Source of the DNA: Pseudomonadaceae bacterium
Lineage (GTDB): Bacteria > Pseudomonadota > Gammaproteobacteria > Pseudomonadales > Azotimanducaceae
Direction of reading: 5' to 3'
DNA length: 64,000 bases
NCBI GenBank assembly: GCA_024743175.1
Contig: JANSXA010000006.1
Location: 248,001 to 312,000, forward strand
The translations under genes were made by a program, and so were the position numbers. Position 1 is the stretch's first letter; each line of letters begins with the position of its first letter. The notes beneath the pieces were generated by a model. It ran no database searches, was not told where the DNA came from, and worked only from the letters and a program-made list of their open reading frames with translations. Positions 1 through 64,000 of this stretch are shown here, piece by piece.

Positions 1-195
1 GGCGAGATTGGCAATGAGAATATCGATCTCCCCATTGTCATAGACGAGTTGCTCACAGGCCCCAGCAACGGTTAGATCATCATTGCTGGCGATTACCTCA
101 GCGCCAGCTGCGCTGAATACGTCTAAGGTGGCAGGGCCCATATAATCATTCGCCTGGGTAACCAGGACGCGTTTACCGCTCAGATTCTGACTCAC
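1..195 (-). CDS. SDR-like oxidoreductase, N-terminal 65 residues (runs off left edge)
   Basis: The minus-strand frame opens at a GTG (193-195) preceded by a purine-rich GAGGATAAG stretch, and stays open to the edge of the window. The translation begins with a beta strand (KRVLVTQAND), a glycine and a helix, then AGAEVIAS, and ends with DILIANLA. That is the layout of the Rossmann fold of short-chain dehydrogenases/reductases. The glycine-rich loop is atypical (TQANDYMGP instead of TGxxxGIG), and the usual NNAG motif is replaced by IANLA. It is therefore a divergent SDR, and its substrate and even its cofactor binding are unknown. It is divergent from the AIM24-like gene at 345, so 196-344 should hold both promoters. 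Confidence 0.6.
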   Translation of the reverse strand, partial: MSQNLSGKRVLVTQANDYMGPATLDVFSAAGAEVIASNDDLTVAGACEQLVYDNGEIDILIANLA

Positions 196-344
196 GATGC
201 TTATCCTCTGACTGCTTAAAAAATTGCTGTTCGAAGCCAAGAATACGTGACCTGGTGTTGTGCGCAATGCCACATCCCGCGACGATCTGTTAGTTTTAGC
301 GCTACGACAGTTTTTCCATACTCAGTGAGAAAGTAGGAGCGTTT

Positions 345-1127
345 ATGAACAGCCATGAAGTGGACTACGAAATTTTTGGTGACGACATGCAGATCGTGGA
401 GGTTGAACTCGACCCTGGCGAAGTTGTTATTGCTGAAGCGGGTGCTATGAATTACATGGAAGACGGCATTAATTTTGAAACCAAGATGGGGGATGGCTCT
501 ACGCCTTCCGGTGGCATGCTGGGTTCTCTGCTGAATGTCGGTAAGCGCGTCCTCACCGGCGAATCTATTTTCATGACCCACTTTTCCAACAGTGGGCAAG
601 GTAAGAGACGAGTTGCCTTTGCCGCGCCATACCCCGGCAAAATTATTCCCATAGATCTCGCTCTGGCCGGTGGTGAGCTGATTTGTCAGAAAGATGCGTT
701 CCTCTGTGCCGCGTTAGGCACCAACCTCGACATCGCCTTCAATCGTCGCCTGGGCGCAGGTTTCTTTGGCGGTGAGGGTTTCATCCTGCAGCGTCTGCGT
801 GGTGACGGGAAAGCCTTTGTGCATATTGGCGGAACGGTCATCAAACGCGAGTTGAACAATGAAGTGTTGCGCGTAGACACAGGTTGTATTGCCGCGTTTA
901 CGCCGGGCATTGACTACGACATAGAGCGCGCCGGCGGATTGAAGTCGATGATTTTTGGTGGTGAAGGACTGTTTCTCGCCACCTTGCGCGGTACCGGTAC
1001 GGTGTATCTCCAGTCACTGCCTTTTTCACGTCTGGCTGAGCGTGTCATGCGTGCGGCGCGGCCTGGTGGTTCCAAAGGTGAGGGTTCGGCACTGGGTCCG
1101 TTGGGAGATATGTTTGGTGATAAATAG
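345..1127 (+). CDS. AIM24/TIGR00266 family protein
   Basis: A 260-residue soluble protein with an AGGAG ribosome site just upstream of ATG 345. Sequence features typical of the AIM24 (TIGR00266, former DUF124) family are the early [18 protein letters not shown] segment, the [21 protein letters not shown] block in the middle, and a second similar block ([19 protein letters not shown]) near the C-terminus. These reflect an internally repeated beta-rich fold. The biochemical role of bacterial members is not established; the yeast relative is mitochondrial. A Rieske-type protein follows 30 bp downstream in the same direction, so the two may be cotranscribed. Family assignment is confident; function is unknown. 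Confidence 0.85.
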
Positions 1128-1157
1128 TCGCAGCGTACCTGGTTATGGTGGGTCGCA

Positions 1158-1487
1158 ATGCAGATTGCGGGCAGCAGGGTGAAGTATTTCCCGGTAGCCA
1201 ATATCAGCCAGGTGCCTGAAGGCCAGGCGGTTCACCTGAACGTGAACGGCCGGGCGCTGTTGCTGTGCCAGGTTGAGGGTCAGTTTTACGCGGTCAGTGC
1301 AATCTGCCCGCATGCCGGCCAGAAGCTGTACGGGGGTCGTTTACAGGGCTGGGAGGTGGTCTGCCCGCTGCACCGGGCACGCTTTGATGTGCGCAATGGT
1401 GCCTGTACGGCCGCACCTGCAGCAGAGGCTTTGCACAGCTTTCCGGTGCTGCTGGAGGCAGGCAAGGTGTCAATCGGCATGTCTTAG
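1158..1487 (+). CDS. Rieske [2Fe-2S] ferredoxin-like protein
   Basis: A 109-residue stand-alone Rieske domain. The cluster ligands are visible: C50-P-H52 and C69-P-L-H72, giving the C-x-H-(16)-C-x2-H spacing of bacterial Rieske ferredoxins (the NirD and dioxygenase-ferredoxin group). There is no signal peptide or membrane anchor, so it should work in the cytoplasm as a small electron carrier. No oxygenase or nitrite reductase partner is encoded nearby, so its redox partner cannot be inferred. The start has a GGTGGG purine run 5 bases upstream. It lies between the AIM24-like gene and malate synthase, with short gaps on both sides. Confidence 0.85.
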   Translation: MQIAGSRVKYFPVANISQVPEGQAVHLNVNGRALLLCQVEGQFYAVSAICPHAGQKLYGGRLQGWEVVCPLHRARFDVRNGACTAAPAAEALHSFPVLLEAGKVSIGMS

Positions 1488-1538
1488 TCGCCGGGGATTA
1501 CGTATACTAGCTGGCTTTTCCGGAATAAGACGATAGCC

Positions 1539-3746
1539 ATGACTGACAATGGAGTAACTCCCCAGAGAGTCCAGCGCGGCACACTGCAGGTCGCTGCAGA
1601 TCTAGATGCGCTGATCAAAAACGAAATTCTACCCGGTACCGGCGTTGACCTTGATGTTTTCTGGGCGGGCTTTGAGAACTGCCTGAATGAGCTGGGTCCG
1701 GTCAATAAAACGTTGTTGGCTAAACGCGATCAGCTGCAGGCTCAGATCGATGAATATCATCTGGCACGCAAAGGTCAGGCATTGGATGCGCAGGCTTATA
1801 AAGCCTTCCTTGAAGAGATTGGCTATCTGTTACCCGCGCCTGCTGATTTCAAAATCACCACTGACAATGTTGATGAAGAAATAGCAGGTACTGCTGGACC
1901 ACAGCTGGTGGTGCCGGTTATGAACGCACGTTTTGCATTAAATGCGGCCAATGCGCGCTGGGGTAGTTTATACGATGCCTACTACGGCACCGATGTGATT
2001 CCTGAAACCCCCGGACGCGAAAAAGGCAGCAGCTATAACCCTGCACGCGGTGAACTGGTTGTTGCGCAGGCGACTGCCTTTCTGGATCAGACCGTACCCC
2101 TGGATCAGGCCAGCCATGCCGATGTGGTTGCCTACGGCATCGGCACTGATGCTGATAGACAGCATGAGTTGCGTGCCGTGCTGGCTAACGGTGGCAATAC
2201 GGGCCTGCTTGATGCCAGACAGTTTGTCGGCTTTGTGGGTGAAGAAGACCCCAGCGCAATCCTTCTGAAACACAATGATCTACATCTGGAAATTCAGATA
2301 GATCGTGATGACCAGGTGGGTGCTGTGCACCCTGCAGGTGTAAAAGACGTGCTCATGGAGTCGGCTCTGACCACCATCCAGGATTGTGAAGATTCAGTCG
2401 CCGCAGTAGATGCCGAAGATAAGTGTGTGGTTTATCGTAACTGGCTTGGATTGATGAAAGGTGATCTGGAAGAAGTGCTGCACAAAGGTGGTCGTGAAAT
2501 TGTTCGACGCCTGAATGCAGATCGAACCTATACCGGGGTTAAAGGTCAGCCGATTTCGCTGCATGGCCGCAGCGTCATGCTGGTGCGCAATGTTGGCCAC
2601 CTTATGACCACAGATGCTGTCCTTGATGGCGAGGGCAATGAAGTGCCGGAAGGTTTTCTGGATGGCTTTGTGACCTCTCTGTCGGCGATGCACGATTTAA
2701 AGAGCACCGGTCCGATAAAAAATTCCCGTGCCGGCAGCATCTATATAGTGAAGCCGAAAATGCACGGGCCTGAAGAAGTTGCTTTGGCCATCAGGTTGTT
2801 CGGTCAGATAGAACAAACTCTGGCGCTTGCGCCAAATACGATAAAAATCGGTGTCATGGACGAAGAACGACGTACCTCTGTAAACCTCAAAGCCTGCATT
2901 TTTGAGGCAAGAGAACGCATCGTATTCATTAACACCGGATTCCTAGATCGCACCGGTGATGAGATTCACACCAGCATGGAAGCCGGCGCAATGTTGCCCA
3001 AAGATGAGATCAAGGCGCAGCCCTGGATCAGCGCCTATGAAGATTCTAATGTTGATATCGGCTTGGCAACCGGTTTCCGCGGCCATGCGCAGATTGGTAA
3101 AGGCATGTGGCCCAAGCCGGATGAAATGGCTGAAATGCTGGAAGTAAAGGTCGGGCATCCCCAAGCAGGTGCCAACACCGCCTGGGTCCCTTCACCGACG
3201 GCGGCGACCCTGCACGCGTTGCATTATCACCAGGCTTATGTACCGGCGATGCAGGCGCAGATTGAACAGCGTACTGCAGCAAGCGTCGACACCATCCTGC
3301 AGATTCCGTTGCTGGCCGGAGAGAACCTCTCAGCCCAGCAGGTGCAGAACGAGCTTGATAACAATGCCCAGGGTATTCTGGGCTATGTGGTCCGCTGGAT
3401 CGATCAGGGTGTGGGGTGTTCTAAAGTGCCCGACATTAACGATGTAGGTCTGATGGAAGATCGGGCGACACTGCGTATTTCATCCCAGCACATTGCCAAC
3501 TGGTTGCATCAGGGTATCTGCAGTGAAGAACAGGTGCGTGAATCCATGCAGCGTATGGCTGCCGTGGTAGATGCACAGAATGCGGATGACCCGGCTTACA
3601 GGAACATGGCGCCGGATTTTGATGCCAGCGTCGCCTTTCAGGCTGCCTGCGATCTGGTGTTCCGCGGTATCGAACAACCTAACGGTTATACTGAGCCGGT
3701 TTTGCACGCGCGTCGACGTGAAGCCAAGCAGAAATATGGCAGCTAG
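1539..3746 (+). CDS. glcB: Malate synthase G
   Basis: This enzyme condenses glyoxylate with acetyl-CoA to give malate, allowing growth on C2 compounds through the glyoxylate or glycolate routes. The 735-residue length fits the G isoform (about 720-730), not the shorter A isoform. Recognisable family blocks include [69 protein letters not shown] (carrying the acidic Mg/substrate residues) and [20 protein letters not shown] near the C-terminus. A possible -10 element (TATACT) lies about 30 bases before the ATG. No isocitrate lyase gene is seen here. The Nudix gene follows after only 6 bp and may be cotranscribed. Confidence 0.97.
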
Positions 3747-3752
3747 ACAGTT

Positions 3753-4502
3753 ATGAATAGTGCGGTGCAGCCGATCCGGCCTGCCGCGACGATTATTGTC
3801 GTGCGCGAAGCGCGCGCCAGCTTTGAAGTATTCATGCTCAAACGCACATCCCGGGCAAGTTTTGCATCCGGTATGTTCGTGTTTCCCGGTGGTCGTGTAG
3901 ATGGTGATGATCATTTACACAAGTACGATAGTTTTCGTTTTGGTCCTACCGAGGGTCAGGCTGCGCAGGTGGCGGCACTCGGAGATGAGTGGCGGGGGTA
4001 TTGGATTGCAGCCATTCGCGAAACGTTCGAAGAGGCCGGTCTTCTGCTTGCCTACAAAGATAACAACATTGTTTCGTTTGCGGATGATGATGTGCATGAC
4101 CGATTTGATGCGTTACGCAAGCCGCTGCACTCGGGAACAGTATCACTGTTAGACATCTGTCAGCAGGAAAACCTCAAACTTGCAGTTGATCAGGTGCATT
4201 TTTACAACCGCTTTGTGACGCCAACCGGCCGGCCGAGGCGATTTGATACCCGGTTTTTTATTGCCGCGGCGCCGGAATCCCAACGCGGTAAACATGATAC
4301 CAGTGAAACTGTTGACAGCATCTGGATTACGCCTGCTGAGGCACTTGAACGTAACCGGGCCAAAGAGTTTGATCTGATGAACGTGACACGTATGCAGCTG
4401 GAGTGGCTGGCTGACTTCAGGAACAAACAGGACGTCCTGCAGATGGCCGCAACGCAGCAGGAATTTGTAGTTCGCCGACCCATTCTGCCACCTGGTGCAT
4501 AA
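3753..4502 (+). CDS. Nudix hydrolase, NUDT19-like with inserted Nudix box
   Basis: A 249-residue protein with the Nudix elements FVFPGGRVD (about residues 32-40) and AIRETFEEAGLLL (about 88-100). The REXXEE helix carries the metal-binding glutamates. In canonical Nudix boxes the glycine and the RE pair are about 14 residues apart. Here about 45 extra residues separate them, an arrangement known from the NUDT19 (coenzyme A diphosphatase-like) group. A hydrolase of CoA esters or a similar nucleotide diphosphate is therefore a reasonable guess but is not shown. There is no signal peptide. It starts 6 bp after malate synthase stops. Confidence 0.8.
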   Translation: MNSAVQPIRPAATIIVVREARASFEVFMLKRTSRASFASGMFVFPGGRVDGDDHLHKYDSFRFGPTEGQAAQVAALGDEWRGYWIAAIRETFEEAGLLLAYKDNNIVSFADDDVHDRFDALRKPLHSGTVSLLDICQQENLKLAVDQVHFYNRFVTPTGRPRRFDTRFFIAAAPESQRGKHDTSETVDSIWITPAEALERNRAKEFDLMNVTRMQLEWLADFRNKQDVLQMAATQQEFVVRRPILPPGA

Positions 4503-4571
4503 CTTTTTATCCCACCGTTTCTGAGTTAAAGTGCGCTTACACTCTGGAGCCTTGAGCGCGAAGCTGATTTC

Positions 4572-6848
4572 TTGAGACTTAATACCAGTCTGCATTTTTT
4601 TCTTATCGGTGCCGCGCTGATTGCCTTGGCCGCGCCCACAGTCTTTGCGCAAATTGATGTTGATGGGCAGATTGATGGCGATCTCATTGCCCTGGAAGCC
4701 AAGCCCGAATCTGAGCTGCGCGCCCTGCTTGATTCCACACAGGGTGATACGAAGGGCCACATCCATGCGCTGCTTGCCCGCTTGATGATAGATCGCGATC
4801 CAATGCTGGCCCGCTCTGAGTTACGCGCAGCTGACGCGCTCCTCTCCGATAACAATCTCGTCGGTCGTTCCTATCTGAATTCGGTCTGGTGCTGGACCGA
4901 TCTGCTGGTTGCGGATATCAACAAAGCGCAACAGCGTTGCGAAAGCAGTCTGGCACTGGCTGAAGCGTCCAACGATTACTGGGCATTAAGCAAAGCCTAC
5001 AATACGGCCGCGATGCTTCATTATCAGAAAGGTGAACTGACACAGGCCTACAGCTTTGGCAGCAAAGCGCTTGACCAATCGTTGCAGGTTGGCGTGACGG
5101 ATTTAATTGCCAGCCAGCACAATCTGCTGGGTCTTATCAGTCGAGCCCAGGGACAGTTTGAAATGGCCTTGGATTATTTTGCAAAAGGTCTCAACCTGCT
5201 GGATCCGGTGTTGCAGGAAGAAATGTACCGGGTCATGTCTTTTAACGTAGGTATTGCTTACGCAGACCTTGGTCAGTATCAGATCGCCAAAGATTTTTAT
5301 GCGCCAACCCTGCAGTGGACAAAAGAGACCAATCGATACTCGAAGGAATTCACCGCGCTCATTTACACTGCTCTGGCTGATGTTTCCCTCGGTGAACACA
5401 AGACCGCCATCGATATTCTGACAAAGACGTTAAAGCGACCGGAAATGCGCGAAAACAATGGCTATCTCGCATTTGCTTACGCGGTACTGGGTGAAGCTTA
5501 TTTAGCCGACAATCAACCCCAGGCCGCCCTCGAGGTATTTGAGCGCGGCATGCGTATCTATGAGGCTGATCCAAACACCTTTGAGCAACGTCGCGTGCGC
5601 ACAGGTTATGCCCAGGCGTTATTTGCCACCGGTGAAATTGATCAGGCTCGTGAGGTTGTGGTGAGTGCGGTTGCCCAACTCAGACGTGAAAACGCTCGCA
5701 CTTTGTTACTGACAGCACTGAACCTGCTTGGCGACCTGGAAGAGGCTGCGGGCAACTTTGCCGCAAGTCTTGCGGCGCATAAAGAGTCCGCGCAACTGGC
5801 GCGGGATTTTCAACAACAGAGCCTCGATCATCAGCTTTCATCCATGCGCGATCGGTTCGAAGTGGTAGAGGCTGAGCGCGAGCTGGCCGCTGCCCAACAG
5901 GAAACCATTGTCTTGTCTGGCGTCATCCTGCTGGTGCTGGCTTTTGGTTTCATTGGTTACCTTGGAGTGACACGACGGTCCCAACGATTGAGGGCAGACG
6001 CGGAAGCGCATCATGCTGAACACCTTGAGCAGGTGGTAACCGAACGGACTTCGGAACTGCAGGAAAAAATTGAACAGGCGAACAATTCTGAAAGCGCGCG
6101 CATCGCCCTGGAAAGACAACTGTCTGAAGCGGAAAAGCTGCGCGTTCTGGGTCAATTGACAGGGGGCGTTGCCCACGACTTTAACAATCTGTTGACTGTT
6201 GTCACTGGCGCAGCGGAGCTGCTGAAAGAATCAACAGACGACGGCAGTGATGACCGGCAGCTCATTGATCACATTATGACAGCAGCAGATTCAGGTGCCG
6301 ATATTACCCGAGCGCTGATGGCTTATGCCCGTAAACAGCCGCTGCAGCTCGAGACAGTTAATCTGAACGAGATTTTGTCTGCGCGCATGCCGCTGGTGGC
6401 GCGCACATTGGGTGGCATGGTCAAGCTTAAACTCGATATCGAAGACTGTCCTGATATGCAGGTTGTTCTGGATGAGTCCCAGCTGACCAGTGCCATGTTG
6501 AATCTTGCTTTAAACGCGCGTGACGCGCAGGATAACCAGGGCGAGATTACAATATCGTTAGAAATACGCGATGCGCGATGGGCGGTGATTGCGGTTACCG
6601 ATACAGGCTGCGGGATGACAGCGGAACAGATTGCCAGAGCGGTTGAACCTTTTTATACCACCAAGCAGGATGCTCATGGCACAGGCTTGGGGTTAAGTAT
6701 GGTCTTCGGTTTCAGTAAGCAGATAGGTGGTGATCTCGAAATTGAGTCGGTGCCCGGTGTAGGCACAACTGTTCGTTTGATTTTGCCGTTAGCCCACCTG
6801 GCAAATACCCGCATTTATGAGGTTGATTTCGGTCAGAAGACAACATGA
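4572..6848 (+). CDS. TPR-domain membrane sensor histidine kinase
   Basis: The TTG start gives a signal sequence (residues 1-26, ending TVFA). A periplasmic helical region follows, whose repeats match tetratricopeptide repeats (about residues 90-420). A transmembrane helix lies at about 447-469, then a coiled coil, then the kinase. The H-box reads GGVAHDFNNLL (His near 535). The ATPase lobe shows the N-box LNARDA, G1 DTGCGM, F-box FYTTK and G2 GTGLGLSM. No receiver domain is fused and no response regulator is adjacent, so the phosphorylation partner is encoded elsewhere. It overlaps the GNAT gene by 4 bp, which suggests coupled translation. The ligand sensed by the periplasmic TPR part is unknown. 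Confidence 0.88.
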   Translation: MRLNTSLHFFLIGAALIALAAPTVFAQIDVDGQIDGDLIALEAKPESELRALLDSTQGDTKGHIHALLARLMIDRDPMLARSELRAADALLSDNNLVGRSYLNSVWCWTDLLVADINKAQQRCESSLALAEASNDYWALSKAYNTAAMLHYQKGELTQAYSFGSKALDQSLQVGVTDLIASQHNLLGLISRAQGQFEMALDYFAKGLNLLDPVLQEEMYRVMSFNVGIAYADLGQYQIAKDFYAPTLQWTKETNRYSKEFTALIYTALADVSLGEHKTAIDILTKTLKRPEMRENNGYLAFAYAVLGEAYLADNQPQAALEVFERGMRIYEADPNTFEQRRVRTGYAQALFATGEIDQAREVVVSAVAQLRRENARTLLLTALNLLGDLEEAAGNFAASLAAHKESAQLARDFQQQSLDHQLSSMRDRFEVVEAERELAAAQQETIVLSGVILLVLAFGFIGYLGVTRRSQRLRADAEAHHAEHLEQVVTERTSELQEKIEQANNSESARIALERQLSEAEKLRVLGQLTGGVAHDFNNLLTVVTGAAELLKESTDDGSDDRQLIDHIMTAADSGADITRALMAYARKQPLQLETVNLNEILSARMPLVARTLGGMVKLKLDIEDCPDMQVVLDESQLTSAMLNLALNARDAQDNQGEITISLEIRDARWAVIAVTDTGCGMTAEQIARAVEPFYTTKQDAHGTGLGLSMVFGFSKQIGGDLEIESVPGVGTTVRLILPLAHLANTRIYEVDFGQKTT

Positions 6849-8092
6849 AGAACTCTAACACGCAAAATCATGCTATCGAAATCCGGCCCATGGTCTACCC
6901 GGATGATCTGCCTGCGATCCGCAGAATCTGGCGGGAAGTCGGCTGGGTGGATGAGAGTGAAGAGAAACACGTCGACGATTTTTTTGCGGTTGGCAAAACC
7001 CTGCTGGCAACCATTGACGGCGGACCTGAATGCAGCGTGCATACCGTAGCGGGTGAGTTATCCCTGCAGGACGCCGTGCTGCCGCTCTGCGCGGTAACTG
7101 CGGTAACCACCAGTCGTATTGGTCGCGGTCACGCTTTTGCCAAGCGTCTGACGGCACTGCAGCTGCAGCAGGCACATTTGGATGGCGCGCAGGTTGCCGC
7201 TTTGGGTATGTTCGATCAGGGCTTTTACGACCAGCTGGGTTTTGGCAGCGGCGGCTATGATCACCAGATCAAGTTTGATCCCGGTACGCTCAGAGTCAAT
7301 CATCGTGTGCCAACACCCCGAAGAATAGATAAAGAAGACTACAAGGCCGTTCACCAGGCCATGTGTAATCGTGACAAAGTGAACGGCTCTGTGGTCTTGT
7401 TTGACGACCTCCTGATCAAATGCGAGCTTAACTGGACACCCAATGGTTTTGGCCTGGGTTATGGTGAAGGGGAAACACTGACACATTTCATCTGGCTCAG
7501 CGGTAAAGGCGAGCACGGCCCGTATACAGTGACAACTATGGCTTATCAGAATAACGACCAGTTGCTGGAACTGCTGGGTTTGCTGAAGTCGCTTGCCGAC
7601 CAGGTATATACCGTGAAGATGATGCAACCGGCTCACATTCAGATCCAGGACCTGCTTGAAAGGCCCTTCCGAACGCGCAGTACAACAGCCGGTGGTACAC
7701 ATGCCAACGAACAGTTCAGTTTTGCCTGGTGGCAGTTGCGCATACTCGATGTTGTTGCCTGTGTGGCTGCTTTTCAGGCGATGCAGCCGGTTAAGTTTCA
7801 GCTGGAGATAACGGATCCGGTGGCGTCCTTCCTGGACGGTACCGACGGCTGGCAGGGCACCTCTGGTAGTTATGTGGTGGCACTCGACAGCAGTTCACAC
7901 GCATCACCCGGTCAGGATGCAGATCTACCTGTACTGCATTGCTCCATCAATGCGTTTACTCGTCTGTTGTGGGGTGTCGCCAAAGCGACATCGTTGGCTG
8001 TGACCGATGACTTCAAGGCACCCAGACCATTGCTGGATGCACTTGATCGGGCAGTTGTGGTGCCTACGCCACACACCGGTTGGGATTTTTAG
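6845..8092 (+). CDS. GNAT N-acetyltransferase, Eis-like layout
   Basis: 415 residues. The N-terminal half has the GNAT fold: an opening beta strand (EIRPMVYPDDLPAIRRIW), the acetyl-CoA loop region GRGHAFAKRLTALQLQQA (about 97-114) and the closing FYDQLGFGSGGYDHQIKF. A middle second GNAT-like region and a C-terminal part (SINAFTRLLWGVAKA) resemble the SCP2-like tail of Eis-type acetyltransferases. Eis proteins acetylate amines such as aminoglycosides or protein lysines; the substrate here is unknown. Its ATGA overlap with the TPR histidine kinase gene suggests one operon, and possibly a functional link between sensing and acetylation. Confidence 0.75.
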   Translation: MKNSNTQNHAIEIRPMVYPDDLPAIRRIWREVGWVDESEEKHVDDFFAVGKTLLATIDGGPECSVHTVAGELSLQDAVLPLCAVTAVTTSRIGRGHAFAKRLTALQLQQAHLDGAQVAALGMFDQGFYDQLGFGSGGYDHQIKFDPGTLRVNHRVPTPRRIDKEDYKAVHQAMCNRDKVNGSVVLFDDLLIKCELNWTPNGFGLGYGEGETLTHFIWLSGKGEHGPYTVTTMAYQNNDQLLELLGLLKSLADQVYTVKMMQPAHIQIQDLLERPFRTRSTTAGGTHANEQFSFAWWQLRILDVVACVAAFQAMQPVKFQLEITDPVASFLDGTDGWQGTSGSYVVALDSSSHASPGQDADLPVLHCSINAFTRLLWGVAKATSLAVTDDFKAPRPLLDALDRAVVVPTPHTGWDF

Positions 8093-8120
8093 TGTCGGTG
8101 TCCGTTTGAGCAGCTCGACA

Positions 8121-9170
8121 ATGGATGAACTGCTCAGCATTGGCTGGAAACCCTTTTTCCAGCAACAGATGCTGCAACTGGATGAACACCTTCAACCTGC
8201 TCGTGTGATTGCGGTGCAACGTACCGGTTTAACGGTAGCCCCGGCAGTTGGCACACATACGTTTGTCAGCGTATCCGGACGGTTTTTCATCCAGGATCCG
8301 GTGCAGCGGCCGACGGTGGGGGATTGGATTGCCATAAACCCCGATACCGGCAGCCTGGAAGTACTGCTCGAGCGACTCAGTCTGATCAAGCGCCTCAGTC
8401 CTGGGACATCGGGTGAAATCCAGCTGATCGCCGCGAACATTGACACCGCATTTCTAGTGACATCCTGTAATGCGGACTTCAATCTGGCCCGCCTGGAGCG
8501 CTACCTGTCTGTAGTTATGGAAGCTGATATACAGCCGGTCATTGTGCTCACAAAAATGGATATGACGGACAACGTGGACTATTTCCGCGATGAAGCACGC
8601 AAGCTGGGTGCCCACCTGGCAATCGAGACAGTCAATGCGCTGGACGCAGACAGCCTGCAGGGTTTGCTGGGGTGGTGTGGCACGGGTCAGTCGATTGCGC
8701 TGTTAGGTTCATCAGGGGTTGGCAAGTCTACGCTGGTGAATACCCTTGCCGGCACAGAACTTCAGATCACTAAATCCGCCAGGGAGGATGATGACAAAGG
8801 TCGTCACACCACTACCCACAGATCATTGCACAAATTACCCAGCGGCGGCGTTATTCTCGACAGCCCGGGCATGCGGGAATTTCAACTGGCAGATGCGGAA
8901 CAGGGTCTTGGTTCTCTGTTTGCGGATATCGAAACCTTAAGTGAGCAGTGCAAGTTCAATGACTGCAAACACAGCGCCGAGCCTGGCTGTGCGGTGCAGC
9001 AGGCCATCGAGAACGGTGATCTGGAACAAAGGCGTCTGGACAGCTACTTCAAGTTGCAGAGAGAAGACTTATACAATCGTGAGACGCTGGCGGAGCGTCG
9101 GGCACGCTATCGTCAGTTTGCCAAAACGGTGAAACACGCAACGAGTCAGGCTGACAAGAAACGCAGCTAA
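8121..9170 (+). CDS. rsgA: Ribosome small subunit-dependent GTPase A
   Basis: A circularly permuted GTPase that helps late 30S subunit maturation. At 349 residues it has the N-terminal OB fold, then G4 (VLTKMD), G1/Walker A (GSSGVGKSTLVN), a G2-like KGRHTTTHRSL, G3 (DSPGMREF) and a C-terminal zinc knuckle (CKFNDCKHSAEPGC). This order, G4 before G1, is diagnostic. I chose ATG 8121 because MDELLSIGWKPFF matches the family's usual beginning. The open frame extends upstream to 8007, but that part overlaps the preceding gene. A TTG at 8106 is a possible alternative start. Confidence 0.95.
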   Translation: MDELLSIGWKPFFQQQMLQLDEHLQPARVIAVQRTGLTVAPAVGTHTFVSVSGRFFIQDPVQRPTVGDWIAINPDTGSLEVLLERLSLIKRLSPGTSGEIQLIAANIDTAFLVTSCNADFNLARLERYLSVVMEADIQPVIVLTKMDMTDNVDYFRDEARKLGAHLAIETVNALDADSLQGLLGWCGTGQSIALLGSSGVGKSTLVNTLAGTELQITKSAREDDDKGRHTTTHRSLHKLPSGGVILDSPGMREFQLADAEQGLGSLFADIETLSEQCKFNDCKHSAEPGCAVQQAIENGDLEQRRLDSYFKLQREDLYNRETLAERRARYRQFAKTVKHATSQADKKRS

Positions 9171-9263
9171 CCCGCCGATAATACTCTGCATCCCCCACGA
9201 CTCGACAGGCGTAGTCAAACCTCCTAAAGTCTGCGCCTGTTTATAACCATTTTCGAAACGCCT

Positions 9264-10661
9264 GTGGCCAACCTGAAAGCGCCTGATCTGGTACTGCAAC
9301 CGGTATCTGTTACACGAAAAATGTCGGCATCATTGCCGCGCCTGCGAGAAATTGCGCAAAGCAAAGGTCTGAAAATTCATCACCTGGGTGCGGGTTATCC
9401 TCACCCTGAAGTGACCGATCCGCGTGGTTTTATCGAACATCAGAATGCCTATTTTGACCATCTGCAGCAGGTGGAAGGGTTGAATGACCCTGAAGCACTG
9501 CCGGAATATCTGCGCGAGTCGTTTTCTTATGGGGATACCCTCGGACCGCGGACTACGAGAGAGGTGTTTGCGCAGGTGTATGGTGCAGACTGGGATATCG
9601 ACATCGATATCAGGAAGCTTATACCGACGGTCGGTGCAACTGGTGGTATCAACCTGATGTGCAGCCTCGCTGAGAGGCCGGGTACACCAGTGGCCTACAT
9701 TACCGATGCGCCAACTTATGCGGGATTTACAGCCCGTGTGTCCCTTTGTCAGCATGCGCGCATTTTCAGTGTCGATATGGACGAGGAAGGTGCGCTGCCG
9801 GATCAGTTTCGTGCACAGATTCTTGCAGCCCGTGAGCAGGGTTATTTTGTGCCGTTCTATTACACCGTGCCCGATGGCCACAACCCGGCAGGTTTTTCTT
9901 TCTCCCAGGCGCGCCGGGAAGCACTGCTCAACATCGCGCGAGAGGAAGGCATTCTGATTGTTGAAGATGCACCTTATCTCTATATCAACTTTGCGCCGTC
10001 ATCTGCGCGTCCGAAACCGTTTTTTGCCATGGCGCCGGAACAGACCGTGCATCTGTTCACCGGCTCAAAAATCGGCTTCCCTGGTCCCAGGGTGGGATTT
10101 TTATACAGCCAGGCGACCCTCACTATTGCTGATGGTAAAACCGTTGATCTGGCTGAGATGGCGTTGACCGAGGCCAGCTCTGACATTCTTTTTCAGAATC
10201 CTGCGGCACTGCGTGGATTTGAAGCCCTGCTGCACGATGCGCAATTTGAACCGATCAGCAGTATGTGGCTGCTGGCAGAAGAGAAATTAGGCGTTTATCG
10301 AGAGAACCGTGAGATTCTGTTGTCTGTTCTGGAAGAAAAACTGGGCCAGTATCCAGAGTATTTTTCCTGGACCCGGCCTGATGCAGGGTTTTTCTCTGTA
10401 TTTACCTTCAGGCAGTCCTCCATAAAAACTGACGACAGCTTTATAGAGTCGTTAGTGGCGCAATATGGTGTGGTTGCAATCCCGATGTATGATTTCTACC
10501 CCGCTGATGCAAAGGCGCGAGACCCTGACGCCGGTCTGAATCAGCTGCGCTTGAGCTTCTGCTTCAGCGAAAGCAAAGGTGAGGCCCGACGCGTTGACAT
10601 GCGCGAGGCAATAACTACGTTCTGTGATGCTGCATTGCAGCTGACGGGTCTTCAGAACTAG
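9264..10661 (+). CDS. Class I/II PLP-dependent aminotransferase
   Basis: A 465-residue fold-type I aminotransferase starting at GTG 9264. The PLP-site motifs are visible: DGHNPAGFSF (the usual NPxG loop), EDAPYLY (Asp contacting the pyridine nitrogen) and FTGSKIGFPGPRVGF, where the lysine forms the Schiff base. The pattern is closest to the LysN/MocR-type aminotransferase group. No substrate-specific context is present, because the neighbours are RsgA and, convergently, a CoA-binding protein. Its stop overlaps by 4 bp the stop end of the minus-strand gene at 10658, so the two genes are tail to tail with no terminator between them. Confidence 0.85.
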   Translation: MANLKAPDLVLQPVSVTRKMSASLPRLREIAQSKGLKIHHLGAGYPHPEVTDPRGFIEHQNAYFDHLQQVEGLNDPEALPEYLRESFSYGDTLGPRTTREVFAQVYGADWDIDIDIRKLIPTVGATGGINLMCSLAERPGTPVAYITDAPTYAGFTARVSLCQHARIFSVDMDEEGALPDQFRAQILAAREQGYFVPFYYTVPDGHNPAGFSFSQARREALLNIAREEGILIVEDAPYLYINFAPSSARPKPFFAMAPEQTVHLFTGSKIGFPGPRVGFLYSQATLTIADGKTVDLAEMALTEASSDILFQNPAALRGFEALLHDAQFEPISSMWLLAEEKLGVYRENREILLSVLEEKLGQYPEYFSWTRPDAGFFSVFTFRQSSIKTDDSFIESLVAQYGVVAIPMYDFYPADAKARDPDAGLNQLRLSFCFSESKGEARRVDMREAITTFCDAALQLTGLQN

Positions 10662-11146
10662 TCTTTTCTGCGCTGGGCGCTGATGCGTTCAGTGTTGAAT
10701 CCCAGCCAGTGCATGCGTCCCTGATAGCGCGCGTGCTCAATTTTGATACATTTGTCGACAATACATTGAACACCGCCGGCTTCAGCGATAGCGATACCTT
10801 CCGCGCTGATAACGCCAAATTGTAACCACAAATATTTTGCACCAATCTCAACAGCGGCTTCTGCAATTTCCGGCACGGCACTGCTGTCGCGAAATACGTC
10901 AACAACATCAATTGGTGTGGGGACATCCTGCAGCGCAGCAAAGCTTTTCAATCCGTAGATTTCATCTTCGCGTGGATTGACTGGTGTCACCTGATAGCCA
11001 TTGCGATGCATGTAGTAGCCAACAAAGTTGCTTGCGCGCAGTTCATTGGATGACATGCCAACAACAGCTATCTGTGGATGCTGCAGCGCAGCCATTATCG
11101 TTTCAGGCTGCTGCCAGGCTGATAAATCTGTGATGTCTACACTCAT
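10658..11146 (-). CDS. CoA-binding domain protein (YccU type)
   Basis: A 162-residue single-domain protein. The Rossmann-like CoA-binding fold is shown by IAVVGMSSNELRASNFVG (nucleotide loop), GYQVTPVNPREDEIYG and DVVDVFRDS, followed by a conserved KYLWLQFGVISAEG and ending with a C-terminal helix (VDKCIKIEH). This is the YccU/CoA_binding_2 family, whose members bind CoA or acyl-CoA and whose physiological role is poorly known. Its start overlaps the stop of metY by 4 bp. The two minus-strand genes therefore form one operon, which ties it loosely to sulfur amino acid synthesis. Confidence 0.88.
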   Translation of the reverse strand: MSVDITDLSAWQQPETIMAALQHPQIAVVGMSSNELRASNFVGYYMHRNGYQVTPVNPREDEIYGLKSFAALQDVPTPIDVVDVFRDSSAVPEIAEAAVEIGAKYLWLQFGVISAEGIAIAEAGGVQCIVDKCIKIEHARYQGRMHWLGFNTERISAQRRKD

Positions 11147-12444
11147 GATGTACTCTGGGTCAGTTGCGTCAATGCATAGTCGATGTCAGCGATCAGGTCC
11201 TGCGCGTCTTCGATGCCTATGGAAACTCGAATGGTCCCGGGGCCGATGCCGCTGGCCGCAAGCTCAGTATCGTTCAGCTGCCGATGTGTGGTGGTGGCAG
11301 GATGAATTACCAGGCTCTTGGCATCTCCGACGTTGGCCAGGTGGCTGAACAGCGACAGATTTTCAATAAAGCGAATGCCGGCCTGTCTGCCGCCGGCAAG
11401 ATCAAAACAGAACACGGCACCAGGTCCTTCGGGCAGATATTTTGCAACCAGATCGGCGTATCTGGAATCTTCAAGACCTGCGTAGTGCACGGCGGTCACC
11501 GCTTCGCACCCTTGCAGATGCCTGGCGATGGTCAGCGCATTGCTGACATGCTGGCGCATTCTCAGAGGCAGCGTCTCAATTCCCTGGGCAAGCATAAATG
11601 CGTTAAACGGGCTCATACACGCGCCCAGGTCGCGCAATGTTTCTGAACGCAGTTTCATCAGATAGCCAAAAGTGCCAAACGTTTCATGGAACTTAAGGCC
11701 ATGGTAAGCGGGAGACGGTTCGGCTATCACCGGGAAGCGCCCGTTAGACCAGTCGAACTCACCTGATTCAACCACTACACCGCCGATGGAGGTGCCGTGC
11801 CCACCCATGAACTTGGTGGCGGAGTGCACGACAATATCAGCCCCATATTTCAGTGGTTGGCACAGATAGGGTGTGGCAAAGGTGTTATCGATCATCAGCG
11901 GTATGTCTGCTGCGTGGGCTATTTCGGCAACACTCTCAATGTCGAAGATGCAGCCCGAAGGATTGCCGATGGTTTCTGCGAAACACAGTTTGGTATTTGA
12001 TTTAATGCCGTCCCGCCAGGCATTGTGATCGTCCGGATCAACAAACTCCAGTTCGACGCTCATTTTGCGCAACACGTGTTTAAACTGGGTGACACTGCCA
12101 CCATAAAGTGCTGCAGAGGCCAGCACGTGATCACCGGGTTCTAACAAAGTGAACAACGCTGCGTTCTGTGCGGCGAGGCCACTGGCAAACGCCACTGCAC
12201 CGACGCCACCTTCAAGGTTGGCGACACGCTCTTCAAACGCGGCAACGGTAGGGTTCATGATTCGGCTGTAGGTGTTGCCATATTCCTGCAAATTGAAGTA
12301 AGCCGCCGCAGATTCCGCATCTTCAAACACATAACTGGTCGTCTGATGTATAGGCATTGCCCTGGAGCCGGTTTGTGGATCAGGGCTAGCCCCTGCATGC
12401 ACAGCCCGGGTATGAAAGCCGGTAAATCTGGGGGGCACCGTCAT
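11143..12444 (-). CDS. metY: O-acetylhomoserine aminocarboxypropyltransferase (sulfhydrylase)
   Basis: A 433-residue PLP enzyme of the Cys/Met metabolism family. It makes homocysteine directly from O-acetylhomoserine and sulfide. The start (GFHTRAVHAG), the NTFATPYLCQP block, the PLP lysine region VVHSATKFMGGHGTSIGG and the C-terminal SLVIHPATTTHRQL ... GTIRVSIGIED follow the family closely. The length fits MetY (about 425-435) and is longer than cystathionine gamma-synthase (about 385). It is the first gene of a two-gene operon with the CoA-binding protein and is divergent from the PEGA gene at 12579. No SAM riboswitch was recognised in the 134 bp between them. Confidence 0.94.
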   Translation of the reverse strand: MTVPPRFTGFHTRAVHAGASPDPQTGSRAMPIHQTTSYVFEDAESAAAYFNLQEYGNTYSRIMNPTVAAFEERVANLEGGVGAVAFASGLAAQNAALFTLLEPGDHVLASAALYGGSVTQFKHVLRKMSVELEFVDPDDHNAWRDGIKSNTKLCFAETIGNPSGCIFDIESVAEIAHAADIPLMIDNTFATPYLCQPLKYGADIVVHSATKFMGGHGTSIGGVVVESGEFDWSNGRFPVIAEPSPAYHGLKFHETFGTFGYLMKLRSETLRDLGACMSPFNAFMLAQGIETLPLRMRQHVSNALTIARHLQGCEAVTAVHYAGLEDSRYADLVAKYLPEGPGAVFCFDLAGGRQAGIRFIENLSLFSHLANVGDAKSLVIHPATTTHRQLNDTELAASGIGPGTIRVSIGIEDAQDLIADIDYALTQLTQSTS

Positions 12445-12578
12445 TTTAAAGTTCCTTGCGTCTCACATTCCGTCAGCTTTCACCCTAGCTGCGAATAGGT
12501 CAGCAGGCAACACGCTGGCGATCATATAAGCCGCGATAGCGCTGGACGAGCCAGCCTGGGCAATGGGACCATGGCGGT

Positions 12579-14273
12579 ATGGATAACCGTATTAAAGTGG
12601 TCGTTACCCTGGCTATAGTGGCAGCGTCCTTCTGGCTCTATCACTATTTCGGCACAGCAACAGTCGCTGTGACCAGCGAACCAGCCGGCGCACAGGTCAT
12701 CGTAGACGGTCGCGTGCGCGGCGTTACACCGTTGTCGCGTCTGGAGCTGGACAGCGGCAGCCACCGTTTGGAAGTTGCCCATAGTTTTTATCAGACGCAT
12801 GTAGAGGGGTTGTCCCTGGATCGTGGTGATCACCTTGTCAGGCACTTCGTTCTGGAGGTTGGTGACGGCACGCTCTCGCTGTTATCGAATCCGCGTGGCG
12901 CCTGGGTCGAAGTCGACGGTGAGCGGCTGCCGGATCTGACTCCAACGACGTTGCAGACTACGGCAGGTGAACACACCATAGTGATGGGTCAGGCGGAACG
13001 ACGCGCCGTCGCCCAGGTGCATACGTTGAAAGCGCAGCAAACCCTGGAAGTAAATTTCAATCTGAACATAGATCCTCATGGCAGTTTGACGATGATGACG
13101 TCACCGCGGAACGCAAAGATTGAGTTTGTTGACAAAGATCTTGTGTATACACCACAGATGCGGTTGCCCATCGGCGAATATACCGTGCGTGTCAGCAGGC
13201 CTGGGTATGAGGCACAGACGTTTCGTTACACAGTGCAATATGGCGATAACCGGCACGATGTGAAGCTGGTCAGGGCATTCGGCGCTCTGGTGGTCACCAC
13301 TTCACCGGCAGACGCTGATGTCCAGGTCAGTTATGTTGAAGGTGGCAGAACACGCAGCAAAAGCTATTCCACAGATATGCAGTTACCTCTGGGCGCGCTG
13401 GAATTGCGCGCCCGTGCAATCGGCTACCGTACCGCGTTCCGCAAACTTGACCTCACCAGCCAGGGCGCCACGGTGCATTTTGATCTGGCAGCCATGCAGG
13501 TACAGGTCGGGCGTGTTTTTTCAGACGCTTTATCAGTGGGTGGTCAGGGTCCTGAACTTGTGGTCGTTCCGGCAGGTCGCTTTGTGATGGGCAATGCCAG
13601 TGGTCCGCCTTCAGAGCAGCCCGCGCATACGGTGGTCCTGTCACAGCCGTTTGCGGTGTCGAGATTTGAAGTCACCATCGGTGATTATCTGAAATACCTG
13701 CAGGATCGCGGCCTGGCATTACATGAACGTCTGGACTCTGCAGATGTCACTCATGCTGTGGCCTATGTGAGCCACGCTGATGCGACAGATTATGCAGACT
13801 GGTTGAGCGCACAAACCGGGCACAAGTATCGCCTGCCAACTGAAGCGGAATGGGAGTATGTCGCGCGTGCGGGTAGTCAGCAGACCTACTTTTTTGGTGA
13901 GGATCCAGAGCAGCTGTGTGCCTACGCCAATGTTTCTGATGCGGCGACCGGCAAAGTGTATCGCCAGTGGCAGACGCTGTCCTGCGACGATGGCCTGGTG
14001 CGTCCGGGTCCGGTCGGCACTTATCAACCCAATGAGTTTGGCGTTTACGACATTTACGGTAATGTTGCTGAATGGGTTGCAGACTGCGGCCTGCCTGAGT
14101 ATACCTTAGCGTCCGACGATGGAACCCACGCTTATACCGGTGGCAGCTGCTCCAGCCACGGCGTGCGCGGTGGGTCCTGGGATTCACAAGCCATTGAGGC
14201 CAGTTCGTCGTATCGTTTTTCCGTCAGCAGTGCCAACGATGATCGGGGCATACGCCTGCTGCGGGTGTTGTGA
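12579..14273 (+). CDS. Membrane-anchored PEGA repeats fused to formylglycine-generating-enzyme-like domain
   Basis: 564 residues. A transmembrane helix lies at residues 7-22. About four PEGA-type beta repeats follow, at about 30-75 (TSEPAGAQVIVDGRVRGVTP), 105-150, 170-215 and 233-285. A C-terminal FGE-sulfatase (SUMF1-like) domain spans about 330-564. The latter shows VVVPAGRFVMG, YRLPTEAEWEYVARAG, GVYDIYGNVAEWVADC and GVRGGSWD ... RGIRLLRVL. No sulfatase gene is nearby. Such domains also occur in non-catalytic or other oxidase roles, so a formylglycine-generating activity is not proven. The PEGA part is expected outside the inner membrane and may bind surface polymers. Confidence 0.85.
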   Translation: MDNRIKVVVTLAIVAASFWLYHYFGTATVAVTSEPAGAQVIVDGRVRGVTPLSRLELDSGSHRLEVAHSFYQTHVEGLSLDRGDHLVRHFVLEVGDGTLSLLSNPRGAWVEVDGERLPDLTPTTLQTTAGEHTIVMGQAERRAVAQVHTLKAQQTLEVNFNLNIDPHGSLTMMTSPRNAKIEFVDKDLVYTPQMRLPIGEYTVRVSRPGYEAQTFRYTVQYGDNRHDVKLVRAFGALVVTTSPADADVQVSYVEGGRTRSKSYSTDMQLPLGALELRARAIGYRTAFRKLDLTSQGATVHFDLAAMQVQVGRVFSDALSVGGQGPELVVVPAGRFVMGNASGPPSEQPAHTVVLSQPFAVSRFEVTIGDYLKYLQDRGLALHERLDSADVTHAVAYVSHADATDYADWLSAQTGHKYRLPTEAEWEYVARAGSQQTYFFGEDPEQLCAYANVSDAATGKVYRQWQTLSCDDGLVRPGPVGTYQPNEFGVYDIYGNVAEWVADCGLPEYTLASDDGTHAYTGGSCSSHGVRGGSWDSQAIEASSSYRFSVSSANDDRGIRLLRVL

Positions 14274-14310
14274 ACAGCGCAGATAATCCTCGAGAAACAG
14301 GAGAATAAAA

Positions 14311-15495
14311 ATGGGTGAGTTAGAAGAATTCAGAGCGCAAAGCCGCGCCTGGCTGGAAGCCAATTGTCCACTATCAATCCGATCAAATATGCCTGCAGAT
14401 GAATATCCCGGTGGTGGTCGCAACGCCCGCTACAAGAACCCTGACACCAAACTGTGGCTCGAGCGGTGTGCAGAGCAGGGTTATACCGTACCGGCGTGGC
14501 CTAAAGCTGTCGGTGGGGCAGGTCTGAATAAAGACCAGGCGGTCGTCTGGCAGGAAGAAATGCGCCGTATCAATGCGCGTCCACCGCTGGTGGGTATGGG
14601 TATCAGCATGATTGGCCCCGCGCTGCTGGAATATGGCACTGAAGAGCAACAACAGGAACACCTGCCCAAAATTGCCAGTGGTGCGATCTGGTGGTGCCAG
14701 GGCTACAGCGAGCCTGGGTCCGGCTCAGACCTTGCCAGCTTGCGCACCTCGGCGGTTGAAGATGGTGACGATTACATCATCAATGGCCAGAAAATCTGGA
14801 CCTCCGGTGCAGACAATGCTGACTGGATGTTCTGTCTGGTGCGCACCGACCCTGACGCGCCGAAACACGAAGGTATCAGTTTCATCCTGTTTGACATGAC
14901 TACCCCTGGCATCACGGTGAAACCCATCAAACTGATCAGCGGTCTGTCTCCGTTCTGCGAAACTTTTCTGGACAATGTGCGAGTACCCAAGGCAAACCTT
15001 GTGCATGAACTGAACAAAGGCTGGACCGTGGGTAAGCGACTGCTGCAATACGAGCGATCTTCAATTGGCGGCATTGGCGGTGGGCAGAAAGTGCGCTCCA
15101 TTGAAGATTACGCGAGTGAATATGTCGGCCTTGATGATTCCGGCAAGATTGCCGATCCGGCCTTGCGGGCTGATATTCTGAGACACCGTATGAACGACAA
15201 AGCGTTTGCCTTAACCACCAGGCGCAGCATGCAGGAATCTGCTACCGGCAAAGCACCGGGCGCGGTGTCCTCCATGTTCAAGTATTACGGCACCGAACAG
15301 AACATTGGTAAGTATGAGTTATTGTTGACCGCACTGGGTACACAGTCTCTGGGTTGGGAAGGTGACAGTTTTGCTGAAGATGAACTGACCACAACCCGGG
15401 CCTGGCTGCGATCCAAAGCGAATTCAATTGAAGGTGGCACCTCTGAAGTGCAGCTGAATATCATAGCCAAACGTGTTCTGGGTTTGCCGGACTAA
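14311..15495 (+). CDS. Acyl-CoA dehydrogenase
   Basis: A 394-residue FAD flavoenzyme that introduces a 2,3-double bond into an acyl-CoA. The family blocks are GYSEPGSGSDLASLRT (FAD/substrate loop), GQKIWTSGADNADWMFCLVRTD and the C-terminal SIEGGTSEVQLNIIAKRVLG. The ribosome site AGGAG sits about 10 bases before ATG 14311. The length suits the ordinary cytosolic homotetrameric type. Natural acyl chain preference cannot be read from the sequence. The catalytic base may be the Glu in the EGGTSE region or another acidic residue. It is followed 25 bp later by an exported MBL-fold hydrolase in the same direction. Confidence 0.93.
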   Translation: MGELEEFRAQSRAWLEANCPLSIRSNMPADEYPGGGRNARYKNPDTKLWLERCAEQGYTVPAWPKAVGGAGLNKDQAVVWQEEMRRINARPPLVGMGISMIGPALLEYGTEEQQQEHLPKIASGAIWWCQGYSEPGSGSDLASLRTSAVEDGDDYIINGQKIWTSGADNADWMFCLVRTDPDAPKHEGISFILFDMTTPGITVKPIKLISGLSPFCETFLDNVRVPKANLVHELNKGWTVGKRLLQYERSSIGGIGGGQKVRSIEDYASEYVGLDDSGKIADPALRADILRHRMNDKAFALTTRRSMQESATGKAPGAVSSMFKYYGTEQNIGKYELLLTALGTQSLGWEGDSFAEDELTTTRAWLRSKANSIEGGTSEVQLNIIAKRVLGLPD

Positions 15496-15520
15496 CAGGT
15501 TTTTATAAGGGAGAGGGGAA

Positions 15521-16483
15521 ATGGTGAGAACATTGATAGCAGCGCTGCTGCTTTGCTGGGGTAGTGCAGCAATCAGTCACGATGAAGTGGCTGATCGTGG
15601 CGATGGCCCGATGAATCTTGATGAGCTGATGGGCGCTTTCGGATGGGATTTTGAAACCGCAGAGATTCGTACCGAAAAAGTAGCTGACGGTTTGTATGTG
15701 CTGTTTGGCGTGGGCGGTAACATCGGCGTCAGCATTGGTGCCCAGGGGGTGCTGCTGGTAGATGATCAGTTTCCGCAGATGATGCCAAAAATCAGTGAGG
15801 CGATTCGCGACATTGGTGGTGGCGGCGTAGATTTTGCAATCAATACGCACTGGCACTTTGACCATGCCGAAGGCAACCTGGCGTTGGGCCCTGGTGGTAC
15901 CTGGCTGGTGAGTCAGGCCAATTCCCGCGACATGATGCTGGATGACCATGTCATCAACCTGGTGGCTGTACAGTACGAGCAGAAGGCTTACCCTAAAGCT
16001 GCACTGCCGGTGATCACCTATGACGACACCATGCAGTTTCATTTCAACGATCAGGAAATTGAGCTGCTGCATTTTGGACCCGCCCACACTACCGGCGATA
16101 CGGCGATCATTTTCCGCGGCAGCAATGCCGTGCACCTGGGTGATGTATTCAACCGTTCCGGTTACCCCTTTATTGATGCTGACAACGGTGGAGATCTGCG
16201 CGGCATGATTGAATTCTGTCAGTCAGTGCTCGACGCGATAGACGAAGACACCATTGTCATTCCCGGCCATGGCGAGGTGGCCGACTATGCTGCATTGCGC
16301 AGCTATATTGCCATGTTAGAAGATATGCACCAGAGCATTGGTAGCATGGTGAAGGCGGGTAGAACCCTGGCTGAAGTTATCGCCGCAAATCCAACAGAAG
16401 CGTATGACGATGAATTTGGCGATTCGTCTAACTTTGTTGATCGGGCGTATGCAAGCCTGTCCCGGGAGCAGTCTGCTGACTAG
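15521..16483 (+). CDS. Exported MBL-fold metallo-hydrolase
   Basis: A 320-residue protein with a short signal peptide (about residues 1-19, ending GSAAISH). It has the metallo-beta-lactamase superfamily zinc motif NTHWHFDHAEGN (H-x-H-x-D-H), then HFGPAHTTGDTAI (third ligand His), an Asp in VHLGDVFN and a final His in VIPGHGEVADY. The pattern resembles periplasmic class B3-like or glyoxalase-II-like hydrolases. Antibiotic hydrolysis should not be assumed from this. It has a strong GGGAGAGGGG ribosome site. It is convergent with the AEC transporter gene and only 11 bp away. Confidence 0.88.
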   Translation: MVRTLIAALLLCWGSAAISHDEVADRGDGPMNLDELMGAFGWDFETAEIRTEKVADGLYVLFGVGGNIGVSIGAQGVLLVDDQFPQMMPKISEAIRDIGGGGVDFAINTHWHFDHAEGNLALGPGGTWLVSQANSRDMMLDDHVINLVAVQYEQKAYPKAALPVITYDDTMQFHFNDQEIELLHFGPAHTTGDTAIIFRGSNAVHLGDVFNRSGYPFIDADNGGDLRGMIEFCQSVLDAIDEDTIVIPGHGEVADYAALRSYIAMLEDMHQSIGSMVKAGRTLAEVIAANPTEAYDDEFGDSSNFVDRAYASLSREQSAD

Positions 16484-16494
16484 CAGCTGCGTGC

Positions 16495-17376
16495 TTAAAA
16501 GGTCAGTGCCCAGCCTACCAGTAGAGGCAGGCTCAGCACGCTCATGATGGTGCTCTGCAGGATCACGGCGGCAACCTTGTCGGGTTCCCGATTGTATCGT
16601 TCGGCAAATACAAAATTGAACACTGCTGCCGGCATAGTGGCCTGCAGCAGCACAACGCCTGCCATTATGCCGGTCAGATCAAACAGGTAGATTGCTGCCA
16701 ACCCTAATACCAGGCCTATTGCCAGGCGCATGACAGCAACCGTCAGCGTCTCGCGGACGGAAGAAATGTTCAGACGGGCCAGCGAAGTGCCCAGCATCAG
16801 CAGCATCGCAGGTATGGTCAATCCACCCAGAATGCTGGTAGTGGCGTCAAACCAGCGGGGCATGGTTGTTTCTGTGGCCAGCACCGTGACCACCACCAGC
16901 ACCGCCCAGATCACCGGCTGTTTCAGCAGTTGGGTGGGATGGAACTCGCCAGAAGATACGGCGAGGCCAAGCGTGTACTGGGAGATCGAGTTGACAAAAA
17001 AGTACGCCATACCCAGGGCCAGGCCGGTTTCACCAAACGCCAGCAGCACAACGGGTAAACCCATATTGCCGCCATTTGGATGCACCAGTGCAGGCAGATA
17101 GGTGCGGTAGTTCCAGCCAGTAATTTTCAGGAAAGCCAGCGCCAGGCCGACGCTGCAGACAATCACAAACAAAGCAGCCAGTGCCATCTGCGCGAGAATC
17201 TCAAGTCCCGGTGAGTTTTCTGTCAGAGAAGAATAGATCAGACAGGGGCTGCCGACATACATGACAAGCGAGCTAACAGTCAGATTATCAAACGGCTGCT
17301 CGCGCCTGATCCAGATGTAGCCGACCCCGGCAATGATGAAAACCGGTGCAACAACGGTGAAAATTTCCTGCAGCAT
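16495..17376 (-). CDS. AEC family transporter
   Basis: A 293-residue hydrophobic protein with about ten predicted membrane segments split by a short central region. It starts MLQEIFTVVAPVFIIAGVGYIW, the typical opening of the auxin efflux carrier/malonate permease family, and contains the GGNMGLPVVLLAFGE motif expected near the substrate path. Family members carry organic acids and related anions. The substrate is not deducible here. It follows the carboxylesterase gene in the same direction with a gap of about 25 bp, so export or uptake of an ester hydrolysis product is possible. Confidence 0.88.
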   Translation of the reverse strand: MLQEIFTVVAPVFIIAGVGYIWIRREQPFDNLTVSSLVMYVGSPCLIYSSLTENSPGLEILAQMALAALFVIVCSVGLALAFLKITGWNYRTYLPALVHPNGGNMGLPVVLLAFGETGLALGMAYFFVNSISQYTLGLAVSSGEFHPTQLLKQPVIWAVLVVVTVLATETTMPRWFDATTSILGGLTIPAMLLMLGTSLARLNISSVRETLTVAVMRLAIGLVLGLAAIYLFDLTGIMAGVVLLQATMPAAVFNFVFAERYNREPDKVAAVILQSTIMSVLSLPLLVGWALTF

Positions 17377-17401
17377 GACTCGGCGGGGCCGCCAAAACTG
17401 C

Positions 17402-19213
17402 CTAGAAGAAGCCGATACTTGCCGGGTCTATGCTCGTGCAGCTACCGTTCAAAGCTTCGTATTCAGCCTGCACAAAGTGCTCGCCACGAAAATTACGCGC
17501 ATAAACCTTGCACTGATCGGCCGGGTCTGTGAAACCGGTATCTGCAGCGAGCTCAGCCTTGATGCTGGCAATGGTGACTTCCTCATCCGACATGAAAATG
17601 CCTTTATCGCCGGGTGTATCGAGAATGATTGAGCGCTTGCCGTTGGTATTCCAGGCCAGCCAGGGCGTCTCGTCTGTGCCTCGACCCGTGCCGGGATTGC
17701 CGGTGTAGGCAAACTCGCTCCAGTAGGACATCATGCTGTCAGACAGCGCCATCTGGTTTTCATCGCCGGGATAGATATAGCTGATGCCCAGACCGTCATC
17801 AAAGCTGCCAAACACAAATGCAATCTCCAGCCCGTGTGCTGCGCCTAACGCAGTGCTTAAGTCAAAGCCAAATTGCGAGGGCTCTTCATCCCAATCGAAG
17901 CGGTAAGCGTAAACATCCGGATTGCCCGCAGCGCGCATATAGTTGGCCAGTGAATCGACGCCGCGTTCTTTCCAGGCCAGGGCGCCGTATTTAACGATAC
18001 GTGTGTAGGTTTCCGGGTCTTTCAGGCGCGGCAGAAAACCCAGCCAGTTTTCCACATATCGCGGATCACGGGTCATGAACAACGCAGGCTCATCCCGATT
18101 GGTGCCGAGAATAATCGGCACCATATTGTGATTGTCAGCGCTGCTGAAAATCTCTTCGGTAGTCATGTCCGGCAGCACATAACCATCACCAAAATTATCC
18201 GGCACGTTGATCATGCCAAAACCGCCGCCATCAAACTGGCCAAAAAAGTCCTGCATGGGTTTGGAGTACAGATAGTCTCGCAAGCGGGCTGGGCTCATAT
18301 CGCTCTGATAGTCCATGGCGTCCTGTCTGCTGCTGGCGGTGCCGTCAGCGACCAGCAGATTGGCCACAATTTCCTGGCTGCTGAAAGGATGGCCGCCGTC
18401 TTCGGCATAGTTCTGGGCTTGCGTAAGTGGGGTAGGTTCAAACCCGCCGCTCTGCACAATGGCTTTATGAAACAAGCCTTCTGCAAGGGGTGAAGCCATC
18501 ATGGCCAGGGTGTCAAATGCACCGGCAGACTCGCCAAACACTGTTACGTTGTCCGGGTCACCACCAAACACGTCTATGTTCTCCGCAACCCACTCGAGGC
18601 CGCGAATGGCATCGAGGGTGCCATAGTTGCCGGAATCGTCTAACGCATTGCCTGCCTTCAACCCGGGGTGGCTGAACCAGCCAAAAACGCCGAGGCGGTA
18701 GTTGATGGTCACAACCACAACATTGTGTCGGGTGGCCAGGGCTGCGCCGTTATAGCTGCCGCCATGCCCGATGGTATTGCCGCCACCATGGATCCAATAC
18801 ATTACGGGCAGGCCAACGGCGTTGGGTGGTGACCAGACGTTCAGGTACAGACAGTCTTCCGATCCGGCAATCGAACCGGCGGTAAAATCGTCGCTACTTA
18901 ACTGTGAGGCAAATTGCGGACACATACCGCCTGCCTGCAGGGCTTCAAATACCCCCTGGTGTGGCGTTGGTGGTTCTGGTGCCCGCCAGCGGAGATCGCC
19001 GGTGGGGGCTTGTGCAAAGGGAATGCCCAGCCACGCCCGGGCGCCGTGTTTGTCACGGAAACCGACAACATCTCCGGCGGTGGTCTGCCGCAGGGTGGTA
19101 TTGTCACGGACGGCTTCGAATACGGGTTCAGGTTCCTGTGTGCTGAGAAACAGATTGGCGGCAATCACCACAACAATGCCGATCACAATCAGGATAATGG
19201 CGGCTTTTCTCAT
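17402..19213 (-). CDS. Type B carboxylesterase
   Basis: 603 residues with an N-terminal hydrophobic signal/anchor (residues 4-24). The mature part has the carboxylesterase/lipase hallmarks: GIPFAQAPTGDLRWRAPEP near the N-terminus, SEDCLYLNVWSP, the oxyanion loop WIHGGG, and the nucleophile elbow VFGESAGAF. A conserved glutamate (LGTNRDEPALF) and the catalytic His in GAAHGLEIAFVFG complete the likely triad. It would hydrolyse carboxylic esters in the periplasm or at the membrane. It is upstream of the AEC transporter in one operon and divergent from the D-aminoacylase-like gene at 19337. Confidence 0.92.
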   Translation of the reverse strand: MRKAAIILIVIGIVVVIAANLFLSTQEPEPVFEAVRDNTTLRQTTAGDVVGFRDKHGARAWLGIPFAQAPTGDLRWRAPEPPTPHQGVFEALQAGGMCPQFASQLSSDDFTAGSIAGSEDCLYLNVWSPPNAVGLPVMYWIHGGGNTIGHGGSYNGAALATRHNVVVVTINYRLGVFGWFSHPGLKAGNALDDSGNYGTLDAIRGLEWVAENIDVFGGDPDNVTVFGESAGAFDTLAMMASPLAEGLFHKAIVQSGGFEPTPLTQAQNYAEDGGHPFSSQEIVANLLVADGTASSRQDAMDYQSDMSPARLRDYLYSKPMQDFFGQFDGGGFGMINVPDNFGDGYVLPDMTTEEIFSSADNHNMVPIILGTNRDEPALFMTRDPRYVENWLGFLPRLKDPETYTRIVKYGALAWKERGVDSLANYMRAAGNPDVYAYRFDWDEEPSQFGFDLSTALGAAHGLEIAFVFGSFDDGLGISYIYPGDENQMALSDSMMSYWSEFAYTGNPGTGRGTDETPWLAWNTNGKRSIILDTPGDKGIFMSDEEVTIASIKAELAADTGFTDPADQCKVYARNFRGEHFVQAEYEALNGSCTSIDPASIGFF

Positions 19214-19336
19214 CTGGTTTCCTCCCTCGAAACGTACGCGTGACTGAAGCTTGCGGCTACTCTACCATTTTTATACGGCACGCTCTGTGGTAGAACAGAA
19301 CTCGCAAAGGTCGAGCAATAACCTGGGGTGAGAGTA

Positions 19337-21037
19337 ATGACAACGTACGACACGATAATTCGCGGCGGCACGGTGATAGATGGTACCGGTGGGGCGGCGC
19401 AAAGCGCTGATGTGGGCATCAAAGATGGTCTGATTGCTGAGGTGGGCAATCTCAGTGGTCAGGCTGATCAGGTTATTGATGCGGATGGCGCGCTTGTCAC
19501 GCCGGGCTTTGTGGATATCCACACCCACTATGATGGCCAGGCCACCTGGTCCAACCGTATGTCCCCTTCCAGCCACCACGGCGTGACTACGGTGATTATG
19601 GGTAACTGCGGTGTCGGTTTTGCACCGGTAAGGCCAGCAGATCACGATGTGCTGATTGAGCTGATGGAAGGTGTTGAGGATATTCCTGGGGTGGCTTTGC
19701 ATGAAGGCCTGCCCTGGTCCTGGGAGTCGTTTCCCGACTATATGGACTTCCTCAGCCAGCGCCGCTTCGATATGGACCTCGGCGCGCAGATCCCGCATGC
19801 GGCGCTGCGTGTTTATGTCATGGGCCAGCGCGGTGCAGATCGCGAACCGGCCAACGCTGAAGATATTGTGCAGATGCGTGAGCTGACCCGCCAGGCTATC
19901 GCTGCAGGTGCACTGGGTTTCACCAGCTCACGCACGTTGAATCATCGCAGTTCCAAAGGTGCACCCACACCGTCATTAAAAGCTGAAATTGATGAGTTGA
20001 TGGGGGTTGCGGCCGGGTTGAAAGATGCCGGCCGTGGTGTGATGGAGATGATCTCCGACTTTGTTGATCTGGAGGACGAGTTTTCCCTGCTGCAGCAGAT
20101 GGTGGCCCACTCCGGTCGACCCATGTCCATTTCCCTGGCTCAGGGTTTGTCACCCCATGGCTGGAAGAAAGTGTTAGGTAAAATTGAAGATGCCGCCAGC
20201 CAGGGTCTGGTGATGCGTGGCCAGGTGGCGCCTCGACCCATTGGCATTCTGCTGGGGCTGACCACAACGTTGTCGCCGTTTACCACCCGGCCATCTTTTA
20301 TGCAGCTGCAAGGTCTGCCGCTGGCGGATAAAGTTGCCGCGCTGCGCGACCCGCAACGCAAAGCAAAAATTTTGAGCGAAGAAACGGCGCCGGGTTTTGC
20401 GCGCCTGTTCGAGCTGATGGATGAAGGACGCAAAATCTGGTTGTTAGGTGATCCGCCGGATTATGAGCCCGCACCAGAAGACAGCCTGCATGCGCGCGCC
20501 GCGCGAGCAGGGGTGTCACACTGGGAATACATCTATGACCAGATGTTGGAAGCGGAGGGTAAAACCATTCTCTATACCCCATTTGCCAACTATGCGGAAA
20601 ACAACCTCGACTGCTGTCGCGAAATGATTCTGAGCCAGAACACGGTCATGGGTCTGGGTGATGGCGGTGCTCATGTGGGTACAATCTGTGATGCAAGTTT
20701 TATCACCACCTTGTTAACCCATTGGGGGCGCGACCGCACCCGGGGAGAACAGATTGACCTGCCGACACTGATCAGAAATCAGACTCAGGATACCGCTCGT
20801 GCAGTAGATCTGTTTGACCGTGGCACGTTGCAACCAGGCATGCGTGCCGATGTTAACGTCATCGATTTTGAAAACCTTAAGGTACGTGTGCCGGAAATTG
20901 TCCACGATCTGCCCGCCGGTGGTGCTCGACTGCAGCAGAAGGCAGATGGTTATCTGGCGACAATGGTGGCGGGAGAGGTGACCTATCGTCATGGTGAAGC
21001 GACCGATTCGTTACCCGGACGCCTGATCAGGCCATAA
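19337..21037 (+). CDS. Amidohydrolase family, N-acyl-D-amino-acid deacylase-like
   Basis: 566 residues from ATG 19337, chosen because GGGGTGAGAG lies at proper spacing; a GTG at 19328 would add three residues. It has the amidohydrolase opening (DTIIRGGTVIDGTGG), the metal site TPGFVDIHTHYDGQATW and the D-aminoacylase-type GNCGVGFAP and NLDCCREMILSQNT ... GDGGAHVG blocks. Such enzymes remove acyl groups from N-acyl-D-amino acids or open related amides; the precise substrate is unknown. The gene heads a run of three same-strand genes with a CoA transferase (3 bp later) and a GPH transporter, suggesting a small catabolic operon. Confidence 0.88.
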   Translation: MTTYDTIIRGGTVIDGTGGAAQSADVGIKDGLIAEVGNLSGQADQVIDADGALVTPGFVDIHTHYDGQATWSNRMSPSSHHGVTTVIMGNCGVGFAPVRPADHDVLIELMEGVEDIPGVALHEGLPWSWESFPDYMDFLSQRRFDMDLGAQIPHAALRVYVMGQRGADREPANAEDIVQMRELTRQAIAAGALGFTSSRTLNHRSSKGAPTPSLKAEIDELMGVAAGLKDAGRGVMEMISDFVDLEDEFSLLQQMVAHSGRPMSISLAQGLSPHGWKKVLGKIEDAASQGLVMRGQVAPRPIGILLGLTTTLSPFTTRPSFMQLQGLPLADKVAALRDPQRKAKILSEETAPGFARLFELMDEGRKIWLLGDPPDYEPAPEDSLHARAARAGVSHWEYIYDQMLEAEGKTILYTPFANYAENNLDCCREMILSQNTVMGLGDGGAHVGTICDASFITTLLTHWGRDRTRGEQIDLPTLIRNQTQDTARAVDLFDRGTLQPGMRADVNVIDFENLKVRVPEIVHDLPAGGARLQQKADGYLATMVAGEVTYRHGEATDSLPGRLIRP

Positions 21038-21040
21038 GGC

Positions 21041-22258
21041 GTGCAAGGACCGCTGCAACATCTGAAGGTGCTTGATCTGACCATTGCGCGGGCCGGGCCA
21101 ACCGCTGTGCGTCTGCTGGCAGATTGGGGTGCAGATGTCATCAAGATTGAACCGCCGCGTAACAGCAACTCGGCCACCGGCAGTCGTCGCGGGCCTGACG
21201 AACAGAATCTGCATCGCAATAAACGCGCACTGACTTTAGATTTGAAAGCCCCTGAAGGGCAGCAGGTTTTTCATCAGATTGCGCAGCAGGCGGACATTGT
21301 GGTGGAGAATTTCCGCAGCGATGTGAAGTTCCGCCTCGGTGTGGATTATGAGACGTTGTCGGAAATCAACCCGCGTCTGATTTATGCCAGCATCTCCGGT
21401 TTTGGTCAGGATGGCCCTTATGCAACACGCCCAGGTGTGGATCAGATCATTCAAGGTATGAGTGGCCTGATGTCTATTACCGGCGAGCCTGGCCAGGGTC
21501 CCATGCGTGTGGGTGTGGCCATCAGCGATACCTCCGCAGGCATGTTCCTTGGTCAGGGCATTCTGTTAGCGCTGATCCACCGTGAGCAGACCGGCAAAGG
21601 CCAGTGGGTGCAGACGTCGCTGCTGGAAGCCATGTTGAGCAAGCTGGATTTCCAAGGTGCGCGGTACACCATGAAAGGTGAGATCCCTGACCAGCAGGGT
21701 AACGATCACCCCACCCAGGTGCCCATGGGTACACTTGAAGCCAGCGATGGTTTTATCAATGTGGCGGCTTATGGCGAGGTGATGTGGCGGCGGTTCTGTG
21801 AAGCGCTGCAGGCGGATGACCTGCTCAATCATCCAGACTATCAAAGTGTTGCTGCGCGTGTTTCTCTGCGTGGTCCGCTGAAGGCGGATATGAACACCGT
21901 GACCCAACAGTTTACGGTAATTGAACTGATTGAACGTTTAACCGCTGCTGGTGTACCCGCTGGACCCATCAATAACGTTGGTGAAGCATTTGAAGACCCA
22001 CAGGTGAAACACCTGGGCATGGCCATACCCGCACCCCATCCGGAGCTGGGTGATCTTGATCTGGTGCGCTCGCCGATACATTTATCGGCTTTTGCGCAGG
22101 CTGAGCGCTTTGACTGTGCGGCCCCGGATCCGGGCAGAGATTCTGCTGAGGTGCTGGCGGATTTTGGTTATACACCCGAGCAGATTGCTGCGCTGTCAGA
22201 GCATGGCATTGTTTCCAACGGTTCAGAATCCCGTACGTCTACAAGCGATAGCAAATGA
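21041..22258 (+). CDS. CaiB/BaiF family III CoA transferase
   Basis: 405 residues from GTG 21041, three bases after the amidohydrolase stop. The family III motifs are present: LKVLDLTIARAGPTAVRLLADWGADVIKIEPP at the start, NKRALTLDLKAPEGQ, YASISGFGQDGP and a GKGQWVQTSLLEAML segment. The last is where formyl-CoA transferase-like enzymes place an active-site Asp; here it is Glu, or the residue is shifted. These enzymes move CoA between organic acids. The donor and acceptor are unknown. Neighbouring genes suggest activation of an acid released by the amidohydrolase. Confidence 0.92.
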   Translation: MQGPLQHLKVLDLTIARAGPTAVRLLADWGADVIKIEPPRNSNSATGSRRGPDEQNLHRNKRALTLDLKAPEGQQVFHQIAQQADIVVENFRSDVKFRLGVDYETLSEINPRLIYASISGFGQDGPYATRPGVDQIIQGMSGLMSITGEPGQGPMRVGVAISDTSAGMFLGQGILLALIHREQTGKGQWVQTSLLEAMLSKLDFQGARYTMKGEIPDQQGNDHPTQVPMGTLEASDGFINVAAYGEVMWRRFCEALQADDLLNHPDYQSVAARVSLRGPLKADMNTVTQQFTVIELIERLTAAGVPAGPINNVGEAFEDPQVKHLGMAIPAPHPELGDLDLVRSPIHLSAFAQAERFDCAAPDPGRDSAEVLADFGYTPEQIAALSEHGIVSNGSESRTSTSDSK

Positions 22259-23559
22259 ACCTGCGCACTGCAGCCGGGTATGCCGTTGGCGATTTCGGCA
22301 TCAACCTGTATTTCATTTCCGTGCTGACCTACCTGTTGTATTTCTATACAGACGTCATGGGCATCAGTGCCGCGGCAGCAGGAGGTGTGTTTGCCGTGGC
22401 CCGTTTTGTTGACGCGGTGACTGACCCGCTCATGGGTTTCATTGCTGAACGCACCCGCACCCGTTGGGGGCGTATGCGACCGTACCTGCTGTTTGGTGCT
22501 ATCCCGCTGGCGCTGATCAGTATTCTGACGTTTACCGTGCCGGATACCGATATGGCGGGTAAAGTCACCTGGGCCTACACCACCTATATTCTGTTCGGCC
22601 TGATCTACACCGTGGTCACCATACCCTACGCCACGTTGACCGCATCGCTGACCCAGGACTATCAGGCGCGCACAAAGCTGTCTACCTATCGTATTGGCTG
22701 TGCATTTGCCGGCGGTTTTCTGGTGTCTGTGGGTACTTTTCCGCTGGTGAATCTGTTTGCAGACGAAGCTGTAGGTTTTCAGGTATTGATGCTGGGGTTT
22801 GCTGTGGTGGCCACAGCCTTGTTATGGGTGACGTTTGCCACCACCCGCGAAGTGGTTACACCAAAAGTGGAAAAGATTTCGATCAAAGACAGTCTGCTGG
22901 CCATCGGTCGTAACCCACCGCTGCTGGTGGTGATTGGTATCTTCAGCTGCGGCATGTTGAGCTTCACCGTGCGGCAGACCACAACGGCTTACTTTTTCAT
23001 CTACAACGTCGGTGATCCGTCGTTGATCTCCTGGTTCTTCACCTTGACGTTGGGTTGTATGTTAGTTGGCATCTGGGCAGTGCCAAGCCTGGCGGAGCGG
23101 TTTGGTAAAGCCGGCGCTACACGCCTCGGGGCTTACCTGACTATTGTTGCCTGCATCGGTTTTTATATGACCCCTTATGATGCGATCACGGCGATATTTT
23201 TCTGGGGTTGTCTGGTTGCACTAGGCGGCACGCCGGTTGCTGTACTGGGTTGGGCGATGATTCCTGACACGGTGGAGTATGCCCAGCTCAAACATGGTGT
23301 GCGCGCAGATGGCGCCATTTACTCAACCGCCAGTTTTTTTCAGAAACTGGCGAAAACCCTGGGCGGTGCCGGTGTGGCTTTTGCGCTGGGTTTTGCCGGT
23401 TATGTGGCCAATGCAGAGCAGACGCCGGCAGCGTTGGAGACCATCCACATTCTGCTCACGCTGGTGCCTGTTGCCATTATGCTGGTGCTGATTGTGCTGA
23501 CCAGAATATACAGTCTGAATCGTGAGCAGCACGCACAGATTGTGTCCCAGCTGGGCTGA
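22255..23559 (+). CDS. GPH-family (MelB-like) sodium/proton symporter
   Basis: A 434-residue, 12-helix transporter. The N-terminus (AAGYAVGDFGINLYF) and the loop DAVTDPLMGFIAERTRTRWGRMRPYL are the signature of the glycoside-pentoside-hexuronide:cation symporter group of the MFS. A second family marker is VLGWAMIPDTVEYAQLKHGVRADGAIYS in the C-terminal half. The start overlaps the CoA transferase stop by 4 bp, so translation is likely coupled. Members outside sugar operons carry diverse organic solutes. Here the context (amidohydrolase, CoA transferase) suggests uptake of the substrate of this operon, which is inference. Confidence 0.9.
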   Translation: MNLRTAAGYAVGDFGINLYFISVLTYLLYFYTDVMGISAAAAGGVFAVARFVDAVTDPLMGFIAERTRTRWGRMRPYLLFGAIPLALISILTFTVPDTDMAGKVTWAYTTYILFGLIYTVVTIPYATLTASLTQDYQARTKLSTYRIGCAFAGGFLVSVGTFPLVNLFADEAVGFQVLMLGFAVVATALLWVTFATTREVVTPKVEKISIKDSLLAIGRNPPLLVVIGIFSCGMLSFTVRQTTTAYFFIYNVGDPSLISWFFTLTLGCMLVGIWAVPSLAERFGKAGATRLGAYLTIVACIGFYMTPYDAITAIFFWGCLVALGGTPVAVLGWAMIPDTVEYAQLKHGVRADGAIYSTASFFQKLAKTLGGAGVAFALGFAGYVANAEQTPAALETIHILLTLVPVAIMLVLIVLTRIYSLNREQHAQIVSQLG

Positions 23560-23568
23560 CGGGAACTT

Positions 23569-24276
23569 TTAGTGTTTAACCTCGGCAGAGGTGCCCCAGG
23601 CTTCACGTAACTTGTCTATGTTGAAGCCTGGCTCCCGCGCCGCGCCGATAATCACCGCTTCCGCCGCGGCCACTTTTTTGGCCGCATCAAGCACCTGGTC
23701 TGCAACTTCCCAGGGGATCACCACAGCGCCGTGCTGATCTGCGTGGATCAGCTCATCACTGACCACCCGCATACCGGCAACGGTTACCGGCTGACCATAA
23801 CCCACCACGTGTACAAAGGCGTGAGAGGGGCCCACTCGATCAGCCATCATCTGAAAACCTGCGGGAATATCCGGCAGATCCCGGACAGAACCGTCAGTGA
23901 TCACGCCCAGGGCACCAAAGCCTTTGTGGATGCTGGCGTTGACTTCTCCCCACCAGGAACCACAGGCACGCTGACTGTCGTCCAGATCCTGAATCACAAT
24001 GATGCTGGGTTTGGGGCCTTCATCAATGTAAGCGTAATAACCATCGTTCATGTCTTTAGCAGCCTGACCCCGCAGATGGGTAGGGTGCGCAGCCCGAATC
24101 GCAGCGGTGCGGGCAATGCCCACCATGGGCGGCAGCTCCGGGCGGGTACAGACCAGCGGTTGGGTGGTAAAGCCATAACCACGCCGTTCCGGAATCAGTA
24201 ACTCCAGCGCGTTACAGACCGTTGGCGTGTCGATGGTTTTAAGGTCGGCGATCAGCTGCTCGCTCAGTTCAGTCAT
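23569..24276 (-). CDS. RraA-like family protein
   Basis: 235 residues of the RraA/HMG-aldolase-like fold. Diagnostic parts are IDTPTVCNALELL at the start, GFGALGVITDGSVRDLPDI (with the conserved G-x-x-x-D/G-x-x-R-D substrate loop) and GMRVVSDELIHADQHGAVVIPWE near the C-terminus. Family members are either regulators of RNase E or metal-dependent class II aldolases/decarboxylases acting on 4-hydroxy-2-oxo acids. The extra N-terminal length and catabolic surroundings favour an enzyme, but this is not certain. It overlaps the alpha/beta hydrolase gene by 4 bp on the minus strand and is convergent with the transporter. Confidence 0.87.
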   Translation of the reverse strand: MTELSEQLIADLKTIDTPTVCNALELLIPERRGYGFTTQPLVCTRPELPPMVGIARTAAIRAAHPTHLRGQAAKDMNDGYYAYIDEGPKPSIIVIQDLDDSQRACGSWWGEVNASIHKGFGALGVITDGSVRDLPDIPAGFQMMADRVGPSHAFVHVVGYGQPVTVAGMRVVSDELIHADQHGAVVIPWEVADQVLDAAKKVAAAEAVIIGAAREPGFNIDKLREAWGTSAEVKH

Positions 24277-25214
24277 GACGACTTCTCCAGGGTTGTTTGC
24301 AATGCGCTATCCAGCTCATCCTGATGATCAATCCGGTGCCATTCAAGGAAAAGTATTTTCATCGCCATGGCTACCGCCATGGGGTCGTCAAACATCAGGT
24401 GATGATAGGTCCCTGGAAACGTGATGGTGGGCAGCAGGTTGTTGGTGATATCCAGCATGTGTTGTGCATAGAAGGCACCTTCATCTTCGCTGAATTCGCC
24501 CAGCATCAAAGCGCTGCGGCACTTCAGCGCCGCAAACTTATCCCGTTGTGAAACACCCATTTCCAGGTAGTCAAACAGGCCGGGATCAAACTTCCAGGTC
24601 CAGCCGCCTTCTACCTCTTTCAGACCATATTCCGCCATGTGTGCAAGCAGCGCCGGGTGTACGCCCGGCTGTTCCGGAATCAGACGAAAGCGTCCCAGCG
24701 CGGTTTCTTTGTCTTCGTAGACGCGCAGTTTGCGGCCGGGTTTGACGCCGTCGCGTTCAACCCGCAGACCCCATTCCATATATTCTTCAGGTGGCGCAGT
24801 GGTGAAATCCATAAACAGAATGCCGCCCAGTCTGTCGCTGTAGTAGTGGCCGGTTTCAAGCGCCACATAGCCGCCAAAACTGTGGCCCACCACAATGGGT
24901 CGATCACCCAGTTCAGCGGCCTGACACACGGCCCAGACTTCATCAGCAAAGTTTTTCCCTGAATACTTTTCACGCCAGTCACTGTTGCCGTTACCGGACA
25001 GATCGATGGCCGCAACACGAAAGCGGTCAGCCAGGAAAGGGGCGGTAAAACGCCACCACTCAAGATGAGCATTGCTGCCGTGGATCAGCACAATGCCGGG
25101 CTTGCCCACCTCACCCCAGGTTTCAAAAACGATATTGGCGCCGTCGACCGTGACACTGCCGGATTGGGAAGGGGTTTCAAGGGCCTGGTTAAACCAGAAG
25201 GGTAGATCTGACAT
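24273..25214 (-). CDS. Alpha/beta hydrolase
   Basis: 313 residues from ATG 25214 (MSDLPFWFNQAL). An upstream extension of the open frame to 25355 exists, but it crosses the divergent intergenic region and does not look like the family. Visible motifs are the oxyanion region VLIHGSNAHLEWW, AAIDLSGNGNSDW, the nucleophile elbow VVGHSFGGYVAL (Ser in GHSFGG) and a C-terminal His in PGTYHHLMFD. It would hydrolyse an ester, amide or C-C bond. It is the first gene of a two-gene operon with the RraA-like gene and is divergent from the CPXCG protein. Confidence 0.88.
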   Translation of the reverse strand: MSDLPFWFNQALETPSQSGSVTVDGANIVFETWGEVGKPGIVLIHGSNAHLEWWRFTAPFLADRFRVAAIDLSGNGNSDWREKYSGKNFADEVWAVCQAAELGDRPIVVGHSFGGYVALETGHYYSDRLGGILFMDFTTAPPEEYMEWGLRVERDGVKPGRKLRVYEDKETALGRFRLIPEQPGVHPALLAHMAEYGLKEVEGGWTWKFDPGLFDYLEMGVSQRDKFAALKCRSALMLGEFSEDEGAFYAQHMLDITNNLLPTITFPGTYHHLMFDDPMAVAMAMKILFLEWHRIDHQDELDSALQTTLEKSS

Positions 25215-25329
25215 ACTTATGCACGCCTTTGTCAGGCGGCTCTCTGTGAAAAAAGGCAGAACAATATCATTTATTTGTTGTGCTGGGATGCCCTGGCATC
25301 GGTTGCACAACATGAATTGGGAAAAACAG

Positions 25330-25524
25330 ATGCTCAGCACCACAACCACCCTCATCGGCTGCCCCTACTGCGGCGAAACCTTTGAACTGGTGGTCGACCC
25401 CAGCGAAACCTCGCAAAGTTACATCGAAGACTGTTATGTCTGCTGTCGGCCCATACATCTCGACGTCACTGTTGATGCAGAGGGTGATGTGATGGTGATC
25501 GCCAGAGATGAAAACGAGTGTTAA
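25330..25524 (+). CDS. CPXCG-motif cysteine-rich small protein
   Basis: A 64-residue protein. It carries two cysteine pairs, GCPYCGE at residues 10-16 and EDCYVCCRPI at about 33-42, arranged as a small zinc ribbon, followed by an acidic C-terminal tail. This matches the CPXCG motif-containing family found in many gammaproteobacteria, whose function is unknown. I chose ATG 25330; an in-frame ATG at 25312 would add six residues and cannot be excluded. The longer frame from 25072 lies opposite the alpha/beta hydrolase and is not credible. It is followed 43 bp later by the frameshifted CoA transferase. Confidence 0.85.
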   Translation: MLSTTTTLIGCPYCGETFELVVDPSETSQSYIEDCYVCCRPIHLDVTVDAEGDVMVIARDENEC

Positions 25525-25567
25525 GTTCTACAGGGTAGCTTTGTAAGCGGGGACATTGGGGAGACAA

Positions 25568-26787
25568 ATGCAACACCTGTTGGAAGACATCACTGTGATC
25601 GATGCGGCAACTTATCTGGCTGGACCGGGTGCTGCCACGATTCTGGCGGACTTCGGCGCTAACGTGATCAAAATAGAACCGCCGGGTGGCGATGGTTATC
25701 GCAGCCTGGTGGGCGCCATCCTGTGCCGTATCACTGGCTGCTGACGTCGCGCAACAAGCGCAGTCTGGCTATGGATCTGCGCAGTGATGCCGGCCAGGCG
25801 CTGATGCATGATCTGGTGGCCAAAGCAGACGTGCTGACCACTAACTTCATGCGCTCCCAGCTGGACAAATATCAACTGTCTTATGACACGCTGAAACGCG
25901 TGAATCCACGTCTGGTTTTTGCCCACATCTCCGGCTATGGCCTGAAAGGCCCGGATGCGGACCGGCGTGCCTTTGATGTGACCGGCTGGTGGGCCCGTTC
26001 CGGATTGATGGAATTCATCCGCCAGCCCGGGCAGACCCCAATGCCCATGGCCCCGGGCATGGGTGATCACTGCACCGCAACAGCGCTGTTTGGCGCGGTT
26101 ATGACCGGCCTCTACCGCCGCGAACGCACCGGTGAAGGATCGTTTGTCTCCACGTCACTGGCGGCCAATGGGGTGTGGGCCAATGGCATGGCGTTGCAGG
26201 GTGTGATAGCGGGGAACAACATCGGCACCTATCGCCAGGCCAAAGGCTGGCCAAACCCGTTCAGTGATGTGTACCGCTGCAGTGATGGTGAATATGTGGT
26301 GCTGGCGGTGATCAACACGGCGCGGGAATACCCGGCGCTGGCAGCCGCACTGGATTGTGAGCACTGGTTAGCTGATGAACGTTTTGCCAATGTGGGCAGC
26401 GTCATGAAAAACCGGCCGGACTTTCATCTGGCCATGGCGGAGGCTTTCTCGCAGTTCACTTTTGGGCAGGCCAGTGCGCGCCTGGAAGCGGCGGGTGTCA
26501 CCTTCAGTCGGGTGACGCCGATGGGTGACATTATTGACGATGAGCAGATGCGCGCCAATGAGATAGTGGTCGAAACCGGGGATGACGGTGAAGGCTACCC
26601 GCTGACCATCAACAGCCCCATCAGCGTCGCTGAATCTCCCAATCGCAAACCTAAACGAGCGCCCGATGTCGGTGCAGACAGTCTGGCTGTGTTGCGGGAG
26701 CTGGGCATTGAAGAGCAGCGCATCCAGACGTTGCTGGCTGATGAGGTCATTTTCACCGCTGAAACGAAGACCCAGGAGGGGGTATGA
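25568..26787 (+). pseudogene. CaiB/BaiF CoA transferase interrupted by a frameshift
   Basis: ATG 25568 has a GGGGAGA ribosome site. The frame encodes DITVIDAATYLAGPGAATILADFGANVIKIEPPGGDGYR and then, after LVG, stops at TGA 25742-25744. The natural continuation (HPVPYHWLLTSRNKRSLAMDLR) is present one frame over, beginning at about 25727 and open to 26787. A single-base indel around 25718-25727 would restore a protein of about 405 residues, normal for family III CoA transferases. Either the gene is recently broken or the base is an assembly error. Where formyl-CoA transferase-type enzymes place the catalytic Asp, this copy reads TSLAANG with no acidic residue. The 3' end overlaps the next gene by 4 bp. 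Confidence 0.8.
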
Positions 26788-27662
26788 AACTAGGTATACA
26801 CGCAGGTCCACAGGATCTTTCAATGGATGAGCTCAAACGTCTCTGGCAGATTGGCGATACCAGAGGTTTTCACTGGGTTTCGGTGTGGGATCATTTCTAT
26901 GCCAACCCGTTGAAAGATCGCGAAAATCCCTGTTTTGAAGGCGTTGCTGCCATGGCGGGCCTGGCGGCTTCAACTTCCAATGTTCGGGTGGGATGTCTTG
27001 TTTTCTGTGCGCTGTTCAGAAACCCAGGCGTGCTGGCAAAAGCGGGTGTCACTATTGATCATCTATCCGGTGGGCGTGCTGATGTGGGTATCGGTGCGGG
27101 CTGGTTTGAAGAAGAGTTCCGTGACTTTGGGTATGGCTTCCCACCACTGGGAGAGCGTTTTGATCAACTGGAAGAAGCTCTGGAGATAATCACCAAGCTG
27201 TGGCGCGGCGAAACCGTGGACCTTAAAGGCAAGTACTACACCATGAGCGAAGCGGTCTGTGCGCCGAAGCCGCTGGGTTTGCGCCTGTGGATTGGTGGTC
27301 GAGGTAAGCAGCGCACCGTATCGCTGGCTGCTAAATATGCTGACGGTTTTAATATGCCGTATGTGTCGCCAGAAATTGCCGCAGACCGGCTGTCGCGGCT
27401 GACACAGGCCTGTGAAAAAATTGGCCGTGATCCTGCGGAAATAGACACCAGTGTTAACCTGGGTTTTTACATGAATTCAGCCAGACAGCCGGATATAGAT
27501 CCGAACGGCTCGTTAACCGGCAGCGCTCAACAGGCGGTGGATCTGATTGGCCGATTTCAGGATGTTGGCATCCAGGGCATCAATATCGCCTTCCGGCCGC
27601 CGGTAGATTGGGACAATCTGCAGGTCTACATCGAGGAAGTCATGCCTCATTTTGCCCAGTAA
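26784..27662 (+). CDS. LLM-class (F420/FMN-dependent) oxidoreductase
   Basis: 292 residues of the bacterial luciferase-like TIM-barrel superfamily. Typical parts are GFHWVSVWDHFYA near residue 30, GCLVFCALFRNPGVLAKAGVTIDHLSGGRADVGIGAGW and LWIGGRGKQRTVSLAAKYADG. The family resemblance is strongest to the F420-dependent LLM group, but FMN cannot be excluded. The substrate is unknown. It overlaps the end of the frameshifted CoA transferase by ATGA, so it belonged to the same operon. Its expression may be affected if ribosomes terminate early upstream. Confidence 0.87.
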   Translation: MKLGIHAGPQDLSMDELKRLWQIGDTRGFHWVSVWDHFYANPLKDRENPCFEGVAAMAGLAASTSNVRVGCLVFCALFRNPGVLAKAGVTIDHLSGGRADVGIGAGWFEEEFRDFGYGFPPLGERFDQLEEALEIITKLWRGETVDLKGKYYTMSEAVCAPKPLGLRLWIGGRGKQRTVSLAAKYADGFNMPYVSPEIAADRLSRLTQACEKIGRDPAEIDTSVNLGFYMNSARQPDIDPNGSLTGSAQQAVDLIGRFQDVGIQGINIAFRPPVDWDNLQVYIEEVMPHFAQ

Positions 27663-27687
27663 CCGCGTTGTCTGGGTCAGCGGTTAC
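27659..27687. terminator. Hairpin between convergent genes
   Basis: A perfect 8-bp stem GTAACCGC / GCGGTTAC with a 12-nt loop spans the two convergent stop codons. It is followed on the plus strand by a T-rich stretch (TAATTTGTTTTG). It most likely terminates the LLM operon, and the stem itself contains the stop codon of that gene. Confidence 0.6.
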
Positions 27688-28849
27688 CGGTAATTTGTTT
27701 TGTGAATTCCAGCCATTGGCCTTTTGCTGTCTGAAAAGGCACCCGCAGCGCACACACCGGTTCTGACTCAGGGACGCGGACGTTGGTATGGGTCAGAGAT
27801 AAAACAACCTCGTCTTCGGCGCCCGGGTTAAGGGTAATCGGGGTGATGGCTTGCGGCGTGAACAACCAGCGCTGGTCTGCGGAATCACAGCTTAACAACA
27901 CGCTGATCTCACGTTGACTGCTGTTACGCAGGGGGATAACAAGTTGATAAACATCCTCCTGCAGTTCTTTGAGCTGCACTGAATCAGGCGCAAGCCGCTG
28001 ATGCAATGCAAAGAAATCATAGTTATCTAAAGGCGCAACCGCATCCTCCGGCTTGATAGCGTCAGCTTTGATCACCGCAACGTCTAACTCTTCACCACGG
28101 ATGGATACCTGCAGCAGGTGATGAAAACCGCCCACAGCTTCCACGTCATTGACCGAATTCGCCGCGGCATTGGTCAAGGTGTAAGCGACACCGTCACGCA
28201 CAAAGTGATGATAGTGATGGTGGTGACCGTAGAACACGCGCCCGACACCGTGTTCAACAAACAGTTTGTGCAGGCGCTCGCCATTGGTGGTGAGCAGCGG
28301 TGGCCGGTGCATGAAAAGGATTTTGTGTTCAGCGCTGCTGGTTTTCAGAACATCCTGCAGCCAGATCCATTGCTTGCCGGTGATGGTGTTGACCCCTTCC
28401 GCTGAGTCGGTATTGAGTACCACAATCTGAGTGTTTTTATACACAAACGTATAGTACAGCGGCCCCCAGTGTTTGATGTACAGATCTTCAAGCCGTGGGT
28501 CGACCTGCCGCTCGCCGTTGTACACATCGTGATTGCCCGGGACCGCATAAAAAGGCACCGGTGCCAGGGGGCCAATCTGGCGGCTGAAGCGCTGCCACTC
28601 TTCTTCAATAATCTCCAGATCGCCGTTGTAGCCTTCGATCAGGTCGCCGGCCTGGATGACAAAAGCCGGTCGCAGGCGACGTGTCTGATCGATCACGCGA
28701 TTAAACTTGGCCGGATCGTGAAACTGCGAATCCCCCAGAATTACAAAGTGGAATTCATCCGCTTCAACCTCAGGCGCTTCCACAGCATGTACATAAGCCA
28801 TGGTCAGGCTGATGCAGATGCCGAAGGCAAAACACAGAAACATGCGCAT
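27677..28849 (-). CDS. Exported metallophosphoesterase
   Basis: 390 residues from ATG 28849, giving a good signal peptide (MRMFLCFAFGICISLTMAYVH). Upstream in-frame starts would disturb it. Calcineurin-like phosphoesterase metal motifs are present in order: FVILGDSQFHD, IQAGDLIEG (D-x-H replaced by D-x-Q in the first motif), VPGNHD and YGHHHHYHHF (final His pair). A C-terminal beta-rich domain of about 130 residues follows. The protein would cleave phosphomonoesters or diesters in the periplasm. It is divergent from the selenoprotein gene, with about 120 bp between the starts. Confidence 0.87.
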   Translation of the reverse strand: MRMFLCFAFGICISLTMAYVHAVEAPEVEADEFHFVILGDSQFHDPAKFNRVIDQTRRLRPAFVIQAGDLIEGYNGDLEIIEEEWQRFSRQIGPLAPVPFYAVPGNHDVYNGERQVDPRLEDLYIKHWGPLYYTFVYKNTQIVVLNTDSAEGVNTITGKQWIWLQDVLKTSSAEHKILFMHRPPLLTTNGERLHKLFVEHGVGRVFYGHHHHYHHFVRDGVAYTLTNAAANSVNDVEAVGGFHHLLQVSIRGEELDVAVIKADAIKPEDAVAPLDNYDFFALHQRLAPDSVQLKELQEDVYQLVIPLRNSSQREISVLLSCDSADQRWLFTPQAITPITLNPGAEDEVVLSLTHTNVRVPESEPVCALRVPFQTAKGQWLEFTKQITGNR

Positions 28850-28967
28850 GAGGTGTCCGTGGCGTTGAAAAGTCAAAGTCTAGGACGGGACCGGCAGGGG
28901 CACAATAGAGTAAACTGCACTTCAAACCAGGTTCCTACGGTGTTCTGTTAAAAAACAGGGGAAAAAG

Positions 28968-29516
28968 ATGACAACATTCCATGACCCGCGCGGCGAAGTG
29001 GCAACTGCCGCAGAGCCTTACACACTGAGCTACAACCTCACTGCGCAGGAGGGCACCGGCACCACGGTTGGCCTTCTGGCCAATGGGTTTCCGGATTCAG
29101 ATAACTTCCTGCACGCGGTGGGCGCAGCGCTTACGAATCGTCTGCCGGGCTTAAAGGTTAAGTTCTGGAACAAAGGCAACGCATCTATCCCGGCGCCCGA
29201 TGACATGCTGGCGGAAATCAAAGCCAGCTGTCAGGTGGCCATTGCCGCCTATGGCCACTGAGGCAGTTGTACTACCGGCACCGTGCGTGACGGCATCAGT
29301 ATGGCTCGTTTAGGTATTCCTTCAGTGGCTCTGGTGACAGAAGATTTCTGGCCCCAGGGAGACTTTACCGCCCGTTCGCTGGGTATGCCTGATGCACCCC
29401 GTGTGCAGCTCCCGCATCCCGTAGCAGGCACTGGAGAGGCTAATCTGCAGCGTGTGGCCAGCGAGGTTGTGGATAATATTATGCAGAGTTTTACGGCGGA
29501 ACCCGATCATGTCTGA
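28968..29516 (+). CDS. UGSC-family selenoprotein (TGA read as Sec98)
   Basis: An AGGGGAAAAAG ribosome site precedes ATG 28968. The frame encodes 97 residues ending AIAAYGH, then meets TGA at 29259-29261 and continues in the same frame with GSCTTGTVRDGISMARLGIPSVALVTED to the true stop at 29514. Read as selenocysteine, the TGA gives U98-G-S-C101, exactly the motif that names the UGSC family of (seleno)proteins. This places Sec as the probable redox or nucleophilic residue with resolving Cys101. The full product is 182 residues. Family function is not established. The last 8 bp overlap the next gene. An ordinary nonsense mutation is the alternative, but the motif position and conserved downstream frame argue against it. 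Confidence 0.85.
29262..29301 (+). promoter_or_regulatory. Candidate bacterial SECIS hairpin after the TGA codon
   Basis: Starting 13 nt after the TGA, CCG-G-CAC / GUG-A-CGG pair around the five-base loop CGUGC (29275-29293), with a G/A mismatch. An outer UACU/AGUA helix (29270-29273 with 29298-29301) extends it. Position and size fit a SelB-binding SECIS, which in bacteria lies inside the coding region just after UGA and exposes G and U in its loop. It was folded by eye only. Confidence 0.45.
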
Positions 29517-30573
29517 GTGGCTTGAAGCTGCAGATGAAGCTGCAGCGCTGGAACAGTTGCACGACCTTGGCTGCACCGATGGTCTGCCGGTGGTGATTCC
29601 CACCATCGAGCGGGTTGAGCGCATGGTCCTGGCCAGCGGTCAGGCAGCAGATATGGTGCTCGGGGTGATGGGTCCGGCGTTAGGTGTTGCAACCGTCGAA
29701 AAAGTGGCAGTGGCTGCGGTAATGGCAGGCTGTACCGCCGAACACATGCCGGTGGTGATGGCTGCTGTACAGGCGGTGCTGCAGCCTGAATTTGATTTAA
29801 CTGAAATGCAGTCTACTACCCACTGCACGGCACCATTGATCATTGTGAACGGGCCGGCAAGGCACGACTGTGGTGGCATCGCAAGTGGCTTTGGTGCGTT
29901 GGGCCCTGGGCACCGGGCGAATGCCAGTATCGGCCGCGCATTACGTCTGTGCATGATCAATATCGGCGGTGCACGTCCGGGCTCATCAGATATGGCGCTG
30001 CTGGGGCATCCTGGCAAGTTCACCTACTGTCTGGCGGAAGACGAAGAACATTCACCGTTCACACCGCTACATGTTGGTCGTGGATTTGCGCCTGACGACA
30101 GCGTGGTGACGGTGATTGGCGCAGAAGCCCCACATTCGGTGATCTACTCGGGTAATGCAGACGACCCCAACGATGCAGAAAACCTGTTACACCAACTGGC
30201 GGTAGGGCTGGCCAATATGGCGACCAACAATGCGGTGCTCACCGGTGGCGGTGCGGTGGTGGTTCTGAATCCGGAACATGCGCAGATTTTGTCCCAGGCC
30301 AACTTAACCCGTGAACACATCGTGCAGCGCCTGTTTGAGCTGACCCACTTTCCCAAAGCACAGCTCAAACAGTATGGCGGTTCGTTTGCCACGCGCATTA
30401 CCGGCGATGATGATTATCGGGCGTTTAACGCGCCAGAAGATATTCTGCTGCTGATGGCCGGCGGCAGCGGCCTGTATTCCATGGTCATGCCGAGCTGGTG
30501 TGCAGGCAAACATAAAAACAGCGCGGTGAGCCAGCTTGTTGAGCTGAATCCGTTCTGCGAAATACCCGGGTAA
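29509..30573 (+). CDS. Conserved protein of unknown function coupled to the UGSC selenoprotein
   Basis: 354 residues from ATG 29509, which overlaps the last 8 bp of the selenoprotein gene, so the two are almost certainly cotranslated. It is soluble and glycine/alanine-rich. Recognisable features are CTDGLPVVIPTIERVERM near the start, TTHCTAPLIIVNGPARHDCGGIASGFGALGPGHRANASIGRA in the first half and MAGGSGLYSMVMPSWCAG near the end. Several cysteines (in THCT, HDCGG, SWCAG) could pair with the Sec/Cys centre of the neighbour. I do not recognise a named enzyme family. The tight overlap suggests a partner or substrate-binding subunit of the selenoprotein. Confidence 0.75.
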   Translation: MSEWLEAADEAAALEQLHDLGCTDGLPVVIPTIERVERMVLASGQAADMVLGVMGPALGVATVEKVAVAAVMAGCTAEHMPVVMAAVQAVLQPEFDLTEMQSTTHCTAPLIIVNGPARHDCGGIASGFGALGPGHRANASIGRALRLCMINIGGARPGSSDMALLGHPGKFTYCLAEDEEHSPFTPLHVGRGFAPDDSVVTVIGAEAPHSVIYSGNADDPNDAENLLHQLAVGLANMATNNAVLTGGGAVVVLNPEHAQILSQANLTREHIVQRLFELTHFPKAQLKQYGGSFATRITGDDDYRAFNAPEDILLLMAGGSGLYSMVMPSWCAGKHKNSAVSQLVELNPFCEIPG

Positions 30574-30615
30574 ACCCCACAAACCAAACAATGACCCTTT
30601 GAGACGGAGTAGTTG

Positions 30616-32136
30616 ATGACCCTCATCAAACAAGAAGATGTAATCCAGAGTGTGGCGGATGCGCTGCAGTTTATTTCCTACTATCACCCGCTGGATTTTA
30701 TCCGTGCCATGCGGGGTGCCTGGGAGAAAGAAGAGTCGCCGGCGGCTAAAGCTGCACTGACTCAGGTGCTGGTGAACTCGAAAATGTGCGCCATGGGTAA
30801 GAGGCCTATCTGCCAGGACACCGGTATTGTGAATGTCTTCCTGACCGTGGGTATGGATGTGCAATGGCAGGCGGACATGTCCGTTGAAGACATGATCAAC
30901 GAAGGTGTACGTCGAGGTTATACCCATCCGGACAACGTCCTGCGCGGCTCTGTGCTGACCGACCCGGATGGCGCGCGCAGCAACACCAAAGACAATACGC
31001 CTGCGGTGATTCACACGAAAATTGTTGCCGGCGACAAAGTGGATATTGAAATTGCCGCGAAAGGCGGTGGCAGTGAAGCCAAGGCTAAATTTGCCATGTT
31101 GAACCCCTCTGACGATGTCGTCGACTGGGTGCTCAGCGTTGTGCCCACCATGGGTGCCGGCTGGTGTCCGCCCGGGCTGCTGGGTGTCGGGATCGGCGGT
31201 ACGCCTGAAAAAGCCATGCTGCTGGCCAAAGAATCACTCATGGAACCGCTCGACATGCACGAACTGCAGGCACGGGGTGCCAGCAATCATTATGAAGAGA
31301 TGCGTCTGGAGCTGTTTGAAAAGGTCAACGGTCTGGGCATTGGTGCTCAGGGTCTGGGCGGCTTAACAACTGTGTTAGACGTCAAGGTGAAAGAATACCC
31401 AACCCACGCCGCCAACAAGCCGGTGGCGGTGATTCCCAATTGCAGCGCTACCCGCCACGTGCATTTTGAGCTCGATGGGTCAGGTCCTGCTGAGTTCGTA
31501 CCGCCGGATCTATCGGAATGGCCGGACATCGAATTTGAAATGGGTGATGACGTGAAGCGCGTCAACATGGACGAGATCACCCCTGAGCTGGTGCAGTCAC
31601 TGAAGTCCGGCGACACCCTGCTGCTGTCCGGTAAGATGCTCACCGGACGCGATGCAGCACATAAGAAAATTGCTGATCTGCTGGAAAAAGGTGAACCCCT
31701 GCCGGTAGATTTCACCAACCGGTTTATTTATTACGTCGGCCCGGTTGATCCCGTGCGCGAAGAAGTAGTCGGCCCGGCCGGCCCAACCACCGCTACCCGC
31801 ATGGACAAATTCACCCGCATGATGCTGGAGGAAACCGGTCTTGCCGGCATGATCGGCAAAGCCGAACGTGGTCCGGTGGCCATTGAAGCGATTCGCGACA
31901 ACAAAGCCGTGTACATGATTGCGGTGGGCGGGGCAGCCTATCTGGTGGCTAAAGCCATCACCAAATCGACGCTGATTGCCTTTCCAGAACTGGGTATGGA
32001 AGCCATCTATGAATTCGAAGTGAAAGATATGCCGGTGACGGTAGCGGTGGACTCAACCGGCGAGTCAGTGCACATTCAGGGGCCGAAAATATGGTCGCAG
32101 AAAATTGCTGAGCGCATCCCGGCGACAGCAGTATAG
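30616..32136 (+). CDS. Class I (iron-sulfur) fumarate hydratase
   Basis: 506 residues from ATG 30616, with ACGGAGTAG as ribosome site. It interconverts fumarate and malate in the TCA cycle and needs an oxygen-sensitive [4Fe-4S] cluster. The N-terminal domain shows CAMGKRPICQDTGIVNVFL, GGSEAKAKFAMLNPSD and VVPTMGAGWCPPGLLGVGIGG. The middle has IPNCSATRHVHFELDGSGP. The C-terminal swivel domain has GPTTATRMDKFTRMMLEETG. The conserved cysteines in CQDTG, GWCPPG and PNCSA are the likely cluster ligands. It is monomer-fused (alpha and beta domains in one chain), like E. coli FumA/FumB but somewhat shorter. Confidence 0.95.
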   Translation: MTLIKQEDVIQSVADALQFISYYHPLDFIRAMRGAWEKEESPAAKAALTQVLVNSKMCAMGKRPICQDTGIVNVFLTVGMDVQWQADMSVEDMINEGVRRGYTHPDNVLRGSVLTDPDGARSNTKDNTPAVIHTKIVAGDKVDIEIAAKGGGSEAKAKFAMLNPSDDVVDWVLSVVPTMGAGWCPPGLLGVGIGGTPEKAMLLAKESLMEPLDMHELQARGASNHYEEMRLELFEKVNGLGIGAQGLGGLTTVLDVKVKEYPTHAANKPVAVIPNCSATRHVHFELDGSGPAEFVPPDLSEWPDIEFEMGDDVKRVNMDEITPELVQSLKSGDTLLLSGKMLTGRDAAHKKIADLLEKGEPLPVDFTNRFIYYVGPVDPVREEVVGPAGPTTATRMDKFTRMMLEETGLAGMIGKAERGPVAIEAIRDNKAVYMIAVGGAAYLVAKAITKSTLIAFPELGMEAIYEFEVKDMPVTVAVDSTGESVHIQGPKIWSQKIAERIPATAV

Positions 32137-32138
32137 CT

Positions 32139-32160
32139 GCCGCCTGAAGGCGGCTTAATT
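32139..32160. terminator. Intrinsic terminator after fumarase
   Basis: A perfect GCCGCC-TGAA-GGCGGC stem-loop begins 2 bases after the fumarase stop and is followed by TTAATTTTA. It lies between convergent genes (fumarase and trxB). The T tract serves the plus-strand fumarase transcript. Confidence 0.8.
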
Positions 32161-33132
<972 letters not shown>

Positions 33133-33162
33133 CTAGGGAAACTCGACGCAATTATCACGTCT

Positions 33163-35172
33163 TCAGAGGTTTGCGTTGGCTTCACGCAGGCGTTTGGAAC
33201 CCAGCAGCTCACCCACCCGGGCAACCACCTCCTCTGCGCGAAACGGCTTGGCCAGATAGTTGGTCTGCTTGTCGGGTGTCCAGTCGTTTAAAGCATCGTT
33301 GGTGAAGCCGGAAATAAACAGCACCGGTAAATCCGGTGCGCGCAGCCGCAGCTCGTTCACCAGGTTAGCGCCGGTGATGCCGGGCATGACCACATCTGCG
33401 ATCACCAGCGACACGGTACTGGGTGAAAAAGCCTCCCGGGCAGCACTCACATCGGTAAACCCGCGCACATAGTATCCCGCGCGTTGCAGGGCGTTGCGGA
33501 CCACACGTACCACACCCGGGTCATCGTCGATCACCATGATGCTGACCTCGTTGTCTATCACGTCCAGAGTGGGTTGATAGTCGCGGGTTTCAGCAATAGG
33601 CAGATAAACTTTGACGGTAGTGCCGACTCCTACTTTCGAGTCGATTTCGATAAACCCACCGTACTGAGAAACAATACCGTAACAGGACGACAGCCCCAGA
33701 CCGGAGTTACTCAGCGTGTCTTTGGTACTGAAGAAGGGATCAAATATTTTTGCCTGGGTCTCAGCGTCAATACCGCGGCCGGAGTCTCCCACCTCCAGCA
33801 AAGCGTAGTGCCCTGACTTATCGCCTTCAGCTTCGCTTTCAAATTCCACCCATTGCAGCGAAATCTCGAGTTCGCCACCGTCGGGCATGGATTCACGGGC
33901 GTTGTTCACCAGGTTGACCAGAATCTGCTCAAACTGAGATTCGTTAATTCGGACCAGCAGCGGATCATCGATATAAGATTCAATGACCACGTAACGGGAA
34001 TCCAGCGTGTGTTGCATCAGCAAGCTGTGTTCACTCATCAGATGGCTGAGGTCGTGGATTTCTGATGACGGCGGTTGGCCATGCCCAAACGTCAGCAGCT
34101 TGTTGGTGAGATTGGCGGCGTTGGTGGTCACCCGGCGAATTTCCCGCCGCGGGGTGCCTTCGGGTAATTCATCAGAGATGCCCATGATCACCGTTAACAT
34201 ATTGTTAAAGTCGTGAGCAACGGCGGCTGCCATGGAGCCCATGCCTTCCAGGCGCTGGGCCTGGGTCAACTGGTCACCTACTTTGCGCTCCTTTTCATAG
34301 TCGCGCAGAACGAGCTGCACATGGTTGGGGTTGGCGCCGAACAGTAAGCCGGAGGTTGCATAGAGCTCCACCCAGACCCAGCGGCCATCCGCGTGACGCA
34401 GGCGCACTTCCATGCGTACAGGTGGTTTGTCCGGGGTGAGGTGCTCAAGCAGATCCTGCTCCTCAGGATGCAGGTAATAAGACAGCGGGCGGTCGATGAA
34501 GTTGTCTGGTTTGTACCCTAACAGTTTCTCTATACCGTCAGATACGGCAAATACGTCGTCCCCTCGTACCTGCATAACACCGTCAAAGTACCGGGTGATC
34601 AGCGATTGCAGGATCGAGGCCTGTTTCTGAGAGAAGGACTGGCGTTCGCGGGTACGCCGGTCTGAGCGTGCCCGGGACAGTTCTGACAATTGCACAATGG
34701 CAAACACCACAACTGATATGAATGCTGATACCGCAGCGGTTGCGGATGGATCTGTACCCTCAACGGTAAACGCAACGTAAATACAACGCAGTACAATCAG
34801 GCTTAACCAGATGCGCGAACCCAGGGTGCCCAGCAAGCCGGCGCCTGCAGCCATGCTGATCAGTACGACACAGCTGATGGCCGGATCCGGAGCGAAAAGA
34901 ATGCTCTGCAGCATGATGTTAGCTGCCAGATAATGTCCCGCAACAATCGGACTCTTGAACATATGCATGACCACAATGGCCAGCGGGAAGGTTGCGGATG
35001 CCATCAGAATCAGCCAGGCCTGTGCGGTATAGCCATAAGAATAGGTCAGCCCGGCAGCGACAATACTGGCGACCATGGTCGACAGGCTTAAATACACCAG
35101 CAGCTGGGACAGCCGATCGGCCTGTTTGTCCGCGGGCAGGAAACCCCGCGCAAAATCGATGGCTAATGACAT
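33163..35172 (-). CDS. Membrane hybrid histidine kinase with PAS and receiver domains
   Basis: 669 residues from ATG 35172; a longer open frame to 35253 adds a non-membrane leader that looks spurious. The N-terminal third holds about six membrane helices. A PAS domain follows (about 230-330: FAVSDGIEKLLGY, RHADGRWVWVELYA). Then comes the H-box AAVAHDFNNMLTVIMG, the ATPase lobe with VNNARES, DSGRGID, FFSTK and GLGLSSCYG, and a C-terminal receiver whose phospho-Asp is in VIADVVMPGITG. Its H-box resembles that of the TPR kinase at 4572. It is divergent from the LLM monooxygenase at 35296. The signal and output are unknown. Confidence 0.92.
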   Translation of the reverse strand: MSLAIDFARGFLPADKQADRLSQLLVYLSLSTMVASIVAAGLTYSYGYTAQAWLILMASATFPLAIVVMHMFKSPIVAGHYLAANIMLQSILFAPDPAISCVVLISMAAGAGLLGTLGSRIWLSLIVLRCIYVAFTVEGTDPSATAAVSAFISVVVFAIVQLSELSRARSDRRTRERQSFSQKQASILQSLITRYFDGVMQVRGDDVFAVSDGIEKLLGYKPDNFIDRPLSYYLHPEEQDLLEHLTPDKPPVRMEVRLRHADGRWVWVELYATSGLLFGANPNHVQLVLRDYEKERKVGDQLTQAQRLEGMGSMAAAVAHDFNNMLTVIMGISDELPEGTPRREIRRVTTNAANLTNKLLTFGHGQPPSSEIHDLSHLMSEHSLLMQHTLDSRYVVIESYIDDPLLVRINESQFEQILVNLVNNARESMPDGGELEISLQWVEFESEAEGDKSGHYALLEVGDSGRGIDAETQAKIFDPFFSTKDTLSNSGLGLSSCYGIVSQYGGFIEIDSKVGVGTTVKVYLPIAETRDYQPTLDVIDNEVSIMVIDDDPGVVRVVRNALQRAGYYVRGFTDVSAAREAFSPSTVSLVIADVVMPGITGANLVNELRLRAPDLPVLFISGFTNDALNDWTPDKQTNYLAKPFRAEEVVARVGELLGSKRLREANANL

Positions 35173-35295
35173 AGTCTGATCGCCTGAACAGGCGCTCCCG
35201 CCCTTGGAAAGTCCTGCATGGTAGCAAATAGACCCCTGCCTGCGAGGAGACAATTGTGCTTATAATGTGGGCTGTTTTTACTGGGGAGATGGAAC

Positions 35296-36534
35296 ATGGC
35301 AAGAGTTAAATTTGGTGCATTTGTGGCACCCCACCATCCAATTGGGGAACATCCAACACTGCAGTTACAGCGTGATCTGGAGCTGGCAGCCCACCTGGAT
35401 AAGCTCGGATATGACGAATTCTGGTGTGGTGAACACCATTCCACCGGTTGGGAAGTGATTGCCAGCCCGGAGCTGTTTCTGGCTGCGGCTGGAGAACGCA
35501 CTCACAACATCAAACTGGGCACTGGCGTCATTTCGCTGCCTTACCATCACCCGTTTAACGTAGCGCAGCGCCTGGTGCAGCTGGATCACATGACCCGGGG
35601 ACGTCTGATCTTCGGTTCCGGTCCCGGTGCGCTGCCGTCAGATGCGTACACATTGGGGATAGATCCCATGGTGCAGCGTGATCGTCAGGATGAGGCGCTG
35701 GGCGTGATTCGAAAACTCCTGCGTGGGGAAGACCGCTTCAGTCACGACAGCGACTGGTTTACCTTGCGTGATGCCAAACTGCAGTTACTACCCTTACAGG
35801 AAGATCTGCCGTTTGCGGTGGCATCTATGATCAGCCCATCCGGCATGACTCTGGCGGGTAAACATGGCACCGGTGTTTTATCCATTGGCTCCATGAGCTC
35901 TGCAGGTTTGCAGGCACTGCCCACCCAATGGTCGTTTGCCGAAACCGCGGCGGCCGAACACGGTAACGTGGTGAACCGGGACAACTGGCGTGTGGTCATG
36001 TCCTGGCACATTGCGGAGACTAAAGAACAGGCCAAAGCTGAAGCCAAAAACGGCCTGTACCGCTGGCATAACGAATACACCGTAGGCACGCTGATGCGTC
36101 CCGGCGCTGAACCTTACAGCTCACCGGACGAAGCAGTATCTGATGAAGTGCTGGCCGGTGGCGGCGCGCTGGTGGGTACACCGGACGATATGATCAAAGC
36201 GGTGAAAGACATGCTGGCGCTGACCGGCGGTTTTGGCACCGTGATTGGTTTTGCCCACGACTGGGCTAATCGGGAAGATACCCTGCGCAGCTGGGATATG
36301 GTCGCCCGTTACGTGATGCCGGAAGTCAACGGCATGCTGGATAACTATCGCGAGTCACAACAGTACGTGATCAACAATCGCGAAGTATTTGATCGCGCCG
36401 GTGAAGCGGTGATGGCGAAGATCATGTCTAACGAGCAGGCTGTGGCGGCAATGAAGCAGGAAGCAGATGGCCAGGCGGCGATGCCGGCACATCATGCGCC
36501 GGATTTGTCAGATAAGAGCAGTTCCGGCGGCTAA
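35296..36534 (+). CDS. Luciferase-like flavin-dependent monooxygenase
   Basis: 412 residues of the LLM superfamily. It starts ARVKFGAFVAPHHPIGEHP and shows LDKLGYDEFWCGEHHSTGWE, LGTGVISLPYHHPFNVAQRLVQLDHMTRGRLIFGSGPGALPSDAYTLG and GTPDDMIKAVKDMLALTGGFG. This pattern is closest to the limonene monooxygenase/alkanal monooxygenase-like branch that uses FMNH2 from a separate reductase. The C-terminal about 60 residues (MKQEADGQAAMPAHHAP) are a low-complexity tail. The ribosome site is GGGGAGATGG just before the ATG. It is convergent with the CoA transferase, five bases away. Substrate unknown, possibly a terpenoid or other hydrophobic compound. Confidence 0.9.
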   Translation: MARVKFGAFVAPHHPIGEHPTLQLQRDLELAAHLDKLGYDEFWCGEHHSTGWEVIASPELFLAAAGERTHNIKLGTGVISLPYHHPFNVAQRLVQLDHMTRGRLIFGSGPGALPSDAYTLGIDPMVQRDRQDEALGVIRKLLRGEDRFSHDSDWFTLRDAKLQLLPLQEDLPFAVASMISPSGMTLAGKHGTGVLSIGSMSSAGLQALPTQWSFAETAAAEHGNVVNRDNWRVVMSWHIAETKEQAKAEAKNGLYRWHNEYTVGTLMRPGAEPYSSPDEAVSDEVLAGGGALVGTPDDMIKAVKDMLALTGGFGTVIGFAHDWANREDTLRSWDMVARYVMPEVNGMLDNYRESQQYVINNREVFDRAGEAVMAKIMSNEQAVAAMKQEADGQAAMPAHHAPDLSDKSSSGG

Positions 36535-36538
36535 TCGG

Positions 36539-37735
36539 TCAGATCACTTCATCTTTTTGCAGCGCAGCTATCTCAGCTGCGCTGTAACCCAGCGAGATAA
36601 GAATCTCTTCGGTATGTTCACCCAGCTCCGGCGGTGGGCGTTGTACCACCGGTGGAGCCGGCTCACTCATATGCCCCGAGCTGACCACCTGTACCTGAGT
36701 GTCTGGCTCGCCGGGTTTGGCTATAGAGGTCAGACTCAGGCGATGCTGATTCTGCTCATCAGCGGTGGATTCCGCCAACGTCTGAATGGCTGCTGCGGGT
36801 ACACCTTCGTCCTGCAGAACCTTCAGCCAGTGTGCCGTGGTGTTGCTCGCAAATGCAGGGTTCAGAGCGGTCGCAAATTCCGCGGTGGCACGAATCCGAT
36901 CAACCGGTTCCGGGTGTTTTTCAAACAGGTCTTCGCGCCCGATGGCGCGCATCAGCGCCTGTGCCTGCGCATCGCGTAAGCCGATCACCTGAATGAATCC
37001 GTCCGATGTTGCAAACACGTTGGCTGTGGGTTGTCTGGTGGGCGAGGCGTTGCCCAACAATTCGGGTGTGGTGCCGTTGACCAGGTAATTACTCACCTGG
37101 GCGGCCTGCATGACAAAGGCAGAGTCCATCATGGATACATCTATACGCTGACCTTCGCCGGTGACGTGGCGGCGGAACAGAGCGGCGCTGATTGCAAAAG
37201 CTGCGTTTAACGCCGTACTCATATCCACGGAGAAATAACCGGTGCGCACCGGTCCGGTTTCGGCGTGGCCACTGATACTCATCATGCCGGAAGCCGCCTG
37301 AATGGCGCCGTCAAAGGCTGGCAGTTCAGATTTTGGCCCACTCTGGCCGTAACCCGAGATAGAGGCGTAAACGATGTCTGGTTTGCGCGCGCGCATGGCT
37401 TCATAACCAAAACCCAGGCGCTCGATGGTGCCGGGTTTGAAGTTCTCAACCACGGCGTCTGCGGTATCCAGCAGTTTGAATATAATGTCTTTAGCCTGTG
37501 GATGTTTTAAATCCAGCGTCAGACTGCGTTTGCCCAGGTTGCAGGTGAGGAACGAAGGCGCCATGCCGTCCGCTCCGGTGGAGAGCAGGCCACGGGTGAT
37601 GTCCCCCACGCCACGGGCTTCAATTTTAATCACATCAGCGCCCAGCTGAGCCAGTTGCTGGGTTGCAAACGGCCCGGCCAGAACCTGAGTGAAATCGAGA
37701 ATGCGCAGCCCGCTGAACGCCTGATGTTCACTCAT
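36539..37735 (-). CDS. CaiB/BaiF family III CoA transferase
   Basis: 398 residues. Family III markers are complete: LRILDFTQVLAGPFATQQLAQLGADVIKIEARG, GKRSLTLDLKHPQAK, VENFKPGTIERLGFGYEAM, YASISGYGQSGP and GEGQRIDVSMMDSAF, where the Asp is in the position of the known covalent CoA carrier residue. It ends with a YSAAEIAALQKDEVI tail common to the group. It is therefore likely active, in contrast to the broken copy at 25568. The downstream small membrane protein gene at 37738 precedes it on the minus strand by two bases, so the two form an operon. Confidence 0.93.
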   Translation of the reverse strand: MSEHQAFSGLRILDFTQVLAGPFATQQLAQLGADVIKIEARGVGDITRGLLSTGADGMAPSFLTCNLGKRSLTLDLKHPQAKDIIFKLLDTADAVVENFKPGTIERLGFGYEAMRARKPDIVYASISGYGQSGPKSELPAFDGAIQAASGMMSISGHAETGPVRTGYFSVDMSTALNAAFAISAALFRRHVTGEGQRIDVSMMDSAFVMQAAQVSNYLVNGTTPELLGNASPTRQPTANVFATSDGFIQVIGLRDAQAQALMRAIGREDLFEKHPEPVDRIRATAEFATALNPAFASNTTAHWLKVLQDEGVPAAAIQTLAESTADEQNQHRLSLTSIAKPGEPDTQVQVVSSGHMSEPAPPVVQRPPPELGEHTEEILISLGYSAAEIAALQKDEVI

Positions 37736-37737
37736 GG

Positions 37738-38247
37738 CTAACGTGGCGCCAGTTCAAATATCCACAGATAGCCGCTGTTGAATGCTTCCATGGGCATTGG
37801 GCCACCACCGCCATATTTGCGGCCTAGTTCAGCCATGACGGGTTCAATTGCAGGGCCGTCCATCACGCGCACCAGCTGGCGCTCGTATAACTTGCCGTCT
37901 ACGCGCAGAATCGCGCGACCGTCTTTTTCCGCCTGAATGGGCCACTGCTTCCAGATTTTGCCCCACCAGGTGGTCATGTAACCGCTGGGAATGTAGATGC
38001 GGCCATCGTGTTCAGCGATCCAGGTAGTGCGTGATGCAGCTGGATCCAGCAGCTGAAATTCAACCGTGTTGTAGTCTTTAACAAAAGACCAGTCCGGTTC
38101 TTCTGTAACCAGTTCGCCGGAGGTAAACGGCCCACCGGCAACAATTTCCATCGGCCCATCTGAAAAACGCGCTGCAATCAGCGTGCCTGCAACAACCAGA
38201 ACAATAAGGCCCAGCAGCCCGCCAATAATTTTAAGTAACATTTTCAT
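37738..38247 (-). CDS. Small membrane-anchored protein of unknown function
   Basis: 169 residues from ATG 38247 (MKMLLKIIGGLLGLIVLVVAG), with an ATG at 38262 as a weaker alternative. One N-terminal transmembrane helix (about residues 4-24) anchors a mainly beta-strand domain outside the cytoplasm. The domain contains FTSGELVTEEPDWSFVKDYN, EHDGRIYIPSGYMTTWWGKIWKQWP and GKLYERQLVRVMDG. I do not recognise a named family. The ending (SGYLWIFELAPR) is complete. It lies two bases upstream of the CoA transferase gene in the same direction, suggesting cotranscription. Function unknown. Confidence 0.7.
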   Translation of the reverse strand: MKMLLKIIGGLLGLIVLVVAGTLIAARFSDGPMEIVAGGPFTSGELVTEEPDWSFVKDYNTVEFQLLDPAASRTTWIAEHDGRIYIPSGYMTTWWGKIWKQWPIQAEKDGRAILRVDGKLYERQLVRVMDGPAIEPVMAELGRKYGGGGPMPMEAFNSGYLWIFELAPR

Positions 38248-38488
38248 AGTGTTGGCTCCCAAAACCTCTCCATGTTGGCTGGGATAGTGTCTGTTCTACG
38301 AGCGCTTGTCGAGGGTTCCAAGCCTGCTGGAAGTAACGAATAATGGCTGCTGATACCGGCAGCCTTTGGTGGGCTGGAAGCCGGCTTTACATGCATGTGA
38401 TCACCCAGCATGTGCAGGCACGGGAATCGTACTTTGCCTTGTTAGGGCGTTACGCTATTTCCGGAGACTACGAAACAGGACCCATGAC

Positions 38489-39154
38489 ATGAACATTCGA
38501 GCCGATCTCGATAAAACTGAATTTGTCAGCAGCGAAGATTTCACCTGGCATCCATCCCCCCTGGCCGGAGTCGAACGCGTGATGCTGGATCGCGTTGGTG
38601 ATGAGGTGGCGGTAGCGACCAGCCTGGTGCGTTATGCCAAAGGTGCCAGCTTTGACCCGCACAAACATGCCCTGGGTGAAGAATTTATTGTGCTGGACGG
38701 TGTGTTTTCCGATGAACATGCGGATTACCCCGCAGGCAGCTATATCCGTAACCCACCGGGTACCGGCCATACACCCCACAGCGACCCTGGCTGCGTGATT
38801 TTTGTGAAGCTGCGACAGTTTGATGATGCGGACCTGACGCCGGTGGTTGCGCAGATGCCTTTGCAGACAGATGTGGCTGAGCCCAGGCAGCATGAGTTGT
38901 ATCAATACAACGACGAGCAGGTGAGCTATGTGGAGGTGCCTGCCGGCCAACGGTTTGCTTTTGCCGCGTCTTATTACGTGCGTGAGCTGCTGATCATCAG
39001 CGGCGAGCTCGACTGGCAACAGGAAGAAACGCGCCGACTTGGGCCCTGGAGCTGGATACGTATGGCCCCAGGGCAACCGCTGCGTATCAATGCAGTCACA
39101 CCCTGTGTACTGTTCAGTAAAACAAGACCAATCTATAGGAATGCAGATGTCTAA
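38489..39154 (+). CDS. ChrR-like cupin protein
   Basis: 221 residues from ATG 38489; the open frame begins earlier at 38366, but the upstream part has no resemblance to the family. Two tandem cupin barrels are suggested. The first has the metal ligands HKHALGEEFIVLDG (H-x-H, Glu) and GTGHTPHSDPGC (His). The second, at about 140-210, is degenerate (LLIISGELDWQQEE). The pattern resembles the C-terminal cupin of ChrR-type anti-sigma factors, but the N-terminal zinc-binding anti-sigma domain and an adjacent sigma factor are absent. A role as a small metal-binding sensor or an enzyme is open. Its 3' end overlaps the SDR gene by 8 bp. Confidence 0.8.
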   Translation: MNIRADLDKTEFVSSEDFTWHPSPLAGVERVMLDRVGDEVAVATSLVRYAKGASFDPHKHALGEEFIVLDGVFSDEHADYPAGSYIRNPPGTGHTPHSDPGCVIFVKLRQFDDADLTPVVAQMPLQTDVAEPRQHELYQYNDEQVSYVEVPAGQRFAFAASYYVRELLIISGELDWQQEETRRLGPWSWIRMAPGQPLRINAVTPCVLFSKTRPIYRNADV

Positions 39155-39914
39155 GACCGCACTAATTACCGGCGCATCCGCCGGCCTGGGGGCAGAGTTT
39201 GCCCGCCAGCTGGCGCAGCAGGGCTACAACCTGGTGCTGGTGGCCCGGCGGCTGGAGAAACTGAATGAGTTGGCTGAGGGCCTGCAGGGTGAACACCCCA
39301 ATTTAACTGTGAGCTGTATAGCCGCAGACCTCAGCGACAAAGCAGCGCCACAACAGATTTTTGAGCAGACGCAAGCTCTGGGTATTGATATCGATTTTCT
39401 GATCAATAATGCCGGCGCCGCGGGCCCGGACCTGCTCACGGAGAAACCCTGGCAACCCCATGCGGATTTTCTGCAGCTGATGATGTTGAGTGTTACCGAG
39501 TTATGCTATCTGTTTACACCCGGCATGGTGGAGCGCGGGTTTGGCCGCATGATCAACGTGTCTTCTGTTGCTGCGCGTATCGCCCGCGCCGGTGACTGCC
39601 ATTATGGCCCGACTAAAACTTATCTTGTTGCGTTATCTGAGGGCATGGGCCTGGCGGTAAAGGCTAAAGGCGTACATGTGTCTGTTTTGTGCCCGGGTTT
39701 CACACACACTGATTTTCACGAAGTCGCGGGCATGTCCGATATGAAAGCCGCTATGCCTGAGTTTCTCTGGTACAGCGCAGAAACCGTGGTGCGGGAAGGT
39801 TTGCAGGCGGTAGAGCGGGGTAAGCTCATCTGTGTGTCCGGGCGTCTGTACCGATGGCTGGATCCCTTCCTGCAATCTAAACTCACAAGAGGGCTGCTTC
39901 GTAAGGTGTTTTAA
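39147..39914 (+). CDS. Short-chain dehydrogenase/reductase
   Basis: 255 residues from ATG 39147, selected because GGA at 39138-39140 gives normal spacing; ATG 39141 would add two residues. Classical SDR features are ALITGASAGLGAEFARQLA (TGxxxGxG cofactor loop), NLVLVARRLEKL (Arg favouring NADP), NNAGAAG and the catalytic Ser and Y-G-P-T-K (SSVAARI and HYGPTKTY). The C-terminal region is close to the DltE/YqjQ-like SDR group of lipid-type substrates. It overlaps the cupin gene and is followed three bases later by a small exported protein gene, so all three form an operon. Confidence 0.9.
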   Translation: MSKTALITGASAGLGAEFARQLAQQGYNLVLVARRLEKLNELAEGLQGEHPNLTVSCIAADLSDKAAPQQIFEQTQALGIDIDFLINNAGAAGPDLLTEKPWQPHADFLQLMMLSVTELCYLFTPGMVERGFGRMINVSSVAARIARAGDCHYGPTKTYLVALSEGMGLAVKAKGVHVSVLCPGFTHTDFHEVAGMSDMKAAMPEFLWYSAETVVREGLQAVERGKLICVSGRLYRWLDPFLQSKLTRGLLRKVF

Positions 39915-39917
39915 AGA

Positions 39918-40256
39918 ATGAAAAATTTCCTGTTTATAGCTGTATTGCTGGCACCGGCGGCTTACGCCGATTGTGTGGATGACGTGGTGACTGCCCAGGC
40001 GGATATCGAAGCGATTGTGGGCGCTCTGGATGCGCGCCAGCAGGTCGAGTTGACGGCAACTTTGCTTGAATTATGCGACAAACGTGTGGTCGGCAGCAGC
40101 GTGCTGGAAACAGATGAGCAACGGGGCTTTACCACCCACGGGTTGAACCCGGAACGAACCGATTCGACGCGTAATCCTGTGGGGCAGGGCGTGCCGGTGA
40201 TTATAGATGCAGAAATCGCCACGCCAGAAACGAGAAAAGCTCGCTCGACTCGTTAG
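39918..40256 (+). CDS. Small exported protein of unknown function
   Basis: 112 residues. A clear signal peptide (MKNFLFIAVLLAPAAYA, cleavage before DCVDD) leads to a mature protein of about 95 residues. It has two cysteines (DCVDDVV and LLELCDKR) about 40 residues apart, which could form a disulfide in the periplasm. The C-terminal third is hydrophilic and probably disordered. The gene starts three bases after the SDR stop, so it is the last gene of that operon. Its 3' end touches the region where a minus-strand structured RNA is suspected. No family was recognised. Confidence 0.65.
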   Translation: MKNFLFIAVLLAPAAYADCVDDVVTAQADIEAIVGALDARQQVELTATLLELCDKRVVGSSVLETDEQRGFTTHGLNPERTDSTRNPVGQGVPVIIDAEIATPETRKARSTR

Positions 40257-40700
40257 AATCAGCAAGCTTCTCGTTAGTTAGGGGACTAGCCCGACCCGGC
40301 AGCTCAAGGCTACAAGGTCGGTTAGTTTCCCTGTAGTGCTTTCACACTACTGGTTATCTTCTCTTTGCCAAACGTCTTCAGCAGATCCAACAACCGATGA
40401 CCTAAGTCGTTATTTTCCGACGCCTTTTACGTCGCGCTTCTCAAGTGTCCGGCACCTTCAAAGCTTCAGATTCGCCGCTCCGCCCTCGCACATGCGCTTA
40501 GACTTCGTTGCTAACCCTTGAGCCGTCTTAGCCTGACGACCCTGGTCTCGGCTAGAGACCGTAAGCTCACGAGGCCCATTTTTCCGACTTCCCTGACCTT
40601 CCTTCTACCCTTGCGGGTGGTCTGGCTGGCCTGTTCTGTCTTCTAACTGTGTCTCCTGACCTTGGTTATTACCTTACTCCCGTGAGAAAAAGAGACCAGT
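40257..40700 (-). ncRNA. Candidate structured RNA of unknown class
   Basis: No convincing protein gene lies here. On the minus strand several hairpins occur in a row: ACCC-GCAA-GGGT (40607-40618), GGTCTC-N5-GAGACC (40544-40560), CGACG-N7-CGTCG (40418-40434), GTAGTGT-GAAA-GCACTAC (40333-40350) and a long imperfect stem CTAACCGACC with GGTCGGGCTAG (40281-40331). Two of the loops are GNRA tetraloops (GCAA, GAAA) only when read on the minus strand, which argues for that orientation. The signatures of RNase P RNA, tmRNA, SRP RNA and 6S RNA were looked for and not found. Ends are approximate. Folded by eye; could also be a remnant intron or another element. Confidence 0.4.
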
Positions 40701-41028
40701 GAAACAGCAGCATGTTGCGGTGGATAGGCTGGGGATAAGTTGGGGTTGGCGGTTGATAAGTGGCTCTTAAGTGGGCGTAACGCTCAGGCGGCGCGTTGTG
40801 ATTTATATGTAACGTACTGATGCGTAATGGAATTTTTTTGTATGCAAGGCTTTCATGTTGGGCAGATGAATTTTTAAAATTCAGGCGGCAAGTGGCACCG
40901 CGCGCAACAGTTGCATCTTGTTCGTTCCGTTAGAGGTTCGCAACTAATGGTTGTAGTTTGTTTTGAGAAGTGCTGGAATCGGGTCAGCGTAGTTTGTTCA
41001 TCATCTAAGCAATCGGGGAGATATGCTT
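40701..41028. promoter_or_regulatory. Non-coding region upstream of the TonB-dependent receptor
   Basis: 328 bases without a credible gene. It should hold the receptor promoter and, if the RNA at 40257-40700 is real, that promoter in the other direction. AT-rich stretches occur at 40800-40870 (for example TTATATGTAA near 40802 and TTTTTTTG near 40835). The ribosome site GGGGAG is at 41015-41020. No regulator box (Fur or other) was recognised. Confidence 0.4.
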
Positions 41029-44007
41029 ATGTACGATTCAGCTGGCGCCAGACGACTCTGTCTGACAATTCTCTTTTCTCTACTCGGCATGGGGGTTTTC
41101 TCACTCCCGGCATTTGCCGAACAATCGCAACTTATCGAAGAAGTCGTTGTTACCGGTTCCTACATCAGGGGTACACCCGAAGATGCAGCTTTACCGGTAG
41201 ACGTCATTGATGCCCAGGAACTGCGCGACAGAGGTAATCCGTCGGCGCTGGACCTGATTCGAGCTATGCCGTATGTAGGCCCTACCCTGGGTGAAAGTAA
41301 TCAGTTTGGTCCCAACCAGGGTGTCATCGGCACCGGCAACGTCAACCTGCGGGGGCTCGGCGGCATGCGGACTCTGGTGTTGATGAACGGTCGGCGCACC
41401 ACCTATACACCGGCAGAGGGCCCGGGTGGCGTTGACACTAACCTGTTGCCCATTGCCTCCATTGGCAGGGTAGAAGTCCTGAAAGACGGCGCCGCCGCCA
41501 TTTACGGGTCAGACGCCATTGCCGGGGTTGTAAACTTTATAACCCGCCGCGACCTTGACGGCTTTGAGTTCGACGGCGAATACCGCGCTATTGAGGATTC
41601 CGGTGATCACAGGTGGTCCATTAACTGGGGTTGGCAGGGTGACCGGTCAAACGTGCTGATTTCCTACGCACAACAGTATCGAGGTGAGCTTAAATCCACA
41701 GACCGCGATTGGGCTGTGCCGCCTTATCTGGTGAACCCGACGGGTTGGTCTGCCTTCAGCACACCCGGAAACTTTATACCCAGAGGCGTGGGCGGGACAC
41801 CCGTCGCTGGCATCACACCGGATTCAAACTGTAACGAGCTGGGTGGTTATCTGGATGGCCTGCCCGCCGCCAGTGGCGGACCCGCCTGCCGTTTTTCGTT
41901 TATTCCCTTTGACAACATTGTGGAAGAAACAGAAAAGCAGCAACTGTATGGTGAACTCAACGTCGAAATTGCCGATGGTGTCGAGTTCCATATAGAAGGC
42001 CTGTGGGCTAAAACCGAACTGCCCGAATACCGCACCTCACCTTCTTACCCACCTACTTCAGGTCCCAACGGCCCGGGTGCGTTTCAGTTCAGTGTGTTTA
42101 ATGACCCGCTGGGCCCTTCACAGTTTTCCAACAACCCGGGCGCACTCACAGCCCTGCAGCAGGCGGGTTTACCCCAGGCAACCATCGATGCCACCGATTC
42201 CGTGCAGTTGTTCTTCTGGCGACCTAACGGCTGGGGTGGCATACCAGAAATCACAGGAGGTAATGGTGGCCAACTTAACGTCAACACATTCGATATGGCG
42301 CGCGTCTCGGCGAGCTTAAAAGGTACATTCCAGGAAAGCTGGCTGGAAGGCATAGGCTGGGATTTAGCGGTCACCTATTCAGACTCGCAACACTCGCGCA
42401 GCGGGGTCGACATTATGATCACGCGGCTGCAGGACGCACTGAACGGCCTGGGTGGACCTGACTGTAACGGCATCGCCTTCGGTCAACCAGGCTCCACCTG
42501 TGAGTTTTTTAATCCATTTTCCAATGCCATTGATCGCAGTGGGCCCTACGGTGGGGTAAACCCGGGCTACGTGAGTGCAAATGACAACTCCAATGACATT
42601 CAGCGCTGGATGATCGAACGCTGGGACGTCGTACAGGACCAGTCATTGCTGGTAGTAGACGCGGTTGTAGATGGTGAAATGGGCTTTGAATTGCCGGGCG
42701 GCCAGATCGGCTGGGCCTTTGGTGGGCAGTATCGTGATATCGAATATCAAACCCGGCCCAATAATCCACTGATCGACGCCAGGGTGACGCCCTGTCCGGA
42801 GCCTGGCGACACCAGTTGTGCCCTGCCCACCGGACCGTTTATTTTCCTGGGCCAGTTTATCCCTCAGGAGCTGGAGTCCGATGTCTGGGCGGTTTTTGGT
42901 GAGCTCGCGATTCCGCTACTCGATACCCTTGATGTGCAGATTGCCCTGCGCCATGAAGACTACGGCGGCCTGACAGGCAGTACTACCGATCCGAAAATCT
43001 CATTCCGCTGGCAGCCTTTAGAGATGATTGGCTTTCGCGGCTCGGTTGGATCCACCTTCCGCGGACCCACGCCGGTGAACCTGTCGCTGCAGGCCACCGG
43101 CCTGCAGCCTGTGCCAGCCGCTGCCAATCAGTATCGTTCCATCGACTTCTCCGGTAATCCGGGACTCGATCCTGAAAAGGCAGATACCATGAGCTTCGGG
43201 GTGCTCTTCAATATCGGAGAATTCAGTGCCATTGTGGATTACTGGAACTATGATTTTGAAGATCAGATAACCTCGGTACCTTACGTGGCGGTTTCCAATG
43301 CAGTGGGTAACGGTCCCGGCACGGGTGCTCAGTTGGCCAACTGTTCTCATCCGCTGCGAGATCTGGTGGTGTTCGATCAGAACAATACCTGTACCCAGGG
43401 TGTGACGCTGGGTAATCAGATGCAGCGGATTTCATCCCCGGTGGTGAACGGATCGCCGGTTGAAATTGCAGGCCTGGATATTTCGCTGAAGTATGATTTT
43501 GGCGAAGTGGCAGGCGGTATGCTGAGAGCAGGGGTTGACGCCACCTACACCGACAAATACGAGCAGGATGCCTTCAGCTTTGGTGGGGTACCCATTCTCG
43601 ATGCGTATGACGCGGTTGGTTACACTAACTACGAACGCTTTCCTGGCACCGTGTCCAAGTGGCGCGCACTGGGCCATGTGAACTTCAACAGCGGTGACTG
43701 GAACTTCCGCTATGAAGTACGCTATGTCGGCGGCGTAGATGATGACCGGGATCAACCCTCTGTGTTCGATGCAGCGGGGAATCTGGTGACCATTAATTAC
43801 GGCAAGACGGTGGACGACTTTTACTCCCACAATTTCTATGTGAACTGGGCCGGGCCATGGGAGACAGACTTGTCGTTGGCGGTGGTCAACATGCTGGATG
43901 ATGATCCATCGGAAGCGCGCCACCAGCTCGGCTATGACCCCTATATTGGTGATCCGCTTGGGCGCACGATAGAAATAGGCATACGCAAGACGTTTTCGCG
44001 AAAATAG
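41029..44007 (+). CDS. TonB-dependent outer membrane receptor
   Basis: 992 residues from ATG 41029, which sits 8 bases after GGGGAG; ATG 41023 is only 2 bases away from it and less likely. A signal peptide ending LPAFAEQ is followed by a TonB box-like EEVVVTGSYIRG. The plug domain follows (ALDLIRAMPYVGPTLG, NVNLRGLGGMRTLVLMNGRR, VEVLKDGAAAIYGSDAIAGVVNFITR). A long 22-strand barrel ends GRTIEIGIRKTF-SRK. The last residue is Lys rather than the usual aromatic. It imports a large or scarce substrate using TonB energy. No transporter or regulator neighbours reveal the ligand. It is monocistronic, with its own terminator. Confidence 0.95.
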   Translation: MYDSAGARRLCLTILFSLLGMGVFSLPAFAEQSQLIEEVVVTGSYIRGTPEDAALPVDVIDAQELRDRGNPSALDLIRAMPYVGPTLGESNQFGPNQGVIGTGNVNLRGLGGMRTLVLMNGRRTTYTPAEGPGGVDTNLLPIASIGRVEVLKDGAAAIYGSDAIAGVVNFITRRDLDGFEFDGEYRAIEDSGDHRWSINWGWQGDRSNVLISYAQQYRGELKSTDRDWAVPPYLVNPTGWSAFSTPGNFIPRGVGGTPVAGITPDSNCNELGGYLDGLPAASGGPACRFSFIPFDNIVEETEKQQLYGELNVEIADGVEFHIEGLWAKTELPEYRTSPSYPPTSGPNGPGAFQFSVFNDPLGPSQFSNNPGALTALQQAGLPQATIDATDSVQLFFWRPNGWGGIPEITGGNGGQLNVNTFDMARVSASLKGTFQESWLEGIGWDLAVTYSDSQHSRSGVDIMITRLQDALNGLGGPDCNGIAFGQPGSTCEFFNPFSNAIDRSGPYGGVNPGYVSANDNSNDIQRWMIERWDVVQDQSLLVVDAVVDGEMGFELPGGQIGWAFGGQYRDIEYQTRPNNPLIDARVTPCPEPGDTSCALPTGPFIFLGQFIPQELESDVWAVFGELAIPLLDTLDVQIALRHEDYGGLTGSTTDPKISFRWQPLEMIGFRGSVGSTFRGPTPVNLSLQATGLQPVPAAANQYRSIDFSGNPGLDPEKADTMSFGVLFNIGEFSAIVDYWNYDFEDQITSVPYVAVSNAVGNGPGTGAQLANCSHPLRDLVVFDQNNTCTQGVTLGNQMQRISSPVVNGSPVEIAGLDISLKYDFGEVAGGMLRAGVDATYTDKYEQDAFSFGGVPILDAYDAVGYTNYERFPGTVSKWRALGHVNFNSGDWNFRYEVRYVGGVDDDRDQPSVFDAAGNLVTINYGKTVDDFYSHNFYVNWAGPWETDLSLAVVNMLDDDPSEARHQLGYDPYIGDPLGRTIEIGIRKTFSRK

Positions 44008-44023
44008 TAATCGAAACAGGCAC

Positions 44024-44053
44024 ACATGCGGGCAGGGCTGTCAGCCCGCATGT
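44024..44053 (+). terminator. Strong hairpin after the TonB-dependent receptor
   Basis: A perfect 10-bp stem (ACATGCGGGC with GCCCGCATGT) closes a 10-nt loop 17 bases after the receptor stop. The tail CCTTTGCC is not a long T run, so the hairpin may act with Rho or as an mRNA-stabilising end. Confidence 0.6.
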
Positions 44054-44119
44054 CCTTTGCCACTTTCATCCAGTAATACCTTTTGCTTTACTGCTCACAT
44101 ACAAGCATATGGCTGAATC

Positions 44120-44425
44120 TTGTCCATCCACCACATCAGCTCAGACTTAAAGAGTGGTTGCTTTGCAACTGAAGTTGGCGACGCCATCGCTTACTGGTGG
44201 TATAAATCTCAATCTAAACGGCTCACAGTGCAGGTTGGGAAAAGCCGTACCAGCCTGTTGTTGCTTGATTACAAAGTAGAATCTGTGCATCCCACATTGC
44301 TCGTTTGGCACTTTGTTGATATCGCTTATACGTTGGCAAACTGGCTCAATGCGAATTTGGGTACCTGTACCTTTTCGCACAAGGTCAGTCTGCCTGCAGG
44401 CGTCACTCGCAAGGAGATAGGTTAA
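44120..44425 (+). CDS. Possible hypothetical protein upstream of the tRNA genes
   Basis: A 101-residue frame opening with TTG and without a clear ribosome site, so the start is uncertain. The product would contain EVGDAIAYWWYKSQSKRLTVQVG and LLVWHFVDIAYTLANWLNANLG, a plausible small amphipathic or membrane-associated protein. Its stop overlaps the ATG of the next frame by one base (TAATG), which is typical of coupled genes and is the main support. No family recognised. It could be a degraded remnant of an earlier insertion at the tRNA locus. Confidence 0.35.
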   Translation: MSIHHISSDLKSGCFATEVGDAIAYWWYKSQSKRLTVQVGKSRTSLLLLDYKVESVHPTLLVWHFVDIAYTLANWLNANLGTCTFSHKVSLPAGVTRKEIG

Positions 44426-44619
44426 TGCCAAATTCTAAAGAACTTCCAAGCCTGGAGGAGCTGGAAGTTCGACTAAGCAATGGAGAGATTATTTCCTCTA
44501 CGATAGTTCGAAAGGTTTATCAGCAAGCCCTTCTGGAAGACTTAGACACTGGCCTTGATGTACACGAAGCGTGTGTACGCGTAACCAAAAGCCGATCTGA
44601 ATTTGATTTTGCGGTGTAG
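44425..44619 (+). CDS. Small hypothetical protein
   Basis: 64 residues. ATG 44425 is preceded by a good AAGGAGAT site and overlaps the stop of the previous frame. The product is acidic and helix-rich (SLEELEVRLSNGEIISSTIVRKVYQQALLEDLDTGLDVHEACVRV) with a single Cys. The size and coupled arrangement are reminiscent of toxin-antitoxin or small regulatory pairs, but no known family was recognised. The stretch from 44620 to the tRNA promoter holds nothing I can support. Confidence 0.5.
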   Translation: MPNSKELPSLEELEVRLSNGEIISSTIVRKVYQQALLEDLDTGLDVHEACVRVTKSRSEFDFAV

Positions 44620-44800
44620 TGAGCCTCAACAGGCAAACTATTCCACTTCTGAGCCTATTTCTCTCTAACCCTTGCTGTTCAATTGTCTTTGAGAACCAGC
44701 AGCAACAGGAAAATATTGATCCATTTGCAGCAATTCAGCTGGCCAGGAGAGGTCAGCAAGGTCAATTGCTCATAAGACCTGGAGTTTCAACCACAATCAT

Positions 44801-44828
44801 TTGACAGTGCAGCTACAGCGGGTAACAT
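44801..44828 (+). promoter_or_regulatory. Sigma70-type promoter for the tRNA-Val-tRNA-Asp pair
   Basis: TTGACA (44801-44806), a 16-base spacer and TAACAT (44823-44828) lie 33 bases before tRNA-Val. The perfect -35 and good spacing fit a strong stable-RNA promoter. Confidence 0.7.
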
Positions 44829-44861
44829 ACGCGCCCTCGCATTCGTGCGAGTCTGAACGCC

Positions 44862-44937
44862 GGGTGTTTAGCTCAGTTGGGAGAGCGACGGCCTTACAAG
44901 CCGTAGGTCACAGGTTCGACCCCTGTAACACCCACCA
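44862..44937 (+). tRNA. tRNA-Val (anticodon TAC)
   Basis: A 76-base cloverleaf with encoded CCA. The acceptor is GGGTGTT/AACACCC, the D arm is GCTCAGTTGGGAGAGC, the anticodon stem ACGGC/GCCGT surrounds the loop CTTACAA, and the T arm is ACAGG-TTCGACC-CCTGT. All stems pair fully. It is cotranscribed with tRNA-Asp 23 bases downstream. Confidence 0.97.
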
Positions 44938-44960
44938 ATTCCTCCTTTGGAATTGACTAC

Positions 44961-45037
44961 GGAGCGGTAGTTCAGCTGGTTAGAATACCGGCCTGTCACG
45001 CCGGGGGTCGCGGGTTCGAATCCCGTCCGCTCCGCCA
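44961..45037 (+). tRNA. tRNA-Asp (anticodon GTC); integration site of the mobile element
   Basis: A 77-base cloverleaf with encoded CCA: acceptor GGAGCGG/CCGCTCC, anticodon stem CCGGC/GCCGG with loop CTGTCAC, and T arm GCGGG-TTCGAAT-CCCGT. The 3' end is followed by a T-rich stretch and then the tyrosine integrase gene facing it. The tRNA remains complete, as expected when an element carries a copy of the tRNA 3' end in its attachment site. Confidence 0.97.
45016..45037 (+). other. Probable left attachment site (attL core in tRNA-Asp 3' end)
   Basis: The T arm and acceptor 3' end of tRNA-Asp, immediately adjacent to an integrase gene, is the usual crossover region of tRNA-targeting tyrosine recombinases. 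The exact core length can only be fixed by finding the direct repeat (attR) beyond the right edge of this window. Confidence 0.6.
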
Positions 45038-45109
45038 ATTTTTTTCTTATTAAACAACCACTTAGCGCCCGTTAAGCGGTATTCACCCCCAGGTTTACCC
45101 CCAGCTGCC

Positions 45110-46201
45110 TCATTTTTGTGCCTCCTCGATCTGCGCGAGTAGCCGTGCTATATCGCCTGCGTTCGGGATCCATTTTGCATAGTGCTTTTCAATCACGGAT
45201 CGGCTGTTGCCAGATTGGACCGCAACATCATTGATGTTCATGCCGCCTTGTAGAGCTAAAGATATGTACGTATGCCGCCAGGGGTAGAGGCCCAGGCGTC
45301 GCCGCACGTTGGCAGTCTTGTGTGCTCGGTTCCATTTATCCATCAGCCAATCGGCATCTTTAAACATATGGCCTTCGGGCGTTTTGAATATTAGGCCACC
45401 TTCAAACCGTGTCGGGTATTCGTTCAACAGGGACCGAATTACCTGCGGGACGATCACATAACGGCGTTTTGTTTTCGTGTGTGATTGCATCTTTCTGCGC
45501 ACCATTGCTTGCCAGACGTTGAAGCCGGTGCCGTCGTAGTCGGACCAATGCAAGCCGAGGAGCTCGCTAGTACGCATGCCCGTGTAGAAGCCTGTCAGGA
45601 AATAGGCGTAAGCGATCGGCCAGGGTCGGAGCTTTGGCAATAGGAGGTCGCGCTCCGCTGCGGTATAGGGGTCGGGTTCTGGCTGCGCGTCTTTCTTCGA
45701 CTTCTTTATTTTCCAGTCTTCGAACGTTTTTACACCAGCGGGTCTGCAAATTCGGTTGAGCACAGAAACCGCCTCTCTTTTTGTTTTCTTCGAGACTTTC
45801 TTGGGGAGTAAATGCCGCTGCATGTCCTCTAGGGTCAACGATGTGATGGGTCGATTGTCGAAGGTGATCCAATGAGAGTTATACAGAGACTCATAACCGT
45901 CGAGGGTGCTGTCGGCGACTCCGTCAACTTCAGGCGCGATCACGTCAATGTAATGCTGAAACCAAAAGCCTAAGGTTTCGGGTGCGGTAACATCGCTACC
46001 GGTAAGCCAAGCCTTGACGACTTCCCAGGATTCCCCGAGGGCAAGCATTCGGTCGGCGTCGTTGCAAAGTTTTTCGACCGTCTTGTGCGCCGCCTTCGTA
46101 GGCTTGTAGTCGAGCGCGACTGACCTACGAGCGGTTTGTCCGTTGATGGTAACGCTAAACCGGGCTTCGTACTTTGAGCCGTTTTCCCTGATGCTAGCCA
46201 C
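45110..46201 (-). CDS. int: Tyrosine recombinase/integrase
   Basis: 363 residues from GTG 46201, which gives the usual short arm-binding start MASIRENGSKYEARFSV. The open frame upstream to 46273 overlaps the excisionase and is not needed. The catalytic domain shows GMRTSELLGLHWSDY (first Arg), LYPWRHTYISLAL (Arg-His motif) and VIEKHYAKW (Tyr nucleophile). A SAM-like core-binding domain occupies about 90-180. It catalyses site-specific integration at tRNA-Asp and excision together with Xis. It points toward the attachment site, 72 bp away. Overlap with the xis-like frame is unusually long (232 bp). Confidence 0.93.
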   Translation of the reverse strand: MASIRENGSKYEARFSVTINGQTARRSVALDYKPTKAAHKTVEKLCNDADRMLALGESWEVVKAWLTGSDVTAPETLGFWFQHYIDVIAPEVDGVADSTLDGYESLYNSHWITFDNRPITSLTLEDMQRHLLPKKVSKKTKREAVSVLNRICRPAGVKTFEDWKIKKSKKDAQPEPDPYTAAERDLLLPKLRPWPIAYAYFLTGFYTGMRTSELLGLHWSDYDGTGFNVWQAMVRRKMQSHTKTKRRYVIVPQVIRSLLNEYPTRFEGGLIFKTPEGHMFKDADWLMDKWNRAHKTANVRRRLGLYPWRHTYISLALQGGMNINDVAVQSGNSRSVIEKHYAKWIPNAGDIARLLAQIEEAQK

Positions 46202-46371
46202 TGTTCGATTTCCTCCCAATAGTAAACGGTCCCATGCCCTTCGATAGTCGCATAGTGCAGTCCTTCCTTCCAAGCGCGGGCGCGGCGCTTCTTAAGTTGT
46301 TCGAGAGTTAGTCCGTATCGCGAGAACATTTGCTCCGCGTTCAGCGCACAAGGCAGGCTTTGATCTAGCAT
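45970..46371 (-). CDS. xis: Excisionase-like DNA-binding protein overlapping int
   Basis: 133 residues from ATG 46371 with a GGGAGG site at good spacing. The first 65 residues form a compact winged-helix-like domain (LNAEQMFSRYGLTLEQLKKRRARAWKEGLHYATI ... TVYYWEEIEQWL), as in excisionases and related MerR-type factors. The remaining about 65 residues (Arg/Ser/Pro-rich) are encoded in the region that also codes for the integrase N-terminus in another frame. They may therefore be an accidental extension of the frame. The start overlaps an upstream minus-strand frame by TAATG. Likely role: directionality factor for excision. Confidence 0.65.
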   Translation of the reverse strand: MLDQSLPCALNAEQMFSRYGLTLEQLKKRRARAWKEGLHYATIEGHGTVYYWEEIEQWLASGKTAQSTKPGLALPSTDKPLVGQSRSTTSLRRRRTRRSKNFATTPTECLPSGNPGKSSRLGLPVAMLPHPKP

Positions 46372-46619
46372 TACTGGTACCTCCCGACAGAAGTGAGCAG
46401 CACTTCGATCTTCAGTGATAAGTCCTTCATAATCCCATCCTCGCAAACCCGATCAGCCGAGCATGACCCAGCGCTTAAACGGCGTTGATCAAAAATTGGT
46501 TCACTCGGTGCCGTCTTCGATACCGCCGCCACTCCTGATTGGCGCCACGAATCAGAGAAGCTCTCATAATTATATAAAAACATATAATATCGTTCCGCAA
46601 ATTTGAGTGTAGTAATCAC
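46371..46619 (-). CDS. Possible small protein or leader upstream of xis
   Basis: A minus-strand frame of 82 residues from GTG 46619 ends with TAA overlapping the xis ATG. The N-terminal part lies over AT-rich DNA with promoter-like boxes, so a shorter product starting at an internal ATG (for example the 19-residue MKDLSLKIEVLLTSVGRYQ just before xis) is as likely. No similarity recognised. Kept only because the stop-start overlap suggests coupling. Confidence 0.25.
   Translation of the reverse strand: MITTLKFAERYYMFLYNYESFSDSWRQSGVAAVSKTAPSEPIFDQRRLSAGSCSADRVCEDGIMKDLSLKIEVLLTSVGRYQ
46560..46600. promoter_or_regulatory. Divergent AT-rich control region with operator motif copy 1
   Basis: Contains a minus-strand TATAAT (46569-46574) facing xis-int and a plus-strand TATAAT (46583-46588) facing the TraY-like gene. 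The shared box AAACATATAATAT (46578-46590) occurs here too, forming a near-palindrome TATATA-N4-CATATA. The same box recurs at 47174 and 47535, so a common regulator is likely. The rest of 46620-46808 holds no gene I can support. Confidence 0.5.
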
Positions 46620-46808
46620 ACAACATAGCGCCCTAAAATTTAATTTCGACGTTACGCCGGCCGATCTATGGTGTCAATAATCGATTGTATGAAATCTACT
46701 AAATTGCGCTTACGTGATGGATGGTCCGGTGCTATGATTGCAGCGGTTGATGGCAAGACGATAATCAGCGCATGGGGGTACCAATGGCAACACTGGTCTA
46801 CGGGTAGC

Positions 46809-47132
46809 ATGGCAGTAAACAAAAGAACGGTTCAACAAGTACAGATTCCGCCTGAGGTGCATCAAGGGGTGAAGTTACTCGCGGGCCAGAAAGCCGATGC
46901 GACCATGAACGAAGTCTACGACCAGGCCGTAGGTTGGTTCCTGAAGTCCAGGGCGAAGAAGTCATTCAACTACTATCTCGCTTCAACAAAACGCGGCAAA
47001 TACACCTCAATGTGGATTGACACTGCGCTACTTGATCGAGTCCGAGTGATTGCAGCACGCGATGCGGTGTCCATCTCGCGTGTCATTTACACAGCGTTGG
47101 TTCTCTACCTGGAAGATAAGGACGTCATCTAA
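46809..47132 (+). CDS. Tandem ribbon-helix-helix-like DNA-binding protein (TraY-like)
   Basis: 107 residues from ATG 46809; an in-frame start at 46668 adds 47 residues but has weaker support. Two similar units each have a short beta strand followed by two helices: TVQQVQIPPEVHQGVKLLAGQKADATMNEVYDQAVGWFL and YTSMWIDTALLDRVRVIAARDAVSISRVIYTALVLYL. This is the pattern of a tandem ribbon-helix-helix protein such as TraY, which binds oriT and tra promoters in F-like systems. Assignment rests on pattern and position only. It is flanked by copies of the repeated AT-rich box, a plausible binding site. Confidence 0.55.
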   Translation: MAVNKRTVQQVQIPPEVHQGVKLLAGQKADATMNEVYDQAVGWFLKSRAKKSFNYYLASTKRGKYTSMWIDTALLDRVRVIAARDAVSISRVIYTALVLYLEDKDVI

Positions 47133-47140
47133 TGATTGAG

Positions 47141-47169
47141 ACGGAACAGCTCTCTTCAGGAAGTTCCGT
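47141..47169 (+). terminator. Hairpin after the TraY-like gene
   Basis: ACGGAAC (47141-47147) pairs with GTTCCGT (47163-47169) around a 15-nt loop, followed by TTATATATTATATG. It lies 8 bases after the stop codon. The tail is AT-rich rather than pure T, so strength is uncertain; it partly overlaps operator motif copy 2. Confidence 0.5.
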
Positions 47170-47694
47170 TTATATATTATATGTTTTCCATCAAAATATG
47201 AAGAAAGATGGACCAACAGAGTCACCAAGAAACCCCTGGCGCTTGACTGCAAACTCAAGTGCATCGCTAAAACCGTACAGTTTGCTTTCGTGACATGTAC
47301 GCCATTCATGGGTTTGGAACATACGTCTCCGAATTTGACACTTACGAACAGTATTTAACACCGCCATGAGAAGGCCGCTACAAATCCATACGGCTCGCAC
47401 GGTGTTCGTGAAGCAAATTCGAGTGACCATGTTGTGTTGGAGCATCGCTTACCAGCGCCGTCACAGCGCCGTGTTGATGGTAGATCGTCGAATAAAAGTG
47501 TCGTGATACTTTTTAGGTTGACTACAATATATGAATACATATAATATTGAATCTAATGTGTAGCATAACAGATAGACGCACAAGAAGGGTGGCTGAGTAT
47601 GGTGACAACAACCTCAAGATTTTTTGGAATTCAGAGTCAGGAGCAGGTGTGCTCAGGACATGCTTGGGTCGGTGTTCTTTTATCCAAAGATTGT
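47170..47694. promoter_or_regulatory. Non-coding control region before the tra operon
   Basis: About 525 bases without a supported gene. It contains operator box copy 2 in inverted orientation (47174-47186) near the left end and the tra promoter with copy 3 at the right end (47518-47547). This is a natural place for oriT, but no nick-site motif was recognised. Confidence 0.45.
47518..47547 (+). promoter_or_regulatory. Strong sigma70 promoter of the tra operon with overlapping palindrome
   Basis: TTGACT (47518-47523), 16-base spacer, TATAAT (47540-47545). The spacer and -10 contain the perfect inverted repeat TATATG-AATA-CATATA, an obvious place for a repressor to bind. The box ATACATATAATAT (47535-47547) matches copies at 46578 and 47174 (inverted). 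Confidence 0.75.
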
Positions 47695-48765
47695 ATGAAA
47701 ACGTATAAAATAGTGAAGCCAATGGTCGCCTTATTGGTGTTGATTGGGATACCAGTAGCGCACGCGGACCAGATAAGCGCGACCTACAAAGCGCGCGCCG
47801 GCGATTGTCTCTCGGGCATCGTGAAAGCGCATTACCCGGATTCAACCGGACATTTTTTTGTTTTGCACTGGAATCCCAATATCGTTGACGAGAATAGAAT
47901 CGAAGTCGGCCAGGCAATCATCTTGCCTGGGTTGAGCGATGATCAAATTCTCACAGAAGTAGACCAGGCCGGGTGCAACGCTGAGACCTTCTCGGTGCGA
48001 AACGCCTCGAAATCGGCGGTTACTGATAAAGCCCATGACGTCGCCGAAGCGCGCGTGCGCCTGGCGTCGACACCAATCGATCCGAAACCCGTCGTCGAAA
48101 AACGTCGACCGACCGACACGGCGTTTTCGAAGATCCCTCAAGTCACAGCCATAGAAAACAATGTCATCGCTTCAACCATTTCCGCGCAAACTGAAGTGAA
48201 CAAGGTATCGGCCAATCTAACACCGGCCCATCCAACACCGGCCAATCCAACACCGGCGACACGGACAAAGAACTCAACCCGTCAGTCGCCCCTCCGTCAG
48301 TCGAGCGGGACAAACGCGGTGCCGATTGATTTGAGCCAGCGGACGATGACGCTACCGGGCCGCGGAACACGCACCGTCGCAGCAATGTCCTCAAAGCCGC
48401 GGTTCGCGATTGACGACGAGTTAACGATGACGAGTCACTCGTATCGGCAATCAATGCCGAACCGTTATGTGGTGAACGCGATCGGCGCCCGCACATTGAC
48501 TGCTGTGAACGCGCTGGTTCAACACCCGGACCAACACTTCTACGTCGAGTCAAGAGCGGTATGGCAAGACGCTATAGGTGGGCACGGCCTGAAACGGAGT
48601 AACACGACGTCCACGCCAGCGAATAACTCGGTTTCAACAACAACCACACCGCTTGAGACTGTGCTGGTTCAAACGGAAGCCCCCAAAACGCAAAGCGCGG
48701 GAAATATTTTTATTGATGAATCGCTGTTGCTTAAAGCCGCAGCACAGTCAGGAGGCAACCCATGA
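47695..48765 (+). CDS. LysM-domain exported protein heading the tra operon
   Basis: 356 residues from ATG 47695, which gives a signal peptide (MKTYKIVKPMVALLVLIGIPVAHA). A LysM-like segment follows (YKARAGDCLSGIVKAHYPDSTGHFFVLHWNPNIVDENRIEVGQAIILPG, about 31-80). A long low-complexity Pro/Thr-rich linker with repeated TPA units (about 180-200) leads to a tail of unknown fold. LysM should bind peptidoglycan, so the protein may dock or open the cell wall for the conjugation apparatus. No lytic enzyme domain is seen. It overlaps the DsbC-like gene by 4 bp. Such a protein is not part of the F operon. Confidence 0.75.
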   Translation: MKTYKIVKPMVALLVLIGIPVAHADQISATYKARAGDCLSGIVKAHYPDSTGHFFVLHWNPNIVDENRIEVGQAIILPGLSDDQILTEVDQAGCNAETFSVRNASKSAVTDKAHDVAEARVRLASTPIDPKPVVEKRRPTDTAFSKIPQVTAIENNVIASTISAQTEVNKVSANLTPAHPTPANPTPATRTKNSTRQSPLRQSSGTNAVPIDLSQRTMTLPGRGTRTVAAMSSKPRFAIDDELTMTSHSYRQSMPNRYVVNAIGARTLTAVNALVQHPDQHFYVESRAVWQDAIGGHGLKRSNTTSTPANNSVSTTTTPLETVLVQTEAPKTQSAGNIFIDESLLLKAAAQSGGNP

Positions 48766-49502
48766 GGCATTTGGTGACAGCGGGTCTTTGCACCCTATTG
48801 GCTTTAACGAGCGGTATTGCGTTCGCAAACGATCAGGAACAATACGTCAAGGATGCGCAACAAAAGCTGAAAGCGACCTTTCAGAACTTGACGGTCAACG
48901 ACTTCAAACCGTCGCCAGTTGACAGGTTGTTCGAGATCAATATCGGCGGGCGCGTCGTCTACTTCCACCCCGAGGCGGAAGTGCTGATCTTCGGCGAAAT
49001 CTTTTCCAAAGACGGTCGCTCACTGACGCAGGAAAGCCAAGCGTTAACCAACGCCGATATGGCTGCTGACATCCCCACCGAACTGGCCGTGGTCATAGGG
49101 CCGGAAGACGGCGTACCGATCATTGAGTTTACGGATCCGGACTGCCCGTATTGCCGTGAGTACCACAACTACGTCACCGGCGTCGGTCAGCCGGTGAAGC
49201 GAATCATCTTCTTTGAAACGCGTATCCATCCGTCCGCACGGCCAAAAGCCATTCACGTGTTGTGTGCAGACGATCAGGAGGCGGCGTTTCTCGAGGTGTA
49301 CAACAACCCAAACTTAACTGAATTCAATACGTGCGAGAACGGCGAAGCTATGGCCGATGCGCACTTAACCATATCCAAGGGAGCCGGTGTAAACGCAACG
49401 CCGACACTGTACTTGGGTCGGACCCCTGTAAGGGGGTTTCGTCGTGACGCAATTGCTCGGTATATCGCTGAGCAGGTGCGTTTGTTAGTAACTAGGGAGT
49501 AA
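48762..49502 (+). CDS. DsbC-like thiol:disulfide isomerase of the transfer system
   Basis: 246 residues with a signal peptide (ending GIAFA), an N-terminal dimerisation-like part and a thioredoxin fold. The active site is D-C128-P-Y-C131 with the typical following RIIFFETRIHPSARPKAIHVLC. The cis-proline loop is GVNATPTLYLG. It would shuffle disulfides in the many cysteine-rich Tra proteins encoded downstream (TraN, TraU, TraH and others), as DsbC/TrbB do in related systems. It overlaps the LysM gene by 4 bp and is followed five bases later by the pilin gene. Confidence 0.88.
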   Translation: MRHLVTAGLCTLLALTSGIAFANDQEQYVKDAQQKLKATFQNLTVNDFKPSPVDRLFEINIGGRVVYFHPEAEVLIFGEIFSKDGRSLTQESQALTNADMAADIPTELAVVIGPEDGVPIIEFTDPDCPYCREYHNYVTGVGQPVKRIIFFETRIHPSARPKAIHVLCADDQEAAFLEVYNNPNLTEFNTCENGEAMADAHLTISKGAGVNATPTLYLGRTPVRGFRRDAIARYIAEQVRLLVTRE

Positions 49503-49507
49503 CTCGT

Positions 49508-49831
49508 ATGAGACAAATGTTGCAAGCGCGAATTGTCCAACTGAAAGCATTCAAGGCCCTTGTGGTTGCGAGCTTAATCAGTTTGGTCATCACCCCGAGC
49601 GCGTTCGGCATCGTGGCGCCCGCTGCAGGTTCGTTCGCATTCGACCTATATGACGTCGCCGTAAACGATGTGCTACTCGGTGCCCCAGGCTTCGTCGGCG
49701 CGGTGATCATTATGGTGGTCAGCGCGGTCAACCTGACGCGGAACTGGGTCCTGTCGATCGCGGGATTGTTGGGTGGGGTCATCCTCATCAACGCCGACAC
49801 GATCACGGCCAGCATGGGTATGCTCGTCTAA
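49508..49831 (+). CDS. traA: TraA-like conjugative pilin
   Basis: 107 residues; F TraA is 121. A long leader (about 36 residues, ending SAFG) precedes a mature protein of about 70 residues. The mature part has two hydrophobic helices (FVGAVIIMVVSAVNLT and WVLSIAGLLGGVILINAD) separated by a short basic turn, the architecture of F-type pilins. The position just before traL supports the call. The mature N-terminus is IVAPAAG, so acetylation as in F is uncertain. Cyclisation is not indicated because the C-terminus is not trimmed in an obvious way. Confidence 0.8.
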   Translation: MRQMLQARIVQLKAFKALVVASLISLVITPSAFGIVAPAAGSFAFDLYDVAVNDVLLGAPGFVGAVIIMVVSAVNLTRNWVLSIAGLLGGVILINADTITASMGMLV

Positions 49832-49866
49832 CGACGGCTTTACGAGACAGAAGAGGGTCAACGAAC

Positions 49867-50133
49867 ATGGACGAAAAGATGCCGGAATATTTGCACCTCC
49901 CCCTGCAAGTGCTTTGGTTCGATACGCCGGAGCTCACGCTGCTTGCGATGTTGTACATCTTGGCAGCGATCTTTGGAGGTATTGCTTGGGCTTTCTTGTT
50001 CGTTGGCCCGATTCTTATTATTCCCTACAAGCGCGCGCAGCCGAGAGGCTATTTTTCCCACCTGATGTACGTCCTGGGCTGGCAAGGCTATGCCGGTTAT
50101 CCATCACACACATTGTCACGGTTTGCGGAATAG
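49867..50133 (+). CDS. traL: TraL, T4SS inner membrane assembly protein
   Basis: 88 residues; F TraL is 91. A short cytoplasmic N-terminus (YLHLPLQVLWFDTPELTLL) is followed by two close membrane helices (LAMLYILAAIFGGIAWAFLFVGPILIIPY) and the basic KRAQPRGYFSHLMYVLGW motif typical of the TraL/VirB3 group. VirB3-like proteins connect the assembly ATPase to pilus formation. It lies between traA and traE as in F. Confidence 0.9.
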   Translation: MDEKMPEYLHLPLQVLWFDTPELTLLAMLYILAAIFGGIAWAFLFVGPILIIPYKRAQPRGYFSHLMYVLGWQGYAGYPSHTLSRFAE

Positions 50134-50169
50134 TTTGCACAGTAGATCTCGGAAAAGAGAGGAACGCTT

Positions 50170-50760
50170 ATGAACAGCACAGCAGAGAAGGGGTTTATTC
50201 AGAGTGAATCGAATGTCTTCGCGGAGAACCGAATGTTGAAACTCGGCTTCTTTGTCCTGGTGGTTGTCACCATTTGGAATGGTTACGCCGTTCACAGCCT
50301 TCAAGACAACATGCGAACGGTTGTTTTACCGCCGTTTTCGGATAAACAATGGGGCATGACGGGCAATGACGCTGGCGATGAGTACCTGGCTGATATCGGG
50401 TTGCACACCGTGCAACTCATCGGTACCTGGACGCCTGGTTCTGTGCGCGAGCAACTCAATCAAGTTTTGAAGCTCGTTCATCCTGATTCTTATCCAAAGT
50501 ATCGAGATCAATTCAAGAATATTTCAGATCGCGCGCAGAAGTACGCAAGCGTCAGCTTCGCGGTGCAATGGGACCCCGGTCAAGCCATTGAGCGACGCGA
50601 GAACACCTTAACCATTCGTGCGGTGCGGCGCCGCATCACAGGCGATCAGATCTCGCGAACTGAGCCCGTCGAATACGTCATCCATTTCAGTATTGAAGCG
50701 GGTCGATTCTGGATCCGGGAGATCAGCGATTCAGTGGGGGTCCACGATGTCAAAGCATAA
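50170..50760 (+). CDS. traE: TraE, T4SS inner membrane core protein
   Basis: 196 residues; F TraE is 188. One N-terminal membrane helix (LKLGFFVLVVVTIWNGYAV, about 24-42) is followed by a periplasmic beta-rich domain containing NDAGDEYLADIGLHTVQLIGTWTP and SVSFAVQWDPGQAIERRENTLTIRAVRRRITG. The layout is that of TraE/VirB8-like proteins that scaffold the T4SS in the periplasm. The ribosome site AGAGAGG is close to ATG 50170. It overlaps traK by 14 bp. Confidence 0.9.
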   Translation: MNSTAEKGFIQSESNVFAENRMLKLGFFVLVVVTIWNGYAVHSLQDNMRTVVLPPFSDKQWGMTGNDAGDEYLADIGLHTVQLIGTWTPGSVREQLNQVLKLVHPDSYPKYRDQFKNISDRAQKYASVSFAVQWDPGQAIERRENTLTIRAVRRRITGDQISRTEPVEYVIHFSIEAGRFWIREISDSVGVHDVKA

Positions 50761-51526
50761 GCGATTTGTTGGGCATGCTGTTCGATGCGCATTGTGCGTA
50801 GCGTCCGTGTTGGCCCTAGGTGTGTCGCAGACAGTATCTGCAGACGTCACCGTGTCACCGGAGACGGTGACAGCCGTCGAGATGTCGAATACTGATGTTA
50901 ATCGCATCGTGTGTTCAAACGGGGTCGTGAACGATGCGTTCTTTTCTCAAGAGAAAGGCGTGACGGTCACTAACAACGGCAGCAGTGCTTTTGTCAAATT
51001 CCTGATTCAGCGTGACGGCGTGAATCCGGATATTTACGCAAGCGTTCAAGCGGAGTTTTATATCGTGTGTGACGGCGCGGTGTACACGTTGATGGCGACG
51101 CCCAAAAAGATCGGTGCGCAAACCATTTGGCTCGCGCCCGGGGCGAAAGAACGCATCGATCGGAACCTCGCCGAGTACGGCCCGCAAGTTGAAGAGGACC
51201 GCGCGGTATCGCTCACCTTGGCCGTGATGCAAGACCAAATCCCAGACAGCTATCGAGTATCCCAGACGGGATACGAGGACATGATGTGGTACGAGAACGT
51301 TGTGCCCGACGCAAAAGTTGCGAAAAGACGTGACGTGAGAGTGGCGGGGATTGGTTTTACGTTGACCGAATACTGGATTCAACCGAATGACGACTTGCAG
51401 CTCGACGAAGGCATGCTGCTGAACGAGTGGTTCGGCAATGCAATTTTTGCGATCACCTTCGACTCGTTGATTGGCAAAGCCAATCGAATATCCCGAGCGT
51501 TTGTCGTGAATAGGGGATCGCCATGA
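50747..51526 (+). CDS. traK: TraK, T4SS secretin-like outer core protein
   Basis: 259 residues from ATG 50747, which gives a normal signal peptide (ending SQTVSADVTVSPE). A longer frame from 50618 lies over traE and is not used. The protein is beta-rich (NRIVCSNGVVNDAFFSQEKGVTV, AQTIWLAPGAKERIDRN), as expected for TraK/VirB9-type subunits, which form the outer-membrane core ring with TraB and TraV. The F protein is 242 residues. Overlaps traE (14 bp) and traB (4 bp). Confidence 0.9.
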   Translation: MSKHKRFVGHAVRCALCVASVLALGVSQTVSADVTVSPETVTAVEMSNTDVNRIVCSNGVVNDAFFSQEKGVTVTNNGSSAFVKFLIQRDGVNPDIYASVQAEFYIVCDGAVYTLMATPKKIGAQTIWLAPGAKERIDRNLAEYGPQVEEDRAVSLTLAVMQDQIPDSYRVSQTGYEDMMWYENVVPDAKVAKRRDVRVAGIGFTLTEYWIQPNDDLQLDEGMLLNEWFGNAIFAITFDSLIGKANRISRAFVVNRGSP

Positions 51527-52737
51527 ATTCGGATCTGGCCAGCACAAAGGTGGAGCAACTGCGCGACAAGTGGGATCAGCTGACACCTCAGCGCAAAACC
51601 TTCTTGCTTAAATGGGGAAGTGGCCTAGGCATCCTTTTGGCCATCTTGGTGTCGTACTACTGGTCCGGGCGGGACGATCGCGTGGTCGAGGAGGCCGTTC
51701 AAGTCGATCAAATTGACCTCGGCACCGGTATGCTTGAGGACGACATCCGAGCCGAGGTTGAGGCAAAGCTGACCGACGTCGAACTCAAGAACCAGGATGA
51801 CGATCAGCGTCTGCTCGCACTCGAAACATTGATGACTGAGCTGCAGAGCAAAGACATTCTCGACAAGGAAATTGAGCTCGGCTCGAGGCTTGATTTGGAA
51901 ACTGACGATGATCCCTACCGTGGTATCGGCCCTCCAAAATCACCGTACCCCCCGGCGCCGGCGGTCTTTCCACAGCAAGCGGTCTTGACGAGCGCGCCAC
52001 CCGTGGAAGTGCAGTTGGTCGGCGCGGTGTCGCGCAGTGTCGGCATTCCGATCGCCGAGCAAGACGATGGCGCAAAAAAAAAGACGCAATTCTTGATGCC
52101 GCCAGGTTTTATGGCATCGAAGCTATTGACTGGCGTCGAGGCACTGACATCGGCGCAAGGCAAAGAAGACGCCGAGCCCTTGATGTTTCGAGTTCAAGCA
52201 CCGGCGATTCTACCCAATGATCTCAAAGCGGATCTCAAAGGTTGTTTTGTTGTCGGCAATGCCTACGGCTCGCTCGCACGGGAACGGGTGATGGTGCGGT
52301 TAGTTAGCTTGCATTGCGTGGCACTCGACGGAACCGGTGTCATTGATGAAGAGATTAAGGGCTTTGTCACGGGCAAGGACGGCAAGAAAGGCTTACCCGG
52401 GATTGTGGTTACAAAAATGGGGTCGCTGATCGCCCGCGCCGCGGTCGCGGGTATTGCCGATGGCATTGGTCAAGCAATCACCCTCGACACCGTGACTCAG
52501 TCAGTAAACCCATTGGGTGCAACCAACGTCATTGACCCCAACAAAGCCTTTCAAACGGGTATTGGTCAGGGCATCAAAACCGGGTCGGAAAAAATTCAAG
52601 AGCTGTACTTAGAACTGGCTCGGCAAAGCGGTCCAGTGATCGAGTCGGGCGCGTCGGTGGATTGCACGATTGTCATTCAGGAATCCGTGGTATTGAACAT
52701 CAAAGATTGGAGAGGGAAAGGCAATGCGCTTATATAA
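51523..52737 (+). CDS. traB: TraB, T4SS VirB10-like channel protein
   Basis: 404 residues; F TraB is 475. One membrane helix (about 26-46, FLLKWGSGLGILLAILVSYY) precedes a charged coiled region (about 60-120) and a short proline-rich stretch (GPPKSPYPPAPAVFPQ). A conserved C-terminal VirB10/TrbI domain follows (PAILPNDLKADLKGCFVVGNAYGSLARERVMVRL ... IGQGIKTGSEKIQELYLELA). It spans the inner membrane and reaches the outer core. It overlaps traV by 14 bp. Shorter than F because the proline-rich part is reduced. Confidence 0.93.
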   Translation: MNSDLASTKVEQLRDKWDQLTPQRKTFLLKWGSGLGILLAILVSYYWSGRDDRVVEEAVQVDQIDLGTGMLEDDIRAEVEAKLTDVELKNQDDDQRLLALETLMTELQSKDILDKEIELGSRLDLETDDDPYRGIGPPKSPYPPAPAVFPQQAVLTSAPPVEVQLVGAVSRSVGIPIAEQDDGAKKKTQFLMPPGFMASKLLTGVEALTSAQGKEDAEPLMFRVQAPAILPNDLKADLKGCFVVGNAYGSLARERVMVRLVSLHCVALDGTGVIDEEIKGFVTGKDGKKGLPGIVVTKMGSLIARAAVAGIADGIGQAITLDTVTQSVNPLGATNVIDPNKAFQTGIGQGIKTGSEKIQELYLELARQSGPVIESGASVDCTIVIQESVVLNIKDWRGKGNALI

Positions 52738-53293
52738 GATCAGTTTAGTTAGTCTGCTCATCGGGGCATCCGGTTGCAGCATCACCCCATACCGAGACAA
52801 CTTTGCCTGCGCGCTGCAAGACGATTACGGCAAGTGCATCGACGTCCAAGGGGCGTACAACGAAGCCGTGACCGGTCAAGACAGCGGCGCCTCGAAATTG
52901 CGCAAGCGGGGCGACCAGGTGCAGCCGACCACCACACCCACCGGTGACGTGATGCGCCCGACCAGGGGTAGTTCGGGCGGTGACACAACCACAGCCGTGA
53001 CGTCAGGCATGGACGAATACGGCGCTTACCGCTCTGCAGTCTATCAACACATGCGGTCCCTATTAAACACGCCGACGACGCCCATGGTCCGACCGGCGAC
53101 CACGATTCGCACGCTCATTATCAGCTACGCCAACCGGGAAAATCCTCGCCGCCTGTATATGCCGCGGTATGTTTTCTCAATCTCACAAGGTCCGCAGTTC
53201 GTGATGGGCGAGTACCTGAACCGACGAACAGAATTGATGCCGGAGTCGGTCGTGAAGGTGAGCCAAGAGTCGATGACTAAGGACACACACTGA
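52724..53293 (+). CDS. traV: TraV lipoprotein, T4SS outer core
   Basis: 189 residues; F TraV is 171. Lipoprotein signal with lipobox A-S-G-C, lipidated at Cys18 (MRLYKISLVSLLIGASGC), then SITPYRDNFACALQDDYGKCIDV with two further cysteines, the usual TraV beginning. The central region is polar and low in complexity. The C-terminal third has RTLIISYANRENPRRLYMPRYVFSISQGPQFVMGEYL. It anchors TraK/TraB in the outer membrane. The stop overlaps the traC ATG by one base. Confidence 0.88.
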   Translation: MRLYKISLVSLLIGASGCSITPYRDNFACALQDDYGKCIDVQGAYNEAVTGQDSGASKLRKRGDQVQPTTTPTGDVMRPTRGSSGGDTTTAVTSGMDEYGAYRSAVYQHMRSLLNTPTTPMVRPATTIRTLIISYANRENPRRLYMPRYVFSISQGPQFVMGEYLNRRTELMPESVVKVSQESMTKDTH

Positions 53294-55902
53294 TGGCTGA
53301 GATCACCTGTAAAGCGGGCGTCGATAGTGAGCGCGAGTCGCCGGTTCGGAAACGACGGGGTTTAGCCCACGACGATGAGCCCGCCGGACCGCTGCCGCGC
53401 AACCCGAATGACAATGAGGCATCGTTGTTCCAGCAGGTGCGCAATTTCTTGTTTGGCGACAACGGCGGCGCGCGCTATTCCGACCTTGAAAAACTGTGTG
53501 ACCGTTCGGGCTTATCGGATTACCTACCGTGGAAGCTGTATCGCCGTGAAGATCATGCGTACCTGAACGTGAACAATACGGTCGGTTACCTGTGGGAGTG
53601 TACGCCGATCCCGTTTGCCGGATTGAATGAGGTCAAGCAACTCGAATCGCTGATTCGCGCCGATTTCCCGAAAGACACGGTGTTGCAGTTCTGCTTCTAC
53701 AGTGACCACGACGTCACGGGCTTTGTCGATGCGTTCCAAAGAAACAAGACACGACGCGACCCGCTGGTTAAGAAAAACATTGAAGCGTACAGCGATTTTC
53801 TTGAGGAAGGCTCGGATGGGATCCGAAAGTGCCACGGCATTCCGTTGCGTAATTTCCGGCTGTTCGTCGCGCTCTATTCCAAAGGTCAATTGTCGGAAGA
53901 CATCGTTTCGATTACCGAAGAAATGCTGACGGGTGCGCATTTGTATCCGCGACGACTACCCATCGAAGGCTTCCTGCAATTCGCAAGGAACCTACTCAAT
54001 GGTCGCAAGCACGGCGGGTCTATTGGAACGTTCGATGAATCGTTACCCATTCGAAAGCAGATTATCAGCGCGGACACTGATATCGATTTTCGTGCCTTGC
54101 CATACCGCTTGGGCAATATGTATGCAAAATGTCTGACGCCAAAAGCAAACCCAAAGCGAGTTGATCCACTGAAGTCCAACACGCTGATCGGTGGGATTCG
54201 GGGCGTGTCCGAAGACGCCGAACAGATTACCTCCCCGTTCCTTTGGACCTGCAGCATCGTTTTCGACGATTTGAAATTCTCTCTGCATCAGAAAGCCAGC
54301 ATGACCATGATGCAAAAAAGCGGCGGGAGCTTCGCCGCTGCGATTCAGCGCCGGATGGAAGAGTTTGGTTGGGCGCTCGACAAGTTTGAGAGTGATCGAT
54401 TTGTCACCATTGTGCCGTCATTGTGGGTGTTTGATGAGGATCCACAGAAACTGCGTGACAGTGCGTCCCGCGTCAAACGCATCTGGGAGTCAAAAGATTT
54501 TGTGATGCAGGAAGAAACGATCATGAGCAAGGCGCTGTTGATCGCGTCTTTGCCGTTTGGGCTGTACACAGATCGTGGCAACGTCGCAAAAATGGAGCGC
54601 TATTTCATCTGTCATGCGGCGGCCGTCGCGCGCTACCTACCCATTCAGGGTGATTTTCGGGGCGCCAGTGAACCGGTACTGGCGTATGTTGGCCGAAAAG
54701 GGCAGCACATTGGCGTTGATCTCTTTGACAACCGGTCGAACAACCACAACTTTTTGGTCGCGGCCGAATCCGGCTCGGGTAAGTCGTTTCAGTTGAATAA
54801 CCTTTGCGGCAACTACTACGCCACAAACGCCCTGATTCGCATTGTCGATATCGGTTACTCCTACGAAAAACTGTGCAACACCTGCCACGGTCGGTTCATG
54901 GACTTTGGCAAAGAAAAACCCGTCATCAACCCCTTCATGGGCGCTCATCGGGACGAAGAAGACAAACAGAAAAACCAGGTCGCCGCCGCAAACATTGTTG
55001 CTGAAATGGCCTATTCGGCCTCGGGTGCTGCACTGTCAGAAACGGAATGGACGCTCATAAAGGGGGCGGTAGATGCGGCGTTTCGATCAGGCAACGTCGA
55101 ACGCGGCGTGGATTACGCCGAGGAATGGCTGCGCAAGTTCCCAGAGATGAGCCCGGACATGGACGGGCGGGATGTGGAGTTCGCACGCAGCAAGGCGCAC
55201 GAGCTGGCCTTTAACCTTCGCGACTTCACGAGCAAAGGCCAGTACGGCTCGTTCTTCAACGGACCGTCGACGTTCGATATCGCGACCGATGATTTTGTAG
55301 TACTCGAGCTGGATCAGCTTAAAGGCGTGAAGGAACTGTTTACCGTTGTCGTGATGCAGGTGATGAACAGCGTCACCCAGGATCTGTATCTATCTGATCG
55401 GAGTGATCGGCGATTTATCCTATTCGAGGAGGCAGCCTCGTTCTTAAAGCAGAACGGCGTACACGACTTGTCCCGTCTTGCGATGATTATCGAGGAAGGC
55501 TTCCGCCGTGCCCGGAAATATCACGGCAGTTTTGGCGTTGTGCTGCAGTCGATGGTTGACCTGAAGAGTTTTGGGTCTATCGGCGACGTGTTACTCAACA
55601 ACGCAGCCTACAAGTTCATGCTCGAAGGCAAGGACTACCCAAAGGCGATCTCGGAAGGCCTGATTGACTATCAAGGCTTGGCTGTGGAGCTCCTGACGTC
55701 GATCAAGAACAACAAGCCTCGCTATTCTGAAATGTTCCTCGAAACACCGTTTGGCGCTGGCGTGGCGCGTTTGGTGGTTGACCCCTGGAACTACTGGGTC
55801 AATACGTCGGCTGGCGATGAAGTGGCCGCGTTCAACAAGTTGATCAAGCAGGGTAAAACGCCCATTGAAGCCATCAGCGAACTGTCTGGGATCGCGCTGT
55901 GA
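53293..55902 (+). CDS. traC: TraC, T4SS assembly ATPase (VirB4-like)
   Basis: 869 residues, nearly the F length (875). The N-terminal half has the TraC-type domain (EDHAYLNVNNTVGYLWECTPIPFAGLNE). The ATPase half has Walker A ESGSGKSFQLNNL at about 491-503, Walker B RRFILFEEAASF at about 704-715 and RRARKYHGSFGVVLQSM. It is a cytoplasmic ATPase that powers pilus assembly at the inner membrane. It overlaps the next gene by 4 bp. Confidence 0.95.
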   Translation: MAEITCKAGVDSERESPVRKRRGLAHDDEPAGPLPRNPNDNEASLFQQVRNFLFGDNGGARYSDLEKLCDRSGLSDYLPWKLYRREDHAYLNVNNTVGYLWECTPIPFAGLNEVKQLESLIRADFPKDTVLQFCFYSDHDVTGFVDAFQRNKTRRDPLVKKNIEAYSDFLEEGSDGIRKCHGIPLRNFRLFVALYSKGQLSEDIVSITEEMLTGAHLYPRRLPIEGFLQFARNLLNGRKHGGSIGTFDESLPIRKQIISADTDIDFRALPYRLGNMYAKCLTPKANPKRVDPLKSNTLIGGIRGVSEDAEQITSPFLWTCSIVFDDLKFSLHQKASMTMMQKSGGSFAAAIQRRMEEFGWALDKFESDRFVTIVPSLWVFDEDPQKLRDSASRVKRIWESKDFVMQEETIMSKALLIASLPFGLYTDRGNVAKMERYFICHAAAVARYLPIQGDFRGASEPVLAYVGRKGQHIGVDLFDNRSNNHNFLVAAESGSGKSFQLNNLCGNYYATNALIRIVDIGYSYEKLCNTCHGRFMDFGKEKPVINPFMGAHRDEEDKQKNQVAAANIVAEMAYSASGAALSETEWTLIKGAVDAAFRSGNVERGVDYAEEWLRKFPEMSPDMDGRDVEFARSKAHELAFNLRDFTSKGQYGSFFNGPSTFDIATDDFVVLELDQLKGVKELFTVVVMQVMNSVTQDLYLSDRSDRRFILFEEAASFLKQNGVHDLSRLAMIIEEGFRRARKYHGSFGVVLQSMVDLKSFGSIGDVLLNNAAYKFMLEGKDYPKAISEGLIDYQGLAVELLTSIKNNKPRYSEMFLETPFGAGVARLVVDPWNYWVNTSAGDEVAAFNKLIKQGKTPIEAISELSGIAL

Positions 55903-57851
55903 AGATCTATTCTGGCAGCTTGGCAGTGCTGCTCTTGACGAGCGTTAGCGTGCACGCTGGTCCTGAGGACGTGACCGCCGCTGAAGATGCGGCCGCGTCG
56001 TTTCAGCAAATTGTGGGTACGCCGCAGGCGATTCAAGACAATCTAACAAATCCACTTTTGTCGGACGCGCAAATGCAAACCCCCGACGGCATCGCGTTTG
56101 ATGCGCAGCTCATCTGTCAGCAAGAAGATGGCTTTATGGAAGTGCTCATCACGCCGAGTGCAACCGGCGATATCGGGGCTATCCATATTCAGCAAGACAC
56201 AACCCTGGACGGCGTGTATGACCGTGTGTATTCGACGCCAACGCACGCCTCGGGGGTGTGCGCTAACGGTTTCGTGTCGTGCACGCCAGGCACGTGGGAC
56301 AACTGCCGCAACTACCAGTGGACTGCGGGCGATAACAATCACCTGGACGTCGTCGAGGTTGGACTCAGCCAACTGGGTGGGTGTTACTGCCTGAATAATT
56401 ATTGCGGCGCGGGGCTGCTCGTTAATAACCTGGATACAACTGTTGCCGCGGTAGGTGGCGGTGCCGCTGCAGCACTGGCCGCCAATAACCCTTACTACGC
56501 CATCACCAATGTTCGGGTTAACGGCCCAACGGCAGAGTATTTTGGGCAGAACACGGCGCAGTGTGGCGCGCCAGGTCCTAGCCAGTTAACGAGCTATTTT
56601 GCAGCACACGCGGCGCTGCCGAGTGATGCGAACGCTGCCGCCGCCGCAGATGACGTGTATCAGCTTATCGCAAGCTCGCCGGCCGCGACGCAAAGCGATT
56701 TAACACAGGTTGGTTGCGATATTCGTCGGTCGGTAACGATGGATGAAATCGATCTCAACGACATCATCGACTACAACAGCGGATCGGGATCGGTATCGCC
56801 GTGTGGTGCCAATTGTCTGCAATTGATTTTGGGAACCGTGGGCGACAACTATTGGGGTCCGGCGGCGTGCTCGATGTTCGAACACAACGTGCAATTCAAT
56901 GTTCTGCGTCCGGACCGCATTGTCAGCGCGACCCTGACCCAGGCCAATTGGGACGACTGGATCCAGGTGCGAGCCAACTCGGACCTCATCTGGAGCGGAC
57001 CAAACCCGTGGTTAGGTCATGGTAATCCCCCCGGTCGGTGTGAACGTTTAACAAATTGGAATCAAACCCCGAACGTGAATTTCACGAATAGCCTCACCGC
57101 CGGTGGCCTGGTGGACTTCAACATTCGCGTTGCGGTGGCAGGGTTTGGAGAAGGGTATGCCTATGCGCGCGTCACCGTAGATACCTCGTGTGAGTTGCAA
57201 CCCGACGTTGTATTGGATGGTTGTCAAGCCTATCAGGCGGAACCGGAGTGCAATCTGGTGGATGAAATCGTGGACGGCGTAGAGACCGTTCGCAACAACA
57301 CAGCAACCGGCTTAACGCCAATACCCTCCACGAGGACCATCAGCGGTGTCGCGTGTTCAGCGGACGTTACTCGTGATTGGTGGGACAAGCGCCGTACCTA
57401 TGAGTGCTTCAGCAACAACGATTACGACTTCACATCTGACCTGGAGCGTAAAGCGTTTATTCAGGCAAGCGCGACACCAACCACGTATCAGGATCGAATC
57501 ACGGATGTTGATACCGGCGCTATCACGATTACCTCAGGGACCATGGTGTTGATTGATGAAGTGCCCGTTCCGGCGTGTGTGTCCGCGTGCAAGACACGGC
57601 GGGAACGTATTCGCAACGATGTCGGGCGTTCGGGTGTTGTTTCTGATCAGAACACGGTGCCGGCCACTTACGACATGCTTTATCACGAGTGTGATCAAAG
57701 CAATGTCTGCCCACTGGGCGCTGGTGAAGAGATTGTCAAAGACTGCGGTTGCATCGATGAATTCGCAGAAGCCTCCGTGGTGATGCAGTTAGTGAGAATG
57801 GGAGGTCAGGACATCCTATGTTCAAGCGGCACTCAACAACCTGTTCAGTAA
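55899..57851 (+). CDS. Large cysteine-rich exported protein, TraN-like
   Basis: 650 residues with a signal peptide (MKIYSGSLAVLLLTSVSVHA). It is cysteine-rich throughout. The segment LSQLGGCYCLNNYCGAGLLVNN (about 158-180) resembles a motif of TraN-type mating-pair stabilisation proteins, and repeated C-x-C/C-x3-C patterns occur toward the C-terminus (PACVSACKTRRERI, VKDCGCIDEF). The typical TraN C-terminal signature is absent here and is instead found in the next gene. Either TraN is split in two or this is a second adhesin-like protein of the pair-stabilisation machinery. It overlaps the following gene by 34 bp in another frame. Confidence 0.65.
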   Translation: MKIYSGSLAVLLLTSVSVHAGPEDVTAAEDAAASFQQIVGTPQAIQDNLTNPLLSDAQMQTPDGIAFDAQLICQQEDGFMEVLITPSATGDIGAIHIQQDTTLDGVYDRVYSTPTHASGVCANGFVSCTPGTWDNCRNYQWTAGDNNHLDVVEVGLSQLGGCYCLNNYCGAGLLVNNLDTTVAAVGGGAAAALAANNPYYAITNVRVNGPTAEYFGQNTAQCGAPGPSQLTSYFAAHAALPSDANAAAAADDVYQLIASSPAATQSDLTQVGCDIRRSVTMDEIDLNDIIDYNSGSGSVSPCGANCLQLILGTVGDNYWGPAACSMFEHNVQFNVLRPDRIVSATLTQANWDDWIQVRANSDLIWSGPNPWLGHGNPPGRCERLTNWNQTPNVNFTNSLTAGGLVDFNIRVAVAGFGEGYAYARVTVDTSCELQPDVVLDGCQAYQAEPECNLVDEIVDGVETVRNNTATGLTPIPSTRTISGVACSADVTRDWWDKRRTYECFSNNDYDFTSDLERKAFIQASATPTTYQDRITDVDTGAITITSGTMVLIDEVPVPACVSACKTRRERIRNDVGRSGVVSDQNTVPATYDMLYHECDQSNVCPLGAGEEIVKDCGCIDEFAEASVVMQLVRMGGQDILCSSGTQQPVQ

Positions 57852-59131
57852 TCGCCTGGTTCCTCACGGCGTGCCTCGCGTTAGGGCAGGTAACGCTGTC
57901 CGCGGATCCGATCGTCTGTGTCGAGGATCTGAATGGCAATGGCGATACGACCGAGCCCGGGGAAATGGCCGGTTGCGTTGGCTCTGATCAGCTGTGTCCA
58001 ATCAACGCGACAGATTGCACACCCGGTGTGACAGAGGTTTGCCCGATTGCGGGAAACGTTTGCAGCGCAGGCGTTTGCAACACGCCCGGCACCTGTGAGG
58101 CGATCGACGTCTTTGGTTCACCCATTTACTTCTGCCCAACGATTACCGGCGGAGGTGGTTTTTTTGGTAACGATCTCGGGGCATGCACAACCGCATGTGC
58201 AAGCGCCATGCAGGTGTGCACAGCAGCACCCGGCGACTACACCTGTCCACTAGGGAATGAGTTCGCGTGCATCGACAATGCCGGCGTTCAGCAATGTAGT
58301 GCAAATGCCTGCGTCGATTTGGCGACATCACCGCCGGTTGATACGCCGCTGCAAGGGCAGGGGACAATGCTCATTGATGACGGTGATCGAGACCAAGACG
58401 GGTTTTGTCTTGGCGCAACGGTCATTTTTAATGGGCGCGCCATGGAGTGCCTGCCGTCGGGACTGTCTACCGCCTTCCAAGACTGTTGTGAAGCGCAGGG
58501 CGAAATCTATACCGATTCAACGGGTAGCGCAGTCCAGAGCACGCTGACCAACAAAGCCATTATTGCAACGTTTCAAGCCGCAACCACCGCCTACGGGGCC
58601 TATTCTGCCGCAGTAGCTTCTGGTGCCTCTACGGGTGCTGCCGCATCGGCGGGTGCAACCGCCGCTGGTGATGTTTTTGCTGTCGCATTCGATCCAACCA
58701 CGCTTGTTATTGCCATAGCGATTGCGCTGGTACTGGAGTGGTTAACCAGAGCCTGTCCGCAGGAGAGTTTGGAAGCGGCGGCGTTGGTTGCGTCCGAGTA
58801 TTGCGTCGAGCTCGGTTCGTATTGTAAGCGCCGCATTCTCGGGTCGTGTGTGCAACGTGGTCGATCACAATGCTGTTTCAACTCAAAACTGGCCAAAATC
58901 ATTCACGAACAGGGGCGTGCGCAATTGAGCACGTTCCCGAACGGCTTTGGGGATGTCGAAGCACCCGATTGCCGAGGATTTACCCCCGAAGAGTTTCAGG
59001 CACTGGACTTTTCGAAAATCGATCTCACCGAATACTACGACGACATAACGCAAGCGTCGGATGCGGTGATCCAACAAACCATTCAAGACGGAGTGCAGCG
59101 GTTCAATGATACCCAAGGTCCTGGCGGCTAG
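57818..59131 (+). CDS. traN: TraN-type mating-pair stabilisation protein (C-terminal signature)
   Basis: 437 residues with its own signal peptide (about 1-29, ending TLSA). The N-terminal half is full of cysteines (CPINATDCTPGVTEVCPIAGNVCSAGVCNTPGTCEAI). A hydrophobic stretch lies around 290-305 (TLVIAIAIALVLEWL). The C-terminal third has the TraN signature YCVELGSYCKRRILGSCVQ, SQCCFNSKLAKIIHEQGRAQL and PDCRGFTPEEFQALDFSKIDLTEYY. TraN sits in the outer membrane and stabilises donor-recipient contact. It is shorter than F TraN (602), consistent with the upstream gene supplying the missing part. It overlaps traW by 26 bp. Confidence 0.85.
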   Translation: MFKRHSTTCSVIAWFLTACLALGQVTLSADPIVCVEDLNGNGDTTEPGEMAGCVGSDQLCPINATDCTPGVTEVCPIAGNVCSAGVCNTPGTCEAIDVFGSPIYFCPTITGGGGFFGNDLGACTTACASAMQVCTAAPGDYTCPLGNEFACIDNAGVQQCSANACVDLATSPPVDTPLQGQGTMLIDDGDRDQDGFCLGATVIFNGRAMECLPSGLSTAFQDCCEAQGEIYTDSTGSAVQSTLTNKAIIATFQAATTAYGAYSAAVASGASTGAAASAGATAAGDVFAVAFDPTTLVIAIAIALVLEWLTRACPQESLEAAALVASEYCVELGSYCKRRILGSCVQRGRSQCCFNSKLAKIIHEQGRAQLSTFPNGFGDVEAPDCRGFTPEEFQALDFSKIDLTEYYDDITQASDAVIQQTIQDGVQRFNDTQGPGG

Positions 59132-59678
59132 CGCGCTGCTATTTGCGCAAGGTGTGTTGGCTGAATCGGTGACGATTGGCCAGACCTATCCTATTGCAGA
59201 GCGCGATGCGTTAGAGGAAATCGAAGGCCGCGCAAAAGAAGTCGATTGGGCGAAAGCGTTAGAGAACATGACTTGGTCGGCAAAGAACGGGTATCTCGTG
59301 CCACGCGCAGCGGTTGATCAAACCCGTCACTACGTGCCTTGGTACACAATTGAATTTGATGTGCGAGACCAGTTCGGACAGGTTATTTACCCACAAGGGT
59401 TTCAATTTAACGTGTTGGAACACATCACGCTGCCTTACCGAGTTGTCATCATCGATCCGTCTGATGTGGCCTGGGTCAAGCCACGGCTTAAAGACAGCGA
59501 TATGGTCATTCTGACCAATGGGGACTTTGAAGAAGCGAGCGAAGTCTTAGAACGGTCCACGTTTATGCTAGATGAAAAGACCAAAACGCGGCTCGGCATT
59601 GAGGCGGTGCCATCGATCGTGACTCAGTTCGGCGATAGGTTTGTCGTTGAAGAGTTCTTCGTGGAGGTAGAGGCGTGA
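59106..59678 (+). CDS. traW: TraW, pilus assembly protein
   Basis: 190 residues; F TraW is 210. A signal peptide (ending GVLA) is followed by the family start ESVTIGQTYPIAERDALEEIEGRAKEVDW, then YVPWYTIEFDVRDQFGQVIYPQGFQFNVLEHITLPYRVVIID and a C-terminal thioredoxin-like GIEAVPSIVTQFGDRFVVEEF. It acts in the periplasm with TrbC, TraU, TraF and TraH in pilus extension. In F TraW and TrbC are sometimes fused; here they are separate. It overlaps both neighbours. Confidence 0.92.
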   Translation: MIPKVLAASALLFAQGVLAESVTIGQTYPIAERDALEEIEGRAKEVDWAKALENMTWSAKNGYLVPRAAVDQTRHYVPWYTIEFDVRDQFGQVIYPQGFQFNVLEHITLPYRVVIIDPSDVAWVKPRLKDSDMVILTNGDFEEASEVLERSTFMLDEKTKTRLGIEAVPSIVTQFGDRFVVEEFFVEVEA

Positions 59679-60670
59679 GACGGCAGCATCTATTTTTGGC
59701 GCCAATCGTTGTCACAGTAATACTCATGCTTCTGTTCATTTCCGTCGACGCTGAAGCGAGTGAATGCACGGGTCCGGGGATTAACCCGGTTACGGATGTT
59801 TCGTGGCAGTGCATTTTTCCGATTCAAATTGCCGGTATTGTTCAGCTTGGCTCGAATCCCGACGACGCTGACGACATTGCTAATCCGGTTTGCGTCTGCA
59901 CGGGCGGCACCGTTCCAAAGTTTGGGCTGACGGTCAGTTTTTGGGAGCCGTCTCGGCTGATTGACACGGTGTCGGATCCTTACTGCCTGATGGCGTTGGG
60001 GTCGAAGCTTGCCAATCCCAGGCCGGGGAGCCTCGGTGGTTCGATGGACCGTGACGAGAACAGCCAACGCGCATTCCAACAAATGCACTACTACATCTTT
60101 CCAGTTTGGGCGATCCTGGATCTATTTACTGATATCCAATGTTTGCAGGACGAAACGTTTGATGTCGCCATGATGTCTGAGCTCGTCCCGACCTGGAACG
60201 ACGACATCCTGTCCACCATTGTGAACCCGGAAGCCGTGCTTTTTGCAAACCCCGTGTCGCAATTGGCCTGTGCAGCAGATGCCTCAGAGGTCCTATTAGG
60301 TAAGCCGCGCAACGAGTTGTTTTGGTGTATGGGCAGCTGGGGCAGTGTTTACCCCCTCGCCGGGTCCATCACGCTAACGGATTACGTCGAGGCGAACGCT
60401 GGCTTGGCGGCACGAAGTATCTACTTTATGGGCAGAACCGGGCTGTTGTGGGACACAGCCCTCGATGGGTGTTCATTGCAGTACACGCCAATCTGGCGCA
60501 AAGACCGCTTCAAGCTGCAGCTCGCCAAGCCGGTAAAAGATGCGTCGTGTCATCGTATCGGGCGATCGGGGCTTCTATGGACGGCCTACAAACAGCCGCC
60601 GACACAGAGCGATAATTTCTCTTGGGTGATGTTTAAGAAAATCAATTGTTGTGTGACCTATGAATACTAG
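59675..60670 (+). CDS. traU: TraU, conjugative DNA transfer protein
   Basis: 331 residues, the same as F TraU (330). It begins at GTG 59675 with a GGAGGTAGAGG site. After a signal peptide (ending VDAEA) comes CTGPGINPVTDVSWQCIFPIQIAGI, typical of TraU, then PVCVCTGGTVPKFGLTVSFWEPSRLIDTVSDPYC and VMFKKINCCVTYEY at the end. It contains many conserved cysteines, in keeping with the DsbC-like gene upstream. It is required for DNA transfer more than for pilus making in F. Overlaps trbC by 11 bp. Confidence 0.94.
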   Translation: MRRQHLFLAPIVVTVILMLLFISVDAEASECTGPGINPVTDVSWQCIFPIQIAGIVQLGSNPDDADDIANPVCVCTGGTVPKFGLTVSFWEPSRLIDTVSDPYCLMALGSKLANPRPGSLGGSMDRDENSQRAFQQMHYYIFPVWAILDLFTDIQCLQDETFDVAMMSELVPTWNDDILSTIVNPEAVLFANPVSQLACAADASEVLLGKPRNELFWCMGSWGSVYPLAGSITLTDYVEANAGLAARSIYFMGRTGLLWDTALDGCSLQYTPIWRKDRFKLQLAKPVKDASCHRIGRSGLLWTAYKQPPTQSDNFSWVMFKKINCCVTYEY

Positions 60671-61400
60671 ATTGATGCCTCTCTTAGTTAGCGCGGTGCT
60701 GGCGAGTTTAGTTGGCGCAGCTTATGCACAACTTACCTTTGAACCCTCCGATGTGGTGAAGGCGCAAGTGGCAGAAACCGTTAGTGATCAAGTTGATGTC
60801 GCAGCCGAAGTTCAGTCAGCACTTGATGCGCTCATGGATCGGGTTAAAAGCCCGGAGTGGGTGGCGCAGCAGAGCCGCCTGAAACGTGAAATTGGTGCTC
60901 TGATGGGCGCCGAGATCGTCGACGAGCCGGAAGAAGATGCGCCGTACGTGACAGAAGACCGCTTGGTTGTCTTTGTGTCGTCATCGATGCCACTCAACAC
61001 GTTACGCAATTATGCGAAAGACCTGGATGAGATAAATGGCCTAATGGTCATGCGCGGCATGGTTGGCGGCATGAAAAGCATGGGCCCGACGCTTGCGCAC
61101 ATCAGCAAGGTGCTACGCATAGACCCGAACTGTACGGGTGGCCACTGCCCGATGCGAACGACGAACTTTGTGATCGACCCTGTGCTTTTTCGGGAAAACG
61201 GTATTGCCCAAGTGCCGGCGGCTGTTTTTGTCGAAGACATGCCGTTGGAACCCTACTGCGAACGCTTCGAAGCCGGCTCGATCCCCGCAAAAGCACGCTA
61301 TGTCGTGTACGGCGATGTCTCGGCACGGCACATGGCAACAGAGCTTTTTCGTATGTCGAAGAGTAAACCGCTAGAGCGACTTATCGAGGCAATGAAATGA
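60660..61400 (+). CDS. trbC: TrbC, pilus assembly protein
   Basis: 246 residues; F TrbC is 212. A signal peptide (ending GAAYA) precedes a variable helical part and the conserved domain DRLVVFVSSSMPLNTLRNYAKDLDEINGLMVMRGMVGGMKSMGPTL ... FRENGIAQVPAAVFVED, a thioredoxin-like fold without the CxxC active site. It works with TraW in the periplasm. It is followed, after 34 bp, by the S26 peptidase gene. The order traU-trbC-peptidase-traF differs from F, where traN stands between trbC and traF. Confidence 0.92.
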   Translation: MNTRLMPLLVSAVLASLVGAAYAQLTFEPSDVVKAQVAETVSDQVDVAAEVQSALDALMDRVKSPEWVAQQSRLKREIGALMGAEIVDEPEEDAPYVTEDRLVVFVSSSMPLNTLRNYAKDLDEINGLMVMRGMVGGMKSMGPTLAHISKVLRIDPNCTGGHCPMRTTNFVIDPVLFRENGIAQVPAAVFVEDMPLEPYCERFEAGSIPAKARYVVYGDVSARHMATELFRMSKSKPLERLIEAMK

Positions 61401-61434
61401 AGACGACCCGTGTATCAGATCGGAGGCCGCTGTG

Positions 61435-61947
61435 ATGTTAGGGGGCCTCGTACAACGGATGCTCACACCCGCCACGATCGAGTGGCGCACGTTTGGTTGG
61501 AAACTGGGAATAGTAGCTCTAGGGTGTCTCGCAATCTTTTATGCAGAGCGTCATATCTTAGTCACTGTTTCTGCGTCGGTTGATGAGCGAATCTTTTGGC
61601 GAACAAGCGCACAACCGGACAAAGGGGACTACGCCACATTCCTATTCAGCCACCCGTTGGCCGGAGAAGAACCGGTTCGATTGACAAAGCGCCTCGTCTG
61701 CTGGGAGGGCGATTTGCTGACAATCGATGGCCGCCAACACTATTGTAACGGCCAGCCCCTTGGCCTGGCCAAAGAAATTGGCCTCAATGGGCAGCCCCTA
61801 CCGCTTTTCATTTTCAATGACCGTGTACCACCCGGGAAGGCCTTTGCGTTTGGTGTTCACGCAGACTCTTTCGACAGCCGGTACTGGGGACTCATTGACG
61901 TCGCATCGACAGAACGATTGGTCCCGCTATATGGATCCGGAGGATGA
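61435..61947 (+). CDS. trhF: S26 signal-peptidase-like conjugation protein (TrhF/TraF peptidase type)
   Basis: 170 residues from ATG 61435, placed 8 bases after GGAGG. One N-terminal membrane helix (about 24-41) is followed by VSASVDERIFWRTSAQPDKGDY, where the Ser in S-V-D-E-R-I-F-W aligns with the catalytic Ser of TraF/TrhF-type peptidases. RLTKRLVCWEGD follows, with the Lys of the Ser/Lys dyad, and YWGLIDVASTERLVPLY ends the protein. Such peptidases mature pilin subunits or circularise pilins in other systems. Its presence beside a TraA-type pilin is typical of R27/SXT-like, not F, operons. Confidence 0.82.
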   Translation: MLGGLVQRMLTPATIEWRTFGWKLGIVALGCLAIFYAERHILVTVSASVDERIFWRTSAQPDKGDYATFLFSHPLAGEEPVRLTKRLVCWEGDLLTIDGRQHYCNGQPLGLAKEIGLNGQPLPLFIFNDRVPPGKAFAFGVHADSFDSRYWGLIDVASTERLVPLYGSGG

Positions 61948-61954
61948 CGTCGCT

Positions 61955-62806
61955 ATGAAACCAGGTATTTCCATGATTCCAATTCGCACTTTAACCGGTG
62001 TTGCGATACTGGGGACGTTTCTTGGGACGTCAGTTTCTCTTGCGTACGCTGAGACCGCAGGTGACACGGAGAAGAAAGGCTTCTGGTGGTACGAAGAAAA
62101 ACCGACGGAAGAAGAAGAGGAGGCCCTGGCGCAGTATGAACTGCCTGCGCTGCCCTCAATGCAAGTACTGGCCGAGATGCATCCGTTAGAGATTAAGAAG
62201 GAACTGGAGGATCGGAAGGTCTACGCAGTCTGGAAGCAAACGCCCGACGCGGTCCTTGATTACTACAAAGTGCAGGACGTCGTCCGGCGCCATGCACTTG
62301 CGTTTACTGCCCTCACAAAATACGTGATGCTTAAGAACCCAGAGCTCAATGCGCGCTCCGCATTCGCGTCATCCGGCGCCGGTCGAGATATTGAGACCCA
62401 GGTGCGTGGTGATCGCATAGAGCGATCTCTGAGTGGCTCACGCAACGACTATGCATTGATTATGTTCTCGTCGCCCGAATGTCCGTACTGCACGAGTCAG
62501 ATTAATGTTCTGAAGTACTTTGCCGACCGGCACCACTGGGTGGTTGATGACGTCGACATTACCCGGGATCACGCCTTACAGGCACGATTCAACATCACGA
62601 CCACGCCAATGACCATCCTCATTGAACGCGGCTCTGAGCGTTGGATGCCGATCGCGATTGGCCTTGAATCAGTTGTAGCGATCGAAGACAACACCTATCG
62701 AGCTGTACGGTTACTCAAAGGCGAGATTACGGAAAAACAATTTTTCACGACGGAATACCAGGATGGCGGCTTCGCCGATACCGTGGTGCCGAAAGAGGAT
62801 CAATGA
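61955..62806 (+). CDS. traF: TraF, thioredoxin-like pilus assembly protein
   Basis: 283 residues from ATG 61955; ATG 61931 would add eight residues. Signal peptide (ending SLAYA), then KKGFWWYEEKPTEEEEE, typical of TraF, and a C-terminal thioredoxin fold with ALIMFSSPECPYCTSQINVLKYFADRH (C176-P-Y-C179) and a cis-Pro loop ITTTPMTILIERG. F TraF lacks an active CxxC, so this one may be a functional oxidoreductase. It overlaps traH by ATGA. Confidence 0.92.
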   Translation: MKPGISMIPIRTLTGVAILGTFLGTSVSLAYAETAGDTEKKGFWWYEEKPTEEEEEALAQYELPALPSMQVLAEMHPLEIKKELEDRKVYAVWKQTPDAVLDYYKVQDVVRRHALAFTALTKYVMLKNPELNARSAFASSGAGRDIETQVRGDRIERSLSGSRNDYALIMFSSPECPYCTSQINVLKYFADRHHWVVDDVDITRDHALQARFNITTTPMTILIERGSERWMPIAIGLESVVAIEDNTYRAVRLLKGEITEKQFFTTEYQDGGFADTVVPKEDQ

Positions 62807-64000
62807 AACAGCAAGTACTTAGAACAATAGCGTTGGTCACGTTGTTTGCGGCCGGATCCGCGCAGGCGGGCTGGACAGACGACTGGTTTAACAACGCAGT
62901 CGTGACGGGCAGTAGCAGTTATCAAAACCAGCAACGTGGCTTTTATTCCGCCGGCGGTTTTCAGGGGCGATTGAATATGGCCGTTGATCACCCAATTACA
63001 GTGACGTTGCCAAAGCTAAAAAGTGGCTGCGGGGGCGTGGATCTGTTTCTTGGCGGTATGTCATTTCTCGATGCTGATTACCTCGTCCAAAAATTTCAAA
63101 ACATCATTCAAGCGGCCCCGGCGCTGGCATTCGATATCGCGTTAAAGGTCATGGCGAAAGAGCTCTCTGACTCGATGTCAAAGCTGGAAGGTGCAACCAA
63201 CTGGCTGAACAACCTGCAGCTGGACGACTGTGCGATTTCCAACCGTGTCGTAACGGCCGTCGCGGAAGACGATCCTGATGTGCTTGGTGCGCTCTGGAAT
63301 GAAATTACGTCCGGGGAAAGCCTGAGCCAATCAATAAACAAGTCGTATGACCAAGCCCAGCAAGACATTCAAGCCGGCAACAACAATCCGATCGTGGATC
63401 TCAAAACGCAGATCTTGGAGTGCCCGGCAGACTTTCGGTCCATCTTCGGCAGCGGATCAATTATAGAAAATGCAGCCACCCTATTCGGGATTCCTGGCAG
63501 TGCGGACATCATGCGCGGATACATTGGCGATGTGGTTGTCCGCGCGGATGCGGCGGATCTGATACCGGTGGCTACACGTATAGAGGGTTGTCCCACCAAC
63601 GATCAGATTGGCATTGATGACATGTTAGACGGCACGGCACAAGCCAAGTTGGTGGACGGAACGTGTGTAGATGACAACGCGGAATCAATTCAAGTGATTG
63701 TTGGAGATAGGTTGACGGACATTGCTAACAATATGGCCGCAAAAGCACCCCTAACGGCGGCGCAGGTAACGTTTATTGAGCACTCGCCCATTCCAATTTA
63801 CTCAATCCTCCGCAAAGCGATTGCACAGCAGAACACACCCATGACGATCGCGGTGATGACAGATGTGGTAGCAACCGCTTATGCGTACAAGATATTCGAC
63901 GATCTCTATCGCAATACCAACTATCTCTTCCAGAAGATCGATGCGATTGCGACGATGCCGGGCGTTGATGGTGCGGCGGTCGGCAATCAATGCAACGTTC
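62803..64000 (+). CDS. traH: TraH, pilus assembly protein, 5' part
   Basis: The frame is open from ATG 62803 to the right edge (399 codons); F TraH is 458 residues, so most of the gene is present. Signal peptide (ending SAQAG), then WTDDWFNNAVVTGSSSYQNQQRGFYSAGGFQGRLNMAVDHPITVTLPKLKSGCGGVDLFLGGMSFLD, the hallmark beginning of TraH. A central region with several cysteines follows (LQLDDCAIS, ILECPADF, RIEGCPTND, DGTCVDD). It joins TraF, TraU, TraW and TrbC in the periplasm. TraG is expected next. Confidence 0.95.
   Translation, partial: MKQQVLRTIALVTLFAAGSAQAGWTDDWFNNAVVTGSSSYQNQQRGFYSAGGFQGRLNMAVDHPITVTLPKLKSGCGGVDLFLGGMSFLDADYLVQKFQNIIQAAPALAFDIALKVMAKELSDSMSKLEGATNWLNNLQLDDCAISNRVVTAVAEDDPDVLGALWNEITSGESLSQSINKSYDQAQQDIQAGNNNPIVDLKTQILECPADFRSIFGSGSIIENAATLFGIPGSADIMRGYIGDVVVRADAADLIPVATRIEGCPTNDQIGIDDMLDGTAQAKLVDGTCVDDNAESIQVIVGDRLTDIANNMAAKAPLTAAQVTFIEHSPIPIYSILRKAIAQQNTPMTIAVMTDVVATAYAYKIFDDLYRNTNYLFQKIDAIATMPGVDGAAVGNQCNV

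Follow-up and report, generated by a model that had tools for sequence, protein, structure and literature searches.

We conclude that one gene in the 64,000-nucleotide stretch of Pseudomonadaceae DNA analysed here (the window) almost certainly encodes a selenoprotein of the UGSC family, in which an in-frame UGA, codon 98, is read as selenocysteine (Sec). That this organism decodes the UGA had been put forward in an original prediction on the same DNA, and it is now supported by the Sec gene set of the genome, by TGA at the equivalent codon in 77 of 77 places, by a block of frozen synonymous sites and by homologues that carry Cys. Taken as a whole, our best explanation is that the UGSC protein belongs to a two-subunit selenoenzyme that would act on a small molecule and be recycled by thiols, and we hold this explanation with high confidence.

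The UGSC family itself has already been described, and it accounts for 8.2% of selenoprotein genes in a marine survey, according to the available part of PMC9402790. In the available parts of five papers on the family (PMC2398784, PMC13188914, PMC9312934, PMC5029168 and PMC9402790), we found reports of its occurrence and no function, no link to GrdB or PrdB, and no constant partner gene beyond a fusion to a domain called Unknown_1; PMC13188914 does mention both UGSC and glycine reductase. The constant partner gene and the possible kinship with GrdB and PrdB that we describe below were not found in these parts of the literature, and together they offer a concrete handle on UGSC function.

A UGSC-family gene with an in-frame UGA

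The gene occupies positions 28968-29516 of the forward strand. It starts with the ATG at 28968, with a candidate ribosome-binding site (AGGGG) at 28957-28961, and its reading frame extends over 28968-29513, followed by a TGA stop codon at 29514-29516. The original prediction had located the in-frame TGA at 29259-29261, inside one uninterrupted frame with the next stop at 29514, and both sequence and translation show these coordinates to be exact. Translation likewise bears out the predicted residues AIAAYGH before this TGA and GSCTTGTVRDGISMARLGIP after it and, when the TGA is taken as Sec, a protein of 182 residues with the site U98-G-S-C101.

Assignment to the UGSC family, which had been proposed from this motif, was borne out by a profile search. 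The joined 182-residue protein matches the Pfam family UGSC (PF24696) with an E-value of 1.2e-46 (159.4 bits, cut-off 25), and it has the U/C-G-S-C site that is typical of the family. Residues 1-97 alone match positions 3-92 of PF24696 (E 3e-15), and the part beyond the TGA alone matches positions 94-171 (E 8e-23). Because the two halves match adjoining positions of the profile, the TGA corresponds to one residue of a single domain. The window protein scores 113.8 bits with the NCBIfam model NF041046, "UGSC family (seleno)protein", which is below its cut-off of 125, and family membership therefore stands on the Pfam match and the motif. At E-values up to 1 (best 4e-50), this model does match each of the 43 aligned UGSC proteins. 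The window protein shares the full length of its domain with the known family (PF24696, NF041046 and, as far as the available part of PMC2398784 describes it, the "UGSC-containing protein"), as well as the U-G-S-C site, which occurs in Sec and Cys forms.

It was also predicted that standard gene callers would misannotate such genes, and we found this in plasmid copies from Acidovorax and Paracoccus ferrooxidans. The Acidovorax copy has the TGA, at which its annotated hypothetical protein stops, and the P. ferrooxidans copy, also with TGA, is annotated as two hypothetical proteins. These split or cut annotations are at L124:4983-5552 and 9955-10492 and at L123:4914-5204. In P. ferrooxidans, selB lies about 4.5 kb downstream of the UGSC gene on the same plasmid.

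Conservation of the UGA codon

We searched 58 genomes, comprising the organism's own genome and others of the same genus and the same order (the relatives' set), with PF24696. Matches were found in 37 of these genomes, at 77 places with one internal TGA each, and in all 77 the TGA is at the equivalent of codon 98. Two of the places are cut by contig ends, and a third (L093) has ambiguous bases nearby. The places fall into group I, to which the window gene belongs (AAYGH-U-GSC; 31 places), group II (EALAD-U-GSC and near variants; 34 places) and group III (TANGD- or TAAGD-U-GSC; 12 places). Group I proteins have the sequence UGSCTTG and lack the further Cys that is present in groups II and III. 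The source genome has a second UGSC selenoprotein gene, a member of group II at L094:6995-7510 (G000:C18) with its partner gene upstream; it precedes the window gene by about 52 kb and is not part of the window.

Among 16 more divergent UGSC loci, one of which (L086) is also among the 77 places, the site is TGA in six and Cys in ten, so that a conserved in-frame UGA is accompanied by Cys in other homologues. A scan of contigs for UGSC homologues gave only four loci because its pattern demanded CGSC, and it finds only such forms. The original prediction had stated that family members carry Sec, Cys or Thr at this place; Sec and Cys both occur, and Thr was not seen among the 77 places and the 16 divergent loci. 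It had also named what would count against it, namely homologues whose site is none of these three and whose downstream frame is degraded. The homologues have TGA or Cys, their downstream frames are intact, and extra selection acts on synonymous sites in the hairpin region described below.

A conserved hairpin downstream of the UGA

Comparative evidence points to a SECIS hairpin, CCGGCACCGUGCGUGACGGC, at 29275-29294 on the forward strand; neither this hairpin nor the partner gene described below figured in the original prediction. The hairpin consists of the pairs CCG/CGG, a G.A mismatch, the pairs CAC/GUG and the loop CGUGC. Of the 30 group I sequences covering this region, 29 have exactly this block, and the remaining one differs at the last base.

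To quantify this constraint, we calculated relative synonymous entropy in columns with an amino acid conservation of at least 90%, using 26 distinct group I sequences without ambiguous bases and, separately, 42 sequences of groups II and III. Codons +5 to +11 downstream of the TGA have an entropy of 0.02 in group I and 0.054 in groups II and III, compared with 0.816 (63 columns) and 0.849 (32 columns), respectively, for the other columns. Outside codons +5 to +11, none of the columns conserved to at least 90% is codon-invariant, and in neither set did any of 100,000 permutations reach the observed value. We take the frozen synonymous sites at these codons to mark the hairpin at 29275-29294. 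Such a block would also offer a simple means of recognising, in genome sequence, which UGA codons encode Sec and which are stops.

The pairing is also consistent across the family. For the hairpin of 22 distinct group I sequences, all 132 cells hold standard pairs. A six-pair stem with a three-base loop that starts with GU, at +23 to +25 (the U of the UGA being +1), is found in groups II and III and in five divergent Sec genes; there, standard pairs occupy 84/84, 60/60 and 30/30 cells, respectively, and the fifth pair shows a compensatory change from C-G to G-C. Given this form in the other groups, the window's hairpin is best seen as a variant with a five-base loop. A hairpin of the same kind, one base nearer to the UGA, occurs in 39 distinct Sec genes for PrdB-like proteins (discussed below) of the same genomes, where 212 of 234 pairs are standard with several types of pair, the GU loop is present in 39/39, and none of 5000 arm shuffles was as good. 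Forcing the UGSC and PrdB-like hairpins into one register leaves 224 of 408 pairs standard, compared to the 212/234 of the PrdB-like hairpins in their own register, and we rejected a common register.

According to the available parts of PMC1088965 and PMC10778597, bacterial SECIS elements have a small apical loop that contains G and lies 16-37 nt from the UGA. The window's loop, CGUGC, agrees with this, occupying bases 24-28 counting from the U of the UGA. Folding of the single sequence after the TGA gave an energy that is not beyond that of shuffled sequences, so the case for the SECIS element stands on comparison. A scan of the window for TGA codons with such a hairpin and open frames on both sides found two sites, the UGSC site and one at 48671 on the minus strand (41 codons before, 42 after), which we rejected as not protein-like.

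Selenocysteine machinery

The assembly that contains the window (4.72 Mb, 98% complete) encodes a tRNA-Sec (71.7 bits, gathering score 47), for which ARAGORN agrees (tRNA-SeC, anticodon tca), as well as selB (424 bits, cut-off 242) and selA (518 bits, cut-off 268). These three genes form one cluster at C7:276126-279444 (contig 7). At a distance of 11 kb from this cluster is a selD domain (271 bits, cut-off 125), within a 725-residue frame (L097:16477-18654, minus strand) that has an N-terminal pyridine nucleotide-disulfide oxidoreductase domain fused to it. Some caution is called for here, as this fusion also scores 497 bits with the NCBIfam model "fusion_not_SelD", below the cut-off of 700. 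The search for selA, selB, selC and selD that the original prediction recommended has found the full gene set for a bacterial selenoprotein, selD being present as one domain of a fusion, and the absence of selB or selC that would have spoken against decoding is refuted. In the proposed mechanism, SelB with Sec-tRNA would decode UGA98, guided by the hairpin.

What weighs against decoding is that, in the relatives' set, selB scores over the cut-off in only 27 of the 37 genomes that have UGSC genes. Three of the ten genomes without selB over the cut-off (G010, G029 and G031) are at least 90% complete, although they are in 390-520 contigs. Other data are in favour. In a sample of 398 genomes of the phylum, PF24696 was found in five. 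All three that have TGA at the UGSC site (G000, G193 and G365) have selB at E-values up to 1e-60, and at the same threshold selB was not found in either genome with TGC at the site (G197 and G331).

A constant partner gene

Immediately downstream of the UGSC gene, at 29509-30573 on the forward strand, is a gene for a protein of 354 amino acids whose ATG overlaps the end of the UGSC gene by 8 bases. Because of this overlap, translation of the partner would probably drop as well if UGA98 were not decoded. The partner is beside the UGSC gene, on the same strand, in 75 of the 77 places, and the two exceptions (L027 and L096) are cut by contig ends. It is downstream of the UGSC gene in group I and upstream in groups II and III. 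It also accompanies the UGSC gene, whether of Sec or Cys type, in 15 of 15 further divergent loci, which include beta- and alphaproteobacteria, actinobacteria and a haloarchaeon. The source genome has exactly two copies of the partner, each beside one of its two UGSC genes. That the pairing persists through changes in gene order and swaps of Sec to Cys is strong evidence, at the level of gene arrangement, for a shared function, and it is very probable that the two proteins form the two subunits of one enzyme.

The partner's sequence has given few clues. The window copy has no match to any Pfam or NCBIfam family, and 38 members of the partner family match only three Pfam families at E-values up to 1, the best being 0.026. 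No PDB sequence matches better than E 0.83, and the partner profile matches neither the neighbouring fumarase nor GrdB/PrdB-type proteins. The best Foldseek match (E 4.9e-3) is to a two-subunit fumarate hydratase and, with TM-scores of 0.26-0.29, is unconvincing. An iron-sulfur role was also considered and is unsupported.

The available part of PMC2398784 reports UGSC fused to the uncharacterised domain Unknown_1. There, as here, an uncharacterised domain goes with UGSC; Unknown_1 is fused to it, whereas the partner in our genomes is a separate neighbouring gene. On a Neorhizobium galegae plasmid (L127:4884-6552), one annotated frame covers UGSC plus the beginning of the partner, and the next covers the remainder of the partner, which looks like either a natural fusion or a frame break.

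Predicted fold and possible relationship to GrdB and PrdB

An AlphaFold2 model of the UGSC protein, built with 43 sequences, has a pLDDT of 92.7 and predicts an alpha/beta domain of five strands, each separated from the next by a helix. Sec98 directly follows strand three, where a helix begins. The Foldseek matches for this model are weak and belong to the Rossmann or flavodoxin type (best E 8e-4, TM-scores up to 0.55), and none of the 50 listed is to a thioredoxin. In the model, the domain is Rossmann-like, and the predicted order of strands and helices is not that of thioredoxin.

The GrdB and PrdB subunits of glycine and D-proline reductase (PF07355, TIGR04483) present a possible parallel. 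Proteins that match PF07355 (GRDB) occur in 34 of the 58 genomes. The profile match stops just before a TGA, and a profile scan therefore counts no internal stop in these genes. When read through the TGA, 40 of 40 such PrdB-like loci have Sec, one each except for L137 with two, and U-x-x-C is present in 37 of the 40. They comprise L105 and L154 (G000:C4:112104 and C7:411059) and 38 related loci. All ten aligned PrdB-like proteins match the PrdB model TIGR04483 (best E 2e-52); the first of them scores 157 bits, and the cut-off is 300.

Prompted by a GrdB motif, we compared the two families using their sequences. The profile of 57 UGSC sequences aligns with that of the 40 PrdB-like proteins over 61 columns, placing Sec on Sec, with a probability of 48-53% (P 1.8e-4 in one direction and 1.4e-4 in the other); none of the controls, one reversed and eight column-shuffled, gave P below 0.087. 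On its own, the window protein has no match to PF07355, and only three of 43 UGSC members match TIGR01917 at E-values up to 1 (best 0.068). The likenesses are the UxxC motif, a Sec that follows a strand and precedes a helix, the alignment of Sec on Sec and, in the same genomes, a shared kind of SECIS element. As differences, GrdB/PrdB-type proteins have another partner protein, and the window protein has no PF07355 match. The weak but in-register profile match is suggestive of a relationship, not proof of one, and we give homology about an even chance.

With this caveat, UGSC might work like the GrdB and PrdB subunits. UGSC and its partner would form a two-subunit enzyme in which Sec98, in the turn after the third strand of the Rossmann-like domain, would attack a small organic substrate; Cys101 would then resolve the selenium adduct, and thioredoxin and its reductase TrxB would restore the enzyme. 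By analogy, chemistry of the GrdB/PrdB type is conceivable for UGSC, though we would not count on it. Slightly more tentative is the idea that UGSC is a third, unrecognised branch of GrdB/PrdB-type subunits and provides the catalytic half, and the partner the other half, of an obligate two-subunit reductase. If true, such a reductase would span Sec-using and Cys-using bacteria and haloarchaea.

Gene neighbourhood and alternative explanations

It is likely that a UGSC selenoenzyme is recycled by thioredoxin. The window contains a gene for thioredoxin-disulfide reductase, TrxB, at 32161-33099 on the minus strand (TIGR01292, 386.5 bits, cut-off 343.45), which is a probable source of reducing power, although it is opposite in strand to the UGSC gene and beyond a fumarase. 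In 29 group I neighbourhoods compared by tblastn, several of which are incomplete, the fumarase was found in 21 and TrxB in 14. Within the genus, this proximity is, to judge from the neighbourhoods, partly synteny. Five group I loci with 8.8-10.5 kb of sequence are without any of the window gene's neighbours, yet keep UGSC and the partner.

Among ten named distant loci (four from the CGSC contig scan and six of 17 plasmid records), trxB is near UGSC in three, and seven have no accepted TrxB. In Arthrobacter, trxB, trxA, the partner and UGSC are in a row; in Variovorax, trxB is two genes before the UGSC-partner pair; and in a Nocardioidaceae metagenome-assembled genome a TrxB-family gene precedes the pair, scoring 334 bits, just under the cut-off. 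We did not count TrxB-like genes that tblastn placed beside UGSC in Pseudonocardia (L101), where the frame has no NCBIfam match at 1e-10, or in Neorhizobium (L127), where a CxxC search found none.

Such neighbours, with TrxB and TrxA genes near some loci, and the UxxC motif might indicate that UGSC is instead a thioredoxin-type selenoprotein, that is, a general thiol-disulfide oxidoreductase that is not specific to a substrate. We consider this unlikely, as the model's alternation of five strands with helices and the lack of any thioredoxin among the 50 Foldseek matches listed argue against it, and it leaves the constant partner gene unexplained.

The remaining neighbours of UGSC vary, including genes for CoA transferase, an LLM flavoprotein, aldehyde dehydrogenase, TauD dioxygenases and PEP mutase-type proteins, and they point to no substrate. 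In the window, positions 26784-27662 encode an LLM-class oxidoreductase that scores over the cut-off of the F420-dependent family TIGR03560 (239.4 bits, cut-off 231.4). A role of the UGSC-partner pair in the breakdown of organosulfur compounds or related organic acids could be read from the surroundings of some UGSC genes: Natrinema has annotated phosphosulfolactate synthase and isocitrate lyase/PEP mutase genes there, Arthrobacter the former and Acidovorax the latter, and TauD-family dioxygenases are near the second UGSC copy of the source genome. However, neighbours differ widely from locus to locus, and none of these genes is among the scanned neighbours of the window gene, so that we regard this role as slightly less likely still than a thioredoxin-type function.

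Explanations without Sec have a negligible probability. One Cys-type UGSC gene (L130, G331:C6) has a damaged look, with two frames and, at a position where group I carries Trp, an in-frame TGA. This gene and the mid-gene stop codon might suggest that the window's TGA is an ordinary nonsense mutation or sequencing error in a pseudogene, but this is in effect already refuted by the TGA at the same codon in 77/77 places of 37 genomes with intact frames, the frozen synonymous sites just downstream and the presence of the Sec machinery. It is equally improbable that the UGA stands for a different amino acid, for instance Trp, through a changed code or unprogrammed read-through; although the frame does run on past the UGA, the UGSC gene itself ends with TGA at 29514-29516, homologues without Sec carry Cys at the site, and tRNA-Sec, selB and a SECIS-like block downstream are all present.
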